Part shown: positions 1-64,000 of the stretch, piece by piece
Layout of the letters: each line of letters opens with the position of its first letter
How positions within the stretch are numbered: the first letter of the stretch is position 1
Assembly (NCBI RefSeq): GCF_000970305.1
Contig: NZ_CP009517.1
Location: 1,426,001-1,490,000 of the forward strand
DNA length: 64,000 bases
Origin: Methanosarcina barkeri 3
Lineage (GTDB): Archaea > Halobacteriota > Methanosarcinia > Methanosarcinales > Methanosarcinaceae
Direction: 5' to 3'
Position numbers and translations under genes: made by a program
Notes under the pieces: model-generated
Databases searched by the model: none
Told to the model about the DNA's origin: nothing
The model's input: only the letters and a program-made list of their open reading frames with translations

Positions 1-2534
1 CAGGCATTCTCCTTAGTCTGGACTTCAATATCTTTAGGTGTCAGACTTTCCAACACCTCCTTTATGTCCTCTACCAGGCGATCGTAGCCTATAAGGTTTG
101 AGACAATATGTCCAACCGGCCTTCCAATGTCTGACGGGATCAGGTTTATCAAACGTGTAACCGGAGGAGTGAAGCGCATGATGCGTAGTTGATAGTCCAC
201 AAAGATAGTGCCTATGCCTGTTCCAGCCAGGAGGTTGTTCATGTCATTATTAGCTTGAGACAGTTCAGCTACTCTGTTTTGTAGTTCAATATTGACCGTG
301 CCAAGTTCCTCATTTACTGACTGCAGTTCCTCCCTTGAGGTCTCCAGTTCCTCGTTTGTTGACTGTAGTTCCTCGTTGACTGACTGCATCTCCTCGTTTG
401 CAGATTTAAGTTCTTCATTGGAAGTCATCAGTTCCTCATTGGAAGCTTTTAAGCTTTCTTCCTTGGCCTGTAACTCCTTTTTCAGCTTTAAGATTTGCAA
501 ATCCACATCCGTTTCACAAGCTTTTTCACCAGAATCTATGGAGGTGGCCTTTTTAGTTTCGATCTGCTCCAACTCCAGTGGTTCCTCAAAAGTAACCAGG
601 AATAAGTTTAGCCAGGTTGCTGTATCATTGTCTCGTTCTACAGGTCGTACTACCAGATTAATTGTAGTAAAATCGCCGTTGGTTTTAACTCGCACTCTGG
701 GATAAAATACTGGCGTTTTATTTATAATGGCTCTGTGCAGAGCTGTAGTCAGTTCCGACCTTAATCCCTCTCGAGCCATACTCAGTATGTTCATGCCAAC
801 TTCACCCAAAGCCGGTTCAAGATACATGCCAGTACGGCCATAAATGTACAGGATATTACCTTGTTCGTCGATCAGAATACTGACAGGGGCATAGTATTTC
901 AGCATTGTCTGCTCGGTCAGCTTGCGCAGTTGAGGTCGGATTTCGACAGGAACGTTACCTGAAGGTTTTCTGACTTGAATTTTCATCGATGGTGAGATAA
1001 AAGTCCCTATGGAAAGGAAATACTCACTGCTAGCGCCTCCTTTTTTTATATACAGTTTTGACTTGCGATCCAGTGTGTCAAAAAGATTAGTGAACTCACC
1101 CACATTTTCGGAGGGACCAAGAAAGAGAAATCCACCCGGGTTCAGTGCATAGTGGAAGAGAGGAATGAGTTTCTTCTGCAGTTCTTTGTCCATATAGATC
1201 AGCAAGTTGCGACAACTGATGAGGTCAAGCTTAGAGAATGGAGGGTCCTTAATAATATCCTGCTCGGAAAAAATAACCATTTCACGGATATTGTGCCGAA
1301 TGTGGTAGTAGCTGTCTGAATCCAGAGTGAAAAAGCGCTTAAGTCTTTCAGGTGAGATATCGGTGGCAATACTGGCGGGATAGCGGCCACTCCGAGCTTT
1401 TTCAATAGTCTTACTGTCAATATCAGTGGCGAAAATCTGCACTCTAAAATTTTGGTTCAAGATTTCCATCTGTTCCTGAAGTAAAATAGCTATGGAATAT
1501 GCCTCTTCCCCAGTTGAACATCCGGGCACCCAGACGCGTATTGATGACTCTGGATACTTGCCGACAAAGAGACACGGGATAACCTGTTCCTGGAGTGCTC
1601 TAAAAGCTTCAGGATTACGGAAAAAACTGGTGACGCCGATTAAAAGGTCATGAAAGAGAGCTTCAACCTCAGCGGGCTTTTGCGCTAAATAACGTACATA
1701 TTCATCCATATTCTCTATATTCCGGACAGCCATGCGCCGCTCAACGCGACGATTGATGGTACCGTACTTATAGTGAGAAAAATCATGACCAGTCTTTATA
1801 AGAAGGAAATTGAATATATTTTTCATCGAACCTTCAAATTTTGAGGCTTCTTGGCGTGTTTTCCCGAAAACATAGTTAATATAGGCAATGAGATGGGCAG
1901 GCATTTCTTCAGGCTTCAGGACGTAATCTACCTGACCTGTGGCAATGACACTAAGAGGCATATTGTTATATTCGCTGGACTCGGGCGTCTGTGCCATTAC
2001 CATTCCTCCCTCAGCCTTGATAGCCTGCACCCCCTTTGTGCCGTCGCTACCAGTACCTGAGAGTACAATACCAATAGCCTTCTCTTGTTTGTCCTGAGCT
2101 AGAGAGCTAAAAAATATATCAATAGGTAGGCGATGACCATGAGGTTGGGATGGTTCCATCAACTGGAGCACACCATTCCGAAGGACCATATCGCGGTTCG
2201 GCGGAATGATGTAAACACAGTTAGGTTCAATATCTGTCCAATTTGTAGCTTCGTATACAGGCATTCTGGTAAAGCTCCTGATCAGGTCTGAAAGGATGCT
2301 TTTATAATTTGGATCCAGATGTTGTACCAGGACAAAAGCCACTTCGGGATCGGTGTCTGATGGCATGGCTGAAAAGAAAGCTTCGAATGCAGCTAGCCCA
2401 CCAGCCGATGCCCCGATGCCTACAATTGGAAAGTCCTTTTTTGGAGACTCATCCAAAGATACATCCAGAACAGAATATTCTCCAGTTGAGATTTTTTCTA
2501 TAGTTTGTGGCTCTTCTTCTTTTGACCTTTGCAT
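1..2534 (-). CDS. CheB-CheR-PAS fusion signalling protein (C-terminus beyond window)
   Basis: The gene reads leftward and is open at position 1, so its C-terminus lies outside the window. Domains in order: a CheB methylesterase domain with no receiver in front (GIGASAGG serine motif, histidine in VQHLDP, aspartate in SGTGSDG); a CheR SAM-dependent methyltransferase domain (NRRVERRM, VWVPGCSTGEEAYS, CRNLLIYM); a linker; a long heptad-repeat coiled coil built on the repeating unit NEEL (about 295-480 on the plus strand); then the start of a PAS-like domain. Such fusions are predicted to add and remove methyl groups on chemoreceptors or to act as sensors. The ATG at 2534 is the first ATG; an in-frame GTG at 2594 follows an in-frame stop and could extend it by 20 residues. 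No chemoreceptor gene is visible nearby. Confidence 0.9.
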   Translation of the reverse strand, partial: MQRSKEEEPQTIEKISTGEYSVLDVSLDESPKKDFPIVGIGASAGGLAAFEAFFSAMPSDTDPEVAFVLVQHLDPNYKSILSDLIRSFTRMPVYEATNWTDIEPNCVYIIPPNRDMVLRNGVLQLMEPSQPHGHRLPIDIFFSSLAQDKQEKAIGIVLSGTGSDGTKGVQAIKAEGGMVMAQTPESSEYNNMPLSVIATGQVDYVLKPEEMPAHLIAYINYVFGKTRQEASKFEGSMKNIFNFLLIKTGHDFSHYKYGTINRRVERRMAVRNIENMDEYVRYLAQKPAEVEALFHDLLIGVTSFFRNPEAFRALQEQVIPCLFVGKYPESSIRVWVPGCSTGEEAYSIAILLQEQMEILNQNFRVQIFATDIDSKTIEKARSGRYPASIATDISPERLKRFFTLDSDSYYHIRHNIREMVIFSEQDIIKDPPFSKLDLISCRNLLIYMDKELQKKLIPLFHYALNPGGFLFLGPSENVGEFTNLFDTLDRKSKLYIKKGGASSEYFLSIGTFISPSMKIQVRKPSGNVPVEIRPQLRKLTEQTMLKYYAPVSILIDEQGNILYIYGRTGMYLEPALGEVGMNILSMAREGLRSELTTALHRAIINKTPVFYPRVRVKTNGDFTTINLVVRPVERDNDTATWLNLFLVTFEEPLELEQIETKKATSIDSGEKACETDVDLQILKLKKELQAKEESLKASNEELMTSNEELKSANEEMQSVNEELQSTNEELETSREELQSVNEELGTVNIELQNRVAELSQANNDMNNLLAGTGIGTIFVDYQLRIMRFTPPVTRLINLIPSDIGRPVGHIVSNLIGYDRLVEDIKEVLESLTPKDIEVQTKENA

Positions 2535-3188
2535 TTCTTCTTTGCCTGTGGGCTCCTTTTCATTGTCCGTGTTATCACACCCATCTTCAATCACAGGTAT
2601 TTTATCAAAACTCTATACAGTACACGTTCTTCCAAAATGTTATACAGAAATATACTTGATCTTCATCGGACATTGTTACTAGACATTCTTATTAATTACT
2701 TAATTGTGAAACATACATAAACCCAATAGAAGGAGGTCACATATATTTTCTGTGTCTTTATGTTGCGGGAGTACACCCAAAACAATGCAGGTGACAGATA
2801 ATATCAAGTGCATATGTGAAGGTTACCTGCTCAACAAATATAAGCTAGAGGTAATCGATACTTATCAGTATCACTATTTCTGCTAAAAATTATCAGAGAA
2901 TTTTCTGAGGGATAGAACGGTCAATAATCAGTGTTGTAAAATATATTATATTATAACAAGCTTACATACAAACCTTTTCAAAAAACTGCTTGACCGCAAG
3001 CCTTTTTAAAAAACTGCTTGACCGCAAGCCTTTTTAAAAAAGGCTTGAGCGAAAACGACGAGTTAACATTTGGATTTGAGAACCTTAGCCCCAAACCCTA
3101 TAGGCGTGATAAACCGGCGCAACGGTTTCGGCGCAACAGTTTCAGCAAACCTTTTCAAAAAAGACTTGAGCAGAGATTTTTTTCAGAA
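2535..3188. other. Non-coding gap upstream of the CheB-CheR gene
   Basis: AT-rich spacer between the start of the CheB-CheR fusion and the end of the DUF3147 gene. No credible reading frame. It must hold the leftward promoter of the fusion gene, but no single TATA box stands out. A 28-bp tandem repeat lies at 2970-3054, with a degenerate half copy near 3149-3175. Confidence 0.6.
2970..3054. repeat. 28-bp tandem repeat, family 'CTTGACCGCAA'
   Basis: About three copies of a 28-bp unit built from TGACCGCAAGCC followed by T/A runs. One junction forms the inverted repeat AAGCCTTTTT/AAAAAGGCTT, which could fold as a hairpin on either strand. The same family is much longer at 11890-12096, so it is dispersed. 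Confidence 0.8.
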
Positions 3189-3545
3189 TTATAAACACGT
3201 GAAGTAGATTGTAGGAGCAAGTAAGGTCCAGAGAAGAAGCGAGTAAACAAGCCCTTTTTTCCACCCGGATTTGAGAATAAAATAACTTGCGGCAAGAGTA
3301 CAACAAATATCTGCCAGCATTCCCACAAGTGCACCTTTCGAAATCTGTTCTGAGATCAGGAGCAGTTCGCTTCCCTTATAATCCATGCTCAGGCCCAGAA
3401 TTGCTGCCAGATATACTGCTGGAAAAGCTGCAAAAACTCCCCCCAATCTGCCTCCGAATTTCTTCGCAACAATTGCGGAAATCGCAACAGCGCTTCCGCC
3501 AAAAAGAAAGCGGAGGAGAATCGGAAGTACTTCAATATTCAGCAT
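3189..3545 (-). CDS. DUF3147-like small integral membrane protein
   Basis: 118 residues with about four hydrophobic segments: residues 5-25, 35-55, 68-90 and 97-117. The glycine/alanine-rich stretch GGRLGGVFAAFPA and the overall size fit the DUF3147 family of four-helix membrane proteins, whose function is unknown. It sits alone, about 110 bp from the divergent-side neighbour dtdA on the same strand, so co-transcription is possible but not shown. The family assignment is from memory of its sequence pattern and is moderately sure. Confidence 0.7.
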   Translation of the reverse strand: MLNIEVLPILLRFLFGGSAVAISAIVAKKFGGRLGGVFAAFPAVYLAAILGLSMDYKGSELLLISEQISKGALVGMLADICCTLAASYFILKSGWKKGLVYSLLLWTLLAPTIYFTCL

Positions 3546-3653
3546 TACATACCATTCCTTGTAACGGAGGATACCTTATACACACAGTTACATAATCTTT
3601 ATGGACATTCTTTATGGACATTTTGGTTTGTTGCTTTAATGCTTGCTATAACG

Positions 3654-4574
3654 TTAATATCCATATTTTTCCCTGATCTCGGATTCTTTAAAGACACTGA
3701 GTCCCAGTTTCTCAAGGATTTCGGAAATCTTTTTTCTTTCTTCGCTTTTCATGGATTTCCGATCAAAATAAGCAAAATCAGCCTTTGATTTCTCAATTGC
3801 TTGCCTGATCAGGGCTTCGTCCAAAAATTCCAGCTTGTATTTGGGAAAATTATGCCCGAAAGAAATACTGGTTTCAAATAAAAGTCCGGTCTGGCGCATG
3901 GCATAATGCCCTCCTCCAAAACCGATGGCAACTGGCACTTTTTCAAGAGAAACCGCAAGGATAGCTTTTGCAGCAACCTCGCCTGCCTCAGGATCTTTCC
4001 ACTGCACTTCAGTGCTTCCTATTTCGGCATAAAGCGATGGAACTGAAAGCTCTGTAGGCCCGTGGTGGGTCACTTCAAGAGTAACGTCATACTTCAGTCC
4101 TTTTTGCTCAGCCAGGCGCTTCATTTCCATAAGAATGGATTTCATAGCAGCCGGAGAAGAAACTGCAAGAGACTTAGGGCAGCCTCCAAGCCTTGCATCG
4201 TCTGAGGGATTCCCTGTACAGTGTACGGTAAGGGAAGAAACCTCCTCTTTGCTCCGGTGTTTGGATGCAAAAATTATAAGGGAAGCTGGCAACCCTGCAC
4301 TTTCGAGTCTCCTGTCGAGTCCGTCCTGGAAGACATGCATTTCCTCAATATCAACAAGCCTGAATCTTCCGTCCTGCGATTCTCTGGCCGCAGAGAATCC
4401 GGAGTTTTCAGGAAGCTCGAGGAGTTTCCATTCCATGAGGTTTAAAAGATGGGTCTTAATATTCTGACTGGCAAGGTCGGGGGCAGAACAGATGATTGTA
4501 ATTTTTGGGATAGTATTGTCAAGGAGGCTTTTTTCCTGGCTCCCTGAGTTTTTTGGATTACTGTTTTCTTTCAT
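3654..4574 (-). CDS. dtdA: D-aminoacyl-tRNA deacylase, archaeal/plant type (DtdA)
   Basis: 306 residues, typical of the archaeal DtdA (GEK1-like) family, which hydrolyses D-amino acids wrongly esterified to tRNA. Diagnostic stretches are VTHHGPTELSVPSLYAEIGS and GFGGGHYAMRQTGL, with the histidines expected for zinc binding. The N-terminal 20 residues are polar and poorly conserved. The ATG at 4574 follows TTGATCAAAAATGAAAG, with no strong ribosome binding site, so the start could lie slightly downstream. It stands alone between two large gaps. This is a cytosolic translation quality-control enzyme. Confidence 0.9.
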   Translation of the reverse strand: MKENSNPKNSGSQEKSLLDNTIPKITIICSAPDLASQNIKTHLLNLMEWKLLELPENSGFSAARESQDGRFRLVDIEEMHVFQDGLDRRLESAGLPASLIIFASKHRSKEEVSSLTVHCTGNPSDDARLGGCPKSLAVSSPAAMKSILMEMKRLAEQKGLKYDVTLEVTHHGPTELSVPSLYAEIGSTEVQWKDPEAGEVAAKAILAVSLEKVPVAIGFGGGHYAMRQTGLLFETSISFGHNFPKYKLEFLDEALIRQAIEKSKADFAYFDRKSMKSEERKKISEILEKLGLSVFKESEIREKYGY

Positions 4575-5111
4575 TTTTGATCAATTCGAATCCTTATTCA
4601 CTTTACGTCCCTATAGATTTCGTTAAGATAGATAAATTCAACCCCGTACCGCAGTCTGAGTGTAAACCTGAATAGGCTATGAAGTGTCATCTTGAACAAT
4701 TTGGGGCTATGAAGTATTACCCTGAACAATTTGAATAGATAAATCCCAAAGAAAAACACGAAAAAGACCCTGTGTTAAGAACTGAGGGTAAGAGACAGGG
4801 TAAAAAGCCTCAGGTGAAGAGTAAAAAAAGATCTGAGACAAAACCAGTAAGTTGGAGTCAAAAGCAGTAAGTTGAAGTCAAAAGCAGTAAGTTGAAGTCA
4901 AAAGCAGTAAGTTGAAGTCAAAACAGTAAGCTAAAGTGAAAAGCAGTAAAAACCCTAGGAAAAAAGTAACAAGATGTCCAGTAAAAGTAGCAAAAAGCTT
5001 ACTTCTTTCAGAAGACTGTCAGAAAAATATTGTTGGCAGAGTCCTGCTCTCTGAGAAGCAGGATTCTGCATTTTTCTGTGGAAAAAAGATTTCTAAAGTG
5101 CTGAAACAGGA
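4575..5111. other. Non-coding gap between dtdA and glnA
   Basis: About 540 bp without a credible gene. It contains a short direct duplication (CTATGAAGT...GAACAATTTG at about 4677-4730) and a 20-bp tandem repeat at 4841-4950. A 64-codon frame at 4936-5130 is lysine-rich repeat read-through and not convincing. Confidence 0.6.
4841..4950. repeat. 20-bp tandem repeat
   Basis: Four near-perfect copies of AAAGCAGTAAGTTGAAGTCA followed by one or two degenerate copies. It lies just downstream of the leftward glnA gene and upstream of dtdA. The unit is unrelated to the other arrays in the window. Confidence 0.9.
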
Positions 5112-6632
5112 TTATCCAACGTGGATGTAAGAGTCCACAAGTTTCCTGATTTCTTCGTTCTTGCCGTAGAGTCTCTCACTGAGCTTGTTGTCGTCGAGAC
5201 CTTCAAGGTAGTTTACGGTATCGTTGATCATACCTTCGGAGAATACGTCGTACTCCATGAAGATGTCTTTCAGTTCCTTCAGGGCCTGAGCGGACTCATA
5301 GCAGGATGCAGGCAGGTGCTCAAGCTGGGCAAGTCTGTCCTTGTGTTCGTCCTTGAAAATGTTGACATCGATATAGAGCTTCTTTGCAACATCAAGGGCA
5401 TTGTCCATTTCAAAGCCGTGGCGAATACCTACAGCAAAGGCTGCCATGAGGAGGTAGAGGTCAGCTGAGGGATCTGCGGCACGGAATTCAAAGGTAGACT
5501 TGTAGCTGTGGCTCTTGAACTCTTCACTATAGTTAGGATTGGCGATAGCTACCATCTTGCTTGATTCTTCAGAGAACCAGCCAAGAGGCACACGGATCAG
5601 AGCAGAACGGTTCCTGTCTCCCCAGCAGATGTTGGTAGGAGCTTCCTGGTGAGGTACAAGACGCAGGTAGGATGTAGGAATTCTGTTTCCAAAAGCAGTA
5701 ATTCCTGCTGCAATGTCAAGAAGACCGGCTATTGCAGTTTTTGCAGTGTCACTAACTCCGCCATTCTCGACCATAACAGTCTTTCCGTCTTTCAGGAGCT
5801 TCATGTGGACGTGCAGACCGCTTCCGGCTTTTCCGACAGTAATCTTCGGAGCAAAGCTTACAATTACACCGTACTGGTCGGCAAGCATTCTGAGCATCCA
5901 CTTTGCGATAAGCAGACGGTCGACAGTGTTCTCAAGTGTGTCAGTCTCAAATTCGATTTCGTTCTGCTCGTAGTAGTATTTGTCATCAGTAAAGTTTCCG
6001 ACTTCAGAGTGGCCGTACTTGATTTTTCCGCCAGCTTCGGAAATGTACATCATTGCTTCCTTTCTGAGCTGGTCGAATTTGGTGAAGGGATTGGATTCGT
6101 GGTATCCTCTCTGGTCAACGGCTGGGAAAGCCATATTGACATCTTCTTTGTTGGCAATGATATAGTATTCGAGTTCACCCATTGACTGAAGTTCATAGCC
6201 TGTCTTCTCAGTCAGGACCTGGGCAGCCTTCTTCATGACGGTTTCGGAAGCACTCGCGAGAGGATTCCCGTCCTTGTCAAAGTAGGAACAGAGGATATCC
6301 AGGGTTGGAATTTCTTCAAAAGGATTCACGAAGGCAGTCCTGTATTTAGGAAGGACATAGAGATCGCTTGAGTCTGCTTCGATGTATGTAAAAAGGCTTG
6401 ATCCATCGACTCTCTCACCAGCGGAAAGCAAGTTGTCAAGGTGCTCTTCATCTCTGATCACGAAAGCGAGAGCTTTGAGTCTCCCATCTCCACCAATATA
6501 GCGGAAAGTCAGCATCTTAATGCCGTTTTCCTTTATGAACTTTATAATGTCTTCTTTGGTGAATTCGCTTGCTGGTTTGTTGAGGTACTGTACCAGTTTA
6601 TTTGGATTAAGTTCTACGGATGATGTTTTCAT
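5112..6632 (-). CDS. glnA: Glutamine synthetase family protein, 506 aa
   Basis: Makes glutamine from glutamate, ammonia and ATP if it acts as a true GS. The beta-grasp N-terminus is followed by the catalytic domain. Visible motifs: GELEYYI (metal-binding Glu), NEIEFETD, GSGLHVHMKL (ATP/metal His), RLVPHQEAPTNICWGDRNRSALIRVP (a variant of the usual VPGYEAP signature with its conserved Arg) and STFEFRAADPSADLY. No NLYDLP adenylylation motif is present. At 506 residues it is longer than the usual archaeal 440-450-residue GlnA, with extra C-terminal sequence, so it may be a second, divergent paralogue. RBS AGAAGGGAT lies 5-6 nt before the ATG. A PII protein is present in the window but 29 kb away. 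Confidence 0.88.
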   Translation of the reverse strand: MKTSSVELNPNKLVQYLNKPASEFTKEDIIKFIKENGIKMLTFRYIGGDGRLKALAFVIRDEEHLDNLLSAGERVDGSSLFTYIEADSSDLYVLPKYRTAFVNPFEEIPTLDILCSYFDKDGNPLASASETVMKKAAQVLTEKTGYELQSMGELEYYIIANKEDVNMAFPAVDQRGYHESNPFTKFDQLRKEAMMYISEAGGKIKYGHSEVGNFTDDKYYYEQNEIEFETDTLENTVDRLLIAKWMLRMLADQYGVIVSFAPKITVGKAGSGLHVHMKLLKDGKTVMVENGGVSDTAKTAIAGLLDIAAGITAFGNRIPTSYLRLVPHQEAPTNICWGDRNRSALIRVPLGWFSEESSKMVAIANPNYSEEFKSHSYKSTFEFRAADPSADLYLLMAAFAVGIRHGFEMDNALDVAKKLYIDVNIFKDEHKDRLAQLEHLPASCYESAQALKELKDIFMEYDVFSEGMINDTVNYLEGLDDNKLSERLYGKNEEIRKLVDSYIHVG

Positions 6633-6742
6633 AATTATCCCTTCTTTTTTAACTGCAACATTCTAAGTAACTGCTATATTCCAGGTATTAAAGCCTCATT
6701 TCAATACCGAATATTTTCCAGGCTTATGGATTGTCACAGTGG

Positions 6743-6804
6743 ACACAATTGTGTTAACTCTTGCCTGCTAGGAAGAAGATAACTTACTGCTGTCTATATA
6801 AAGT
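6743..6804 (-). promoter_or_regulatory. Candidate glnA promoter with nearby palindrome
   Basis: Read leftward, CTTTATATAG at 6802-6793 is a plausible archaeal TATA box. The predicted start would be near 6772, giving a 5' leader of about 140 nt. The 12-bp palindrome ACACAATTGTGT at 6743-6754 sits just downstream of that start and could be an operator. No known nitrogen-regulator (NrpR) consensus was recognised. Confidence 0.35.
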
Positions 6805-6978
6805 TTTTCTTTTTATAATTTTTCTAAAGAAATACTATAAAAAAGAGGAGGCGGTAAAGCTTCGTTTTCGTTATTTAAAGTTACTTTTCTCTTACCGAGC
6901 TAAAAAGCCAGTTAAAGTTTAAGGTTTTATCAGTTAAGAGTTTTGCCTAATAAATATATCGGACAAATACAATATAGT

Positions 6979-7070
6979 CATTAAATTAGTAATTATATAG
7001 TAATTAAATTAGTAATTAAACTAGTAATTAAACTGGTAATTGAACTGGTAATTGAACTAATAATTAAATA
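6979..7070. repeat. 12-bp tandem repeat
   Basis: About seven copies of a 12-bp unit, AGTAATTAAACT with variants GGTAATTGAACT and AATAATTAAATA. It lies immediately upstream of fprA, in the region where its promoter is expected, so it may affect promoter spacing. The rest of the glnA-fprA gap (6633-6978) shows nothing else beyond the candidate glnA promoter. Confidence 0.85.
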
Positions 7071-7158
7071 AATCCAGTCGGGTTGGTAAATGCAGATATC
7101 TTGTCTGCGTCTTATTTCGAGCTGGTTTACTGTAATTGGGAGAATGGAGGTAAAAAAT

Positions 7159-8340
7159 ATGGAGATTTATAGCGTTCCTGAAATTGCTAAAGATGTATTC
7201 TGGGTTGGGGCAAAAGACTGGAATCGCAGAATGTTTGATGCTCTGGTTCCGCTGCCTCAGGGAACAAGTTACAACGCTTACCTTGTTAAGGGAGAAGAGA
7301 AAACAGCGCTTATTGATACTGTGAACCCTGGTTTCGAAGAGGAGTTCAAAGAGAAAATAAATCTGGTTTCCAGTCTTGAAAAACTGGACTATCTGATTAT
7401 GAATCATGCCGAACCCGACCACGCCAGTGCAATTTGTTATATCATGGATAGGGCTCCTGGCTCGGTGCTTGTTACCACGGAAAGAGGTGTAAAAATGGCA
7501 AGCATTTACAATGACCTGCCGGAAGGCCGGATTAAAGTCGTTGCCAATGGAGATACTATTGATTTAGGGGGTAAAACTCTGCGCTTTATCGAAGCTCCCT
7601 GGCTCCACTGGCCTGAAACCATGTTTACATATCTGCCTGAGGATAAAGTACTTTTCCCATGTGATTTCTTCGGAGCTCATACAGCCCAGGGTGTTTATGA
7701 TGAGGACCTGGAAGACCTTATTCCTCTTGCAAAACGCTACTACGGGGAAATCATGATGCCTTTTGGAAAAATGGGAACAAAGGCTCTTGAAAAAATTAAG
7801 GATCTTGATATTGCAGTTCTTGCACCGAGTCACGGACCTATTTACAAAAACCCCCAGCGTATAATTGAGCCCTACGCAAAATGGACTGCAGGTGAGACCG
7901 AAAATAAGGCCCTTATTGTCTATGTGAGTATGTGGGGTTCCACAAAATTGATGGTCAGGACAATTGCCGAAACCTTGCTGAAAGAAGGTGTGGATGTCAG
8001 AGTCTATGACCTTGAAGTCGCAGACACAGGAGATGTTGCAAGAGAGCTGGTTGATTCCCGCGCTATTATCCTTGGAACTCCGACCGTCCTTGCAGGCATG
8101 CATCCTCTTGCCCTTTATGGCACTTACCTGGTAAAAGCTCTCAATCCGCCTGCAAAATACGGAGTTATACTCGGATCTTTTGGCTGGGGCGGAGGTGCTC
8201 TGAAGCAGGCAGGAGACATTCTGGTTCCCTCGAAGATGGAAGTTGTTGGAACACTTCAGGTGAAGGGCAAACCCAGGGAAGAAGATCTGAAAAGAGTTGA
8301 GGAAATCGGCTTAGAACTCGCCAGGAAAATGAAAGCATAA
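7159..8340 (+). CDS. fprA: A-type flavoprotein FprA (F420H2:O2 oxidoreductase)
   Basis: Reduces O2 to water with F420H2, a cytosolic oxygen-defence enzyme of methanogens. The N-terminal metallo-beta-lactamase-like domain has the di-iron ligands HAEPDH (about residue 82), the Asp in FPCDFFGAH and the His in PSHGP. The C-terminal flavodoxin domain begins at LIVYVSMWGSTKLM and binds FMN. Length is 393 residues with this start, close to the family's 400. The ATG at 7159 was chosen because GGAGGT lies 8 nt upstream; an in-frame ATG at 7090 has no such site and adds an unconserved extension. The gene stands alone. Confidence 0.93.
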   Translation: MEIYSVPEIAKDVFWVGAKDWNRRMFDALVPLPQGTSYNAYLVKGEEKTALIDTVNPGFEEEFKEKINLVSSLEKLDYLIMNHAEPDHASAICYIMDRAPGSVLVTTERGVKMASIYNDLPEGRIKVVANGDTIDLGGKTLRFIEAPWLHWPETMFTYLPEDKVLFPCDFFGAHTAQGVYDEDLEDLIPLAKRYYGEIMMPFGKMGTKALEKIKDLDIAVLAPSHGPIYKNPQRIIEPYAKWTAGETENKALIVYVSMWGSTKLMVRTIAETLLKEGVDVRVYDLEVADTGDVARELVDSRAIILGTPTVLAGMHPLALYGTYLVKALNPPAKYGVILGSFGWGGGALKQAGDILVPSKMEVVGTLQVKGKPREEDLKRVEEIGLELARKMKA

Positions 8341-8480
8341 CCTGAAAAACGTATACATCCAAACCTGAAAATGTGTACATTCAAACCTGAAAATGTGTAC
8401 ATTCAAACCTGAAAATGTGTATATTCAAACCTGAAAAATATGTACATTCAACATGAAAAATATGTACATTCAACATGAAA
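8338..8480. repeat. 22-23-bp tandem repeat after fprA
   Basis: Seven or so head-to-tail copies of a unit close to AACCTGAAAATGTGTACATTC. It starts at the fprA stop codon, so it forms the 3' untranslated region. Copies drift progressively to ACATGAAAAATATGTACATTC at the right end. Confidence 0.9.
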
Positions 8481-8796
8481 ATATTTATTTTAAGCTTGCG
8501 TGTAAGGTATTTCTCAGCCCGGTAAAATTCCAGTCCGATAAATCCGGTAGCCTATTTGGAGCCCTTACTTAGCTTTTTTCGTCAGCCGTCTGTTGAGCTA
8601 CTTAATGGTAAAACTTCTGAATTCTCGAAAAGAGAACTATTGAGAGTCAGTGAGTTCAAAGGAGAGTCGGTTAATGGAAAGCAATCACAGCTTCTCGTAA
8701 GATAGTTTTTCTAATAGGCCAAGGTTCCATTTTTATTATTGTCAATTTTATTAATCTTGTTCAGAATTTTTTCAAGTTTTTGAGCGGTGTTTTATT
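8481..8796. other. Gap between repeat and permease
   Basis: 316 bp of AT-rich sequence. No reading frame, no clear hairpin and no convincing TATA box. It presumably holds the permease promoter. Confidence 0.5.
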
Positions 8797-10065
8797 ATGA
8801 AAGGGAAATCCGAACTGAAAAAGGAACTGAATCTGATTGAGGTTACTCTGGTAGGAATTGGCAATATTCTCGGAGCCGGAATCTACGTGCTTATGGGAAA
8901 AGCCGCAGGGCTTGCAGGCAATATGGTCTGGTTTTCTTTTCTGTTTGCCGGGGCAACAGCCACACTTTCTGCCCTTAGCTATATGGAACTCGCCTCCATG
9001 TTCCCAAGAGCTGGAGCGGAATACGGATTTGTGAGAAGAGCTTTTGGAGAACGCATTGGTCTGTTTGTTGGGCTGCTTGTGATATATTTTGTGGCAATAA
9101 CGAGTTCTGCGGTTGCCCTTGGTTTTGGAAGGTATTTCAGCACCCTTTTTGGAAATGGATATTTAATAGGAACTTTAGGTCTGTTTATTTTTCTTAGCCT
9201 TATTATGATTTACGGAATCAAGGAATCTGCCAGGCTGGCCATTTTCATAAGTCTTATCGAAGTATCAGGGCTTCTAATTGTAATCTATACGGGTCTCCCT
9301 TACCTTGGAACGGTAAATTACTTCGAAACTCCAGATCTGGCAGGAATATTCGAGGCTTCAACCCTGATTTTTTTCGCATTTCTCGGTTTTGAGGATATTG
9401 TAAGGCTATCCCAGGAAACAAAAGAAGCCGAAAAGACAACTCCAAAGGCACTGCTTATTGCGATATTTTTTACGGTTTTCCTGTACATATGCGTAGCGGT
9501 AACTGCCGTAAGTGTTCTTGACTTTCGTGCTCTCGGACTTTCAAGTGTTCCCCTTGCGGATGTTGTAGCTATTTCTATGGGGAATAAGGCTTTTGTCCTC
9601 ATGTCCTGGATAGCCCTTTTTTCCACTATGAATACCGTACTTGTGGTTATGCTTGGAGGGTCAAGGATTGTCTATGGTATGGCAGATTCAGGGTCATTGC
9701 CTAATTTTCTTTCTAGAGTACATCCCAGTTACCGGACACCATGGGTCGCAATTTTAGGAGTTGCCTTTCTCTCAACTCTGTTTGTACTATTCAGGGATGT
9801 TGCAATTGTAGCAAATATTGCTAATTTCATGATTTTTATTGTCTTCTTTATGGTCAATCTCTCTCTGATAAAGCTCCGTTATACTGACCCTGGAAGAAAA
9901 CGCCCTTTTAAGGTTCCCCTTAATATTGGCAGTTTTCCCCTACTTCCATTTTTTGGAGTCCTTTCTACTTTATTTCTTTTTTTTCAGCTAAGTATGGAAG
10001 TTATAATTTACGGTCTCGTGTTTGCAGGAATCGGCGTACTGGTAGTACTGTTCAGAATCAGATAA
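8797..10065 (+). CDS. APC-superfamily amino-acid permease
   Basis: 422 residues with about 12 hydrophobic segments. The N-terminal substrate-site loop VGIGNILGAGIYVLMG matches the conserved GxGAGI motif of the amino acid-polyamine-organocation superfamily in helix 1. Inner-loop sequences such as YMELASMFPRAGAEYGFVRRAFG also fit. It imports or exchanges amino acids across the cytoplasmic membrane; the substrate cannot be read from the sequence. The next gene on the same strand, 525 bp downstream, is a basic amino-acid decarboxylase, so a substrate/product antiport role is possible but the gap argues against one operon. The start has only a weak ribosome binding site (GAGCGG). Confidence 0.88.
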   Translation: MKGKSELKKELNLIEVTLVGIGNILGAGIYVLMGKAAGLAGNMVWFSFLFAGATATLSALSYMELASMFPRAGAEYGFVRRAFGERIGLFVGLLVIYFVAITSSAVALGFGRYFSTLFGNGYLIGTLGLFIFLSLIMIYGIKESARLAIFISLIEVSGLLIVIYTGLPYLGTVNYFETPDLAGIFEASTLIFFAFLGFEDIVRLSQETKEAEKTTPKALLIAIFFTVFLYICVAVTAVSVLDFRALGLSSVPLADVVAISMGNKAFVLMSWIALFSTMNTVLVVMLGGSRIVYGMADSGSLPNFLSRVHPSYRTPWVAILGVAFLSTLFVLFRDVAIVANIANFMIFIVFFMVNLSLIKLRYTDPGRKRPFKVPLNIGSFPLLPFFGVLSTLFLFFQLSMEVIIYGLVFAGIGVLVVLFRIR

Positions 10066-10590
10066 AATATGCACTTAGCATTTTAAATTTATTTTCAAAT
10101 TTCGCAGATCTGATCTTTAGTAAAATGGATTTAAACAAGTTACTTCAAGATAATATGGACAAAAAAAGGTTTTAGAATCGTTTAATCATTTAATTAAGCT
10201 TTTATTCTTATTTAAATCCCTAATGTTTCTTTTTTAGATAAAAATCATTTTTGGATATTCAGAGAATATCCAAGATTTCTCATGTCTTCTGTGCGTTTAT
10301 AAGGATTTTTGATACCTTTAATGCAAAAAAAAAGCTTAATTAGATCTTTTATTATGATATGACTATTTTTACTAAATATCTATTGATTTTAGTTATTTTT
10401 ATGTCTTGATATCTACCGAGAATTAGTTTTATATACATTAAATCCTATTTGAATCGCTTTATCTCGTTCATTATCAAAATAATTCATTATAAACTGAATA
10501 ATCATTATAAATCAGTATGATACTAAAAATTATTAACCAGTATGTGCATAAGTTTGAGTATAGAAGTTTTAATTTCAAAAGGGAGTAGAT
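10066..10590. other. Gap between permease and decarboxylase with palindrome
   Basis: 525 bp, very AT-rich, with no gene. The clearest structure is a perfect inverted repeat at 10253-10271 (GGATATTC, 3-nt spacer, GAATATCC), either an operator or a small hairpin downstream of the permease. The promoter of the decarboxylase must lie in the last 150 bp. Confidence 0.55.
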
Positions 10591-11763
10591 ATGAGAAAAG
10601 AGCACTATGTGTTCCCGTTGGAGGATTTCGCTTCAAGAGACGATTTTAACAGAATCAAAAAGTTCTCCCGGGATAAAGAAACCCCGTTTTTGACTGTTGA
10701 CCTGAAGAAGATAGAGCAGAGCTATGACGATCTGGTAGAGCACATGCCCTTTGCAAAAATTCACTATGCTGTAAAAGCTAATCCTATGGATGAGGTTGTG
10801 CTTGCCCTGAAGAACAAAGGCTCCAATTTTGATGTGGCAACGGTTTATGAACTTGATCAACTTCTCAGGCTTGGGGTAGAGCCTGAAAGGATCAGTTACG
10901 GCAATACTATCAAAAAAGAGAAAGATATAGAATACGCATATGAAAAGGGAGTGAGGCTTTATGTTACTGACTCTGACAGCGATCTGAAAAAGTTAGCTAG
11001 AAAAGCCCCGGGTTCCAGAGTATTTTTCCGTATCCTTACTGAGAGCGACGGGGCTGACTGGCCTCTCTCAAAGAAGTTCGGTTCGCACCCTGATCTGATA
11101 TATAAGCTCATTTTGAAGGCTGAGAAGTTGGGACTTGAGCCTTATGGACTTTCTTTTCATGTTGGTTCTCAGCAGAGAGACATTGGCCAGTGGGACAATG
11201 CCATTTCCAAATGTAAGTACCTTTTTGAAGCAGTGGCTGAAAAAGGCATACAGCTAAAAATGATCAACCTTGGTGGAGGTTTTCCTGCAAAATATCAAGC
11301 TCAGGCTCATGAACTTGAGACCTATGCCGGAGAAATACGCCGCTTTTTACATGAGGACTTTGGAGAAGAACTGCCTGAGATTATTATAGAGCCCGGACGT
11401 TCTTTAGTTGCCAACGCCGGTATAATAGTAAGTGAAGTTGTAATGATCTCCAAAAAAGCCAGATTTAACCAGTACAAATGGGTCTATCTTGATATTGGCA
11501 AATTCGGCGGTCTTATAGAAACTCTTGATGAGTGCATCAAATATCCTATTTTCTGTGATAAAAAAGGTTGCGCTGAAGAAGTAATTCTTGCAGGCCCGAC
11601 CTGCGACAGCATGGATATCCTGTATGAGCATCACAAGTATTCATTCCCTCACACAATGCGCGAGGGAAACCGCGTGTACATTTTCACGACAGGTGCCTAT
11701 ACCCAGAGCTACAGTTCCGTGTGTTTTAACGGTTTTCCTCCTCTCAAGGCTTATCTTCTTTGA
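10591..11763 (+). CDS. PLP-dependent ornithine/lysine decarboxylase (fold type III)
   Basis: 390 residues of the eukaryotic-type ornithine decarboxylase family, which removes CO2 from ornithine or lysine to give putrescine or cadaverine. YAVKAN carries the Schiff-base lysine (about residue 58). FHVGSQ, GGGFP and EPGRS line the phosphate pocket. GPTCDSMDIL carries the catalytic cysteine donated across the dimer and the substrate-binding aspartate. The C-terminus GAYTQSYSSVCFNGF is also typical. The substrate is not decided by what can be seen. RBS GGGAG sits 8 nt before the ATG. This would be a polyamine biosynthesis step in the cytosol. Confidence 0.88.
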   Translation: MRKEHYVFPLEDFASRDDFNRIKKFSRDKETPFLTVDLKKIEQSYDDLVEHMPFAKIHYAVKANPMDEVVLALKNKGSNFDVATVYELDQLLRLGVEPERISYGNTIKKEKDIEYAYEKGVRLYVTDSDSDLKKLARKAPGSRVFFRILTESDGADWPLSKKFGSHPDLIYKLILKAEKLGLEPYGLSFHVGSQQRDIGQWDNAISKCKYLFEAVAEKGIQLKMINLGGGFPAKYQAQAHELETYAGEIRRFLHEDFGEELPEIIIEPGRSLVANAGIIVSEVVMISKKARFNQYKWVYLDIGKFGGLIETLDECIKYPIFCDKKGCAEEVILAGPTCDSMDILYEHHKYSFPHTMREGNRVYIFTTGAYTQSYSSVCFNGFPPLKAYLL

Positions 11764-11889
11764 AAATATACTAAAAAGTTAATTTAAAAGGCTAGAGCAC
11801 TGAAGGGCCTGAATGACCCAAGACTCTATCCTTTTTACAGCCAACATATGCTTCTCTCGAATCCCCTTTTGCTCTTAAGAGAATGGAAT

Positions 11890-12096
11890 GCTTAACCGCA
11901 ACCCTTTTGAAAAAATTGCTTGACCGCAACCCTTTTGAAAAAAGGCTTGACCGAAAACCTTTTTTAAAAAACTGCTTGACCGCAACCCTTTTGAAAAAAT
12001 TGCTTGACCGCAACCCTTTTGAAAAAAGGCTTGACCGAAAACCTTTTTAAAAAACTGCTTGACCGCAACCCTTTTGAAAAAAGGCTTGACCGAAAA
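11890..12096. repeat. 27-29-bp tandem repeat, 'CTTGACCGCAA' family
   Basis: About eight copies of a unit containing GCTTGACCGCAACCCTTTTGAAAAA, alternating with the form GGCTTGACCGAAAACCTTTTTAAAAA. Neighbouring copies pair as AAGCC/GGCTT inverted repeats. It follows the decarboxylase by about 125 bp. Same family as 2970-3054. Confidence 0.9.
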
Positions 12097-12456
12097 TCAC
12101 TGATAAATCTAAAACATTATGATAGCACGATCGCAATCCTTTTAGAAAGGCTTGATTGAAAAGTCCAAGCGGCAACGTGATCAATATCGTAACAGTTGCA
12201 AATCAAAATGGGTAGTTTGTAAAATGTTGCTGTGGTTATCTATGACTGGAAAACAGGAAATAAAAGTGTAAAGCTACTCTTTCCAGACTTAGATATTCTC
12301 TTTGGTTATGCTGTGTTTATTCAAACCGGTTATGAATCTAATAACACTTTATGATTACAAATTGAGTTAGGAATAAAAATAATGGGTTACTCTCTTAAAT
12401 CGCCGGTTTGGATTGTGCATGGGGACAATAAGTTTTAAAAAGAGATTTTATGGCAT

Positions 12457-12505
12457 TTACTATCAACTTTACTATCAACTTTACTATCAACTTTACTATC
12501 AACTT
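12457..12505. repeat. 12-bp tandem repeat TTTACTATCAAC
   Basis: Four perfect head-to-tail copies of a 12-bp unit in non-coding DNA about 110 bp upstream of the first structured-RNA copy. Confidence 0.9.
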
Positions 12506-12618
12506 AATGTATTAAATTTTATCATTTAATTGAATATTTTAATATCATTAAAAGTTTTGCACATAAACAAATAAAAGAGCTATTTAAAAATTCAGAGTAC
12601 AAACTGTTTTTTTGGTCG

Positions 12619-12632
12619 GTTATGATATATAT
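12619..12632 (+). promoter_or_regulatory. TATA box of structured RNA copy 1
   Basis: TTATGATATATAT, 24 nt before the predicted RNA 5' end. The same box in the same context lies before copy 2 (13260-13273), within a duplicated upstream segment that otherwise has diverged, which supports it as a real promoter. Confidence 0.55.
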
Positions 12633-12647
12633 TCCTAACCCACTATA

Positions 12648-12750
12648 AGAGTATAGATTAAGAGTAATAGGGTTTCCTCTTAATCTTTGGGTTGGATCGC
12701 AGGTAGGGACCCGAGAATAGGGACTCGGTAACCCTACCATCTACTTTTAA
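12648..12750 (+). ncRNA. Structured small RNA candidate, copy 1
   Basis: Two hairpins in tandem. Hairpin 1 (12656-12685) pairs GATTAAGAG with CTCTTAATC around a 12-nt loop. Hairpin 2 (12702-12738) pairs GGTAGGG with CCCTACC and inside it CCGAG with CTCGG. A single-stranded GGGTTGGATCGCA joins them and a CTTTT run follows. Two further copies at 13300 and 13397 keep the structure with a compensatory change in hairpin 1 and a G-T swap in hairpin 2, so the folding seems selected. There is no open reading frame of note. Identity with any named Methanosarcina sRNA could not be established here. Confidence 0.7.
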
Positions 12751-13259
12751 ACTAATTTCTAGGGCAACGTGCTATTTTTCATAATGTTTTTATTTTTAAT
12801 AAACTTTATGACCGTTCCTAAATTTAGAATTTTATACACAATGTTGACTACTACTTTATGAAGGACCGTGAAAGTTAATATCTTTTTGCTTTCCTTCAGT
12901 TTGGGCTCAACGACAAATCGCAAATTTCATTAGACACCTGGCATATTGCGCATGAGATCTACCAGGCTCCTTTACAAAAAGGCAAGATTATAGGACGGAG
13001 TATGAATCCTAAAGTCTTTATCCTCGATGGTTCACTGAAAATTGTATGCAGCACCTGCAATGTTGCTTTAACATACTCACATCGTTAGTAAAAAAGTTTT
13101 TTTCAGATTGCTAATAAGATGATAGTTACAATAAGACGATAGTTATGAAGATCCGGTAAAATTAATGTTCACGAAAGATTTAATATCATTGAAAATTTTG
13201 CCTATATCAAAAATCGATGTCCGAAGTAAAATTTAAATTACTAATTGTTTTTTGTGTCG
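12751..13259. other. Spacer between RNA copies 1 and 2 with possible gene remnant
   Basis: The stretch 12885-13088 is open on the plus strand for nearly 70 codons and ends in TAG. Its translation (for example SLDTWHIAHEIYQAP and KVFILDGSLKIVC) looks protein-like, but its only ATG is internal, so it may be a gene remnant. It is not a recognised family. From about 13175 on, the sequence is a diverged duplicate of the segment upstream of RNA copy 1. Confidence 0.35.
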
Positions 13260-13273
13260 ATTATGATATATAT
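13260..13273 (+). promoter_or_regulatory. TATA box of structured RNA copy 2
   Basis: ATTATGATATATATC, placed relative to hairpin 1 as in copy 1 (27 nt to 28 nt). Copy 3 has no TATA box of its own. Confidence 0.55.
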
Positions 13274-13289
13274 CTCCATGTTGTTATAA

Positions 13290-13388
13290 AAAGAGTGTAG
13301 ATTGAGAGTAATAGGGTTTCCTCTCAATCTCTGGGTTGGATCGCAGGTAGGGATTCGAGAATAGGGACTCAAACCCTACCATCTACTT
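13290..13388 (+). ncRNA. Structured small RNA candidate, copy 2
   Basis: Hairpin 1 (13300-13329) is GATTGAGAG/CTCTCAATC. Relative to copies 1 and 3, an A-T pair has become G-C with both sides changed. Hairpin 2 (13346-13380) is GGTAGGG/CCCTACC. Linker GGGTTGGATCGCA is identical to copy 1. It lies in a segmental duplication that includes the promoter. Confidence 0.7.
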
Positions 13389-13391
13389 CTA

Positions 13392-13490
13392 TGTTAGATT
13401 AAGAGTAATAGGGTTTCCTCTTAATCTTGGGTTGGATCGCAGGTAGGGATTCGAGAATAGGGACTCGATCCCTGCCAACTGATTCTATAT
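13392..13490 (+). ncRNA. Structured small RNA candidate, copy 3 (tandem to copy 2)
   Basis: Begins 16 nt after copy 2 ends, without a promoter of its own. Hairpin 1 (13397-13426) equals copy 1. Hairpin 2 (13442-13476) is GGTAGGG/CCCTGCC, which keeps pairing through a G-T wobble. It may be co-transcribed with copy 2 as a four-hairpin RNA. Confidence 0.62.
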
Positions 13491-13869
13491 CAATTAACTG
13501 CTTTTCTAATAAACATTTTCTAGTAAAATACTTTTCCAATAAATTACTTTTAAGTTACTACCATTCAGCAGATACATTTGAAATTAATTTATTGAATATC
13601 ATCTTATTCTTACAATGTACTTAGATTTAATAAAGTTTATGATTGTTTTATAAGATGATGTATATGCCTGAATATCTCTTTTTTAAGGCAAATTGGGGCT
13701 TCTCCATTGAGTTCTTAGAAATGTATGTTCCTCAGATTAACTTTTTCTGCTCAAGGCAACCTGAAAAATATCTAAGAAAAGAATAACGTGGAACATTTAA
13801 CCGTTAAAGAGGATAAAACTATTTGAGAACTATTGGCGATCCACAAGGAGCTTACTTAATAGTTGCTTG
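13491..13869. other. Non-coding gap downstream of RNA copies
   Basis: About 380 bp, AT-rich. No credible gene and no strong hairpin seen. Confidence 0.5.
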
Positions 13870-14030
13870 GAAATTAATTGAAAACTGATTGAAAACTGAT
13901 TGAAAATTAATTGAAAACTGATTGAAAACTGATTGAAAATTAATTGAAAACTAATTGAAAACTAATTGAAAACTAATTGAAAACTAATTGAAAACTAATT
14001 GAAAACTGATTGAAAACTAACTGAAAATTA
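13870..14030. repeat. 11-bp tandem repeat ATTGAAAACTA
   Basis: About fourteen copies of ATTGAAAACTR/ATTGAAAATTA. It ends 95 bp from the 3' end of the leftward oxidoreductase operon. Confidence 0.92.
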
Positions 14031-14123
14031 TTAATAAAATCAGGTAGAGAAAAAATTTTCTCCACCTGTTTTTACGCAACTCGAGTATCCTCGAAACTTC
14101 GTATTTTCTCAAACCTTAAATCC

Positions 14124-15575
14124 TTAGAATTTAACATTTTCTCTTGCCCACTGTGCCCCAGCTTCGAGAACCATCTGGTTAAACTCAATGACTCTGGGTT
14201 TTCCTGTAAAGTTTTCGGCAAGAGCCTCCTTAAACACTTCCTCTTTCAGGCCGGTTGCGTTAATACCCATAAGGACTCCAAGCATGAAAGAGTTAGCAGC
14301 TTTCTCGGAACCGGCTTCCTTGGCTTTTTCAGTTGCAGGAACAGCAACTGCCTTTACATGTGAAGGCGTTTCGACTTCACCGATGGATGAGTCATAGAGG
14401 ATAAAGCCTCCTTCTCGAACTGCCCCTTCAAACTTTTCAAGAGAAGGACGGTTCATAGCTATCAGAATGTCCGGAGTGTAGACCGTAGGAGAGCCTATAG
14501 ACTGGCCTGAAATCACGACAGAGCAGTTAGAGGTACCTCCCCTCTGTTCAGGGCCATAGGACGGGAACCAGGAAGCGTTGAGATTTGCCTTAACTCCGGC
14601 CTGTGCAAGAATTATTCCCATGCTGAGAACACCCTGCCCTCCGAAACCAGCAATCTTGGTCTGGATCGGGGCAAAGTCCTTTCTGGCAGGTTTTTCTTCG
14701 GCTTCTGCCTCAATACCGTAAAGCTGTTCAAGGGCTTTGGTTGTAAAGTCACTGACTCCACGGTGCAGTGGTTCTACTTCTTCTGATTTATCCCTGAAAT
14801 TCTTGACAGGAAATTCCTTTTCCATCTCTTCATTTATGAAACTGATGGCCTTTTCCGCATCCATCTTGAGGTTAGTCGGGCAGGAGGCAAGGACTTCAAC
14901 AAAAGCATATCCTTTCCCGTCACGCTGGATTTCAAGCGCCTTATGTATGGCTTTTCTTGCTTTCCTGATATGGGATATATCCGAAACTGAAACCCTTTCA
15001 ATAAATACCGGAGCCTTAAGGTTTTCCAGCAGCTCGCACATATGTAGAGGATAACCTGCAAAACGGGGGTCCCGACCTTCCGGGCACGTAGTGGTCTTTT
15101 CCCCTACAAGAGTTGTGGGTGCCATCTGTCCACCTGTCATTCCGTAAACGGTATTATTTACGAAAAAGACTGCAAGCTTTTCACCCCTATTTGCGGCCTG
15201 AAGAGTCTCGTTCAGACCAATGGAAGCCAAATCTCCGTCTCCCTGATAAGAGATCACCACAGCATTTTCTTCAGCCCTGGAGACTCCAGTACCAACCGCA
15301 GGCGCACGGCCGTGAGCAACCTGGATGTTGCCTGTATCAAAATAATAGTAAGCGAAGACCGCACATCCCACAGGGCTTATCATAACGGTCCTGTCCTGAA
15401 TACCAAGGTCATCAATTGCTTCGGCAATAAGCTTGTGCAGAACCCCATGTCCGCAGCCTGGGCAGTAATGAGTGGCTGTAGAGGCTACTGATCCTTTGCG
15501 AGGGTAGTCCGCATACAGGGCCTTTGGCTTTCCTATTACTTTTTCTCCGTTAATGATTTCTGCTGCCATTTTCAT
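14124..15575 (-). CDS. 2-oxoacid:ferredoxin oxidoreductase, fused beta-gamma subunit (probable 2-ketoisovalerate type)
   Basis: 483 residues joining two subunits that are usually separate. Residues 1-270 are the thiamine-diphosphate beta chain ([30 protein letters not shown]). Residues 305-483 are the gamma chain ([31 protein letters not shown]). With the alpha and ferredoxin chains just upstream it converts a 2-oxoacid and CoA to acyl-CoA, CO2 and reduced ferredoxin, reversibly, in the cytosol. The start ATG overlaps the alpha stop as ATGA, indicating translational coupling. The 2-ketoisovalerate (Vor) assignment is by family resemblance and the acyl-CoA synthetase nearby, and is less sure than the class. 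Confidence 0.87.
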
Positions 15576-16627
15576 GCCTCTCCTGCCATTTTCCTGATTT
15601 TATCCATAATCTGGTCAAGAGTCATCAAGTTTCCTCCCATACGATTTACAAGCTCTACAGGCTGTGAACAATTGATTGCAAGCCTGACATCATGTATTAA
15701 TTGTCCATTGCTCATTTCCACGGAAATAAAGGAACAACCCTTATCTGCCAGGGCTTTCAACTGCGCTTCAGGGAACGGGAATAGAGTTTTTGGCCTGAAA
15801 AGCCCCACTTTAATGCCTTCCTGTCTGGCAAGATCTACGGCTGACCTGCAGATCCTGCTGCTTATTCCATAAGAAACAAGGACAATTGATGCATCATCGG
15901 TCAGGTACTCCTCGTAATCGACTTCATTCTGCCTTATGAGCTCGTACTTCACCTGCAGTTTTTCATTGAACTTTCCAAGTTGATCGAAGTCCAGAAAGAT
16001 GGAGGTTATCAGATTAGGCCTGGTTTCGGCTGTACCGTTGACCGCCCAGGTACTATCAATCTCAGGAACAATAGCTTGCTTCGGGAATTCGAGTGACTCG
16101 ATCATCTGTCCGAGCACTCCGTCCGCAAGCACAACAGCTGGGTTCCTGTACTTGAAAGCAAGCTCAAAAGCTTTCATGGTAAAATCGCACATTTCCTGCA
16201 CTGAATTAGGGGCAAGCACGATATTTCTGTAGTTCCCGTGCCCTCCGCCTTTTACCACTTGATTGTAATCTGCCTGCTCAGGCCCTATATTTCCAAGGCC
16301 TGGCCCTGCCCGCATAATATCTACAACCACGCATGGAAGCTCAGCGCCAGCAAGATAGGAAATTCCTTCCTGCATCAGGCTAATTCCAGGGCCTGAAGAT
16401 GATGTCATGACCCTATGTCCTGCCGATGCTCCTCCATAAACCATGTTAATCGCCGCTTCTTCGGATTCGGCCTGAACGAACTTCCTTCCAATTTTTGGCA
16501 AATATTTGGATGCATCATGTAGAATCTCACTTGCCGGAGTTATAGGATACCCGAAGAAACAGTCACATCCGGCATATAGTGCACCGATGATTACTGCGGA
16601 GTTGCCTTTTACTAGTTGTGTTGTCAT
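15572..16627 (-). CDS. vorB: 2-oxoacid:ferredoxin oxidoreductase, alpha subunit (VorB-like)
   Basis: 351 residues of the pyruvate/ketoisovalerate oxidoreductase alpha-chain family: [28 protein letters not shown] at the N-terminus (domain I), then [28 protein letters not shown]. The C-terminal half carries [21 protein letters not shown] (domain II). It pairs with the beta-gamma chain, overlapping it by 4 bp, and lies 19 bp downstream of the ferredoxin-like subunit gene. Three genes on one transcript make a complete enzyme. Substrate specificity is inferred. Confidence 0.87.
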
Positions 16628-16646
16628 AGTTTTCCTCCTTCCTGCC

Positions 16647-16895
16647 TTACCTGGCTTCCTCTTCTTTCAGGGGAATATGAATCTCGATTGCAAGCGGTTC
16701 AGGGCAGGTATAATAGCAGCTTGCACAGCCTGAGCAGCCCTCTCCTTTGTACTCCACATAATGGTAACCCCTGGCATTCAGGTTTTCACTCATGGAAAGT
16801 ACGTCTTTGGGGCAGGCTAGAAGGCAGCGTCCGCAGGCCTTACACTCCAGAGTATTAATTACAGGGTATGGTTCTTTTTTATCGTTCTTTGACAT
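16647..16895 (-). CDS. vorC: 2-oxoacid:ferredoxin oxidoreductase, ferredoxin-like delta subunit (VorC-like)
   Basis: 82 residues with two [4Fe-4S] motifs: [12 protein letters not shown] and [12 protein letters not shown]. It passes electrons from the thiamine site to external ferredoxin. First gene of the three-gene operon. RBS AGAGGAT lies 6-7 nt before the ATG, a stronger site than those of the downstream genes. Confidence 0.9.
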
Positions 16896-17275
16896 ATGAG
16901 ATCCTCTTTTTGCTCATTTTTCAGTTCTCTTTGGACTCTTCTCAGGTCTCAGGCCTATTTCCGGATATAGGGTTCCGGAGTTTTCGATTTTTATCCGGAC
17001 TTCTCCAGTCATTATTTTATTCAACCGGTCTTCTATGACAGAAAGAAGAGCCTCAGGTTTCTACTTACTTAAGTTGTAAATTGTATAATCTATTAGACAG
17101 TAAGTTAGCAGAAAATTGAGATAAAAATATAAAGTGAATTAGAACCAAATCTTCTTAGAGCAAACTTTCCAGAAAGTTTAAGGTACTTATTTCTTTCTTT
17201 TTTTCCTTTTTTGTTTTGACCCGAAACTCATTTGCTTCCGGATCAAAACAGGGCTTATTTGTTTTACTAATTTTC
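16896..17275. other. Upstream region of the oxidoreductase operon
   Basis: About 380 bp with no gene. It includes CCGGA half-sites (CCGGATATAGGGTTCCGGAG around 16958-16977) that form a loose inverted repeat. The operon promoter should lie here. No specific regulator site is recognised. Confidence 0.4.
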
Positions 17276-17425
17276 GTTTGCTTAACAGATTTGTTTGCTT
17301 AACAAGTTTTGTTTGCTTTATCAGGTGTTATTTGCTTTATCAGGTGTTATTTGCTTTATCAGGTATTATTTGCTTTATCAGGTATTATTTGCTTTATCAG
17401 GTGTTATTTGCTTTTATATTATTTT
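17276..17425. repeat. 19-bp tandem repeat
   Basis: About five clean copies of ATTTGCTTTATCAGGTGTT (GTATT variant) from about 17320, preceded by shorter GTTTGCTTAACA variants. It lies at the 3' side of the acyl-CoA synthetase gene. Confidence 0.9.
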
Positions 17426-17460
17426 CATTTTCTAATCTATCTCTATTTATTAAATTATCT

Positions 17461-19140
17461 TTAGTTTAACTCATTTTGATCTTTATCCCGGATTTCGACC
17501 CTGCGAATCTTTCCGCTAATGGTTTTTGGAAGTTCGTCCACAAACTCAATTATGCGCGGATACTTATAGGGGGCAGTGATACTTTTTACATGTTTCTGGA
17601 GCTCTTTTTTAAGCTCTTCTCCAGGCGTGTATCCTTTTGTGAGCACAACGGTTGCCTTGATAACCTGACCTCTTACAGGATCAGGAGCACCTGTAATTGC
17701 GCATTCGAGTACTGCAGGGTGCTGGATAAGGGCGCTTTCCACTTCAAAAGGCCCGACTTTATATCCTGAGGTCTTTATGATATCGTCAGCTCTACCCACA
17801 AACCACAAGTAGCCATCTTCGTCCTTCCAGGCCATATCCCCTGTATGATAATAGCCATCGTGCCATGCTTCCTTAGTTTTCTCAGGATCTTTCCCATAGT
17901 GGACGAAGAGTCCTACAGGTTTTTCTTCCTTTGTGTTGATTACGAGTTCTCCTTCTTCCCCTACTTCACAGAGTCTTCCGTCTCTGTCCATCAGTTCAAT
18001 TTTATATCCAGGAGATGGCCTTCCGATAGACCCTGGTTTTGGTTCCATCCAGGGGTATGTTGCTATACTTACAACGGTTTCAGTTTGCCCGAACCCTTCC
18101 ATAAGCTTTATTCCGGTGAACTCAAGGAACCGGTAAAATACTTCCGGATTAAGAGGTTCGCCTGCAACAACCGCATATTTAAGGGTACCAAAATCGTATT
18201 TTGAGAGATCTTCCTTAATTAGGAACCTATAGATTGTCGGAGGAGCACAAAAAGTTGTAACCCCATACTTAGAGGCTTTTTCAAGCATAGTCCTGGCTTC
18301 AAATCTGTCATAGTCATAAACAAAGACCGCACAACCTGCGATCCATTGGCCATATAGTTTTCCCCATACGCATTTTCCCCAACCGCTGTCTGCAACAGTG
18401 TAATGCAACCCGTCATCTTCCACATTCTGCCAGTACTTTGCGGTAAGAATATGCCCTAGAGGGTAGGTAAAGTCGTGTTCTACCATTTTTGGGAAACTGG
18501 CTGTTCCTGAAGAGAAATAGACAAGAGAAACATCGCTGTTTTTTGTAGCAGCATCTCCCGAAGGACGTTTGAAATCAGGAGAGGCTTCTTCGAGTTCTTT
18601 TTTGAAATCAATCCAGCCTTCCCGGACATTATCTCCTACGACCGCTTTTTTGAGCGTGATATTTCCGCATTCGGAGTGTGCTTCATCTACCTGTTCTGGA
18701 ACTCCGTCTTCCGATATGCAGACGATCATCTTCAATCCGGCTTTTTTAATCCGGTATACAATGTCTCGTGTCTTGAGCATATGGGTTGCGGGTACAGCAA
18801 TGGCTCCCAATTTATGCAGTGCAATGATACAATACCAGAACTCATACCGGCTCTTTAAGGTGAGCATTACGTAGTCGCCTTTACCTATCCCATGCTTTGC
18901 AAAAAAATTTGCGGTTTTATCACTGTAGTACTTCAGGTCTTTAAAAGTAAAGATTCTCTCTTCCCCATTATCGTCACACCAGATCATTGCGATCTTTTCA
19001 GGGAGATCTCTTGCATAGGTATCGACTACATCATAGGCAAAGTTGAAGTTTTCAGGAACAAGGATTTTAAAATTTTTCTCAAAATCCTCATAGGATTCAA
19101 AGTCAGTTTTAGAAACAAATTGGCTGAGCAAAGAAGTCAT
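17461..19140 (-). CDS. AMP-forming medium/branched-chain acyl-CoA synthetase
   Basis: Activates a carboxylic acid with ATP and CoA through an acyl-adenylate. 559 residues with the adenylate-forming motifs: [14 protein letters not shown] (variant phosphate loop), [31 protein letters not shown] (hinge region) and the catalytic lysine in KTISGKIRR. The closest known relatives are archaeal medium-chain acyl-CoA synthetases of Methanosarcina, which prefer short branched acids such as 2-methylpropionate. The ATG at 19140 has GGGTG 7 nt upstream; a GTG at 19149 is less likely. The neighbouring Vor-type operon on the same strand could use its product, isobutyryl-CoA. Confidence 0.88.
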
Positions 19141-19422
19141 TCTGGACACCCGTTTTATCTATTTATATATAGCTTCTAGATTTATGAAGGCTACACGCCA
19201 TTACTTGAGTTTCAAGGTTTTAGCCCGGACATAGAATTTCTTACGCATTTTTATCGGATTTGAAACAAGTAATATTAACTCAAATAACATAATTCAAACT
19301 ACATCAACTCGAATCAAGTTAATCTGAACTGCGTTTAACCGAATTATCTGGATCTAATTGAGTTCACCAAGTTATGTTTAATCGAACAATATCAAGCCAG
19401 GTTGAATTAACGGATTAAATTA

Positions 19423-19977
19423 TTACATTATAACTGCCAGGAACTTGGCTGACTTTCCTTCCAGGGCTTCCATAGCGTGTTCGTAAGTGGAGTCAAAGTA
19501 AATTGAGTCTCCTTCATTCAGAATCAGCTCATTATTGTGAATATAGACTTTCAGGCTTCCTTCCAGCACATAGTTAAACTCCTGCCCAGGATGGGAGTTA
19601 GTCTCAGGTTTTGTCCCGTATGGCTTGGGTTCGACTGTAACTACAAAAAATTCAGCCTTTTTATGAATGAATTTTTCAGCCAGGTTCTGGTACTTGTACT
19701 GCTTCCTCCTCTCAACGTTGACCCCTTTTCCATCCCGTGTAACTGTGAATATATTCATACGTGGCTCTTCCCCTGTAAGAAGAGTAGCCATATCCACACG
19801 CAGCTTGTGTGCAATTTCAAAAAGTATACTTGCCGGAATATCCTCAGTTCCATCTTCATATCTTCCATAAGTTTCATCGGATACTTTTAGATATTCTGCC
19901 ATGTCTTTGACCGTGAAATCCGAGAGTTCACGCAGTTCATGTACTCGATCTGCAATTTCTTTTATTTTTTCCTGCAT
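19423..19977 (-). CDS. XRE-family HTH-cupin transcriptional regulator
   Basis: 184 residues. Residues 5-62 form a helix-turn-helix of the lambda-repressor type ([23 protein letters not shown]). Residues 105-184 form a cupin barrel ([19 protein letters not shown], then [18 protein letters not shown]), likely a ligand sensor. It lies 270 bp upstream of, and on the same strand as, the acyl-CoA synthetase. Genes of this type are often found beside such synthetases, so it may control it. No operator was identified. The start follows TATCATGCAGG with a poor RBS. Confidence 0.85.
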
Positions 19978-20799
19978 GATACGTATTCTCCAGCTGAATT
20001 TTTCAAGAATTAACTAAGATCTACTTAAAAACCTTTGTCTTTACGGATTTTATACCTGCTTTACAGAGATTTTTCTTCCAGACCCATTGAGAATTATAAT
20101 TAATATACGTTATCATTTATTTCTATAGTCTTATTTTTTGTAATAAGTATATCGAAGAACTGAATCCTGGCAGATTCAAACATACAGCTTTAGAAATAAG
20201 ACCATTTTACCGGGTTTATCAATAGTAAAGTTGTTTCATAACATTCGGAAAATAATGTTTAAAGTCCAATTAATGTTTAACTTCTCTTTTTAACTTCTGT
20301 TTAGAACTTGTGCTTTTTAACATACGTTTTGTGCTTTTTAACATATATTATTAGTTAGTGCAACTGGGATGATGTTAACCAAATCAGATTTAATCGAATT
20401 AGATTTAATCGAATCAGATTTAACTGAACAGGGTTTAAATGAACTAACCTTAACCGAATCAAGCTTAACCGAATCAAGCTTAACCGAATCAAGCTTAACC
20501 GAATCAAGCTTAACCGAATCAAGCTTAACCGAATCAGACTTTAAGTTTTAGATCATATTTTGGAATTTAAACTTAACCCTATAACTCATTAGAGGATTTA
20601 TACTGTTACTTGTTTCACTTTTCACTACACAATTTTATATGTTAGGTATTTTGAAGAGAAAAAGTCTTCAAAGACCTATTTTTCCAAACAGAACTTTCTT
20701 GTAACTTTTAATTTTTATTTCTATTCTTTAATATTTGTTTAAATCAACAATTTTATATGCATCCTTTTAAAAAATAATTCTGTAAATTCCTGGATTGAT
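19978..20799. other. Non-coding gap upstream of surface protein gene
   Basis: About 820 bp of AT-rich DNA, including the repeat at 20378-20541. A 60-codon frame over the repeat (LTESS repeats) is only the repeat read in frame. The last 150 bp should hold the promoter of the 529-aa surface protein. Confidence 0.55.
20378..20541. repeat. 15-bp tandem repeat AAGCTTAACCGAATC
   Basis: Five perfect copies at 20461-20535, flanked on the left by degenerate TTTAATCGAATCAGA variants. The unit length is a multiple of three, which creates the false open frame mentioned for this gap. Similar AATCGAAT-type variants occur near 19260-19390. Confidence 0.93.
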
Positions 20800-22389
20800 A
20801 TGTGGGTTAATATGACAGAAATTCGAACTTTCAGACGGATATGCTTTTTTGCAATTTTTCTGGTTCTGGTTCTTATGTCAGAGACCGGAGCAGTAGAAAA
20901 TTATGTTTCCCCAGGAGAATCGATTCAGGAAGCAGTAGATAATGCTTTTCCAGGTGACACTATTCTTGTGAAGCCCGGAGAATATAATGAAAGCATTCAA
21001 ATCGATCAGGATAACCTGACAATAATCTCGTACTCGAAAAATTCTTACGATACGATTATTACCGGAAAGAATAGGGAGAGCAGTATATTCAAAATAATTG
21101 CCAGCAATGTGACAATCAGCGGTTTCTCAATAACCGACAGTAAGTATGGAATTTACCTGAATGGCGCTCAAAACTGTATCATAAATAACAGCATTATCTC
21201 GGGGAATAATATCGGGATCTGTCTGTTTAAGTCCGAAAACAATACCTTGAGCAATAATACCGTATCTTCAAACGCCGATTGCGGAATCAAGTTGTCTGCC
21301 TCTTCAAACAATACGATATATAACAATTTCTTCAATAATACAAATAATGCCAGGGACAGTAAACTCAATACCTGGAACCGGATCTCAGGCAACTGCTGGA
21401 GTGATTATACAGGTCAGGACGAGGACGGAGATAATATCGGCGATACTGCATATGCCGTAAACCGCCTCACGAAGAGTATGGACTACAGACCATTAATGAA
21501 TTTCATTCCGGAACTTCCCGTGATGCCAGAAGCAATTTTTACTTCCAATGTGACAGTAGGATACGCGCCTCTTACGGTTGAGTTTACGGAAATCTCAGAA
21601 AACGCCAGCTCACTGTTATGGAGCCTTGGAAACCTGGAAGTTTCGACCTCTTCGGATTTTTCGCATACTTTTGTCAACGAAGGTAACAATACAGTTACCC
21701 TGAATGTCACGAATGAGAATGGCAGTGATTCGGCCAACGTGGTTATTAATGTTTTGAAAGCTCCGGACCCTTCAGTTCCAATATTTCCTGAGGCTAAGTT
21801 TGGTACTAATGTGACAATCGGGCATGTTCCGCTTACTATCCAGTTTTTTGATCTTTCCAGGAATGCAGCCTCGCTGTCATGGAACTTTGGAGATGGAAAG
21901 AAGTCTTACTGCCCGGAACCAAAACATACTTTCTGCTGTCCAGGAAATTATACGGTTTCCCTTACTGCAAAGAATGATAATGGTAGTTCCTCAGCCTGCG
22001 TTATTATTCAGGTCCTGAAGTCAATAAACCAGTCCTCGATCGAAAACACCGTTAGTCCGGAAGATGCCTCATCCATTGTTAATTCGGAAGATACCGGAAA
22101 CTCAGGCTTAAGTCGCAGAAACGAGGGTGACCGTACCAGGGGATTTCTGAATATGAAAAGTTTTGAGTCTGTTGAGAACTTCGTCCTGTTTTTTACTGGA
22201 ACTCAACCGCTTGCGGAAGTGGAACCACAGGTAGAGCATAAAATTCTCAGACTTGATGATACTATTAAAAACCTTACCGAAGATTCAGTATCCAGAAGTA
22301 AAGTAAGAAATATTTCTATGCGTACTATATTTTTCGGATTCCTTGTAATAGCTCTTGGACTCTCCACGTTTAAAAGAGGAAGAAAATAA
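20800..22389 (+). CDS. Cell-surface protein: beta-helix (NosD/PbH1) plus two PKD domains
   Basis: 529 residues with an N-terminal signal peptide (hydrophobic at residues 14-28). Residues 34-215 are parallel beta-helix repeats of the NosD type (SIQEAVDNAFPGDTILVKPG, then repeated ..N..SNN.. turns). Residues 240-320 and 327-405 are PKD domains (VEFTEISENAS; WNFGDGKKSYCPEPKHTF). A polar, Asn/Ser-rich stretch is followed by a C-terminal membrane helix (IFFGFLVIALGL) and basic tail, so the protein should be anchored in the membrane facing out. Many N-glycosylation sequons (NNT, NNS) are present. An in-frame ATG at 20812 is an equally good start. Ligand unknown. Confidence 0.85.
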   Translation: MWVNMTEIRTFRRICFFAIFLVLVLMSETGAVENYVSPGESIQEAVDNAFPGDTILVKPGEYNESIQIDQDNLTIISYSKNSYDTIITGKNRESSIFKIIASNVTISGFSITDSKYGIYLNGAQNCIINNSIISGNNIGICLFKSENNTLSNNTVSSNADCGIKLSASSNNTIYNNFFNNTNNARDSKLNTWNRISGNCWSDYTGQDEDGDNIGDTAYAVNRLTKSMDYRPLMNFIPELPVMPEAIFTSNVTVGYAPLTVEFTEISENASSLLWSLGNLEVSTSSDFSHTFVNEGNNTVTLNVTNENGSDSANVVINVLKAPDPSVPIFPEAKFGTNVTIGHVPLTIQFFDLSRNAASLSWNFGDGKKSYCPEPKHTFCCPGNYTVSLTAKNDNGSSSACVIIQVLKSINQSSIENTVSPEDASSIVNSEDTGNSGLSRRNEGDRTRGFLNMKSFESVENFVLFFTGTQPLAEVEPQVEHKILRLDDTIKNLTEDSVSRSKVRNISMRTIFFGFLVIALGLSTFKRGRK

Positions 22390-22532
22390 GTTAAACAAGT
22401 TAATACTTACAGTTAATGTTCGCAGTTAATACTGAAGGAAAAAACTTTTCTCAATTGAAAAATAGTCTCTTAAGTGAAGTTTCCAATCTCGCTTCCACTT
22501 TGTTTATAGGGTCCTGATTTCTGGTAGAAGAT

Positions 22533-23036
22533 TCAGTAAATGCTTACTCCTTTGACTGAGGGAAGTTCAAGGATTTTGTCAACAAGTTCTCCAGGGACTT
22601 TCTTGTCGGTAACAATTGTAAGCCTTGGATTATCAGTTAGATAAGGATCATCCGAAACAGCCTGGCGGATGCTCACTTTGCTTCCTGAGATCAGGCCTGC
22701 AACCTCAGCAAGAATGCCCACGTCAGCGGCATCTTCAGGAATAATAATAATTACTCCCAGGCCAAGCGAAGGAGCAACGTCTCTGAGGAAGGGAATAGAG
22801 TGAACATTTTTAAAAATTCTGCTTAGAAGCTCATCCGAAATAATGGTTTTTGTAGTTGCGTCAACTACTCGCCGGTCAACGCCTGCTTCTTTTGCAAGCT
22901 GGGTATGTGCAATCTCAATGCTTCCTGAGGTGACCTTCCCTTCTTCATTTACCTGAAACCCGCGTTCAAAAAGCAACTTAAGCACTTTTGCCTGCGCAGG
23001 GTATTTTTCAAACTTTTTGAGTAATGTCTGCCACAT
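22533..23036 (-). CDS. ACT-domain regulator of amino-acid metabolism (COG2150-like)
   Basis: 167 residues. The N-terminal half (residues 1-75) is a winged-helix-like segment (AHTQLAKEAGVDRRVVDATTKTI). Residues 92-167 form an ACT domain (GLGVIIIIPEDAADVGILAEVAGLISGSKVSIRQAV). Archaeal proteins of this layout are predicted amino-acid-responsive regulators; the ligand and targets are not known. It faces the YkgJ-type gene divergently across about 130 bp. The ATG at 23036 has no strong RBS. Confidence 0.8.
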   Translation of the reverse strand: MWQTLLKKFEKYPAQAKVLKLLFERGFQVNEEGKVTSGSIEIAHTQLAKEAGVDRRVVDATTKTIISDELLSRIFKNVHSIPFLRDVAPSLGLGVIIIIPEDAADVGILAEVAGLISGSKVSIRQAVSDDPYLTDNPRLTIVTDKKVPGELVDKILELPSVKGVSIY

Positions 23037-23167
23037 ATAAACTTAAGTTTAAACCAGGTTCCCTGATATATAGTTTCTTATTGCGATCCATTGTCAGTAT
23101 AGTAAAGTGTCTTCAGGGTGAGATCTCCGAATTATTCCTGGAATGAGTTGCAGCTTGCGTTAGTTTG

Positions 23168-24025
23168 ATGTACCAGCAGGGCACGATTATTTGCATGGAA
23201 GCTCCCAGCACAGGCAATAAGCCAAAATCAGAAAAAACAGGTTATCAGCACCTTCTTATTGCCGCTCTCCAGAAAGAAATAGAAATGGCTCGCAAACTTG
23301 ACCCTGAAAAACTTGCATCTGAAATCCGGAAAATCGGTTTCTCCTGCCAGCGCTGTGGAAAATGCTGCAGGCAGGCTTTTGGAGATAATAGAGTAGCTGT
23401 AATTCCTTCTGAAATTGAAAGAATCCAGGAGTATACAGATCTCTCAAAATTGGAGGTTGCAGGACCGTTTGTGATTGAGAGCCCTATCCAGGACGGAACA
23501 GAAAAGTCTGAAGAAAAATGTCCGGAAACTTCATTAATAGAATCGGAGGAAAATGAAGAGTCTTTTTCTCCTGACCTTCTCGAATCCCTTGAGGACTGTA
23601 TCGATTGTGAGGGCAAGGTTCATGCCTTTGGATGGATCCTCAGGCGGAAGAGGAATGGGGACTGTACTTTTCTTGAAAGAGATACGTACAAATGTCGGAT
23701 CTATCCAGTGCGCCCTATGCTCTGTAGCACTTACCCTTTTTATATAGAAGGGCTGAGACTACAGACCTGCGAATGTGAAGGTCTTGGATCTCCGATCTCT
23801 ATAGAAGACAGTCGAAAACTAGCAGAAAATCTTCTCTTCAGGTATATTTCGGAACTTGAGGACATGCTTAGCCTGTATGAGAATTTTGTGGACTTCAGGA
23901 GAGGAGAAAAGGGTCTCGAGCTTGCAAAAAAGAGCCTGAAAAAAGGTACATTCACATGTATAGTTCACGATAGTAGGGGAAGTATCGAAGTTATTGACGA
24001 AGTTATTGACGAAGTTATTGATTAA
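23168..24025 (+). CDS. YkgJ-type Fe-S/zinc cysteine-cluster protein
   Basis: 285 residues of the YkgJ family (CxxCxxCC), of uncertain function and predicted metal-cluster binding. FSCQRCGKCCRQ (about residue 60) is the signature, and later cysteines in DGDC..CRIYPVRPMLCSTYP and CECEGLG complete the set. An acidic, low-complexity insertion (residues 100-140) separates them. The C-terminus ends in a threefold 12-bp repeat coding VIDE. The start is uncertain: TTG 23165, ATG 23168, ATG 23195 and ATG 23285 are in frame, none with a strong RBS, and the conserved part begins after the last. Confidence 0.78.
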   Translation: MYQQGTIICMEAPSTGNKPKSEKTGYQHLLIAALQKEIEMARKLDPEKLASEIRKIGFSCQRCGKCCRQAFGDNRVAVIPSEIERIQEYTDLSKLEVAGPFVIESPIQDGTEKSEEKCPETSLIESEENEESFSPDLLESLEDCIDCEGKVHAFGWILRRKRNGDCTFLERDTYKCRIYPVRPMLCSTYPFYIEGLRLQTCECEGLGSPISIEDSRKLAENLLFRYISELEDMLSLYENFVDFRRGEKGLELAKKSLKKGTFTCIVHDSRGSIEVIDEVIDEVID

Positions 24026-24098
24026 TAGCGAGATCGACAAAGATGTCTATCTCCTAGTTTGATCAAGGTCCCTACATTAGTTGCATTTTCATTCCTTT

Positions 24099-27000
24099 TT
24101 ATCCTCTTTTGTACAAGAGTACGCTCAGAAGACAGACTATACCAGAGGTTATTTCAAATCCCGACGTTTTAGTGCTTTCTTTTCCAGAGGTGTTTGAACT
24201 TTGAGTTCTCTCAGGTGTCTGATCGATGTTTGCTGTTCTATTTCCAGCATTATTTTGTGTATCATCCACCGCTGACGGTGTTTTATTTCCAGCTGCGGGC
24301 TGTATTGCAGTTCTTGTTGCTGTAATTTTACCAGTTATTGCAAAAGGAGAGAATCCGAGTGTTTTAGCTGTAAAATATAAGTACTTGTCATCCTCTCCTA
24401 ACAGGTTAGTTGAAAGCTGGCTCCATTTCGTGTCATTGTACCTGTTAAGAGTGATCGAGGATTTGTCGATATTTTTATCCTGAATCCAGGTTTTTTCAAC
24501 CTTGAAATTTATGACCGCATTTACGATATTATTTGAATTCCCAAAACCGACATTTCCGACCCAGATGTTTAAATACTTGTAAACTTCGCCAGAAGGCAAT
24601 TCTGTAACTAGAGTCGACTTCCCTTTCAACATCTCAACAATAGTTGTTGTCTTTCCGTTTGTCTTCTTTGAATCGAAACTCAGATACATGACAGGAGTAG
24701 CCTTTTGTGGGAAGTTAAACTTTGCAGCGCTTCCACTTGTTATGAAAGTCTGTGAAATCTCTTTAGCCTCAATATTACTTTGAGATTCAGGAGATCCACC
24801 AACGCCAGCACTTCCACCTCCACCATTACTACTTCCACTTCTACTGCTGCCGCCGCTCGAACTGCTCTGGCCCTGTACAGTTATTGTAGCTAGTTTTGAG
24901 GACATCCCGTTTGCATTGCTTACTACAAGGTTAACATTATAGGTTCCTGCTGAAAAATAAGTATGGGTTGGGTTTTGCTCGGTTGAAGTATCACCATCTC
25001 CAAAGTCCCAGTTCCATCCTGTTGCGTTTTCTGAGATGTCTTTAAACTGAACTGAGAGAGGTGCAAAACCCTCACTGACATTGCTGCTGAAGTTAGCTAC
25101 TGGAAATACTGATTCTAGATCTGGGATGATTGCAAGTCCTCCAGGAGAAAACTCAATATTCACTTTTGCTGAAACAGTATCGTTTGAGGTGTCAATTACA
25201 GAGATATTGTTGCTATAATTGTTCTCATAATTGCCCTTGGTTACCACGTATACCTTTTTTCCATTAGGTGTGACTGCAATCTCTTCAGGATACTTTCCTA
25301 CATTCAATGTGGTTACAACTTTTCTTGTAGATGTATCAATTACAGAGACAAAGCCATCTCCATCAGTCACATATACCTTTGTTCCTGTTGGATTGACTAC
25401 AACTTCTTGAGGTCTTCTTCTTACATCCACCGTATCTATAACGGTATTTGTAGCTGTATCAATTACAGAGATATAGTAGTAGGTTGTCACATATACCTTT
25501 GTTCCATCAGGTGTGACTGCAACTCCCCAAGGATGTTCGCCTACATATACCGTAGATGTAACCATGTTAGTTGCTGTATCAATTACAGAAACCGTATATT
25601 CAGGGGTATTAGTATTACCAGAGTTCGTCACATATACCTTTTTTCCATCTGGAGCTACTGCAATTCCCATAGGAGTATTTCCTACAGGCACAGTGGCTAT
25701 AACAGTATCGTTTGCGGTGTCAATTATAGAAACTGTACCGTTGCCCTGGTTCGTCACATATACTTTTCTTCCATCCGGTGTGACTACAACTTCAGAAGGA
25801 CCACTTCTTACATCCACTGTAGTTGTAACCTTGTTTGTGGCTGTATCAATCACAGAAACATTGTTGTCCCAATAGTTCGCTACATATGCTGTTTTTCCAT
25901 CTGGTGTGACTGCAACTCCTTCAGGCCAACGTCCTACTTTCACAGATGTTATAACTAATCCTGTGGCTGTGTCAATTACAGAGAAAGCACCGTTATTCGT
26001 AATGTATACAAATGGCCATGTGGCTGAGACCCTTTTTCCAATAGTTATGTTAACAAGTTTGGAACTAGTATTGATTCCATTGCTAACTGTCAAATTAACG
26101 GTATAGTTTCCTGAAGTCTTGTACGCATATACAGGATTTTGTTTTATGGAGTCTGATATTCCATCACCATCAAAGTCCCAGTTCCATACAACTGCGTTTT
26201 TCGAAAGGTCTGTAAACTTGACAGCAAGGGGTGCAGGACCATTAGTGGCGCTGGCTGTAAAGTTTGCAGTGGGACTTACTGTATTCTGCAGACCGGACAG
26301 AGATACAAGAGGTAAATAGTCAAACTCGTCCTCATAGACGTTATAAGGATCCTCATAGACTTTATAAGGCAGGTCTCCAATCCCATCTCCATCCAAATCC
26401 ACGCAGATCTGGGAAAATCCGGTTCCATCGGGTTTTGCCCAGAAGTTTCCTCCAATGTAAGGACCTCCGGCAATATTACTGCCTGAAGTAAGTGAACTGT
26501 TCCAGGTATTCCCTGCGCCCTCTCCAAACCTTACGTTTACAGTGTTATTAAAATAATTATTATAGATCTGTTTGCCGCCTTCGTTGTACTGATCAACAAT
26601 CCCGCATTCTGCACTGGACGTTATCGTGTTGTTGACTATTTCAACGCCAAGACAGCCTTCACTTAAACTAATTCCTACACCACAGTATGATATTGTATTA
26701 TCATAAACTCCTGCTCCTCCCGTAAACGAGAGATGTATACCACATTGGCAGTCAGTAATCCTGTTATTACTAAAATTTACTCCCGTATCAAATGCACTAA
26801 TTCCGAGGGAACAATTTGAGATCGTATTACCTGATACTACATTATTTCTCCCACAACAGCCAATAATGATACCGCCGTTAGAAATTTTATTTCCGGCTAT
26901 TAAATTGCCTGATGACTCGGCTCCTTGCGTAATATAACCGTTTTCAATGGTGTTACCTATCAAATTATTCATATCGGCTTGATACGTAAATATCTCTTCG

Positions 27001-27494
27001 TTAAGCTCATCATTAAAAAATAAGTTCTCAGAAACGGTATTATAACTAGATCTATTAAGAAACACACCATTCTTGTTTTCAATGAAAATATTCCCCATAA
27101 TTGAGCAATTTCCAGCATTCTCAAGACAGATTCCACCTCTATGATCAGAAATCTCCTTATTAGTTCCTGTTATATTGAAGCCGCTAATTGTTACATTATC
27201 AGCTTTTATGAGAAAAACACTTTCACTCTCATCCAAAGGTTTTATTTGCACATTGTTATTTCTCGATTCCGACCTGACAGTTAGCCTTGTTATATTAATA
27301 AGAATGTTTTCAGTATAAGTTCCAGGTCTCACGATTATTGTGTCCCCTGGTATAGAATTATTAACAGCTTCCTGAATTGACCTGAAATCAGCTCCAGAAT
27401 CATCATCTACTGTAACTTCCTTTGCCGATGAAGTAGCTGAACTGGATATTATAAAAATAAAAATTATTAAAAGAATTTTTATTCGAGCTCTCAT
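24099..27494 (-). CDS. Large surface protein: beta-helix, PKD, YVTN beta-propeller, PKD, PGF-pre-PGF domain
   Basis: 1131 residues, secreted. Order: signal peptide (1-24); right-handed beta-helix (30-390, starting SIQEAVNNSIPGDTIIVRPG); PKD 1 (405-485, WNWDFDGDG); seven YVTN repeats of a beta-propeller (490-805, repeating VSVIDTATN..V..TV.VG..P.GVAVTPDG.KVYVTN); PKD 2 (815-890, WNWDFGDGDTSTEQNPTHTY); Ser/Gly linker; a PGF-pre-PGF type domain (about 915-1065); a Thr/Asn-rich stalk; and the C-terminal tail TSGFEITSGIVCLLSVLLYKRG's helix and basic end. The tail resembles a PGF-CTERM archaeosortase signal but has SGF where PGF is usual. Probably part of the cell envelope or an adhesin. Confidence 0.88.
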   Translation of the reverse strand: MRARIKILLIIFIFIISSSATSSAKEVTVDDDSGADFRSIQEAVNNSIPGDTIIVRPGTYTENILINITRLTVRSESRNNNVQIKPLDESESVFLIKADNVTISGFNITGTNKEISDHRGGICLENAGNCSIMGNIFIENKNGVFLNRSSYNTVSENLFFNDELNEEIFTYQADMNNLIGNTIENGYITQGAESSGNLIAGNKISNGGIIIGCCGRNNVVSGNTISNCSLGISAFDTGVNFSNNRITDCQCGIHLSFTGGAGVYDNTISYCGVGISLSEGCLGVEIVNNTITSSAECGIVDQYNEGGKQIYNNYFNNTVNVRFGEGAGNTWNSSLTSGSNIAGGPYIGGNFWAKPDGTGFSQICVDLDGDGIGDLPYKVYEDPYNVYEDEFDYLPLVSLSGLQNTVSPTANFTASATNGPAPLAVKFTDLSKNAVVWNWDFDGDGISDSIKQNPVYAYKTSGNYTVNLTVSNGINTSSKLVNITIGKRVSATWPFVYITNNGAFSVIDTATGLVITSVKVGRWPEGVAVTPDGKTAYVANYWDNNVSVIDTATNKVTTTVDVRSGPSEVVVTPDGRKVYVTNQGNGTVSIIDTANDTVIATVPVGNTPMGIAVAPDGKKVYVTNSGNTNTPEYTVSVIDTATNMVTSTVYVGEHPWGVAVTPDGTKVYVTTYYYISVIDTATNTVIDTVDVRRRPQEVVVNPTGTKVYVTDGDGFVSVIDTSTRKVVTTLNVGKYPEEIAVTPNGKKVYVVTKGNYENNYSNNISVIDTSNDTVSAKVNIEFSPGGLAIIPDLESVFPVANFSSNVSEGFAPLSVQFKDISENATGWNWDFGDGDTSTEQNPTHTYFSAGTYNVNLVVSNANGMSSKLATITVQGQSSSSGGSSRSGSSNGGGGSAGVGGSPESQSNIEAKEISQTFITSGSAAKFNFPQKATPVMYLSFDSKKTNGKTTTIVEMLKGKSTLVTELPSGEVYKYLNIWVGNVGFGNSNNIVNAVINFKVEKTWIQDKNIDKSSITLNRYNDTKWSQLSTNLLGEDDKYLYFTAKTLGFSPFAITGKITATRTAIQPAAGNKTPSAVDDTQNNAGNRTANIDQTPERTQSSNTSGKESTKTSGFEITSGIVCLLSVLLYKRG

Positions 27495-28162
27495 ATCTTT
27501 CCCTTAAATTCTAGATGTCTTATCCTCTAAGAAGTTATACAGATTACATTTTAATAATTTTTAAACATTTCTGTTGTCTATTTCCGAATAAATTCTTGAA
27601 TTGAATCTTTTTCAGGAATAGAGATTGAATCGAACTGAGCCGCGTAGAAATATGAGGATATTTCACGGAAAGCATAATAGAGGGATGAGAATTCTGGTTA
27701 CAGTGAAAAGAATTGAAACGAGGTAAAAGAAGATAGAAAGGCCGATAAAGATAGATCAATCCTGTATGTTAAACTCTGAATTCTGTGCCTTTGCTCTGAC
27801 TTCTTGCCGTAACTTAGATGAAGTATAAATAGAACTAATAACTTAAAAAGTAAAAACTTAAAAGAATGTCGACCTGATAAAAAAGATTTAATCCGAGGTC
27901 AGCGATTCGAATGCTTGCCGCCTGTGCGAACCAATCTTGAGTCATTCTTCACTGTTGACCTCTTGTTTACTCTCATTGTCGCCAAATTACCCAATTAGTC
28001 TAAATTTATTTAGCTTTCCTGATTATACTGTAAAGTTTGCCAACCAAGACTTTCTCATTTTTAAACATACTTGTCTTTAAATAAGCCTGAAAGATTTTTT
28101 AGTTCCTCTCGACCCTGCATCATCAATTAAATTTATTTATTAGAAAGAGCCAGTTATTCCCC
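27495..28162. other. Gap between surface protein and hydro-lyase
   Basis: About 670 bp, divergent promoter region. A 71-codon leftward frame at 27544-27759 has no protein-like features and no RBS. Otherwise nothing was identified. Confidence 0.55.
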
Positions 28163-29458
28163 ATGACCGGGATGTCTGGTAATGAAAATCGTCCGATGAC
28201 CGTTTCGGAAAAGATCTTTTCGAAGGCCTCCGGAAGTTCCGTGAAAGCCGGGGATTTCGTACTGGCAAATATCGACCTGGCAATGACTCACGATATTACA
28301 GGTCCGCTAGCAGTCAAAGGCTTTTACGAGATAATGAAGGATAGAGAAGAGAAAAAAGTATGGGATCCCAAGAAAATAGTGATTGTATTCGATCACCAGG
28401 TTCCTGCAGATTCTATTAACGCCACAGCAAATCATATTATGCTTCGAGAGTTTGCTGAAGAACAGGGCATTTTAAATTATGACGTATATGAAGGAGTTTG
28501 CCATCAGGTTCTTCCCGAAAAAGGACACGTACTACCAGGAAACCTTATAGTTGGCTCAGACTCTCATACTTGTGCTTATGGTGCTCTGGGGGCATTTTCT
28601 ACAGGTATAGGGTCTACTGATATGGCTGCCGTTTTTGCCACTGGCAAACTCTGGTTCAGGGTACCCGAGACTTTCCGTTTTGAAGTAGAAGGCAACCTTC
28701 CAAAACACGTTTACTCAAAAGACCTTATCCTTCACCTCATTGGCGATGTAGGGGTAGAAGGTGCCAGGTATATGGCAGCCGAGTTTGGAGGCTCAACAAT
28801 CCACTCTCTTTCGATTCCAGAACGTATGACTATGTCCAATATGGCAATTGAAATGGGAGGAAAAGCAGGAATCATCGAAGCTGATGAAGTGACTGCAAAC
28901 TACCTCAAAGAGCGGATTCTGTATTACGAGTTTGACCCATATTGGAAATCCGATGAAGATGCAACATACGTGGGAATCAGGCACTACGATATATCTGACC
29001 TGGAGCCTCAGGTAGCCTGCCCTCACCATGTGGATAACGTAAAACCCGTAACCGAGGTTGAGGGAACGAAACTTGACCAGATCTTTGTGGGTTCCTGCAC
29101 GAACGGCAGGTTCGAAGATATTAAACTCATGGCTGATATTATGGGCGACGAGCCAGTAGCTAAAGGCGTTCGCTTGCTTGTAGTTCCCGCTTCAAGGACT
29201 GAGTACATGAAACTCTTGAAAGCCGGGTATATAGAAAAACTCATGAATGCGGGTGCAATCGTAGAATCACCGTGCTGCGGTCCCTGTATGGGTGGCTCTT
29301 TCGGCTTGCTTGGTGCAGGAGAAGTGGGCCTTGCAACCTCGAACCGTAATTTCAAGGGCAGAGAAGGAAGTCCAGAGTCTTTTGTATATCTGTCTTCCCC
29401 TGCAACTGCAGGAGCATCAGCTCTTACCGGAGAAATCACTGATCCAAGGAAAGTTTGA
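28163..29458 (+). CDS. Homoaconitase / 3-isopropylmalate dehydratase large subunit
   Basis: 431 residues of the aconitase superfamily large subunit, with [43 protein letters not shown] and the [4Fe-4S] cysteines in VGSCTNGR and CCGPCMGG. It isomerises homologous hydroxy-acids in leucine or coenzyme B (2-oxosuberate) biosynthesis, with a separate small subunit that is not in the window. Which pathway it serves cannot be told here; Methanosarcina have two paralogous sets. hisE follows 85 bp later on the same strand, so the two may share a transcript. An ATG at 28172 is an alternative start. Confidence 0.88.
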
Positions 29459-29543
29459 AAATCTCCTGTTTTTACTTTTTTGGATATTTTTTTCTCTATT
29501 TGAATTTTTAAAAACGTTCCGTGTTAATTAAACAGGTGTTAAA

Positions 29544-29858
29544 ATGCCGGATGCTGACCTATCAATCTTGAACAGGGTGTATGACATCATACTGGACCGA
29601 AAACAGAACTATGACGAGCGCTCATATGTCTGCAAGCTTTTGAACCATCGTAAAGGTATGAACAAGATTCTTGAAAAAGTAGGCGAGGAGTCAATTGAAA
29701 CAATCCTCGCAGTCAGGAACGAAAACCATGCAGAGATCATTTCTGAAAGTTCAGACCTTATTTTCCATCTTCTGGTAATGCTTGCAGCAAACAATGTTAC
29801 CCTTGATGAAATCGCAGCCGAACTAACTGCCCGACATGAAAACATGAAAAGGGATTGA
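29544..29858 (+). CDS. hisE: Phosphoribosyl-ATP pyrophosphatase HisE
   Basis: 104 residues, the usual size. Catalyses the second step of histidine synthesis, PR-ATP to PR-AMP and diphosphate. All-alpha MazG-like fold with [13 protein letters not shown] and [13 protein letters not shown] carrying the conserved acidic residues for Mg binding. It is separate from hisI, as in many archaea. Probably co-transcribed with the hydro-lyase gene upstream. Confidence 0.93.
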
Positions 29859-29860
29859 AG

Positions 29861-29887
29861 ACCTGGGAGGTCTTTACCTCCTGGTTT
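29861..29887 (+). terminator. Hairpin after hisE
   Basis: GACCTGGGAGGT and ACCTCCTGGT form a stem with one bulge around CTTT, starting 2 nt after the hisE stop and followed by a weak T-rich stretch. It may stabilise or end the transcript. Confidence 0.45.
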
Positions 29888-29989
29888 GAGAGTCTGGATA
29901 GTCCGATATTCTCACAGTATGAAATTTTTTCAGCTATTTCTACTGAAATCTTTCTGCTTTTTCAAAGAGCCGCAAAAAACCTTAATTTT

Positions 29990-30865
29990 TCAGTAAACTG
30001 CCAGTTCGTTCAGGACATCAGTTTTTGACAGTGTCCCTTTAGGTACGCCATTAATAGTTACAATAAGCCTGCCTACATTGTACTTGTGGAAAAGTTTTAC
30101 CACATCGTAGAGCTGCATATCTCCATCGACCGTGATAAGTTCTTTTGTCATAATGTCTTTGACTTTTACGTTGGGTTTTCCCTGAGCAATTGCGTGAGCA
30201 ATATCGGTATAGGTAACGATTCCTACGATTTTTCCTTTATCTTCTACGGGGGCTCCGTGAACGTTGTTCCGGATAAAAAGTCTCGTTGCCTCCTGGATAC
30301 TTGCGTTCAGGTTCACAAGTAAAGGAGGATACTTCATATAATGTTTGACATGCTTTTTAGGTAGAGAAATCATTTCTGTTATATTGAACAGAATAGAATT
30401 GTTAGTGTCATCCCTTCCTGTGACTTCTCCACGGATTATCAGGCGGTTTACAGGAGTAGGGCCTACCTGAAGCTTATCGTCCATCACGAAGTCTTTTGTG
30501 TTTCCTATTACGCGGACGACTCCGCTGCAAGCATCAGGATTTCTAACCGTAGTAAAACTAATATCAGCAGCTGTAGCCCCATTAACTAAAGCGTTGTTTC
30601 TATAAAGAGGAACCACGGATTCATTTTTCAGTTGTTGGATTCTTAATGCGTCATAAGCTGCTCCTGTGGGTTTATAGCCTCCCTTTGGTCCGGGCACGCC
30701 CTCTACAAGCCCAAGGGCCTTCAATAACTGCATCTGATTGCGGATGGTTCCAGGATTACGCTTGATTACCTCTGCTATTTCTTCTCCTTTGATTGCCCGG
30801 TCCTTTTGCCGCTGAAGGTTGATTAATGCAATAATAATGTCTTTTTGAATCGGAGTAAGTTCCAT
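29990..30865 (-). CDS. Transcription regulator with HTH and paired CBS domains
   Basis: 291 residues. Residues 1-70 form a winged helix (GEEIAEVIKRNPGTIRNQMQLLKALGLVEGVPG). Residues 75-165 are a beta-rich middle domain. Residues 175-291 hold two CBS motifs (SIQEATRLFIRNNVHGAPVE and MQLYDVVKLFHKYNVGRLIV). CBS pairs bind adenosine nucleotides, so it may sense energy state. Known as a predicted archaeal regulator family; targets unknown. It is divergent from NOG1 across 363 bp. Confidence 0.85.
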   Translation of the reverse strand: MELTPIQKDIIIALINLQRQKDRAIKGEEIAEVIKRNPGTIRNQMQLLKALGLVEGVPGPKGGYKPTGAAYDALRIQQLKNESVVPLYRNNALVNGATAADISFTTVRNPDACSGVVRVIGNTKDFVMDDKLQVGPTPVNRLIIRGEVTGRDDTNNSILFNITEMISLPKKHVKHYMKYPPLLVNLNASIQEATRLFIRNNVHGAPVEDKGKIVGIVTYTDIAHAIAQGKPNVKVKDIMTKELITVDGDMQLYDVVKLFHKYNVGRLIVTINGVPKGTLSKTDVLNELAVY

Positions 30866-31228
30866 ACTACCACCATTAATTTCATATACCTTTATAAGAT
30901 TGATGTACGAAGTTTACATATAGAAACGTAAGTCGACGCAGATATTTACCATAATTAATGATTATAAATCTTATTACAAATTACTATTACAAATATAAAT
31001 ACAGTCCGGTTCTGCTTAATATATCTACCTGGTTTTTCACATTATGACATAATTTGTTACCAGGATTTTTATAATTAGAAACTCAAAACCGAGCAATAAA
31101 TCTTCTCTCAGGGAATCGCTCTCAAGAGTCTCTGTGAGACTCTTGATTTCGAATTTATTTTGTTGAGAACTCTTCATCCATAACAACGTTTATATAACTT
31201 AGCAGAGTCCCCAGAAGGTTAGAACATA
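30866..31228. other. Divergent intergenic region between CBS regulator and NOG1
   Basis: 363 bp, AT-rich, holding both promoters. TTTATATAAC at 31189-31198 could be a TATA box for NOG1, which would give a very short leader. CAAGAGTCTCTGTGAGACTCTTG (31122-31144) is a near-perfect inverted repeat (AAGAGTCTC/GAGACTCTT), a hairpin or operator. Confidence 0.5.
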
Positions 31229-32230
31229 ATGATCTTCGAGAAAATCCACACAGTTCCTACTTCCGAGGAATTAATCAATAAAGCCTTTAAGCGGTCAGCG
31301 CGGGCTATGTCCGGGAAAACCATAGATAGCAGGGAAAGCCGATTAAGGGCCAATGAGTCCATGTTGCTAACAGCCGCAAACATTCTGACGGATAATCTTG
31401 CAAATATAGTAAGGCGATTCCCAAGTTTCGAACACTTACCCAGATTTTATTATGAACTCACGGACATCCTTGTAGGCGTAGAAAAACTTAAGATGTCACT
31501 TGCATCCGTGGACTGGGCCAGCAGGAAGATCCATGAGATTTCAAGAAACTATGTTGGGAAAATTAGAAATTCTGATCTTCCGGAGCCTGTCCGAAAAGAA
31601 GCATTTGGGAGGCTTGCTTCGATTATCAAGTCGATTAACAAAGATCTTCTATTCCTAAACGAAGCCCGAAACATCTTGCGGAAACTTCCTGATGTACAGG
31701 ACGAGCCCACAATTGTAATTGCTGGCTACCCCAATGTAGGAAAGTCAAGTTTCGTCTCAAAAATCACAGGAGCAAGCCCTGAAATCGCCCCATATCCATT
31801 TACAACAAAAGGCGTAACAATCGGGCATTTCATGCGAGATGGTGTGCGTTACCAGGTTATGGATACTCCTGGACTTCTTGACCGCCCGATGTCCGAGAGA
31901 AACGATATAGAAAGGCAGGCAATTACCGCGATTCATTACCTTGATGCAGTTGTGATGTTTATGATTGACCCCAGTGAAAGCTGCGGATACGAAATCGGAG
32001 CCCAGGAACATTTACTTGCAGAAATTCGTGAGAACTTCAAACTTCCCTTGCTTGTGGTTGCAAACAAATCTGATAGATCAGAGTTCAAGAAATTGAATGA
32101 CGTGGACTTTAATATTTCCACAGTTACCGGGGAAGGAATTGAAGACGTAATGGATAGGCTTATTCAAATGATTAAAGAAAAACGCCTTTCATCTTCTTCA
32201 GAAGAGACGGACATCGAGCCTGCGATCTAA
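31229..32230 (+). CDS. NOG1-family ribosome-biogenesis GTPase
   Basis: 333 residues, the standard archaeal NOG1 length. The N-terminal helical bundle (1-160) is followed by a GTPase domain: G1 GYPNVGKSS, G2 PYPFTTKG, G3 DTPGLLD, G4 NKSD. NOG1 acts in assembly of the large ribosomal subunit. RBS AGAAGGTT precedes the ATG. The C-terminal 15 residues are Ser/Glu rich. Confidence 0.92.
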   Translation: MIFEKIHTVPTSEELINKAFKRSARAMSGKTIDSRESRLRANESMLLTAANILTDNLANIVRRFPSFEHLPRFYYELTDILVGVEKLKMSLASVDWASRKIHEISRNYVGKIRNSDLPEPVRKEAFGRLASIIKSINKDLLFLNEARNILRKLPDVQDEPTIVIAGYPNVGKSSFVSKITGASPEIAPYPFTTKGVTIGHFMRDGVRYQVMDTPGLLDRPMSERNDIERQAITAIHYLDAVVMFMIDPSESCGYEIGAQEHLLAEIRENFKLPLLVVANKSDRSEFKKLNDVDFNISTVTGEGIEDVMDRLIQMIKEKRLSSSSEETDIEPAI

Positions 32231-32800
32231 CCCGATCTAACCGGCAAAGTTGCCGCCTGAACTTATACTACCCAAGTTCTCTACCCAAGTTCTCTACCCA
32301 AGTTCTCTACCCAAGTTCCGTCACCCGAGTCCCGTCACCCGAGTCCCGTCACCCGAGTCTCGTCTCGGGAGGACGGGTCCGTTTCGCTCACGTAGTTCGC
32401 TCAAGCGGATTAATTTATGAACAGAGAAGTTTCACTTCCCGAGTTCCGTCTCGAGAGGATGGGGCCCTTTTCGCTCACGTAGTTTGCTCAAGAGGGTTGA
32501 GTTATAACTAAGATACTTAGTGAGCTAAAAGAGGCTAAATTATGAACAAGAGTAAATGTTTTAGTTATTTCATACGGACTTATTTACCCTGGTTTTTAGT
32601 CTAAATGGGTTGGGTTAGTTGTTAAAATGGTAATAGAATTGAGGGACTCAAAAACCCAAAAATGGGGAACTCTTTCGTCGTTAACGCTCGCGCTAAAGTG
32701 AAAAAATTTAACTTACAAAGCGAACCTTTAACTTATGAGTTCAATTTTTTAATAACGTAATCTCAGCCATTAAATTAGGATTTAAGAATTAATCGGATGG
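32231..32800. other. Repeat-rich gap downstream of NOG1
   Basis: 570 bp. After the tandem repeat (32268-32365) come two copies of a segment with TTTCGCTCACGTAGTTCGCTCAAG (near 32390 and 32470), related to a shorter piece near 42680 (TTGCTTCGCTCAAGCGGA). No gene. TTAACGCTCGCGCTAAAG at 32682-32699 is an imperfect inverted repeat. Confidence 0.6.
32268..32365. repeat. 13/14-bp tandem repeat
   Basis: Three copies of TACCCAAGTTCTC (13 bp) pass into copies of a 14-bp form, CACCCGAGTCCCGT. The mixture shows expansion of two related units in one array. Confidence 0.9.
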
Positions 32801-33898
32801 TTATGGCGCTACGTTTCCACAAAGTGTAAAAAATGGAGATAATACAAGTCCATGTCTTCCTAAATTTTTAATTAGTATATTTAAAGATCGAGCTGCTAGA
32901 CACTTTATTAAAGTATTTGAGTCACCATAATATCCACGCCAGATATCAGCTTGGAAGTTCTGACTCTGTAAAACATTTCTTAACTGGTATATATCCATTA
33001 AATGTTCTGCCCAGTTCCCTGTGTAAGGATCACAGGTGTTTGAGGGATATTGGGGATATTTTTGCTTTAAAGTAACGGTTCCACGGGTTGAAAATTCATT
33101 TACTGCTTTTTTAATATCATATTCAATCAGCCCTTTGGTAGCAGTGACTAAGTAATCAACCTGATCCTCGGAAAGGTTCGGGTTTAGATCTTTTATCAAC
33201 TTTCTTCTTATTTTAGAATATGCTTCAAGGGGATCTCTTTTTTTACTACCAAATTTCTGTTCTCGATCTGAGAGTTCGCACCTATAATGATTTTTTACGA
33301 GTTTTCTCTTGATAACAGGATTATAAGGGTTTGCGCCGGAAGAAAAAAACACTCTTAAATTATTGTCTGAAATCATAGGTATTTTCTTAAGGAACTCTTC
33401 TATATCATAGATATGTTCTATAACATCATAGTTGGCTATTGCATTGCATTTAATCGATTTTTCTTTTAAAAAGTCGATTACGTCATTAATATCCCCTGGA
33501 ATATAATAGTCAGCTTGATCTCCGATAGCTTTGCCTATTAATTCTGCATCTCTGGCAGAGACATCGTAAATGTCATTATAAATAACCGTTCCAATCTTGC
33601 ATTCTTTTGCAAGGAGGGATAACATACCTGAGCCTCCCCCATAATCTAAGAAAACAAGTTTGTTTAAGGGTATATCTATTTTTGTTATCGACCATGCAAG
33701 TATGTATGCATATTTTTGCAAATTTGAACACAAATTTCTTAATAAAGATCCAAAGTATCTTTTGTTATAGTCTGAGATGTCCAAAGATTCCAGATCGATT
33801 TCTTTAAGTTTGCAGTGCAGACGACCTGCGGCTTCATTGACCATTTTCACTGTTAATGTGTCATCAGGCAAGTTGCAGAATTTAAACATATATTCCAT
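32801..33898 (-). CDS. Class I SAM-dependent methyltransferase domain protein
   Basis: 365 residues. The Rossmann motif I is FLDYGGGSGMLSLLA (about residue 87), the acidic end of strand 2 is IYNDIYD, and ANYDVIEHIYDIEEFLKKI marks motif IV. The C-terminal 170 residues are not recognised and contain a tyrosine/arginine-rich part. The acceptor substrate is unknown. GAGGGG lies about 15 nt before the ATG; the ATG 9 nt downstream (MFKF) is an alternative. It sits alone, with large gaps on both sides, at the boundary where the accessory half begins. Confidence 0.72.
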   Translation of the reverse strand: MEYMFKFCNLPDDTLTVKMVNEAAGRLHCKLKEIDLESLDISDYNKRYFGSLLRNLCSNLQKYAYILAWSITKIDIPLNKLVFLDYGGGSGMLSLLAKECKIGTVIYNDIYDVSARDAELIGKAIGDQADYYIPGDINDVIDFLKEKSIKCNAIANYDVIEHIYDIEEFLKKIPMISDNNLRVFFSSGANPYNPVIKRKLVKNHYRCELSDREQKFGSKKRDPLEAYSKIRRKLIKDLNPNLSEDQVDYLVTATKGLIEYDIKKAVNEFSTRGTVTLKQKYPQYPSNTCDPYTGNWAEHLMDIYQLRNVLQSQNFQADIWRGYYGDSNTLIKCLAARSLNILIKNLGRHGLVLSPFFTLCGNVAP

Positions 33899-34545
33899 GA
33901 ACTATGACTTCCCCTCTTTATTTCAGACAGAGTTGCGCTTAGATTTCCAAAATGTAATTTTCATATAAGCCTCTGATACATGATTTTGTCAAGTATATTA
34001 TATTTTAGAATTGTTATTAAAAATTGGGCTATGGATTTAATTGCACATTAATGTTTCTATTTCATTTTAAGTATTTCAATATTTAAATTATTTTCCTTAT
34101 TATTTAGACAAGAATAACTAAATTAAAATATATTTATATTTATGTGGGATTCTCCAGAATAGATAGATAACGACCTCATAACTTGAAAAATTATAATTTA
34201 TTATTTGAGAAAGAGTCTTTTGAAGAATCTCTTTGATCAAAACAATCTTTCATTTGGAGGGCTGTTTTAGGATTAAATTTATTGTTTCAAGTGAACCGCA
34301 GATCAAGGAGAGCTGTCAGAAAATACCCTTCAAAGGCGAAGAAAGAAGTTTTCCTTATTCAGTTTAGTTTAAGTGTATTTTCCCCATTGGCGGTCTGCTT
34401 TATTCTCTTTCGAACACGTTTGTAAAATATTGATGAAAAACTATCTTTCATTAACATATTCAGTCCATAATAAAAATTGATTAAGAAGCGTTTTATATAA
34501 TCATACCAGTAAATATATATACATAAAAGTGCAGGTGAAACTCGT
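33899..34545. other. Gap with diverged copy of the ~205-bp repeat and a promoter
   Basis: No gene. The 205-bp repeat family is present in diverged form at 34196-34440. Two TATA-like boxes (TTTTATATAA at 34491 and AAATATATATAC at 34511) and RBS AGGTGA precede the next gene. Confidence 0.6.
34196..34440 (+). repeat. ~205-bp intergenic repeat, diverged copy
   Basis: Recognisable parts are CTTTCATTTGGAGGGCTG, TTTCAAGTGAAC, GGCGGTCTGCT and GAACACGTTTGTAAA. The hairpin part is degenerate. Leftmost copy seen. Confidence 0.55.
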
Positions 34546-35040
34546 ATGACTCACGATGATTATATGCTAATCCTGGGATCAAACATCTATGCAGACCAGG
34601 CATATATGGTGTCATATCAGACAGATAAACAAACCGGGGACAGGACACACCTGTTTACTCTGGAAAATACTGATGGCAACCTTATTCTGACAACCGAGAT
34701 CAGGGATGAAAACTCAGAACTAATAGCAAAAATTGACAGGAACGAGCTTACTCAAATAAACGAAGAATTTGATGTGCAAGGAGAAATCGAAAAAGAAAAT
34801 GGCCTCACATTAACAAAAAGAGAAAATGGTGATGTTATTTTCAATGCTAAGATCATAGAAGATGGATACGTAGCAGTGAGTGGAATTTTCTATGTTGGAG
34901 GCAAGAAAATTCGTGTAACTGACCGTACTGTGGAAATAAATGATATTCCCAGGCAAACCATAAACGGTGTAAACGTGCACGATACTTTTTTTGTTGGAAA
35001 CTACGATATCACATTAACCGATGACGGATTAAGGTTCTAA
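34546..35040 (+). CDS. Hypothetical beta-rich protein, 164 aa
   Basis: Not recognised. It is acidic, has no signal peptide or membrane segment, and alternates short beta-strand-like stretches (GDVIFNAKIIEDGYVAVSG, KKIRVTDRTVEI) suggesting a beta-sandwich or barrel. It looks real: a good RBS (AGGTGA, 7-8 nt), a TATA box at the correct distance, and normal codon use. A stand-alone gene, 600 bp from its neighbours. Confidence 0.65.
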   Translation: MTHDDYMLILGSNIYADQAYMVSYQTDKQTGDRTHLFTLENTDGNLILTTEIRDENSELIAKIDRNELTQINEEFDVQGEIEKENGLTLTKRENGDVIFNAKIIEDGYVAVSGIFYVGGKKIRVTDRTVEINDIPRQTINGVNVHDTFFVGNYDITLTDDGLRF

Positions 35041-35204
35041 GGTTGGTAGATAGCACTTGCAATTAAAAAGAATAAAACTTTTATAGAACAAAGTTTAAAA
35101 CAAAATTATTTAGACCAGAGTTTTTCAGAACACAGTTTAAAAATAAAGTTCCACAATAAAATTTCAAAATAAAATTTTTAAGAATAAAATTTTTTAATAT
35201 TAGT

Positions 35205-35420
35205 TAGACTGAGGTATATTTTTCTTGCTGGCAGTTTACTGGAGTCTTCCCTGAATACGTTTTCCAAAAAAAAGGGGCCAAAAAATATCATTTTTGAAGA
35301 CTTATAAAAACCCTTTAAAAAGTTTTTTGCTCTGAGTGATCTCTTCCTTTTGGAAAGGATTTTTCTGGTTTAAGTGAATTGTTCTTCCGCAACCAGATTA
35401 ATGAAATAATGAACTTTCCC
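35205..35420 (+). repeat. ~205-bp intergenic repeat, diverged copy
   Basis: Contains CTGGCAGTTTACTGGAGTCTTCCCTGAATACGTTT-like order of motifs, AAAACCCTTT/AAAAAGTTTTT in place of the hairpin, and CTTCCTTTTGGAAAGGATTTTTCTGGTTTAAGTGAAT-like right end. The gap 35041-35644 holds nothing else obvious. Confidence 0.55.
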
Positions 35421-35644
35421 AAAACTTAGAACCGTGTCCTTAAATCTCTGATTTTGGATAGCCAATGACCTTACGGTTATAAAGGAAGTCTGAATATTTT
35501 ATTAATGTGGATAAAGATTGATTTTTGAATGAACTTGTACTCAAACACCTTTAAATTACTAACATTACAATTAATTTTATGAAAAATCATTTAATTTTAA
35601 ATATGAAGGTTATAAATAGAATAAAACAGGAAATCGGATGCTGA

Positions 35645-36007
35645 GTGATGACAAAAATGAAATACATAATTGCGATGATAAGGCCAGAAAAGCTTGACAA
35701 CGTCAAAAAAGAGCTTCAGAAAATTGGGGCACACGGACTGACAGTTTCATCTGTTTCTGGATATGGTGCCCAAGGAGGACATCTGAGTGTTGATAGGACT
35801 AAAACTGAAAAATACGAAGCAAACCTGCTTGATAAAGTCAAGATTGAAATTGCGGTGAAAGATGAGTTTCTGCAAACGACAGTTGAAGCAATCGAAAAAG
35901 GATCAAAAGATATAGACGGCTATATAGGAAGTGGAAAGATATTCGTGCTATCACTAGATGATGCAATAAGAATCCGCACGAAAGAAAATGGAAACGACGC
36001 TCTTTGA
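35645..36007 (+). CDS. PII-family signal protein with unusual T-loop
   Basis: 120 residues. The core is canonical: KYIIAMIRPEKLDNVKKEL, KVKIEIAV, GSGKIFVLSLDDAIRIRT (ATP-binding Lys and Arg). PII proteins sense 2-oxoglutarate and ATP/ADP and bind targets through the T-loop. Here the T-loop reads GYGAQGGHLSVDRTKTEKYEANLL. It keeps the Gln of the 2-oxoglutarate site but lacks the usual YRGAEYVVDF with its modifiable tyrosine, so a GlnK-AmtB type contact is not expected. No amtB or nif genes are near, so this is an orphan PII. The start is the first of three close ATGs. Confidence 0.87.
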   Translation: MMTKMKYIIAMIRPEKLDNVKKELQKIGAHGLTVSSVSGYGAQGGHLSVDRTKTEKYEANLLDKVKIEIAVKDEFLQTTVEAIEKGSKDIDGYIGSGKIFVLSLDDAIRIRTKENGNDAL

Positions 36008-36816
36008 TAAACAGATCGGCGTTATAACAGCAGATACTATGTAGACATTATTACACTTATGGATTAATTAGATCTTTAAAATAAATACCATCTCAAACAT
36101 GACCATATATGGAGCTTATACCAAAACCAGTCTCTGCCCTCAAAATGAATAAGAATTTTAGAATGATTTTTCATGATTAGAAACTTTTGATCATTCCTAA
36201 CTCGATAAATAGAGAAGAAGTTTTGAATTATGGATGGGATAAGCTCATATTTTTTCTGCCGCTTGTCTAAATATTTTTTGTGATTTCCTCAGTGCTAATA
36301 TGGCTAATGTAATTTTCAAATAGATCTTTATTTTTGAACATACTTTATGGTTTATCTATATTTATTTAGTAAGCTTTTCTGGTTTGAGTTAAGGTCCAAA
36401 AGTTAATATATTAAAATGAAGGATGAAAGGACTGCTGTTTGATATAATAACATCAGCTTATTCGTTAAAACATTAGCTTATTCTTTACGAATATTAGTTA
36501 AGGTACATTGGAGGGAATAGCACGAAAGGACAGGTTTTACATTAACTCTATTTTTCAAAAATATTCCATAATAAATGTTACTAACCTATCTGAAAGAAAA
36601 AGTGAAAGAAATGAGTCACTTCAGTGAAAAATCTCAAAACTGGCGCACATTGGCAAAATTCAAGATTTACCGCTCAATATTTTACAGTGGGTAACCATTA
36701 GTTAATTTTATGACTCTGCCCTATCTATTGATTAAACCTTTATTCCATAAGACAAGAATATTTCTTTCTCAAAACTCTGAGCTTTGCGAAGAGTTTAAAA
36801 GAAATAGTTAACCCGC
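36008..36816. other. Gap between PII gene and alcohol dehydrogenase
   Basis: About 810 bp, AT-rich, with convergent genes on either side. A short direct repeat of ACATTAGCTTATTC/ACATCAGCTTATTC occurs near 36448-36482. No gene or clear hairpin. Confidence 0.5.
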
Positions 36817-37878
36817 TTATTCATTAAGAAGAACAACAGGCTTGATCAGATCTCTTGGTTTTTCTTTCATGAGCATGAGAGCCTTTTCCATGTTGTCGAA
36901 TCCTTCGAATACGTGGGTAACCATCTTTTCTGGTTTTATTCTTCCGTAGGTACACAGGTCTGCCATTCTTTCCATTCTCAGACGACCTCCGGTTGTCAGG
37001 CCACCACGTATGTCTTTTTGAGACATACCTACCCCCCATTCAATACGTGGAATAGGAAGTATGTCTCCGGTTCCGTAGTAGTTGACGTTTGATACCGTGC
37101 CTCCAGGTTTTACAATTTTGACTGCATCTGAAATTGTGTTTTCATTTCCTCCTGCTATGATTACAGAGTCCACACCTTTTCCATTCGTTTTTTGAAGAAT
37201 CTGTTCAACTAATCCACCTTTTCTGTAATCAATAATTTCAGATGCTCCGTATTCCAGAGCAAGATCAACCGAGGCTTTCCGACTTCCTACTGCAAAGAGC
37301 CTGCCAGCACCAAGAATAGATGCGCCTGCCACTGCCATAAGACCAACAGGACCAATTCCTATGACTGCAACTGTAGAACCGGTTTTAATTTTTGCCATTT
37401 CTGCACCCTGTATTCCAGTAGTTGCCATATCTGAGAGCATGACAGCTTGTTCGAGGGGCATTCCTTCTGGAAGCAGAGCTAAATTCATGTCTGCATCATT
37501 TACATGGAAATATTCGGCAAAGACTCCGTTTTTGGAGTTTGAAAACTTCCATCCACCAAGCATTCCATTTGAGTGCATAGGTACTCCATCCTGTGCCGCA
37601 ATAGATCGCCAGTCAGGTGTAATTGCAGGAACAATTACTTTATCACCTGGTTTGAAGTCTTTAACCTCTGGCCCGACTTCATCTATAACACCTACAGCTT
37701 CGTGTCCTAGAATCAAGTTTTTACGGTTTCCAAGCGCACCTTCCCAGACAGTATGAACGTCTGATGTACAGGGCGCTACCGCAATAGGTCTCACGATTGC
37801 ATCATATGGTCCTGCTGAAGGTCTTTCAGTATCGATCCAGCCTACTTTTCCAATTTCAAGCATCGCAAATCCTTTCAT
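36817..37878 (-). CDS. NADP-dependent secondary alcohol dehydrogenase, zinc type
   Basis: 353 residues, strikingly like the Thermoanaerobacter secondary alcohol dehydrogenases throughout (MKGFAML start, APCTSD, LGHEAVG, GIGPVGLMAVAG, IKPVVLLN end). Zinc ligands Cys37, His59 and Asp150 and proton-relay Glu60 are present. The cofactor site Gly198-Ser199-Arg200 with Tyr218 is the NADP-specifying set. It interconverts 2-propanol/acetone-type pairs with NADP(H) in the cytosol. A methanogen might use it for alcohols or ketone detoxification. RBS GGGGAT lies upstream of the ATG. It stands alone, and the high similarity to bacterial enzymes suggests lateral transfer. Confidence 0.93.
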   Translation of the reverse strand: MKGFAMLEIGKVGWIDTERPSAGPYDAIVRPIAVAPCTSDVHTVWEGALGNRKNLILGHEAVGVIDEVGPEVKDFKPGDKVIVPAITPDWRSIAAQDGVPMHSNGMLGGWKFSNSKNGVFAEYFHVNDADMNLALLPEGMPLEQAVMLSDMATTGIQGAEMAKIKTGSTVAVIGIGPVGLMAVAGASILGAGRLFAVGSRKASVDLALEYGASEIIDYRKGGLVEQILQKTNGKGVDSVIIAGGNENTISDAVKIVKPGGTVSNVNYYGTGDILPIPRIEWGVGMSQKDIRGGLTTGGRLRMERMADLCTYGRIKPEKMVTHVFEGFDNMEKALMLMKEKPRDLIKPVVLLNE

Positions 37879-38326
37879 ATTATCCCCAACCTTTTCAAAA
37901 TAATTATTTTTCGATACTTTTTATAGTAACCAGCATATTAATCCGTTGTAGTGATATTTATAATTACTAAGGTGAAACCTGAACTTTATAAGTCCGTGTT
38001 TTTCGTAGAGTAAAATCTGTGGACTGCTGTAATCTCCCCATATACCTTTGTTAAGAAAAAAAGAACTTAAAAACGTGTGATTCTTTAGATTTAAGAGAGA
38101 CTTTTACGAAAACTATGACTTTACTTTATTTAAATTACCTGAGTCTGGATCTCAAGCATTTCTATTTGTCTTTTTCTATTTGTTTGTAAGATCCTACATA
38201 AAGGGTTCTCTCATTTGGAAAAAGATAATATTCGTTTTTTATAAAAATTGTTTTATACTATATGAGTATGTATTTGTCTAAACGTATGTTAACAAGAAAC
38301 GTACATTTTTACCCGACGTTTTTCTA
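37879..38326. other. Gap upstream of alcohol dehydrogenase
   Basis: About 450 bp. It must hold the leftward promoter of the dehydrogenase (TTTTTATAGTAACC near 37917 is a weak candidate read on either strand). No gene seen. Confidence 0.45.
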
Positions 38327-38503
38327 ATGGCTTGGTATGCAAACGATATGTTATCGCAACAAAAACACTATGCCGGAGTCAGGAACGGGGACAGAATATC
38401 TGAAAGGAGACAGGACATTCTACATGACCTGTTAAAGAGTGGAAGATCAGTGTCCATCTCATCCATACTCTTTAATAGGAAAGCTTCTGTCAAACTTAAA
38501 TAG
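38327..38503 (+). CDS. Possible small protein, 58 aa, with HTH-like core
   Basis: An ATG-initiated frame ending 23 bp before sodC. Residues 24-46 (SERRQDILHDLLKSGRSVSI) resemble the first helix and turn of a DeoR-type winged helix but the domain is not complete. No RBS is visible. It may be a remnant of a regulator or a real small protein co-transcribed with sodC. Confidence 0.35.
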   Translation: MAWYANDMLSQQKHYAGVRNGDRISERRQDILHDLLKSGRSVSISSILFNRKASVKLK

Positions 38504-38526
38504 TCACTTTTTGGGGGAATAAGCTG

Positions 38527-39063
38527 ATGAAAGCTGGATTAGTATTACTAATGGTCATCTCAACGGTGCTGATATTTGCAATTACGGGCTCTGCCCAGGA
38601 AAATGCTACATATAGTGCCACAGCTATCATGAAGGACGTGGAGGGGAACACTGTAGGTTTGGCCACTTTCACCGAGGAAGCAAATGGCCCGGTTCATATC
38701 AATGTTGACGTGAGAAGCCTGAAGCCAGGTCTTCACGGCATCCATATTCACAATAAAGGGGAATGCATTGGTCCGTCGTTCGCTTCTGCCGGTGAACACT
38801 ACAATCCTCTGGGCAAGGAACATGGACTCAACAACCCGAAAGGTCCACATGCCGGTGATTTACCCAACCTCAATGTGAGCAATGATGGCACCGGACATAT
38901 GAGTGTCAACACCGACCGTGTAACTCTGTCACCAGGACCAACTACGTTATTCACAGCCAATGGTACTTCGCTGGTAATCCATGCTGACCCTGACGACCAG
39001 ATGACCAATCCTGCCGGCAATAGCGGTGCGCGGATTGTCTGCGGGGTCATCGAGAAAAAATAA
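38527..39063 (+). CDS. sodC: Exported Cu/Zn superoxide dismutase (SodC)
   Basis: 178 residues. Signal peptide at residues 1-24, with cleavage likely after GSA. The mature part has the copper and zinc ligands of the SodC family: HGIHIH, GEHYNP, H and D in GPHAGDLPN, and H in LVIHADPDD. The cysteine pair (GEC, IVCG) forms the family's disulphide, and the active-site Arg is in GARIVCG. It converts superoxide to peroxide and O2 outside the cell membrane. RBS GGGGGA lies 9 nt before the ATG. Cu/Zn enzymes are uncommon in methanogens, so acquisition from bacteria is likely. Confidence 0.92.
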   Translation: MKAGLVLLMVISTVLIFAITGSAQENATYSATAIMKDVEGNTVGLATFTEEANGPVHINVDVRSLKPGLHGIHIHNKGECIGPSFASAGEHYNPLGKEHGLNNPKGPHAGDLPNLNVSNDGTGHMSVNTDRVTLSPGPTTLFTANGTSLVIHADPDDQMTNPAGNSGARIVCGVIEKK

Positions 39064-39214
39064 GTTTTTTCCATCGCAGAAACATGAACTTGTAAGTTCC
39101 GCTTCGGCAGCACGGTGTATGTTTTGGCCGAGTTCTGCTCAGATCAAGCGGAATTAAACTTTTTAATATAGACAAAACTGAGATGCATTTTTTTCCTAAC
39201 CCATTTCCTAACCC

Positions 39215-39300
39215 ATGAGTTTTGCAGGGCTTCTTTAGATTAAACGATCTTTTATCTCTGGGGAAAATTTTTTGATTTAAGGAAGTTTTTCAAGTTAATT
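39215..39300 (+). repeat. ~205-bp intergenic repeat, partial copy
   Basis: Only the right part is present: TTTTGCAGGGCTTCTTTAGATTAAACGATCTTTT, then CTGGGGAAAATTTTTTGATTTAAG. It belongs to the subfamily with TTTGCAGGGCTTCTTTAG (also at 44345 and 47711). Confidence 0.6.
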
Positions 39301-39453
39301 ATAAACTAAAGAAGATGACCAAAAGATGATCGTTTAATAAGAAATGGAAATTTCTACTTATCCTTTCCAGGTAACTCAAGATTGATTCGAAAAAGGTAAG
39401 TTGGAGTCATCTATCTATACGTCTTTTTATATGATTCTGAAATATCTATTGTT

Positions 39454-39561
39454 ATGGTTGACACACCCGAAAACTTACCCGGTTGGGTAATCTGGCTTAT
39501 TATTATATTTGCTATTCTCACAATTTTGGTAAAATGGGTATTACCTATTATAAAATCCTGA
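39454..39561 (+). CDS. Possible 35-aa single-span membrane peptide
   Basis: Starts MVDTPENLPGW and continues as one hydrophobic helix (VIWLIIIFAILTILVKWVL) ending in a lysine-containing tail. The composition looks deliberate: a short polar N-terminus, a 20-residue span and a basic end. There is no clear RBS and no recognised family. It lies in an otherwise empty gap between sodC and the DUF429 gene (39064-40029). Confidence 0.4.
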   Translation: MVDTPENLPGWVIWLIIIFAILTILVKWVLPIIKS

Positions 39562-39739
39562 TTTTGAGATAGATACGTGGCAAAATTAGGGATTTGTTGG
39601 AAATTAGAGCCATCATTTAGTTGAGAGCGCATTCCAAAACTAATTTTATTCCAGCACAAGTAAGAATTTAAGAATCAATTTTATGATCCGAAATCCAACG
39701 AGTTATTCCTGATTAGATCTCTAGAGACGTAATATTATG

Positions 39740-40015
39740 TTTAGGTCTACTCAAACATATTTTTCCTGCCAGCAATTGACTTCTGTCAGCAGTCCACTTC
39801 TGCCAGCAGTTCACTTCTGTCAGCAGTCCACCTAAATCTACCTAGAACATGTTTGTTAAGATAAAGTTACGAAAAAAACTAAAAATTCATTTTTTTGAAG
39901 CTTTATATTCGGTACTTTGTAGGTTTCTTTAGATTAAATGATTCTTTTTCCTCCCGGGAAGATTTTTCTGATCCAAGCGATATTTTTCAAGTGAATCTTT
40001 GTTTTAGGAACTACC
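39740..40015 (+). repeat. ~205-bp intergenic repeat copy with an internal 17-bp triplication
   Basis: The normal order is kept (CAAACATATTTTTCCTGCCAGC ... ACATGTTTGTTAAG ... TTTGTAGGTTTCTTTAGATTAAATG ... CCTCCCGGGAAG). Three copies of ACTTCTGYCAGCAGTYC (39778-39830) have expanded inside it. Confidence 0.65.
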
Positions 40016-40029
40016 AGAAAAACTGAAAA

Positions 40030-40854
40030 TTACACGTAAATGTAACCTTCAAGTTTGTAAATATCATCTAAATCAGGATTCGAGCACAATCCTCTGTAAG
40101 TAGCTATAGCAGCTATTACGCTGTCCAAAGCGTCTCCATCTGCATTTTCGATGGAAGATTTCCACACTTTCGGATCAATTTCCATTACATATTTCTCTTT
40201 CTTTAATCCTATCAGGATTTTTTCCCGGAGTTCTTTAGAAGTATTGTTTTTCCCTTTATAACCAGTAAAGTAAAGATTCAAATCTTTGAGTGTAGAAGCA
40301 GGACAGATTTCAAGCACCAGTGGCTTTGAATTTTCTTGATCTTGCATTGGTAGTATTTTTGCTGACTCTTCTATTACCAGGGGACGAAGGACATTATTTA
40401 TTCCATAGTAGGTCTGTTTAAAAACCCAGAGATTACATGGACAAAATGGTGATTTCGCCTCTATGTCTGCAACTCTTTTTAATTCTTTTTTTCCAGTTAA
40501 TTCTAAAGCTCTATCCTGACATTTTTGACGAAACTCACAGGGACCATCATAATATTCAGGAAATTTTCTTATGAAGGCTATCCAATTTGGTTCATCTACA
40601 ATAATTTTAGGCAAGCCAAAAGGAAAATCAAGTCCAAAAGCGGCTCCCGGATTGGAAGCAATAAATTCTGTCAACTTTTTAAGAGAACTGTTAAGGGAAA
40701 TATTTCCATACTTTTTCTTTATGTTCCAGCATTTTTGGACCTTAAGTCCTTTATCTGTAGGAATAGATTCACAAATCCATATTTTCTTACATGCTACCTG
40801 TGAGCCACTGAAATCAATACCATAAATTAAAGAAATTGAGGGTGAATTTTGCAT
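40030..40854 (-). CDS. DUF429 family protein (RNase H-like fold)
   Basis: 274 residues. YGIDFSGS near the N-terminus and GDALDSVIAAIATYRG near the C-terminus are the paired acidic motifs of DUF429, predicted to have an RNase H-like nuclease fold. FGLDFPFGLP lies between. A cysteine-rich piece (SPFCPCNLW) is also present. The substrate is unknown. The ATG at 40854 (MQNSPS) is preferred; an ATG at 40893 adds 13 residues. Confidence 0.78.
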   Translation of the reverse strand: MQNSPSISLIYGIDFSGSQVACKKIWICESIPTDKGLKVQKCWNIKKKYGNISLNSSLKKLTEFIASNPGAAFGLDFPFGLPKIIVDEPNWIAFIRKFPEYYDGPCEFRQKCQDRALELTGKKELKRVADIEAKSPFCPCNLWVFKQTYYGINNVLRPLVIEESAKILPMQDQENSKPLVLEICPASTLKDLNLYFTGYKGKNNTSKELREKILIGLKKEKYVMEIDPKVWKSSIENADGDALDSVIAAIATYRGLCSNPDLDDIYKLEGYIYV

Positions 40855-40924
40855 GGTTTTCACTTTTAGCCTGAAGCTATATGAAAATTTCAACTATATA
40901 AATATTATATTATGTCTGTGAGGA

Positions 40925-41060
40925 AAAGAGGAATTAAAGACTCTTAACTTTTGTAGCTTTATAAGAAACCCTTCGCAGAACCTTTTTGATAAAAGTAACT
41001 TTCCATTTGGAGGACTGCTTTGGGACCAGAGCGAAAGTTTTCAAGTAATCCGGATTTTAG
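40925..41060 (+). repeat. ~205-bp intergenic repeat, partial copy
   Basis: Contains the hairpin variant AAACCCTTCGCAGAACCTTTTTGATAAAAG and the right end CTTTCCATTTGGAGGACTGC. The TATA-bearing part is missing. Confidence 0.65.
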
Positions 41061-41153
41061 AGACCATTAATAAAAGATCTGGTTATTTCTCTGAAAATTA
41101 CGTCTAAAAAGTCATATCTCATTTGAATGAGTATGCTCCTTTTGTATAGATGT

Positions 41154-41300
41154 ATTTATATAATTTGACCATGTAATGTAGTTATTGAAAATGAAGAGAC
41201 GTATAATCTGTTATTAAAAACCAATTTTTGTTTTTTAATGTAAGGGTCTATACAATCTTTTAAACTAACATCTATCCGCTAAAGCGGAGGTGAAACGAAA
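41154..41300 (+). promoter_or_regulatory. TATA box and conserved structured 5' leader, zinc-ribbon gene 1
   Basis: TATA box TTTATATAATT at 41154-41164 and a leader of about 113 nt. Shared with the other two zinc-ribbon genes: TTGAAAAT(A/G)AAGAGA(T/C)GTATAA, a hairpin ATTAAAAA/TTTTTAAT (41212-41239), and TCTATACAATCTT. Only this copy has a second small hairpin, CCGCT/AGCGG (41276-41287), abutting the GGAGG site. Confidence 0.6.
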
Positions 41301-41483
41301 ATGGCTTTTAATGACAGAAATTTCAGGGGAGATTACAGAGGTTTCCGCAGTAACAGCGAACCAAGGGAAATGACAAAAGTGGTCTGTTCTGACTGCGGTG
41401 TTGAGACCGAAGTACCATTCAAACCTACTGAAGGCAGGCCGGTATACTGCAGAGAATGTCTTCCTAACCACAGGAAATTCTAA
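41301..41483 (+). CDS. Small zinc-ribbon protein, paralogue 1 (zf-trcl type)
   Basis: 60 residues. The N-terminal 25 residues are Arg/Asn/Gly-rich (DRNFRGDYRGFRSN), RGG-like. Then CSDCGVETEVPFKPTEGRPVYCREC forms a CxxC-CxxC zinc ribbon of the probable nucleic-acid-binding zf-trcl type. Related genes at 42451 and 43063 share the MAFNDR start. A strong RBS (GGAGGTGA) and a long conserved leader suggest high, regulated expression. The role is unknown; cold or stress response and RNA binding are guesses from layout. Confidence 0.82.
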   Translation: MAFNDRNFRGDYRGFRSNSEPREMTKVVCSDCGVETEVPFKPTEGRPVYCRECLPNHRKF

Positions 41484-41773
41484 AGATAATCTGTGTCAGG
41501 TGTTATTAATTCGCAGTTAAACTTTACATTAACGCCTGATTCATCTTTTCTTTTCGTTCTTTTTGGTTTACTCTCTTTGTTTCTATGCTTATTTCCACCT
41601 AACGCAGCAGAAAAAAGCAGCAGAAAAAAGGTAGGAACAAAACAGTATAGAGAATAGCAGTTTGTACAAATCATTCAATTATCAACATATCAATTGTCAA
41701 CATATCAGTTTTTGACTCAACTTGTCAACTTTCGACTTAGAAATAAATCAAGGGTCATCAAGGAGGAATTAAT

Positions 41774-42127
41774 TTGGCTAATTACAGAAGCACTATTAGG
41801 AAAAAAAGATTAGGGTCAGCAAATCCTGTAAACACAGGAGATGCCCCTGAAGTATCTAGGGTAAGAATCCCTCGCAAAGACAGAAACGAAGTCCTGGCAA
41901 CAGTTGGGAGTTTACTCGGCGCTAAAAGGGTAACACTTCAGTGTATGGACGGAGTTGTCCGAATGGGTAGAATCCCGGGCTCCAAACATAAAAAGATGTG
42001 GATTCGTGAAGGCGATATTGTTATCATTAACCCATGGGAAATTCAGGATTCCAAGGCCGACATTACCTGGAAATATACAAGGCCTCAGGTCGAATGGCTT
42101 GAACGTAAAGGCTACATTAAGTATTGA
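41774..42127 (+). CDS. eif1A: Translation initiation factor aIF1A
   Basis: 117 residues with the S1/OB fold of aIF1A (residues 35-100, [30 protein letters not shown]), which aids start-site scanning and tRNA placement on the 30S subunit. The start codon is TTG, with AGGAGG 7 nt upstream; the next residues [11 protein letters not shown] are the usual basic tail. It is embedded between two zinc-ribbon paralogues. No TATA box was found close by, so it may be read from the promoter at 41154. Confidence 0.92.
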
Positions 42128-42298
42128 TCTAATTATAAAAATATCTAGTAGAGATGAGTAACTGAAATAGAGGTGTCTGAAAAAGATGCCTAAAATTCAT
42201 ATTTTACTTTGCTGCAGAAGTGCACCTGTCATCTCCTCTGCAAGCCATGTTTAGAAATTATTTTGTTAAAAAGAACTTATTTTTTTATATATAGATAT

Positions 42299-42450
42299 AC
42301 TTATATATTGTAAGTGCAATGTATGTGTGTTGAAAATAAAGAGATGTATAATGATCTGTTGTTAAAAACCAATTTTTGATTTTAAACAAAGGCTCTATAC
42401 AATCTTATTTTATAAACAGTTAATAAACAACTAAAACCAAGGTGAAACAA
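42299..42450 (+). promoter_or_regulatory. TATA box and conserved structured 5' leader, zinc-ribbon gene 2
   Basis: TATA box ACTTATATATTG at 42299-42310 and a leader of about 120 nt. The hairpin GTTAAAA/TTTTAAAC with one bulged A is at 42360-42386. The flanking blocks TTGAAAATAAAGAGATGTATAA and CTCTATACAATCTTATTTT match the other copies. Confidence 0.6.
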
Positions 42451-42642
42451 ATGGCTTTTAACGACAGAAATATGTTCAGAGGAAATTCTAATTTCGACGC
42501 TCCCAGAGAAATGCACAAGACAACCTGTTCTGATTGCGGTGCTGAGACCGAAGTGCCTTTCAAACCTGATCCAGAAAGACCGGTTTACTGTAGAGAATGT
42601 CTTCCTAACCACAGGAAACCCAGAGAAAACCGCAGATACTAA
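42451..42642 (+). CDS. Small zinc-ribbon protein, paralogue 2
   Basis: 63 residues: MAFNDRNMFRGNSN, then CSDCGAETEVPFKPDPERPVYCREC. The ATG at 42451 matches the start of the other copies and has AAGGTGA upstream; a GTG 9 nt earlier is part of that ribosome binding site. Basic tail NHRKPRENRRY. Function as for paralogue 1. Confidence 0.82.
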   Translation: MAFNDRNMFRGNSNFDAPREMHKTTCSDCGAETEVPFKPDPERPVYCRECLPNHRKPRENRRY

Positions 42643-42908
42643 GCCCGAATTTCACTTCGGGAGTACGAGGTCCGTTTTGCTTCGCTCAAGCGGACTTACA
42701 CTTTTGTTTTTTTTGAATGTTTTATTATTGAAAACTACTTTTTTATTCATAGATCTTACAGATTTAGAAAGAGCCTTCCACAGGTCCTTTTATTTTTGCT
42801 TTTTGATGATCAGCTGGAACAAGAATTGTAGATAATTTATATATTTCATAGACCCTTATCACAAAGTTTTCTTCATTCAAAAGAATACATTTTTTATAAT
42901 TATAGATA

Positions 42909-43062
42909 TTTTTATATATTTTAAATGCAGTGTATAGATATTGAAAATAAAGAGATGTATAACAGTCTGTCGTTAAAAACCACTCTTCGTTTTTAACCAA
43001 AGAATCGTATACAATCTTATTTTTCAGCAATAACTAACAACTAAAACTAAAGGTGAAACAAA
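42909..43062 (+). promoter_or_regulatory. TATA box and conserved structured 5' leader, zinc-ribbon gene 3
   Basis: TATA box ATTTTTATATATT at 42908-42920 and a leader of about 125 nt. Hairpin GTTAAAAAC/GTTTTTAAC, a perfect 9-bp stem at 42972-42997. The closing pair is G-C here and A-T in copy 1, a compensatory change. Confidence 0.6.
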
Positions 43063-43260
43063 ATGGCCTTTAATGATAGAGGAAGCAGGGGAAGAGACAG
43101 AAACCGTGGAGGCTTCGGAGCTCCCAAGGAAATGCACAAGACAAAATGTTCTGATTGCGGTGTTGAAACCGAAGTACCTTTCAAACCTGACCCGGAAAGA
43201 CCGGTTTACTGCAGAGAATGTCTTCCAAAACATAGAAAACCAAGGCAAGACAGATATTAA
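43063..43260 (+). CDS. Small zinc-ribbon protein, paralogue 3
   Basis: 65 residues. The N-terminus is the most RGG-like of the three (GSRGRDRNRGGFG); the zinc ribbon CSDCGVETEVPFKPDPERPVYCREC is followed by a basic tail. RBS AAAGGTGA. It ends 65 bp before the first full repeat copy of the accessory region. Confidence 0.82.
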   Translation: MAFNDRGSRGRDRNRGGFGAPKEMHKTKCSDCGVETEVPFKPDPERPVYCRECLPKHRKPRQDRY

Positions 43261-43324
43261 CCATTATTTGTTAACTGAGTTTATATCAACACTAATTTCT
43301 TTTCCATTTTTTAAATAAACCTGA

Positions 43325-43530
43325 TTTGGAGTATATCTTTTCTTAGCTCATGGTCCTTGCATATTTATAAGGAGCCCTTCGAAGGTATTTTTAATAAAAG
43401 TGATCTTTTCCTTTGAGGGAATTTTGTGATTGAAGTAGACCTTTCTTCATGTCCAATTCAGTTTTAATATATTTCTCTAGCCAGCAATCTGATGGAATCT
43501 TTCCCGAATACGGCTGTTAGGAAAAGTGAA
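43325..43530 (+). repeat. ~205-bp intergenic repeat
   Basis: Holds the degenerate hairpin GGAGCCCTTCGAAGGTATTTTT, AAAAGTGATCTTTTCCTTTG, TTCAGTTTTAATATATTTCTC and CCGAATACGGCTGTTAGG. Its end abuts the stop codon of the truncated fic gene, exactly as another copy does at the intact fic (48985). Confidence 0.85.
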
Positions 43531-43531
43531 A

Positions 43532-44185
43532 TTAAACATCCTTTTTCCCATGCTTCGACAGATATTGCTCAATTGCACGTTTTGAACTATGCCATGTTTT
43601 TCCTACTTTTACTGCATCTAGGAGCTCCTGTCTAGCTCGCAAGCTAAGATATTCCTGAGAATAAGGAGTTTCTATAGCTAGTTCTCGAAGAGGTAGAAGT
43701 TCATCGTTTCCTCCTGAAATGGAGAGATATAAGGTAAGGTTTTCATCCACAGCTCTTGCAATGAAACTGGCAAATGGCCCTAAGTTTCCAGCATCTGCAG
43801 CTCTGAGGGATTTGTAATATTTTCCTCTATCCTCTTTTTTGAGTACAACAGCAGGATAATTTCTTGTCATCAAATACAGGTTTGTGAGAAGCCTGGCCAC
43901 TCGGCCGTTTCCATCACTGAAGGGATGAATTTCAACAAACCTGTGATGTAGGAAAGAAGCTGTTTCAACTGGATGTTCATGGCTTTCAGTTATCATTTCA
44001 ATAAGTTCATCCATCAATGTAACTATCTTTGACCAGTCAGGTGGAGTCCTTACTGCACCTGCTATTCTTACATTTCTCGTGCGGTACTTTCCTGCATCCT
44101 CAAGTATGCCCCGGGTTACAATTTCGTGGATTTCCTGAATTGTGACATGATCTATTGTGCGTTTCTTATTTGCCAGCTCTTCCAT
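43532..44185 (-). pseudogene. N-terminally truncated Fic-family protein
   Basis: 217 codons, about 93% alike to the C-terminal part of the intact Fic gene at 48974. It keeps the catalytic motif HPFSDGNGRVARLL and the C-terminal helix-turn-helix-like tail. It lacks the first 93 residues, the inhibitory motif SNAIEG, the start codon and most of the operator region. The break falls after GCGTTAT (44206) where CCGATATAG of the upstream region follows directly, so a deletion of about 320 bp joined short TAT matches. The internal ATG at 44185 has no RBS. It could still yield an uninhibited Fic core, but more likely is dead. Confidence 0.8.
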
Positions 44186-44224
44186 TCGGTCAAAAGCTTT
44201 TGCGTTATCCGATATAGAGATTTC

Positions 44225-44425
44225 TTATTTATTTCAACTCAGTAAAGTATGTTTTTTTCTGTTGGAGGTATGCTGGAATCTTCTCTGAGTACGTTCGAAA
44301 AATAAAAGTGAGATTGAAAAATCTGTGATTTTTGCAGCTTTATAAGGGGCATTTTGCAGGGCTTTTTTAGATTAAACTTTTTTTCTGGAGGAGATTTTTC
44401 TGATTAAAGTTAGGCTTCAAACTAA
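44225..44425 (+). repeat. ~205-bp intergenic repeat
   Basis: CTCAGTAAAGTATGTTTTTT, GCTGGAATCTTCTCTGAGTACG, AAGTGAGATTGAAAAATC, then the alternative hairpin part GGGGCATTTTGCAGGGCTTTTTTAG and TCTGGAGGAGATTTTTCTGATT. It begins directly at the former promoter side of the truncated fic. Confidence 0.8.
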
Positions 44426-44506
44426 ATTTCAGGCATAAAATTCATTAGCTGAGTTCAGTGAAGATTATTTATAGCATTTTTAAGCAAAGAAATAGGGGGT
44501 TATTTT

Positions 44507-45166
44507 CTGGATATACCTAAATTTAAAAGACTACCAGGACACATAGCTATAATACCGGATGGAAACAGGAGATGGGCTTTAGACAGAGGTTTAGAAAAGC
44601 ACGAAGGATATAAACATGGAATAGTTCCAGGCCTGGAACTATATGATATATGTGTAAAAATAGGAATAGGTGAAGTTACTTTTTTTGGATTTACTCAAGA
44701 TAACACAAAAAGGCCTCAAATTCAAAGAAAAGCATTTGTAGATGCCTGTATAAAATCAGTTAAAGAACTTTCCAAACATGATGCTGAACTTCTTGTAGTA
44801 GGGAATACCAACTCGGACATGTTTCCAAAAGAGTTACTTGCATATACAAAGAGGACTAAATTTGGGAGAGGTAAAGTAAGGATAAATTTTTTAGTAAATT
44901 ATGGTTGGTACTGGGATTTAACATATGCATTTGAGAACTCTTCAGATGGTACAAAAACGATAGAAAATATTGCATCAGCAGAGATTCCAAGAATCGATTT
45001 ACTTATCCGTTGGGGAGGAAGACATAGACTCAGTGGAATGCTTCCGGTTCAAACGGTATATTCGGATATATATGTAGTTGACGAAATGTGGCCAGATTTT
45101 AAGCCAGAACATTTATTCAATGCACTAGAGTTTTATCAAGATCAAGATATCACACTGGGTGGATAA
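44507..45166 (+). CDS. Divergent cis-prenyltransferase (undecaprenyl diphosphate synthase-like), no ATG start
   Basis: 219 codons. IIPDGNRRWALDRG carries the catalytic Asp, FTQDNTKRP replaces the usual FSxENxxR, and LLIRWGGRHRLSGML with MWPDF matches the C-terminal diphosphate-binding part. Family members chain isopentenyl units onto an allylic diphosphate at the membrane. The conserved N-terminus (DIPKFKRLPGH) begins right after a CTG at 44507 that sits 6 nt from GGGGGT, and no ATG, GTG or TTG is in frame upstream; a CTG start or a lost start codon must be assumed. The first ATG (44819) would cut off the catalytic Asp. The protein is shorter than typical and may be inactive or specialised. 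Confidence 0.68.
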   Translation: MDIPKFKRLPGHIAIIPDGNRRWALDRGLEKHEGYKHGIVPGLELYDICVKIGIGEVTFFGFTQDNTKRPQIQRKAFVDACIKSVKELSKHDAELLVVGNTNSDMFPKELLAYTKRTKFGRGKVRINFLVNYGWYWDLTYAFENSSDGTKTIENIASAEIPRIDLLIRWGGRHRLSGMLPVQTVYSDIYVVDEMWPDFKPEHLFNALEFYQDQDITLGG

Positions 45167-45224
45167 TTGACTTTCTTGCCTCTTACCAACCCATTAAAAT
45201 TGATTTTTTCCTTTCTTGGGCGGT

Positions 45225-45500
45225 TTTCAGATTAAGTCGAAAATCTGTTAACCGAATCTTGTTTTCATAGAAGCCATCTGAAACTGAATCCCAAACAGGA
45301 AATGAAATCCTCTCAGTTATTCCAATTGAATTGAAATATATTTTTCCCGCAAGCAGTATGCTGAAAATCTTCCCAAATACGTTTGTAGATATTGAAAAAC
45401 TGAAAAGTGTGAATTTTCTAAATTCAACAGAAGTTTAGAAGGAGCCCTTCACAGGGCTTTTTTGCTAAAAGTGATCCATTTTTAACTGTATACTTTTTTC
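45225..45500 (+). repeat. ~205-bp intergenic repeat
   Basis: Clear from 45335: AATATATTTTTCCCGCAAGC, CCAAATACGTTTGTAGATATTGAAAAACTG, GGAGCCCTTCACAGGGCTTTTTTGCTAAAAG. The part before (45205-45330) is a degraded second unit. Confidence 0.8.
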
Positions 45501-45607
45501 TGACGAAAGTAAGAAGCTGGTAACCGGTTTATGCTCCACTAAACCTGTCTGAAAGTAGATCCTCTTACCCATAACAATTTAAGTAAAAAGCCTTATAACC
45601 GATATTT

Positions 45608-45826
45608 ATGCGGTTTAAAATTATCCTTGAGGAAGATGAAGAAGTGGGAGGATTTATTGCCAGTTGCCCTGCCCTAACAGGCTGTTTTTCGCAGGGAGAT
45701 ACGGTAGAAGAAGCTATTGAAAATATTAAAGAAGCGATTCAGGCCTGTTTAGAATCTCTGGCAGAAGATGAACTACAGGAATGTATTGGTAAGCCTTCCT
45801 GCAGAGTAGTTGATGTGGTTGCTTAA
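45608..45826 (+). CDS. hicB: HicB-family antitoxin
   Basis: 72 residues of the HicB fold (FKIILEEDEEVGGFIASCPALTGCFSQGDTVEEAIENIKEAI). It neutralises the HicA ribonuclease encoded next; the stop TAA and the hicA ATG share one base (TAATG), so they are translationally coupled. There is no DNA-binding extension at the C-terminus, so autoregulation is not evident. The order antitoxin then toxin is one of the two known HicBA arrangements. Flanked by 205-bp repeats. Confidence 0.86.
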   Translation: MRFKIILEEDEEVGGFIASCPALTGCFSQGDTVEEAIENIKEAIQACLESLAEDELQECIGKPSCRVVDVVA

Positions 45827-46050
45827 TGTCTGGACTTCCTGTAATTTCCGGAATGCAGGCAATTAAAGCTTTTTCTAAAGCTGGTTGGCTCCCTCACCGG
45901 CAGATGGGAAGTCATGTTGTCCTGAGAAAAGAAGGCTCAAAAGTTACGCTGACTGTTCTGAAGCACAAAGAACTGAAACCGGGCCTTTTAAAAAATTTGG
46001 TAAAAGCTTCAGGGCTCACGATAGAAGAATTCGAGGTTCTTTTGAAGTAA
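45826..46050 (+). CDS. hicA: HicA-family mRNA interferase toxin
   Basis: 74 residues with a double-stranded-RNA-binding-like fold. The catalytic histidine is His30 in MGSHVVLRKEG. The C-terminal KELKPGLLKNLVKASGLTIEEF is typical. It cleaves mRNA when freed from HicB. Both genes are intact, so the module should be functional. Confidence 0.87.
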   Translation: MSGLPVISGMQAIKAFSKAGWLPHRQMGSHVVLRKEGSKVTLTVLKHKELKPGLLKNLVKASGLTIEEFEVLLK

Positions 46051-46144
46051 ATTTTATGAATTCAACCACTTGTTTTCGTGTGTGTACTAATATTAGTAGA
46101 TATATTAGAATAGAGGTCTTAAATACAAAAAACAACTCATTCTC

Positions 46145-46445
46145 GTTTTAATTCAGTTATAATATATTTCTCCAGCAGGCGATCTGCTGAAATCTTCTCC
46201 AAATACGTTTGTTAAGGAAAGAGAGTTGAAAACCGGATTTTTGTAGATTAAAATGAAGTTTATAAGGAGCCCTTCGAAAGGCCTTTTTGATATAATTGAC
46301 CTTTCCCTTTTGGGGAGTAATTTCTGATTGAAGTGATATTTTTCTTCATGTTCATTTCAGTTTTAATATATTTCTCTGGCTGGCTGACTGCTAAAATCTT
46401 CCCCGAGCGCGTTCCTTGAGTTTTGTTAAGAAAAGAGAAATTGAA
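46145..46445 (+). repeat. ~205-bp intergenic repeat, about 1.5 units in tandem
   Basis: First unit from TTCAGTTATAATATATTTCTCC with hairpin GGAGCCCTTCGAAAGGCCTTTTTG at 46267; then the next TTCAGTTTTAATATATTTCTC starts at about 46357, and that unit is interrupted by the hicB gene. Confidence 0.87.
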
Positions 46446-46539
46446 GACTATAATTCTTACAGGTCTAACCCGATCCGTATAACCAATATAAGATTTAAAC
46501 AGCATAAAACTAAATATATCAGTTCGGAAAGGTGTAATT

Positions 46540-46770
46540 ATGCTCATCCAGTACATCCACGCAGCTCTTGAGAGAGCAAAATACAAAATAATCGATGACG
46601 AAGAACCTTATTATGGAGAAGTTCCCGAACTTGAGGGTGTATGGGCTACAGGCAAGACACTTGAAGAATGTCGCAGAAACCTGGAAGAAGTCATTGATGA
46701 ATGGATTATTGTGAGGCTAAGAAATAGATTATATCTGCCCGGATTCCGCAAGTTTTCGAATTATCTTTAA
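46540..46770 (+). CDS. HicB-like antitoxin with likely frameshifted C-terminus
   Basis: 76 residues of the second HicB type (QYIHAALERAKYKIIDDEEPYYGEVPELEGVWATG, EECRRNLEEVIDEWIIVRLRN). RBS GGAAAGGTG. After LYLPG the frame runs into an unlikely tail, whereas another frame reads IPQVFELSLNIAEDRLK and ends in TGA overlapping the hicA ATG (ATGA). This suggests an indel near 46738-46745. Its toxin partner downstream is also broken, so the module is decayed. Confidence 0.72.
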   Translation: MLIQYIHAALERAKYKIIDDEEPYYGEVPELEGVWATGKTLEECRRNLEEVIDEWIIVRLRNRLYLPGFRKFSNYL

Positions 46771-46792
46771 ATATCGCTGAAGACAGATTAAA

Positions 46793-46983
46793 ATGAAAGT
46801 GCGTGAGGTTATTAAACTTCTTGAAGTGGCTGGTGCCTGGTCGCTACAAAAGGCAGTCACAGGCAGTATAAGCATCCTAACAAACCAGGTAGAGTAACAA
46901 TTGCTGGTCATAGTGGAGATGACCTCGCGCCAGGTACGTTAAACAGCATATTAAAGCAAGCTCAATTGAAAATGGAGAACTGA
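46793..46983 (+). pseudogene. hicA: hicA toxin gene broken by a 1-bp deletion
   Basis: The first 11 codons read MKVREVIKLLE; the frame then shifts. In the next frame it continues GWCLVATKGSHRQYKHPNKP and GRVTIAGHSGDDLAPGTLNS to TGA at 46983. The original GAAGATGGCTGG (E-D-G-W) appears to have lost one A, leaving GAAGTGGCTGG at 46823-46833. The catalytic His and the rest of the HicA domain are otherwise intact. Confidence 0.82.
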
Positions 46984-46986
46984 TTT

Positions 46987-47229
46987 ATGTACCGTTTTCT
47001 CGTAGTAATCGAAAAAGCAAACAATAACTATTCAGCGTATTCTCCTGACCTTCCAGGATGTGTGGCTACAGGTTCCACTCGGGAAGAGGCAGAAAAGAAT
47101 ATTTATGAAGCAATTGAAATACATGTGCAGGGGTTGCTGGAGGACAATTTACCCGTCCCGGAATTAGAATCTTTTGCTGAATACGTGGCTATTGCTGAAA
47201 AGTCTTCTACAGGTTCTGAAGTTATATAA
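46987..47229 (+). CDS. hicB: HicB-family antitoxin (solo)
   Basis: 80 residues, FLVVIEKANNNYSAYSPDLPGCVATGSTREEAEKNIYEAIEIHVQGL, a clear HicB domain. It follows the broken hicA by 3 bp and has no downstream toxin. It may protect against toxins elsewhere or be a leftover. The sequence is not close to either of the other two HicB copies, so it was not made by recent duplication. Confidence 0.83.
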   Translation: MYRFLVVIEKANNNYSAYSPDLPGCVATGSTREEAEKNIYEAIEIHVQGLLEDNLPVPELESFAEYVAIAEKSSTGSEVI

Positions 47230-47369
47230 ACTGAATTTTCGATTTTTGAGCTTTACTTTATAATTTAACTAAAAATATATGATCGTGTCCCTGAACTATA
47301 GATCAATTCTGAATAAACGAGTGAATACCATGCATTTGATGAATATAATCGGAGATTCTTTCGATTTTG

Positions 47370-47790
47370 GTTTTCAATGATTCAAACCCACTACCAAATA
47401 TATTTTTTCTGCCGGTGGACTGCTGAAATCTCTCCCAAGTACGTTTGTTAAAAAAAGAGTATTGCAAATCCGTAATTTTTCCAAATAAAAAGGAGTTTAG
47501 AAGGAGCCCTTCGCAGGGTCTTTTTGAAAAAAGTGATCTTTCCCTTTTTGGGGATTTCTCTGATTGAGTGGACCCGTCTTCACGTTTAATTCCATTTAAG
47601 TATGTTTTTCCTGCCGACGGACAGGCGGTCTGCTTGAGTTTCCCTCGAATACGTTTGTTAAGATAAAGTTAAGAAAAGTGAAATTGAAAAACCGCTATTT
47701 CTGCAGCTTTAGAAGGGGCGCTTTGCAGGGCTTCTTTAGATTAAGCACTCTTTTCCTTTGGAGGAATTTTTGATTCAAGCGATGTTTTTC
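47370..47790 (+). repeat. ~205-bp intergenic repeat, two tandem units
   Basis: Hairpins GGAGCCCTTCGCAGGGTCTTTTTG (47502) and the alternative form GGGGCGCTTTGCAGGGCTTCTTTAG (47716), about 213 bp apart. A 63-codon frame at 47758-47949 starts in the repeat and is not credible. The gap 47230-48084 holds nothing else. Confidence 0.87.
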
Positions 47791-48084
47791 AAATATTTTA
47801 TTTTCACGGAATATATCCAGTATCAAGTCCTTTCACCCATAAACAGCGAAAAAATAAGATCCCTCTTTACCTCCATATATCGTGTGATAATTTCTCAAAT
47901 ACATTTTTATGCAAGTATGCAATTTCTGATCTATTGTACATTTTTTTAGTGGAGCTTTTTTATTTTTGTAAAGTCCGAAAATGTAATCTATAAAAAATAA
48001 GCGTAATAAGACTGCTTTTTGACGCGATGAAACATTGACTGTTCTTTGCTAAAAGTGGTTGAGATATATTGGAGAGAATCATAC

Positions 48085-48807
48085 ATGAAAGTTCTGGCAA
48101 TAAATTCTAGTCCAAGGATGGATAAAGGCAACACGGCTTTGATATTAAATCCCTTTCTTGAAGGAATGAAAGAAGCAGGGGCAGAGGTAGAACTATTTTA
48201 TACAAGGAAACTTAATATTAGTCCCTGCACAGGTGAGTTTAATTGCTGGCTGAAGACGCCGGGTAAATGTTACCAAAATGACGATATGAACATATTATAT
48301 CCCAAGATTGATGCAGCTGATGTTATAGTATTTGCTACGCCGGTTTATGTAGATGGAGTCACAGGTCCAATGAAGAACCTGATGGATCGTATTATCCCTC
48401 TCGTACAACCATTCTTCGAGCTGCGAGATGATCACTGCAGGCATCCTTTGCGTGGAGAAGCAAAGGTTCGCAAGCTTGTACTTGTTTCCAACTGTGGCTT
48501 CTGGGAGAAGGACAATTTTGATCCCTTAATTGTACATATGAAAGCTATTTGCAAAAATTTATCCGCTGAATTTTCAGGGGCACTTTTGCGCCCTCACGGT
48601 GAAGCAATAGCTGGGATGCTAGAAATGGGCGCGCCGATAGGTGATATTTTTGAGGCAGCAAAAGAAGCAGGCCGCCAGCTCGTAAAAGAAGAAAAGATGT
48701 CACAGGAGACCCTTGATATTGTAAGTCGTGAACTCCTGCCAAGAGATATGTATATTCAGATTAATCAGCATGCTCAGCAAACATTAGAGACACTGGAAAA
48801 GTGTTAA
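48085..48807 (+). CDS. NADPH-dependent FMN reductase / flavodoxin-fold protein
   Basis: 240 residues. NSSPRMDKGNTALIL is the FMN phosphate loop of the NADPH-FMN reductase family; CTGEFNCWLKTPGKCYQNDDM holds three cysteines spaced as in iron-sulfur flavoproteins, but the compact four-Cys set is not complete; ATPVYVDGVTGPMKNLMDRI is the second FMN loop. It likely moves electrons between NAD(P)H or ferredoxin and small acceptors. The ATG at 48085 has GGAGAG 8 nt upstream; the earlier in-frame start at 48046 is unlikely. Confidence 0.85.
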   Translation: MKVLAINSSPRMDKGNTALILNPFLEGMKEAGAEVELFYTRKLNISPCTGEFNCWLKTPGKCYQNDDMNILYPKIDAADVIVFATPVYVDGVTGPMKNLMDRIIPLVQPFFELRDDHCRHPLRGEAKVRKLVLVSNCGFWEKDNFDPLIVHMKAICKNLSAEFSGALLRPHGEAIAGMLEMGAPIGDIFEAAKEAGRQLVKEEKMSQETLDIVSRELLPRDMYIQINQHAQQTLETLEKC

Positions 48808-48894
48808 CTTAATTCACTTATTACCCTTCTATTTTTTTTGTAAACAATGCTAAAACAAAGATAATTTGTTGTTTTTATTACAACTTTCTGATAT

Positions 48895-48985
48895 TTAATT
48901 GAGTTTAAATATATTTCTCCTGCCGGCGGTCTGCTGGAATTCTCCCCGAGTATGGTTGTTAGGAAAAGTGAAATTAAACATCCTT
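48895..48985 (+). repeat. ~205-bp intergenic repeat, partial copy abutting fic
   Basis: AATATATTTCTCCTGCCGGCGGTCTGCTGG-like start and GTTAGGAAAAGTGAAATTAAA, which runs into the fic stop codon. The boundary is identical to that at the truncated fic copy (43525). Confidence 0.8.
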
Positions 48986-49906
48986 TTTCCCATGCTCCGA
49001 CAGATATTGCTCAATTGCACGTTTTGAGCTATGCCATGTTTTTCCTATTTTTACTGCATCTAGGAGCCCCTGTCTAGCTCGCAAGCTAAGATATTCCTGA
49101 GAATAAGGAGTTTCTATAGCTAGTTCTCGAAGAGGTAGAAGTTCATCGTTTCCTCCTGAAATGGAGAGATATAGGGTCAGGTTTTCATCCACAGCTCTTG
49201 CAATGAAATTGGCAAATGGCCTTAAGTTTCCAGCATCTGCAGCTCTGAGGGATTTGTAATATTTTCCTCTATCCTCTTTTTTGAGTACAACAGGAGGATA
49301 ATTTCTTGTCATCAAATACAGGTTTGTAAGAAGTCTGGCCACTCGGCCGTTTCCATCACTGAAGGGGTGAATTTCAACAAACCTGTGATGCAGGAAGGAA
49401 GCTGTTTCAATTGGATTTTCTTTGCTTTCAGCTATCATTTTAATAAGTTCATCCATCAGTTTAACTATCTTTGACCAATCGGGAGGAGTCTTTACTGCTC
49501 CTGCTACTCTCACATTTCTCGTGCGGTACTTTCCGGCGTCCTCAAGTATGCCTCGAGTTACAATTTCGTGGATCTCCTGAATTATGACATGGTCTATTGA
49601 TCGTTTTTTCTTTGCCAGATCTTCCATTCGATCAAAAGCTTTTGCGTTATTGCTCGCCTCAAGATGTTCTCTAAGAGATTTTCCGCCAATAGTAAGCCCT
49701 TCTTCCAGAACAAGTTTTGTCTCCTGAAGCGTTAGTGTATTTCCTTCTATCGCATTGGAGTGATAGGTATGAATCAGCCTCATTTCTTCATGCAGCCTTG
49801 CTAAAGAACCTGGAGGAATGGGCCTCATGAAGTTTAGCTCTTCCATTTTCTCATTTATTCGTGCAAGAAGCTTTTCTTGAACTAAAGATGTATCGGTATG
49901 TGTCAT
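48974..49906 (-). CDS. Fic-family AMP-transferase with C-terminal helix-turn-helix
   Basis: 310 residues. The class II inhibitory motif SNAIEG is at residues 50-55; its Glu blocks the active site until displaced. The catalytic Fic motif HPFSDGNGRVARLL starts at residue 180. The last 45 residues (SQEYLSLRARQGLLDAVKIGKTW, then SSKRAIEQYL) resemble an excisionase/MerR-like DNA-binding helix-turn-helix. It should transfer AMP to a protein hydroxyl. The ATG at 49906 is preferred over the GTG at 49933: a TATA box (GATATATATC, 49935-49944) lies about 30 bp upstream, so the mRNA is probably leaderless. Upstream palindromes suggest autoregulation. Confidence 0.87.
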   Translation of the reverse strand: MTHTDTSLVQEKLLARINEKMEELNFMRPIPPGSLARLHEEMRLIHTYHSNAIEGNTLTLQETKLVLEEGLTIGGKSLREHLEASNNAKAFDRMEDLAKKKRSIDHVIIQEIHEIVTRGILEDAGKYRTRNVRVAGAVKTPPDWSKIVKLMDELIKMIAESKENPIETASFLHHRFVEIHPFSDGNGRVARLLTNLYLMTRNYPPVVLKKEDRGKYYKSLRAADAGNLRPFANFIARAVDENLTLYLSISGGNDELLPLRELAIETPYSQEYLSLRARQGLLDAVKIGKTWHSSKRAIEQYLSEHGKKDV

Positions 49907-49914
49907 AATTTGAT

Positions 49915-49977
49915 ATATCCGATATGTGCTCACTGATATATATCGGTATCGGCAATTTTTAGTGCTATCCGATATAG
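49915..49977 (-). promoter_or_regulatory. fic promoter with three ATATCGGAT-type operator sites
   Basis: Site 1: perfect palindrome ATATCCGATAT (49915-49925). Site 2: GATATATATCGGTATCGG (49935-49952), overlapping the TATA box. Site 3: CTATCCGATATAG (49965-49977). Only site 3 remains at the truncated fic (44205-44217). Confidence 0.6.
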
Positions 49978-49984
49978 AGATTTC

Positions 49985-50290
49985 TTATTTATTTCACCTC
50001 AGTTAAAGTCTGTTTCTCTCTGCTGAGATCTGATGGAATTTCTCTGAGTAAGTTTGTAAAGAAAGGAAGAATTGAAAGCCCTCCTATTTTGCAGATTCCA
50101 AAGGAGTTTAGAAGGAACCCTTCGCAGGGCCTTTTTGATATAAGTGATCTTTTCCTTTGTGGGAGAAATTTCTGATTTAGGTGAGCCTTTCTTCACGTTC
50201 AATTCAGTTAAAATATATTTTTTCCTGCTGATAATCTGCTTTAATTTCTCAAAACAATTTTTGCAAATATAGTGGAAAAGATAGATCCTA
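49985..50290 (+). repeat. ~205-bp intergenic repeat, about 1.3 units
   Basis: Starts at TTTCACCTCAGTTAAAGTCTG, hairpin GGAACCCTTCGCAGGGCCTTTTTG at 50113, then TTCAGTTAAAATATATTTTTTCCTGC of the next unit, which is cut at 50290. It borders the fic promoter at one side and the next toxin-antitoxin-like pair at the other. Confidence 0.85.
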
Positions 50291-50346
50291 TGAGTACACA
50301 AATACATTTAAGATTGAAAAGACAAAATGCTAGTTAGGTGATACTA

Positions 50347-50658
50347 TTGGGAGAAGCCATCGAATACGTAAAAATTCCTCGTAAAATCTTTGAACCTATC
50401 AGTGACATGGTGAAAGTAGGCCTTTATAAAGACGAACAGGAGGCATTAAAGCAACTTGTGCATGACCAGGCTGAACAAAAGATAGATTATTATGGCAAAA
50501 AGGTAGCTGAAATGGAAAAGAAGTACGATATGGACTTTTTTACTTTTGAAAAAAGAATCCAATCGAGAGTAGGAGAAGAAGACTTTGAAGAGTGGGATGA
50601 TTTCATAATTTGGGAAAGCTATGTCACAGCATCACGATATTGGGAAAAGTTCTTATGA
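50347..50658 (+). CDS. Putative antitoxin-like partner of DUF6516 protein
   Basis: 103 residues, mainly helical and charged (KIPRKIFEPISDMVKVGLYKDEQEALKQLVHDQAEQKIDYY). The early part resembles the small DNA-binding or scaffold proteins that precede toxins. It overlaps the next gene by 4 bp (ATGA). The TTG at 50347 is chosen as start because AGGTGA lies 5 nt before it; a GTG at 50338 falls inside that RBS. No family is firmly recognised; the partner role is inferred from the coupling. Confidence 0.65.
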   Translation: MGEAIEYVKIPRKIFEPISDMVKVGLYKDEQEALKQLVHDQAEQKIDYYGKKVAEMEKKYDMDFFTFEKRIQSRVGEEDFEEWDDFIIWESYVTASRYWEKFL

Positions 50659-51020
50659 CAATAAGCAAAACCGTTGCTGCTCTTTCATCCAGTGAGATTG
50701 TACTTGAATTAAAAGTTCTCAAAGCAATAGTTGAACCTCCTGTCCAGACTTTACAAGCAAGAGCAACTCTAAAAGATGGCTACATATTGCAGATTAACGA
50801 GAGTGTGGGCCCCGATTTCAGACGATATTCCTACCACCTGCAAAAAGGGGATGCAATGATTAAGCGTTGGGATAATTCTCCATACTGGAAAGACCTAAAA
50901 ACATTCCCATATCATGTCCATAAAGGAAATGAAGCAGAACCCAAAGAATCTCCCGAAGTATTTATAGAAGACATTCTCCGTGAGGTGAAGAAACTGCTGA
51001 GTTCAAATCGCTTTTTGTAG
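50655..51020 (+). CDS. DUF6516-like protein, probable toxin of a coupled pair
   Basis: 121 residues: LQARATLKDGYILQINES and YSYHLQKGDAMIKRWDNSPYW and FPYHVHKGN, with two conserved His motifs, match the DUF6516 pattern often coded beside small antitoxin-like genes. The activity is not established. The start at 50655 overlaps the upstream stop. Its last 59 bp overlap the end of the convergent methyltransferase gene. Confidence 0.66.
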   Translation: MTISKTVAALSSSEIVLELKVLKAIVEPPVQTLQARATLKDGYILQINESVGPDFRRYSYHLQKGDAMIKRWDNSPYWKDLKTFPYHVHKGNEAEPKESPEVFIEDILREVKKLLSSNRFL

Positions 51021-51594
51021 CCGATAAAAGATAGGCTTTTCTGTGACTAGGATTGAGCAGTGAATCGAAAATTACATCTTTTATATAGGTTATATCAAAA
51101 AGAGGCGAAAAAATAAGCTCTATTTCAGCTTTTGAGACTCTTCTAGGTAGCTCGTATTCTCCCGGCTCCTTGTCAGAAAAACATAACATAAAATATTTGC
51201 CACCTTCCCTGAGTACCTTATGAACTTGCCGTGTAAAAACCGGCCTCTCCTCATCCTTCATCACATGAAACAGACCAGAATCAATGACAACATCGAACTC
51301 TTCTTCTCTGAAAAGCCAATCCACATGCAGTACATTTCCTACGATAAAATTTACATTAACATGGCGTTCTATGGCCTTTTTCTTTGCGTCTGAGATGGCA
51401 TTTTCAGCAAGGTCTATACCTGTGACGTCACAGCCATTGATAGCTAGCATTATTGCATTTTCACCCCTGCCACACCCTATATCCAGAGCTCGACCAGGCC
51501 TGATTTCCCCACTTTGTATAACCGCCTGGAAAGCAGGCTGAGGGCGATCAAGGTCCCATGGCGGCGTGCCCTTATATACTTCATTCCAGAACAA
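50962..51594 (-). CDS. Class I SAM-dependent methyltransferase, small-molecule type
   Basis: 210 residues. FWNEVYKGTPPWDLDRPQPA at the start is typical of the thiopurine/tellurite-resistance-like group; ALDIGCGRGENAIMLA is motif I; DVVIDSGLFHVMKDE is motif IV. The last 19 residues (KSDLNSAVSSPHGECLL) overlap the DUF6516 gene on the other strand and do not look family-like, so the 3' end may have been rewritten when that module arrived. The ATG is preceded by a poor RBS (GGAGGAG 9-10 nt upstream). Confidence 0.82.
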   Translation of the reverse strand: MFWNEVYKGTPPWDLDRPQPAFQAVIQSGEIRPGRALDIGCGRGENAIMLAINGCDVTGIDLAENAISDAKKKAIERHVNVNFIVGNVLHVDWLFREEEFDVVIDSGLFHVMKDEERPVFTRQVHKVLREGGKYFMLCFSDKEPGEYELPRRVSKAEIELIFSPLFDITYIKDVIFDSLLNPSHRKAYLLSATKSDLNSAVSSPHGECLL

Positions 51595-51934
51595 ACTTCT
51601 CCTCCTCGAAAGCTAAAATTATTAAGTTACAATTTAATACTGGTCAACGATAAGCCTTAATCTTAATAATTCTTCTGGACGACCTTTATTTTGGAAGTTC
51701 GGGTAGTTTTGACAGCAACTGTGAAATACCATTCTTTTTTCATTTGAAAACAAGGTTACTAAATGCGGAAGGAAGTTTTTCCTGATCTTCGAGTCTTTGT
51801 AGATTTGGATTGAGCCTTTAGAGGGCCTATTTTCGAGGCCAAAGTGATTCTTTTCTATAGAGGAATGTTTTAGAATATGGTGATATACCAAAATTGGACC
51901 GATAAATACTAGCGAAAATCTTTCTCCTTCCAAT
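51595..51934. other. Gap between methyltransferase and repeat
   Basis: About 340 bp. A degraded half of the 205-bp repeat is visible at 51785-51860 (TTTAGAGGGCCTATTTTCGAGGCC, AAAGTGATTCTTTTC). A 133-codon leftward frame across the gap has no credible protein features. Confidence 0.5.
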
Positions 51935-52115
51935 TTCAGTTTTAATATATTTCTCCTACTGGCGGACTGCTTAATCTTCCATAAGTACGTTTGTAGACAT
52001 CGAAAAACTGAAACCTGTGAATTTTCTAAATTCAACAGAAGTTTAGAAGGAGCCCTTCGAAGGGCCTTTTTGCTAAAAGTGATCTTTTCCTTTTTGGGGA
52101 GATGTTTTATGATTA
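51935..52115 (+). repeat. ~205-bp intergenic repeat
   Basis: From TTTCAGTTTTAATATATTTCTCC through GGCGGACTGCTTAATCTTCC, TACGTTTGTAGACATCG, hairpin GGAGCCCTTCGAAGGGCCTTTTTG (52049) and AAAAGTGATCTTTTCC. It ends inside the 3' end of hepT, and its remaining part reappears on the other side of the hepT-mntA pair at 52855. Confidence 0.88.
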
Positions 52116-52409
52116 TTACATCTCGTCCAATATATGTTTGATATCCGGCTTTGCTTCGGGAATACCTTCTTTAACAGATAACCAGACTACTTTCAGGTTC
52201 ACTCCGAAGTAAGCATGAATCAATTTATCCCGTATCCCTGCCAGATCTTTCCAAGGAACAGAGGGATACTTCTCACGGATTTCAAATGGTACATTCTTTG
52301 TTGCTTCACCAATGATCTCCAGAGCCCTAACGACTGCAAACTGGGTTTTACGATCTTCGGTAAACTCTTCAAATGTCCAGCCGTTGATAAATTCTTCTGC
52401 TGCTTCCAT
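52116..52409 (-). CDS. hepT: HepT-family toxin (HEPN ribonuclease)
   Basis: 97 residues from the first ATG. RDKLIHAYFG carries the HEPN R-x4-H-x-Y motif: catalytic Arg and His and the tyrosine that MntA modifies with AMP. HepT cleaves RNA unless modified. The frame stays open and family-like upstream (IREVKDCIQDIYDA) to the mntA stop, and the best-placed RBS (GAGGG) precedes an ATT at 52457, so translation may begin with ATT there, giving 113 residues, the usual HepT length. The mntA gene precedes it on the same strand. Confidence 0.84.
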   Translation of the reverse strand: MEAAEEFINGWTFEEFTEDRKTQFAVVRALEIIGEATKNVPFEIREKYPSVPWKDLAGIRDKLIHAYFGVNLKVVWLSVKEGIPEAKPDIKHILDEM

Positions 52410-52463
52410 TGCGTCATAGATATCCTGGATACAGTCTTTTACTTCACGAATTTTAATCCCTCT

Positions 52464-52769
52464 TCAAACAGCTTTAACTTCACTCAGGATATGTTTGCCT
52501 ATATTCGGCTTTAATGCATCTTTCATAACAAGGTCTACCTTAATACCCAGAGCATCCGAAAGGTAGTTTTCAAGGTTGACAAATTTAAAAATAGTAGGGG
52601 TCTTACTGAACTCAACGAGTATGTCAAGATCACTTCCTGACTTTTGCTCTCCCCTTATGTAAGACCCAAAAATCCCCAGGTAACTAACATGGTACTTTTC
52701 TTTAAGCTCAGGGAGCATTTCATGGAGTTTTCGAATGTAAATGTCAGCTTCTTTTCGGTTTTCCAGCAT
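52464..52769 (-). CDS. mntA: MntA-family nucleotidyltransferase antitoxin
   Basis: 101 residues. GIFGSYIRGEQKSGSDLDILVEF is the minimal nucleotidyltransferase motif GSxxRG...DxD, with the third Asp in KVDLVMKD. It adds AMP units to HepT's tyrosine and so silences the toxin. The module order mntA then hepT is standard. Codes for a complete domain, apparently functional. Confidence 0.88.
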   Translation of the reverse strand: MLENRKEADIYIRKLHEMLPELKEKYHVSYLGIFGSYIRGEQKSGSDLDILVEFSKTPTIFKFVNLENYLSDALGIKVDLVMKDALKPNIGKHILSEVKAV

Positions 52770-52849
52770 TTATTCAGGCTCTGTTTGGATTCTTTCTTGA
52801 GATATCATAGTATTTTGCGGTTGTAGTATTTATAATTACTAAAGGAGGA

Positions 52850-52960
52850 GGGTTAAATCTTCTTCATGTCCAATTCAGTTTTAATATATTTCTCAGACGG
52901 CGGGATACTGGAATCTTCCCCGAGTACGTTTGTCAAGAAGATATAGCTGAAAAACTTGAT
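52850..52960 (+). repeat. ~205-bp intergenic repeat, partial copy
   Basis: CTTCTTCATGTCCAATTCAGTTTTAATATATTTCTC, CCCGAGTACGTTTGTCAAG. It forms the continuation of the unit interrupted by hepT-mntA and abuts the 3' end of the next gene. Confidence 0.82.
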
Positions 52961-52964
52961 TTTA

Positions 52965-53288
52965 TTACTTTGCTCTCCGTGCTAGAAAGGTAGAACTGTC
53001 TCCTAGATGAAACCTGAACTCTCCTTCCAGTAAGTCTTTTTCTTTTATTCTGACCCAACCACTACCAAAGACATGGTCGCACTCATCAGTTCCTTCCCAG
53101 GTGAACTCAAATTTTTTGCCATCAGCATAATCAACGATCTTTCCGTCTATATCACCATAAACTAAACCAAATTGAAAATATCCCATATTGTCTGGCTCTA
53201 TTGTAATATAAGCCTGAACTTCCATATTGAAATAATCTTCATCCCATAATTCCATTTCATAAATGTGCCATTTCCCTGTGAAGTCCAT
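52965..53288 (-). CDS. Conserved hypothetical protein, 107 aa, copy A
   Basis: Soluble, acidic, beta-rich: WHIYEMELWDEDYFNMEVQAYI, FEFTWEGTDECDHVFGSGW, EGEFRFHLGDSSTFLARRAK. The pattern recalls a small hypothetical family also seen in bacteria, but no function is known to me. A copy at 59321 is over 90% identical. Both copies have the same repeat-derived flanks on both sides, so gene and flanks were duplicated together. Confidence 0.78.
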   Translation of the reverse strand: MDFTGKWHIYEMELWDEDYFNMEVQAYITIEPDNMGYFQFGLVYGDIDGKIVDYADGKKFEFTWEGTDECDHVFGSGWVRIKEKDLLEGEFRFHLGDSSTFLARRAK

Positions 53289-53364
53289 ACTCTTGATTCT
53301 CTTTTCTTGAATAAAAAATCGCTATACAATATATGAACTTGAAACCTTAGGAGACTATTGATTC

Positions 53365-53735
53365 AGTTAAATTGCATATTTATAAGGAGCCCTATGCAGG
53401 GTCTTTTTATTAAAAGCGATCTTTTCCTTTTGAGAAGAAGTTTCTGATTGAAAGTGAATTTCTCCTCACGTTCATCTCAGTTTTAATATATTTATCCTGC
53501 CGGCGGACTGCTCAATCTTCCCCAAACACGTTTGTAGATATTGAAAAACTGAAAACCTGTGAGTTTTCTGAATATATAAGAGTTTAGAAGGAACCCTTCG
53601 CAGGGCCTTTTTGATATAAGTGATCTTTACCTTTTGGGGATTTTGTGATTGAAGTGGACCCTTCTTCACGTTCATTTCAGTTTTAGTATATTTTTCCAGC
53701 CGAGGGTCTGTTTGAATATTCCCCTAATACCTTTA
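53365..53735 (+). repeat. ~205-bp intergenic repeat, two tandem units
   Basis: Hairpins GGAGCCCTATGCAGGGTCTTTTTAT (53388) and GGAACCCTTCGCAGGGCCTTTTTG (53590), 202 bp apart; the first TTCAGTTTTAATATATTTATCC lies between them, and a second TATA-like element ends the array. Confidence 0.9.
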
Positions 53736-53800
53736 TTAAGAAAATAAGTAACAACTCAGATAACTTGGAAGGGCTCACACTTATTCAGCATCAAGTAAAA

Positions 53801-54148
53801 TTATTTTATATTTTCCAATATGTCCAACAATAATAACCTTACGTCTTTATTAATATTTACAATATAAATATCATAGTTTTTAGATATACTTAGTATAGAT
53901 TTCATTAATTCTTGACAAATTGGACTTTTCAGTTCATTATAATAGTTCGTATAAAATTGACAGGGGTCTATTAAACCTAGTCTATAATTATTTGCCAGCT
54001 TATTACTGGGCGAGAGTACAGGGCATTCCATGATCTGCTCATTCTTTACATACGCAGGAATGTTCCGCATACAAATGAAGAATTTTGCAGATGGATTATC
54101 AACCAATTTTTCATTTAATCGACTGAAATCAGTTTCTTTAATTACCAT
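53801..54148 (-). CDS. Hypothetical protein, 115 aa
   Basis: A strong RBS (AGGAGTGG, 5-6 nt) supports it. Parts such as SPSNKLANNYRLGLIDPCQFYTNYYNEL and YDIYIVNINKD faintly resemble the DUF488 pattern, but the match is too weak to name a family. No membrane segment or signal. It is bounded by repeat units at about 50 bp (left) and 135 bp (right). Confidence 0.6.
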   Translation of the reverse strand: MVIKETDFSRLNEKLVDNPSAKFFICMRNIPAYVKNEQIMECPVLSPSNKLANNYRLGLIDPCQFYTNYYNELKSPICQELMKSILSISKNYDIYIVNINKDVRLLLLDILENIK

Positions 54149-54284
54149 TTTTATCCACTCCTAATTTGATTTATTTTATCCATAAATTTGTAATTGTAAT
54201 TGACATCGTCAATTAGATATAGAAACTTTCTCGTGGAAAAAGTTTGGAACCTTAGAAGGCTGCCTGAATAGTTACAAGCTCGTG

Positions 54285-54813
54285 AACTTTGAAGATTCCA
54301 AAGAGTTTAGAAGGAGCCCATCGCAGGGCCTTTTGATAAAAGTGTTCTTTTCCTTTTGGGGAAGTTTCTGATTTAAGTGAACCCTTCTTCACGTTCATTT
54401 CAGTTAAAATATATTTCTTCGGCCGGCGGACACTGGGATCTTCCCCAAACAAGGTTGTAAAATCAAAGTGAGATAGAAAAAACACTGTTTTTTAGAGTTA
54501 AAAATGATCAGATTTAAAAGGAGCCCTTCGCAGGGCCTTTTTGATAAAAGTGATCTTTTCCTTTGTGGGGATTTTCTGATTGAAGTGGACCCTTCTTCAC
54601 GTTCATTTCAGTTATAATATATTTCTCTGGCCGGCGGACTGCTAAAATCTTCCCCAAACACATTTGTAAAATTAAAGTGAGATTGAAAACCCGCGAATTT
54701 TCTGAATTTAAAGGAGTTTAGGAGGAGCCCTTCGAAGGGCCTTTTTTATAAAAGTGATCTTTTCCTTTGGGAGATTTTGTGATTGAAGGTGAAATTCTCT
54801 TCACGTTCATTTC
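54285..54813 (+). repeat. ~205-bp intergenic repeat, three tandem units
   Basis: Hairpins at 54315, 54521 and 54723, spaced 206 and 202 bp. Sequence order in each: GGAGCCC/GGGCC hairpin with T-run, AAAAGTGATCTTTTCC, GGGGATTTTCTGATTGAAG, TTCACGTTCATTTCAG, TTATAATATATTTCT, GGCCGGCGGAC. The third unit ends at TTCACGTTCATTTC where the istA remnant begins. Confidence 0.93.
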
Positions 54814-55056
54814 TTTAATTTCCGGATATAGGCGAGCAGTATAGGGACCTTCTTTGAGTTTTTCAAGAATGTAAGGTTTGAAAGGATCAAGCTTGCTTTC
54901 TCTTCCAGGACGTTTCTGGGGTTCAGGCAAGGTTTTCGGTCGAAGGTATTTCCTCACAGTTTTTCTGTCAAAACCTGTTTGTCTGACGATTTCACTTATG
55001 CTAAAGCCTTGTGAATACAAATCTCGTATCAATAGCCATTCCTTCGTTTTCAGCAT
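54814..55056 (-). pseudogene. istA: IS21-type transposase istA remnant (5' end only)
   Basis: About 80 residues: MLKTKEWLLIRDLYSQGFSISEIVRQTGFDRKTVRKYL is the N-terminal helix-turn-helix of IstA, then GPYTARLYPEIKE. Right there the reading frame passes into the 205-bp repeat. The DDE catalytic domain and istB are missing. Either recombination between repeats deleted the rest, or the repeat inserted. Confidence 0.8.
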
Positions 55057-55258
55057 TATTTATGATCCTAGAGCTTTTCTCAAGGATTGGAAATAGAGGA
55101 ATTTTAATCCGGCTAAAATGAGGAATTATTCACCGGCATTGACATCAAACTGAGGTTATAGATTTCGCTGGAAAATCCAGGGAAATGTGACAAGTTAATA
55201 TACAATTTTTCCCGTTCCGGAAAAAGTTTGGAACCTTTCAAGACTATCTGAATAGTTA

Positions 55259-55826
55259 CTATTTATCTTTAAATACCTTCATAAAAATTGTCTTTTCGGA
55301 TATTATACTCTCGACGTTGACCCCATACGTGTTAAAAACACTTTCGGATGTTGTTAAACATAGTTTAGAATTATTAAGGCTCAGACTATGAGTTAGCACC
55401 AACATATAGTAGTCACCATTATCCTTGTAGTTTACTGTATCAAACAAATGTGATGCTCTAAAAACAATCGTTAGCCCATCTATAACTTCCTTTAGACTGC
55501 ATTCCTTAAGAGACTTCTGAAGGAAGAACTCTACTACACTTTCTATGGGCTTATTTTGGGTCACATACCCCTTAAACCGCTCAAGATTAACAGTTTCTAT
55601 TAGTATTTAAAGTCTCTTTTTGGACACAACATACCGCATCTATCGATTCCCAAATCAGCCAAATATTTTGTTTAATCGTTAATTTCGGACATTGTTTTGA
55701 ATTGTTTTCCAGACACTCCAATGCTAGTTCCAAGGCTTTTTGCTGTGTTTCAAATTTTTCTCCGTATTTTTTTAATAATATCCAATGTTTCTCTGAAATT
55801 GTGGTAGCAATGCGATGCTTTTTCAA
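55259..55826 (-). pseudogene. Ribbon-helix-helix-type regulator split by a frameshift
   Basis: Two adjacent leftward frames seem to be one gene. The first (55826-55587) starts at a TTG with GAGGTG 6 nt upstream: KKHRIATTISEKHWILLKKY looks like a ribbon-helix-helix N-terminus. It ends early after QKETLNT. The second frame takes up with LIETVNLERFKGYVTQNKPIE and ESVVEFFLQKSLKECSLKEV to a stop at 55259. Shift point about 55595-55605. I recall similar long proteins of this layout in Methanosarcina, but do not know a function. Programmed shifting or two separate genes are less likely. Confidence 0.58.
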
Positions 55827-55937
55827 ATTAAACACCTCATTGACCAAATGTCATGCACATCTTATTTTTTATGTACGCGCTGACTGTACGATATGCAGCT
55901 AGCATATTTGTACATGTGTATACATGATTAGCTATAT

Positions 55938-55959
55938 TCACAGCAAAAGATTGCTGTGA
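55938..55959. promoter_or_regulatory. Inverted repeat between divergent genes
   Basis: TCACAGCAA, AAGA, TTGCTGTGA: a perfect 9-bp inverted repeat in the 206-bp divergent region, 74 bp before the 241-aa gene and 112 bp before the RHH-like gene. Operator or hairpin. Confidence 0.5.
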
Positions 55960-56032
55960 GAATTGAATCCTTGATGTAAAAAAACAGAAAACACGTAAAG
56001 AAATATAAAATATATATGAAGGGGGTAAACAA

Positions 56033-56758
56033 ATGGATTACAACTTAACCATTACTATAGACGAAGATAGTTTACGGGACCTACATAATAATTTATTTAA
56101 ATTGTATGTTTTTAAAGGTTCCATAGTTGATAATGGTAAAGGTGCACCTCTTGTCTGGCAGTGCTACGGTAGTAAGGAATATCACTCTGGATCCATAATA
56201 GGTTGGAATGAAAAATACTCAGCATTTATTTCAACACAAGAAATTGCTGACAAAACGACCTTCGTGAGTGAAAGTACCAAGGACATACTTTTAGGTAGGA
56301 AAGTGACTATTGATTCGTCGGGTACCTTATCTCAGCCATCCGATGGGCAGCCGGGTTGTATCCAAATCAATAATAGTACCGCTGATACAGATTATACGTG
56401 TGGGATTTGTCAGCAAGATGGAAATAGTAAAATGGTTCCAATGTGTGCTTTTCCTGTACTTCGCGGTACGCAGGATACAATAATACCAATTGAAAAAATC
56501 GCTATATATTTCGCAACAGAGACCATAAACACAGGCTCAGTAAAGGAATCTGCAGCAGGCAAGGGCATTGTTATTGATCTAACTGATTTAAAAAACCGCA
56601 CCGCATCCTACGCTCTGGGAAAAGGATGGAAAGTTGAAGATGGGGGAGAAGGAGTAACCTTTGAACCTAACGCCGATTTGAGCAGTTTACTAATCACTGT
56701 AAAATCCACGGCAGAGATAAAGAAACTAGCCCAAGAAAGAATTGCCCGCAAAATTTAA
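56033..56758 (+). CDS. Hypothetical protein, 241 aa
   Basis: A strong RBS (GGGGGT, 6-7 nt) and a TATA-like AAATATATATGA upstream make it a real gene. It begins with LTITIDEDSLRDLHNNLFKLYVFKG and has PLVWQCYGSKEYHSGSIIGWNEKYSAFIS, beta-rich without a signal peptide or membrane span. Five cysteines (residues 40-150). Not recognised. The next gene, 102 aa, follows after 225 bp with its own RBS. The pair lies in a stretch free of the 205-bp repeat. Confidence 0.68.
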   Translation: MDYNLTITIDEDSLRDLHNNLFKLYVFKGSIVDNGKGAPLVWQCYGSKEYHSGSIIGWNEKYSAFISTQEIADKTTFVSESTKDILLGRKVTIDSSGTLSQPSDGQPGCIQINNSTADTDYTCGICQQDGNSKMVPMCAFPVLRGTQDTIIPIEKIAIYFATETINTGSVKESAAGKGIVIDLTDLKNRTASYALGKGWKVEDGGEGVTFEPNADLSSLLITVKSTAEIKKLAQERIARKI

Positions 56759-56983
56759 CGCGATTGTTTGTAGGCAGCTACTTACATTTAGATATAAAAA
56801 AGTTCAAAAATTAATTAACTCATAAGTTTAACGTGACTGTTTGTAAGCAGCCTGCTTATTTTTCTGCAAATTCAAAGTAAAATTTTTAGATACTGTATTA
56901 CATTGGATTAGTGACTTCCTAAAATTAATATCTTAGAAAAAAAACATGGAATTATTAATAAACTTAGAAAGGAGTTTTTAACT

Positions 56984-57292
56984 ATGACATCCGCCAGCAT
57001 CGAGACCATAAGGAGGATGATTAATAATGCAGATGCGTGTACAAACACAAGCATAGAAATAAGAAATGAAAAACCTCAAGCAGATACATGGTATTATATG
57101 GCGTATACTACATATCAGAATACACAATATACTTTTGCAATACATTATCATCCTGATCATAGAAAAAATTGGCTTCATGCTAAAGAAGATTCAGCTACTC
57201 ACCCAGACCAGAACGTACCAATTCCTGCTGGTAACACATGGTTTCAATGGCTATGTGGTGCGTCACCGTCATTTCGAAAAAAGGAATGTTAG
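56984..57292 (+). CDS. Hypothetical protein, 102 aa
   Basis: RBS AAAGGAG 9 nt before the ATG. TWYYMAYTTYQNTQYTFAIHYHPDHRKNW is rich in aromatic residues and histidine. No membrane segment. The family is not recognised. It could work with the preceding gene, since both are orphan, short and on the same strand, but there is no overlap. Confidence 0.6.
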   Translation: MTSASIETIRRMINNADACTNTSIEIRNEKPQADTWYYMAYTTYQNTQYTFAIHYHPDHRKNWLHAKEDSATHPDQNVPIPAGNTWFQWLCGASPSFRKKEC

Positions 57293-57885
57293 AGCCTTAA
57301 TTTGGGATTAATATAAAAATGAGTATTCTTGTTCATTAGTGGGAGATAGGAGTTTATAAGAGCTTGCCTTGAAATTATTCTCACTCTTTTTTAATTCTTG
57401 ATATTAGTGTTTTATCCCAAAATTATTTCGCCTTTTTAATTTCTTTTATTATAGTTATATCTCGTATACAGATGGCACATTGTTCTATTTCAACTTTGGA
57501 TTTGTTTAATTTTTCATGGTCATTCAGTAGCACCAAAATGGAATTGAAATTTGCTCAACGTTTAATCTTTTGCGGTGCCTGCTATTGAATCGTATACTGA
57601 ACTTTCAAATGGTTTTGAGTCTGCGAAATAATTTAGGGATAAAACAATTTGAAGATCTTTAAGTTTACAAGATTTTTGTTTTTAAGCTAATTAAGAAAAG
57701 GCCGGTCTCCTTTGTCGACCGGTGAGAGCCCGGAGTATAAAATTAGATATTAAAAATGTAATCTGCTTATAAGAAAATCCGATAGCTTGCTTCCAGCAAA
57801 TAATAAAAAAAGAAAAAACGGTTGAAGAAATTAATATTAAACCAAAAGAGTAGCCTATTCCTAAAGGAACAGACAAATCACTAAC
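57293..57885. other. Gap before the argG fragment
   Basis: About 590 bp with no gene. A hairpin CCGGTC/GACCGG at 57702-57722 lies some 165 bp downstream of the argG fragment's stop (leftward), and could be a leftover terminator. Confidence 0.5.
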
Positions 57886-58240
57886 TTATTTCTTATCCAT
57901 CACTTTCCTGTACATCCTCGCCTGGAACCCGTGATACTTCGCAAACCCTTCCGCATCCTTCTGGTCAATGGTCTGGCTGTCAAACGAAACCAGGTCCTCG
58001 GAATAGAGCGCATTCGGTGAGCTGCGGGCAAGGATCGTGAGGGCGCCTTTGTAGAGCTTCACTTTCACTGTGCCTGTAACCCTTTCCTGGGACTTGTCGA
58101 TAAAGGCGTTCAGGTCGGCATAAAGCGGCTCGTCCACAAGACCGTAATAGGCAAGTTCGGACCACTGGTCGTCCACGATCTTCTTGAACTTGAGTTCGCT
58201 GCGGGTCAGGACGAGTTTCTCGAGGTCGGCGTGGGCTGTG
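57886..58240 (-). pseudogene. argG: 3' fragment of argininosuccinate synthase (argG)
   Basis: About 117 codons of the C-terminal third: [63 protein letters not shown]. It starts abruptly at 58240 from AT-rich DNA and lacks the ATP- and citrulline-binding N-terminal domain. Its G+C content is clearly higher than that of its surroundings, as for a core gene. It is a duplicated or transferred fragment; the complete gene must be elsewhere. Confidence 0.88.
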
Positions 58241-58449
58241 ATATGAAATAAAAATTAGTTTCAGGATAGTTCTTAGTAGTATATAGATATCTTGAGGATA
58301 ATTTTAACTTCTGCTAAATTTAAATAAATATATCTAATTGTACCTTAAATAGTTTATATACGGAAGATTTAAGATATTCTATAACTCAAAAATAAGTAAG
58401 GAAAATTATCTATTCACAATAAATCCATCTTCTGTGAGGGGGCAGAGTA

Positions 58450-58842
58450 TTGGATGAAGAACTGAAATCCAAAATTCTAATAATTTTAACAATACTAGTT
58501 TTTGGCTACGGTTTTTATTTAAGTCTTGATGATGAATATGTTTTTGGAGCTTCCGTATCAGATGAATCTGTTTTCGAGGTCAACCTGACCACTGATGTTA
58601 AATATAAGTTTTTAATTGACGGTGGACTTCTTGGTGGCCCTTTGCATCTCGATGTTACAATAAGCAAAGGTTCTTACGTTCCTTTTGATGAAAGCTTTAA
58701 GACGGATCCTACGGATACATATAAGGTTTATTATCCTTATGAGCCGATGTTTACAGTAAAAGAAAATGGTACTTATCAGGTCCATGTCAATCCAGGTAGT
58801 TCTGGATCGTGTGATATTGCAATTTTTGACACGCACGGTTAA
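58450..58842 (+). CDS. Membrane-anchored exported hypothetical protein, 130 aa
   Basis: TTG start with GAGGGGGC 9-10 nt upstream; the ATG 4 nt later is out of frame. Residues 7-26 (SKILIILTILVFGYGFYLSL) form one membrane span; the rest (about 100 residues, beta-rich, ending NPGSSGSCDIAIFDTHG) would lie outside the cell. The tail resembles the end of a beta-sandwich such as an emp24- or PPC-like domain, but this is weak. Function unknown. Confidence 0.62.
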   Translation: MDEELKSKILIILTILVFGYGFYLSLDDEYVFGASVSDESVFEVNLTTDVKYKFLIDGGLLGGPLHLDVTISKGSYVPFDESFKTDPTDTYKVYYPYEPMFTVKENGTYQVHVNPGSSGSCDIAIFDTHG

Positions 58843-58879
58843 ACTATTTAAAAATATATAGTTACTTTACATAAATAAT

Positions 58880-59300
58880 TGTAATTCAGAAAAAGAAAAA
58901 TTGAAAAAACTGTGATTTTTTTCAGATTTTGCAGGAGCCCTTCGCAGGGCCTTTTTGAAAAAAGTGATCTTTACCTTCTTGGGGAAGTTCTTCTGATTGA
59001 GGTGAGCCCTTCTTCACGTTCAATTCATTTAAAATATATTTCTCCGGCCGGCGGACTGCTGGAATCTACCCCGAGTACATTCGTAGATATTGAAAAACTG
59101 AAAGCCTGTGAGTTTCCTGGATGTAAAGGAGTTTAGAAGGAGCTCTTCGCAGGGCCTTTTTACTAAAAGTGATCTTTTTCCTTTTGGGGAGGTTTTTCTG
59201 ATTGAGGTGAGCCCTTCTTCACATTCACTTCAGTTTTAATATATTTTTCCTGCCAGCGGACTGCTTAAATCTTCCCCAAATACGTTTGTCAAGAAAATAT
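58880..59300 (+). repeat. ~205-bp intergenic repeat, two tandem units
   Basis: Hairpins GGAGCCCTTCGCAGGGCCTTTTTG (58934) and GGAGCTCTTCGCAGGGCCTTTTTAC (59139), 205 bp apart. The end, AATACGTTTGTCAAGAAAATATAG, is the same as that in front of the other 107-aa gene. Confidence 0.93.
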
Positions 59301-59320
59301 AGCTGAAAAACTTGATTTTA

Positions 59321-59644
59321 TTACTTTGCTCTCCGTGCTAGAAAGGTAGAACTGTCTCCGAGATGAAACCTGAACTCTCCTTCCAGTAAGTCTTTTTCTT
59401 TTATTCTGACCCAACCACTACCAAAGACATGGTCACACTCATCAGTTCCTTCCCAGGTGAATTCGAATCTTTTGCCATCAGCATAATCAATGATCTTTCC
59501 ATCTATATCACCATAAACTAAACCAAATTGAAAATGTCCCATGTTGTATGGCTCTATCACAATGTAAGCCTGAACTTCCATATTGAAATAATCCTCATCC
59601 CATAATTCCATCTCATAAATGTGCCACGTCCCTGTGAAGTCCAT
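59321..59644 (-). CDS. Conserved hypothetical protein, 107 aa, copy B
   Basis: Over 90% identical to the gene at 52965, with the same length when started at 59644; the frame remains open for 16 codons upstream but that part is not shared in frame. Differences include ITIEPDN to IVIEPYN and KKF to KRF, conservative changes that point to a coding gene under selection. The left and right repeat flanks match those of copy A. Confidence 0.78.
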   Translation of the reverse strand: MDFTGTWHIYEMELWDEDYFNMEVQAYIVIEPYNMGHFQFGLVYGDIDGKIIDYADGKRFEFTWEGTDECDHVFGSGWVRIKEKDLLEGEFRFHLGDSSTFLARRAK

Positions 59645-59714
59645 ATTCTTGATTCTCTTTCCTTGAATAAAAACATCGCTATACAATATCATAAACTTGA
59701 AATTTGAGGAGACT

Positions 59715-59915
59715 ATTAATTCGGTAAATTGCAGATTTAAAAGGAGCCCTTCGCAGGGCCTTTTTGCTAAAAGTGATCTTTCCCTTTTTGGGGATTTTTC
59801 TGACTGAAAGTGAACTACTCTTCACGTTCATTTCAGTTTTAATATATTTTTCCGGCCGGCGGACTGCTTAATCTTCCCCGAATACGTTTGTTAAGAAAAG
59901 AAAATTTGGATTTTG
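59715..59915 (+). repeat. ~205-bp intergenic repeat
   Basis: GCAGATTTAAAAGGAGCCCTTCGC start, hairpin at 59744, AATATATTTTTCCGGCCGGCGGAC, ending CCGAATACGTTTGTTAAGAAAAG before the 424-aa gene. Confidence 0.9.
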
Positions 59916-59972
59916 AATTTACTGAAAAAACGGCACAGGGCCAAAGATTACCTTTGCAGTATATTTTTAACT

Positions 59973-61247
59973 TTATCCTTGATCATTTTCTGAGGCAATT
60001 GCTAAAACATTCGTATATATTCCTCTTTTAAGATATTTGCTAAGTCCGTCTCCTATATTTTCTTCAGTATCATATTTAGTAGGCAATTTCAGGTGAAGAT
60101 TTTTATACAAATCAAAGCGATACAGATCAAAGGTAGAGCGTAAGAGATTAGCATAAACTGAAGCTAAGTCAAGTAACTTTTCATATAACACGTGCCTAAT
60201 AAATAAATAGCCTATCAGAAATATTATTAAGACAAGGGGAAGTAGTTTAGAATAAATTAGAGGGTTGTTATACAACATTGAGAAGATTAGGCTGAGTGCT
60301 ATACCCCATATAACTGTATATATAGTTGTAAATGATATGTTCAAAATCTTTTTTTCGTCTAGTAAGTATGTAAAAAACAAATAGCCTATTACAAACATTA
60401 TTCCTCCTAGAGATAGAAGAACTAGAAGCACTATAGAAGGAGTTAGACTGCTTAAACGAATATTTGAGAAAATTAGGCTTATTAGTATACCCCAAATAAC
60501 TGTAGCTCCAATACTCCAAATAATAATCCTCGTATTTTTGTATACCTCTTCTAGAACCGAATTATGTAAGTTTCTCGCATTATCTGGTAAAACCATCCAT
60601 AAACGAGGCCATACAGTAAATGTTTCGAGACCATAACGGATGTTTGGATATTCTTCTGCGGCACGTAATAAGTTTCCTAAGCGAGTAGGAAGAAGAGTAT
60701 CTCTATCAACAGGATAATTATCGAGATAATCGTCTAGTTTAATGAGTTCTTTACGCAATTTAATTTCATCTTTAATTTCATTTTTCTCTGTACTTTCATT
60801 ATTTTTTTGGTTTCCTTGTAATTTATCGTAACCTTGTAATTTATCGTAACCTTGTAATTTATCGTAACCTTGTAATTTATCGTAATCTTTGTAAAACTGT
60901 TCTTCTTTATCTTTTAATTCCTTTTTTATTCTCCCAGTTAATTTGGAAGATATATAAGTATCATTCCAATAATATCCCTCTAAAAGGCGAAAAAAGGGTA
61001 TCTGAAACCATTCGACAATTGCGCTTGATAAAATGATAAGTAAAGATCCGCCTACAACTAAAAATACTCCCTGTCCAAGACTGATTTCATTAAAAAACCT
61101 ATATAGGTATTCCCAGTCCCATCCTACGTTTATGAGTATTAAAAGTGCAGTAATTCCCCAAAATAAAAAACTTGGAGGAGAAAGTATTTTTTTCTTCCAT
61201 TCTTCCGATAAATTATCGGAAACGATTCCCAAATAATTTTGAAACAT
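59973..61247 (-). CDS. Multi-span membrane protein of unknown function, 424 aa
   Basis: Two N-terminal spans (about 28-45 and 60-80), then a cytosolic charged region with four direct copies of the hexapeptide GYDKLQ (18-bp repeat at 60825-60890), then the conserved-looking block LPTRLGNLLRAAEEYPNIRYGLETFTVWPRLWMVLPD, and four more spans (about 245-265, 272-300, 310-330 and 335-358). The block is familiar from hypothetical membrane proteins of actinobacteria and others, but no function is known to me. A zinc-ribbon gene precedes it by 59 bp on the same strand and may be co-transcribed. Confidence 0.7.
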   Translation of the reverse strand: MFQNYLGIVSDNLSEEWKKKILSPPSFLFWGITALLILINVGWDWEYLYRFFNEISLGQGVFLVVGGSLLIILSSAIVEWFQIPFFRLLEGYYWNDTYISSKLTGRIKKELKDKEEQFYKDYDKLQGYDKLQGYDKLQGYDKLQGNQKNNESTEKNEIKDEIKLRKELIKLDDYLDNYPVDRDTLLPTRLGNLLRAAEEYPNIRYGLETFTVWPRLWMVLPDNARNLHNSVLEEVYKNTRIIIWSIGATVIWGILISLIFSNIRLSSLTPSIVLLVLLSLGGIMFVIGYLFFTYLLDEKKILNISFTTIYTVIWGIALSLIFSMLYNNPLIYSKLLPLVLIIFLIGYLFIRHVLYEKLLDLASVYANLLRSTFDLYRFDLYKNLHLKLPTKYDTEENIGDGLSKYLKRGIYTNVLAIASENDQG

Positions 61248-61306
61248 TTTAATTTTCCATTGAGTTTATTTATCGTATACTTTGCTGATCTGTCTCAATT
61301 AAATTT

Positions 61307-61624
61307 TCAAAGATTTTCGCCTTTTTTTGGCACGAGCGGCACAAGTTCTGTGTTATCAAAGATGCACCGTTGGCCTTTTACGCGCTGCTTTACTATTCTA
61401 TTACATGATGGGCAGCGGACTAAATCACCCATAGGTATGAATCTTGTTCTGTTTCCTTGAGGGCCTCTTTCTCCATATTCTATACTACTCTCTACTGAAT
61501 AAAGACGCATTAATTTCGTCTCATCTTTTTTTGTTTTTACTGGAGCAAATTCTTTCCGGTCTTTTGAGGTTTCTTCCCCGGTGTTTCCATTTTCAGAACT
61601 ACTATTACTTGAATTAATTACCAA
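61307..61624 (-). CDS. Hypothetical protein with partial zinc-ribbon motif, 105 aa
   Basis: TTG start with GAGG upstream. The N-terminal 40 residues are Ser/Asn/Lys-rich and disordered; then FIPMGDLVRCPSCNRIVKQRVKGQRC with CPSC and a single later Cys, an incomplete four-Cys ribbon. Probably soluble. Located just upstream of the membrane protein gene on the same strand. Confidence 0.58.
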   Translation of the reverse strand: MVINSSNSSSENGNTGEETSKDRKEFAPVKTKKDETKLMRLYSVESSIEYGERGPQGNRTRFIPMGDLVRCPSCNRIVKQRVKGQRCIFDNTELVPLVPKKGENL

Positions 61625-61769
61625 AATTTCAACAACCTCATTGGCTGATTTATGGAATTACATATTTTTTTTCATTAATGTTTATTTTTTTAAACCATTT
61701 ATGATATACAACAAGAAAATATATATCCTTTTCATGCATCTTCGATTAAGTGAGGAAGTAGGAAAAATG

Positions 61770-62650
61770 AAAGTGAAAAACAGAGGTTTTCCAGATTTAA
61801 AAAAATTTATAAGGAGTCCTACGTAGGGCCTTTTTGATAAAAGTGATCTTTCTCTTTGGGGATTTCGTGATTGAAGTGGACCCTTCTTCACGTTCATTTC
61901 AGTTTTAATATATTTCTCCGGCTGGCGGACTGCTGAAATCTTCCCCAAACAAGGTTGTAAAATCAAAGTGAGAGTGAAAAACAGAGGTTTTTCAGAGTTA
62001 AAAGAACCAGATTTATAAGGAGCCCTTCGAAGGGCCTTTTTGACAAAAGTGATCTTTCCTTTTTGGGGAGAACTTTCTAATTTAAGTGAACTTCTTATCA
62101 CGTATATTTCAATTAAAATATATTTCTCTGGCTGGCGGACTGCTGGAATCTTCACCGAAAACGTTTGTAAAATCAAAGTTAAATCGAAAGCTCGTGAACT
62201 TTGAAGATTCCAAAGAGTTTAGAAGGAGCCCTTCGCAGAGCCTTTTTGATAAAATTGATCTTTACCTTTTTGGGGATTTTGTGATTGAAGTGGACCCTTC
62301 TTCACGTTCATTTCAGTTTTAATATATTTCTTCGGCCGGCGGTCTGATGGAATCTTCCCCAAACATGGTTGTAAAATTAAAGTGAGATTGAAAAACCGTG
62401 ACTTTAGCAGATTTAAACTGAGTTTAGAAGGAGCCCTTCGCAGGGCCTTTTTGCTAAAAGTGATCTTTCCCTTTGTGGGGATTTTGTGATTGAAGTGGAC
62501 CCTTCTTCACGTTCAACTCAGTTAAAATATATTTTTCCGGCTGGCGGTTTACTGAAATGCTGAAAGCTCCCTCGAATATGTTAAGAAAAGCAGAATTGAA
62601 AACCTGAGAGCTTTTGCAGATTTATAAGGAGTGCCTTGCAGAGCTGATTG
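61770..62650 (+). repeat. ~205-bp intergenic repeat, four and a half tandem units
   Basis: Longest array seen: hairpins at 61813, 62019, 62225, 62430 and a degraded one near 62628, with spacing 206, 206, 205 and 198 bp. Hairpin arms vary (GGAGTCCTACGTAGGGCC; GGAGCCCTTCGAAGGGCC) while remaining mostly paired. False leftward frames of up to 164 codons run through it. Confidence 0.94.
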
Positions 62651-62923
62651 TTTTATTTGTCAGTAATTTTTCAGGAAGATCATTCATTGTTATCCTTTTT
62701 TTCTATTGAGTGACGTCAGCGTTTTTATAAAAAATTGTTTTAATAAGGAATTATGTGTTTATTATTAGTAATAGCTGATTTAAAAATCTTTTTTAGGCTT
62801 TATTAATAATGATATCCCGTTAAATTTCGAAAAGATATTATATATTGTTTGTATTTTTTTAATGTTGATTACTTTAATCTTTAAAAGTTGATCCCAATAA
62901 CGATTGCCAAGTGAGGTAATACT
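62651..62923 (+). promoter_or_regulatory. Upstream region of the last gene
   Basis: AT-rich; AAAAGATATTATATATTG (62830-62847) is the best TATA-box candidate, about 80 bp before the start codon. RBS GAGGTAA at 62913. Confidence 0.35.
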
Positions 62924-64000
62924 GTGGCTACAAATAAAAATAAAATAGACCCCCGATCTACCAGGCTTGTATGTGCAAAACTCTATGAAGGAGGGTTACT
63001 TAGTTCATATGAAATATTTAGTAATATTAAACGAAGACCATGCAAAGGCAAAAGTCCAGAGTTCGAATTAGATATAGATAATATTACGCAGCATGCAGAG
63101 GCAGCCTTCACACACCATATACAGTATACTTTAATAGCTATCTTACTTTCATTTCTGGCACTTATTTCCGGTTCTACACGATCTATTATTTTCGCGATAC
63201 CTGCTATCTGCTTATTATCACTAAAAAGAGTTTGGGACAGAGATATTGCATTAAAACACTTTTCAAAAGGAAGTTATGATAGCAAGTATAATTTAAATAA
63301 GTCTTCAGACGAGTCAAACATAATAAAAGGGCTCTTAAAACCTTTTTGTAATTGGATGACAAAGAACAATATAATCTCTGAGGAATGTAAACAAAAAGAT
63401 CAGAATGTTGTAATATTTGGAGATTATTTCCCATTTTTAGGTGCAGGAAAAAGAACCCGAAATTGGAATTTTGTAACTGATTTATCTAAACCAAAAAAAA
63501 GTTTAGATTCTTTAGTTGAATCACAGAATAACCAAGAAAAGGGAAATAAAACTAGTGAATTATCTTTAAGAGAATTGTACGAGGCAGTGTATAAAAGAAT
63601 AAATGCAAAAAATCTTCCGAATCTTTCATATAAATTTATCTTATTTGCAGATGGGAATAAGGAAGATGAAGTCAATTTTCTACTAAAAGATAAGTTAAAA
63701 CCGTGTGCATACGATGAAAAACTTCAAGCACTTACTGACCAATTAGTAAACGAATCAAAGGAAAGTGCTCAGCCTGAAAATATTGAATCGTTTTTTGAGA
63801 TTTGTGAAGAAGGCATCTTCAAGGACTATAGGACATATTTGAATATAAGTCACCATGACAAAAACAGATCAACATTACTCTCTACATTTCTCCGCTTTTC
63901 AAAAATAGAAAATGAGTTATTCGCAGAGTGTTCTTTTTACGTTTTAACTCCAATTGACGAAAATATATATAATATAGATAAACTTCCAAGGAGCAGTAAT
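62924..64000 (+). CDS. Membrane protein of unknown function (C-terminus beyond window)
   Basis: GTG start with GAGGTAA 5 nt upstream; 359 codons are open to the right edge. There are two closely spaced membrane spans (residues about 66-84 and 87-102), and the rest is soluble. The motif VVIFGDYFPFLGAGKRTRNWNFVTDLSKP (about residue 165) resembles the GFxPFVGSG.....WSF signature of large hypothetical membrane proteins in actinobacteria. Function unknown. Together with the 424-aa membrane protein and its zinc-ribbon partner it may belong to one accessory system that continues past the window. Confidence 0.7.
   Translation, partial: MATNKNKIDPRSTRLVCAKLYEGGLLSSYEIFSNIKRRPCKGKSPEFELDIDNITQHAEAAFTHHIQYTLIAILLSFLALISGSTRSIIFAIPAICLLSLKRVWDRDIALKHFSKGSYDSKYNLNKSSDESNIIKGLLKPFCNWMTKNNIISEECKQKDQNVVIFGDYFPFLGAGKRTRNWNFVTDLSKPKKSLDSLVESQNNQEKGNKTSELSLRELYEAVYKRINAKNLPNLSYKFILFADGNKEDEVNFLLKDKLKPCAYDEKLQALTDQLVNESKESAQPENIESFFEICEEGIFKDYRTYLNISHHDKNRSTLLSTFLRFSKIENELFAECSFYVLTPIDENIYNIDKLPRSSN

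Follow-up and report, generated by a model that had tools for sequence, protein, structure and literature searches.

A multicopy family of small structured RNAs in Methanosarcina with a possible link to methyl-substrate regulation

Introduction

Protein-titrating small RNAs of the CsrB and RsmX/Y/Z type carry repeated GG-containing hairpin loops, occur in several copies and are controlled by regulators. In Listeria, LhrC1–5 are multicopy sibling sRNAs under shared control, with three redundant motifs located in their loops and in a single-stranded stretch (PMC4132741), and the FopS group of Bacteroides consists of 14 paralogous sRNAs that are dispersed in the genome, conserved within a bacterial family and associated with one RNA-binding protein (PMC11697453). 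Among archaea, sRNA162 and sRNA171 of Methanosarcina mazei are structured, tied to an ArsR-type regulator and to the methanol/methylamine switch, and represent one duplication; sRNA162 is 191 nt long, with three stem-loops and a long variable linker, and lies antisense to the 5′UTR of MM2442, on the strand opposite to MM2441 (PMC3510493). In the same species, sRNA154 is about 130 nt long, has two stem-loops and is conserved in Methanosarcina; it is one gene between MM3337 and MM3338, with an NrpR operator, and is expressed only without fixed nitrogen (PMC3177094, PMC5867862). In the open literature that we searched, we found no archaeal multicopy sRNA family of comparable size to the one described here, and a search for its sequence strings returned nothing relevant.

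The family was identified in a 64,000-nt stretch of Methanosarcina barkeri 3, referred to below as the window, whose host genome is a single contig of 4.56 Mb. Its members resemble LhrC1–5 in being multicopy siblings in which a motif recurs three times, in loops and in single-stranded sequence, FopS in being paralogous and dispersed in the genome, and CsrB/RsmX/Y/Z in having repeated GG-containing hairpin loops and several copies. They differ from all of these: LhrC is bacterial and has CU-rich motifs that pair with mRNAs, whereas the present family is archaeal, G-rich and without sequence relation to it; FopS, which is also not homologous, acts by a 5′ seed near start codons and has canonical sigma promoters; and the loop motif is (A)NGGG here and ANGGA in CsrB/RsmX/Y/Z. 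By its published description sRNA154, which is of similar size (~130 nt) and likewise has two stem-loops and is conserved in Methanosarcina, appears different in being one NrpR-operator gene. sRNA162, as published, also appears different in the organisation of its locus: the family member at locus C (see below) has no such antisense neighbour. The sRNA candidates already published for M. mazei (Jaeger et al., 2009) may include some members of the family.

Results and discussion

Three RNA copies in one intergenic region

The initial annotation had placed three paralogous structured RNAs at 12656, 13300 and 13397, each with two hairpins and a constant linker. These positions are correct, and the linkers start at 12689, 13333 and 13429. 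The features of the locus are as follows.

10591–11763, + strand: flanking gene of the PLP-dependent Orn/DAP/Arg decarboxylase type, a syntenic boundary
about 12375–12433, + strand: decayed fourth copy, hairpin 1 and linker only
12519–12645, + strand: conserved promoter region of copy 1 (footprint across 14 orthologues)
12616–12632, + strand: promoter core element of copy 1, TCGGTTATGATATATAT, with a T-run at about 12607–12613
12646–12752, + strand: sRNA copy 1 (covariance-model match of 117 bits)
12655–12686, + strand: copy 1 hairpin 1, loop TAATAGGGTTTC (fold and alignment of homologues)
12689–12701, + strand: copy 1 linker GGGTTGGATCGCA, the best-conserved stretch outside the helices
12702–12738, + strand: copy 1 hairpin 2, loop AGAATAGGGACT (fold and alignment of homologues)
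about 12774–12818, unstranded: AT-rich 3′ element of copy 1, a T-run plus TTTATTTTTAATAAAC..TTATGACCGTT (conserved in the footprint)
13257–13273, + strand: promoter element of copy 2, TCGATTATGATATATAT
13290–13394, + strand: sRNA copy 2 (covariance-model match)
13299–13330, + strand: copy 2 hairpin 1, GATTGAGAG/CTCTCAATC (sequence and fold)
13333–13345, + strand: copy 2 linker GGGTTGGATCGCA
13346–13380, + strand: copy 2 hairpin 2 (sequence and fold)
13387–13490, + strand: sRNA copy 3, the second unit of a tandem with copy 2, lacking a promoter of its own (DNA search, covariance model and TRF)
13396–13427, + strand: copy 3 hairpin 1 (sequence and fold)
13429–13441, + strand: copy 3 linker GGGTTGGATCGCA
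13442–13476, + strand: copy 3 hairpin 2, CCCTGCC with a U–G wobble (sequence and fold)
13607–13647, unstranded: second copy of the AT-rich 3′ element, after the tandem of copies 2 and 3 (repeat search)
14124–15575, − strand: flanking 2-oxoacid:ferredoxin oxidoreductase gene, a syntenic boundary

The 2.3-kb stretch between the flanking genes (11764–14123) contains no credible gene, as had been noted. Both of the base changes first reported also hold: hairpin 1 of copy 2 reads GATTGAGAG/CTCTCAATC, a double change relative to the GATTAAGAG/CTCTTAATC of copies 1 and 3, and in hairpin 2 of copy 3 the change from CCCTACC to CCCTGCC, opposite GGTAGGG, leaves a U–G wobble pair. A 96-nt period detected by TRF links copy 3 to copy 2, with which it is probably co-transcribed. 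The hairpin 1 and linker of the decayed fourth copy are better preserved in two orthologous loci (L044 and L049), and this copy illustrates the birth and death of family members. In the DNA search copy 1 matched a contig without mismatch over 111 nt. Two further intact relatives lie elsewhere in the host genome (C1:561751–561856 and C1:2780399–2780511). The same intergenic region also contains unrelated tandem repeats at 11887–12092 (28 bp), 12456–12505 (12 bp) and 13867–14027 (11 bp).

Structure, covariation and strand

The fold z-scores of copies 1–3 on the + strand are −2.8, −1.5 and −3.6. A single copy is thus only moderately unusual in its folding, and the proof of the structure comes from the homologues. 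In an alignment of 64 distinct homologues, 92% of helix cells are paired, compared with 37–55% when the partners are slid by 1–3 columns, and two-sided compensatory change is seen in 89 cells, where shuffled alignments average 33. Eleven pairs show two-sided compensation; hairpin 2 has such changes at four basal pairs, and one pair of hairpin 1 alternates between G–C (31) and A–U (29). Unpaired substitutions in both stems, the pattern that the initial annotation took as incompatible with its proposal, were looked for in the same 64 sequences: 97.8% of the cells of hairpin 1 and 90.8% of those in the basal stem of hairpin 2 are paired. The proposal of paralogous structured RNAs with compensatory changes is therefore supported by the homologues, and we regard the existence of a structured RNA family as practically certain.

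The RNA is read on the + strand, because GU/UG cells exceed AC/CA mismatches in both hairpins (39 against 8 in hairpin 1, and 43 against 29 in hairpin 2). An outer closing stem was considered in two registers and rejected, as it shows no covariation. The copies are also not small protein genes, because the frame from the linker to loop 2 varies: this distance is 13–16 nt among homologues, and indels of 1–3 nt place the linker and loop 2 in all three frames, so that a small-protein mRNA was rejected.

Distribution and subfamilies

The DNA search found copies in 27 of 31 genomes. A covariance model built from the 64 distinct copies and run on 112 Methanosarcinaceae genomes gave matches in 36, comprising 30 of the 31 Methanosarcina genomes (the sole miss has a completeness of 60%) and six from two sister genera; there were none in the other 24 genera of the order that were sampled. 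The number of matches per carrying genome is about 1–12. As in multicopy siblings of the LhrC/FopS/RsmX type, there are thus several homologous sRNA genes per genome. Against Rfam 15 the window has no match at the gathering threshold, and at a relaxed threshold only chance-level matches fall over the sRNA; the three window copies are members of a small structured RNA family that has no Rfam entry.

The homologues fall into three subfamilies. Subfamily I, the window type, has the linker GGGTTGGATCGCAGG and AATAGGG in both loops; subfamily II has the linker GGGGTTGGATCATCG and loops that are mostly NGGG followed by UU or AA, so that both loops carry (A)NGGG in these two subfamilies. In the window type, two hairpins with nearly the same loop, GAG(U)AAUAGGG, are joined by the invariant single-stranded GGGUUGGAUC. 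Subfamily III is a deeper branch found at one locus. Its linker is GGGGTTGAATCACA, one of its loops is AAGGGGTTTTT and the other is the constant ATCAGAGGTGGCAAA; in its hairpin 1, ACGATT/AATCGT becomes GCGGTT/AACCGC by way of a wobble intermediate. We regard this subfamily as homologous because it has the same architecture, a similar linker and promoter, and covariance-model matches (E about 1e-4 to 1e-7).

The core of the linker is the most constrained unpaired part of the RNA, with a mean majority of 97%. We also considered mimicry of the 3′ end of 16S rRNA, in which a hairpin followed by UGGAUC would correspond to helix 45 plus GGCUGGAUCACCUCC and would capture a ribosome-assembly or initiation factor. 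The linker GGGUUGGAUCGC / GGGGUUGGAUCAUC does resemble the 16S tail of the host itself, GGCUGGAUCACC. However, the two have only 6–8 nt in common, subfamily III has GAAUCAC, the anti-Shine-Dalgarno sequence CCUCC is lacking, and the sequence of hairpin 1 is unlike that of helix 45. We consider such mimicry very improbable.

Promoter and transcription unit

Alignment of 14 orthologues of copy 1 reveals a conserved island within a diverged spacer. Column identity is 85% in the promoter (12609–12638), 82–96% in the RNA and 80–87% in the 3′ element (12774–12818), with a poorly conserved gap between the RNA and the 3′ element. In the host genome the promoter element TCGRTTATGATATATAT, at no more than one mismatch, occurs exclusively before sRNA copies. 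Across the family a TATA motif is found upstream of 98 of 125 copies, and in 96 of these it ends 20–26 nt before the core. The copies thus have in common, as multicopy sibling sRNAs do, a promoter element that is near-private and at near-fixed distance, and a single controlling factor is putative. It had been claimed that two of the window copies have TATA boxes at the same distance: two copies do have promoters, but the distance from TATA box to hairpin is 36 nt in one and 39 nt in the other, similar rather than identical. A promoter class for stable RNAs was considered and rejected, since no tRNA or other known RNA was found near the other sites of the motif.

Archaeal transcripts start about 25 nt after the TATA box, and the transcript of copy 1 is therefore expected to start at about 12646. 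Copy 1 would yield an RNA of ~100–130 nt and the tandem of copies 2 and 3 one of ~200 nt, sizes with which the promoter positions are compatible. The AT-rich 3′ element is private to sRNA loci in five genomes and is a probable terminator. Two other readings of it were rejected: a small ORF, as frames and stops vary among homologues, and a convergent promoter (CGGTCATAA, minus strand), whose box is lost in the sister genus. We infer with considerable confidence that the sRNA is independently transcribed.

Genomic loci and inheritance

Most copies are inherited vertically, chiefly at three loci. Locus A, that of the window, lies in most genomes between the PLP decarboxylase gene and 2-oxoacid:ferredoxin oxidoreductase genes. 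Locus B adjoins LysE-type and ABC-2 transporter genes, often with PAS/GAF/HisKA kinases. Locus C is flanked on one side by a FilR1/Msr-type regulator with an IF-2B-family gene, and on the other by the FmdE, TrmO and CobN genes. A riboswitch or cis-acting leader does not fit the window locus and its orthologues, which lie between convergent genes, with the next downstream gene on the other strand.

The copies are dispersed and multicopy, at times clustered, and some decay, all of which would also be expected of a mobile element or selfish repeat, small and non-autonomous (MITE- or REP-like), whose folding is due to chance. The closest relative lies in another genome for 99 of the 124 copies that have paralogues; the copies are therefore passed on mostly vertically, with birth and death of members rather than recent spread. 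Insertion polymorphism without synteny, as for a MITE, is not what we see: the copies are mostly syntenic. In addition, the compensatory changes, the near-private promoter and the strand bias of the wobble pairs imply selection on the RNA. No sRNA match was found in the plasmids and phages searched, nor in viral contigs scanned by exact pattern. A mobile repeat is accordingly the least probable of the explanations that we weighed, and we give it hardly any credence.

Two further observations concern the neighbourhood of the copies. Many copies outside locus A adjoin large PAS/GAF/HisKA_2 histidine kinase genes, often divergently, one of them with a MEDS domain (L056, L059, L064, L065, L072, L073, L099, L112 and L119). 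In genome G007 a HEARO RNA (RF02033, 137 bits; L106 5108–5312) lies directly beside a locus-C sRNA pair.

Possible relation to methyl-substrate genes

Published work assigns targets to the Msr regulators, namely mtaCB operons to MsrA/B and MsrD/E, and mts operons to MsrF/C (PMC3960522), and places msrC beside mtsF (PMC11619418). Two lines of observation may connect the present family with this circuit. First, at locus C, which is outside the window, all 12 loci checked, from two genera, have the sRNA and a FilR1/Msr-type gene in divergent orientation. Secondly, the closest promoter-like sites other than those of the sRNAs that are conserved across genomes (TCGGTTATGGTATATGT, TCGGTTATGCTATATAT and TCGGTTAAGCTATATAT/C) stand ~180–320 nt upstream of genes for MtaC/MtaB or fused corrinoid methyltransferases and, in one case, of a CobW-type gene; where regulator neighbours were looked at, the sites are beside FilR1-type regulators, so that Msr-adjacent methyltransferase operons (mtaCB and mts-type) are preceded by elements closely related to the promoter. 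A promoter matrix scan gave 6 strong sites within 240 kb around FilR1 genes against 2 within 450 kb of control, a modest enrichment (p about 0.02) with a threshold chosen afterwards.

Because the promoter resembles those of methyl-substrate (methanol, methylsulfide) genes, the family is likely to regulate the use of these substrates by methane-makers. The more specific link to the Msr circuit is a lead rather than proof, and we put it somewhat short of an even chance; the shared element may instead be a strong general TATA/BRE promoter core rather than an Msr site. Five genomes also conserve a further promoter variant, TCGATTACCATATATAT, which precedes the gene of a 338-aa protein that matches nothing in Pfam or NCBIfam (L292 1980–3161 and orthologous sites in L297, L301, L303 and L304).

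Mode of action

In its anatomy the family matches multicopy sRNAs that raise binding capacity, CsrB/RsmX for proteins and LhrC and FopS for mRNAs: both hairpins have the same loop, the single-stranded linker adds a third G-rich site, copy number is high and includes tandem copies, and the promoter is shared. We think it probable that the RNAs are trans-acting regulators and, on balance, favour as the explanation of the whole a family of multicopy sRNAs that act in trans and are tied to the regulation of methyl-substrate use. In this proposal each RNA, ~100–130 nt long (~200 nt for the tandem pair), would be independently transcribed and act in trans. Each molecule would offer three G-rich binding sites, two loops and a linker, because the two loops are alike and the single-stranded linker is invariant, and the sites would be multiplied by copy number. 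Most copies would be driven by one near-private promoter element common to Msr-adjacent methyltransferase operons and so be co-induced within the methyl-substrate (Msr/FilR1) circuit. They would then act post-transcriptionally, their repeated G-rich sites binding a shared partner, which would be either a titrated RNA-binding protein (CsrB/RsmX-like) or a set of mRNAs (LhrC/FopS-like). We divide our expectation evenly between protein titration and mRNA base pairing, and hold each to be possible at well under an even chance.

In the strict form of the first, the (A)NGGG loops and the linker would sequester one putative RNA-binding protein without any pairing to mRNA. The identity of the loop on both hairpins, with the linker as third G-rich site, is consistent with this, as are the amplification and tandem doubling of the copies, which raise dosage. 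Nor do antisense targets stand out. In three genomes, near-perfect antisense matches to the loop of hairpin 1 do not exceed those in reversed controls; the complement of the linker is almost confined to the sRNA genes themselves, without genome-wide excess; and duplex energies to methyltransferase leaders are unremarkable, being no better than to others. The 28-bp tandem repeat upstream, with CAACCC, was considered as an antisense target and rejected, since it appears not to be conserved in other genomes. Titration of a protein explains less well why the 10-nt linker is far more constrained than a GGG motif needs, and why loop 2 of subfamily III (AUCAGAGGUGGCAAA) deviates from the motif.

Imperfect pairing to mRNAs, possibly those of Msr/FilR1-type regulators, would place the family closer to sRNA162 or LhrC, and sRNA162 of M. 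mazei does target an ArsR-type regulator (PMC3510493). The hairpin-2 loop pairs slightly better with the starts of 41 FilR1-type genes than with those of 412 others (p = 0.009), an exploratory and uncorrected value from one of three tests, on paralogous and hence non-independent genes, and the shuffled version is not significant. With the same two sets of genes, loop 1 and the linker gave nothing. Furthermore, G-rich sites would be unable to mask Shine-Dalgarno sequences, which are also G-rich.

In the most far-reaching reading, the family would be an archaeal counterpart of Csr/Rsm or LhrC, a co-regulated set of sRNAs expressed with the Msr methyltransferase regulon and titrating a protein or mRNAs through repeated G-rich loops, and would so bring a global post-transcriptional layer to substrate choice in methylotrophic methanogenesis; we hold this to be rather unlikely. 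Methanosarcina, across which the family occurs, is a model genus of methanogens with well-developed genetics, and in some species there are few copies, genome G010 showing two strong ones in the DNA search. The defined promoter element and conserved regulator neighbour make it possible to test DNA recognition by Msr/FilR1 regulators, and also whether methanogens switch methyl substrates through a global RNA-based layer.

Loop 2 of subfamily III deserves separate mention. At locus C (L078, L106, L114, L116, L215, L219, L224 and L231) this loop, ATCAGAGGTGGCAAA, is nearly constant and holds GAGGTG, which is complementary to the 16S anti-Shine-Dalgarno sequence CACCTC; judged by this complementarity, it might touch ribosomes.
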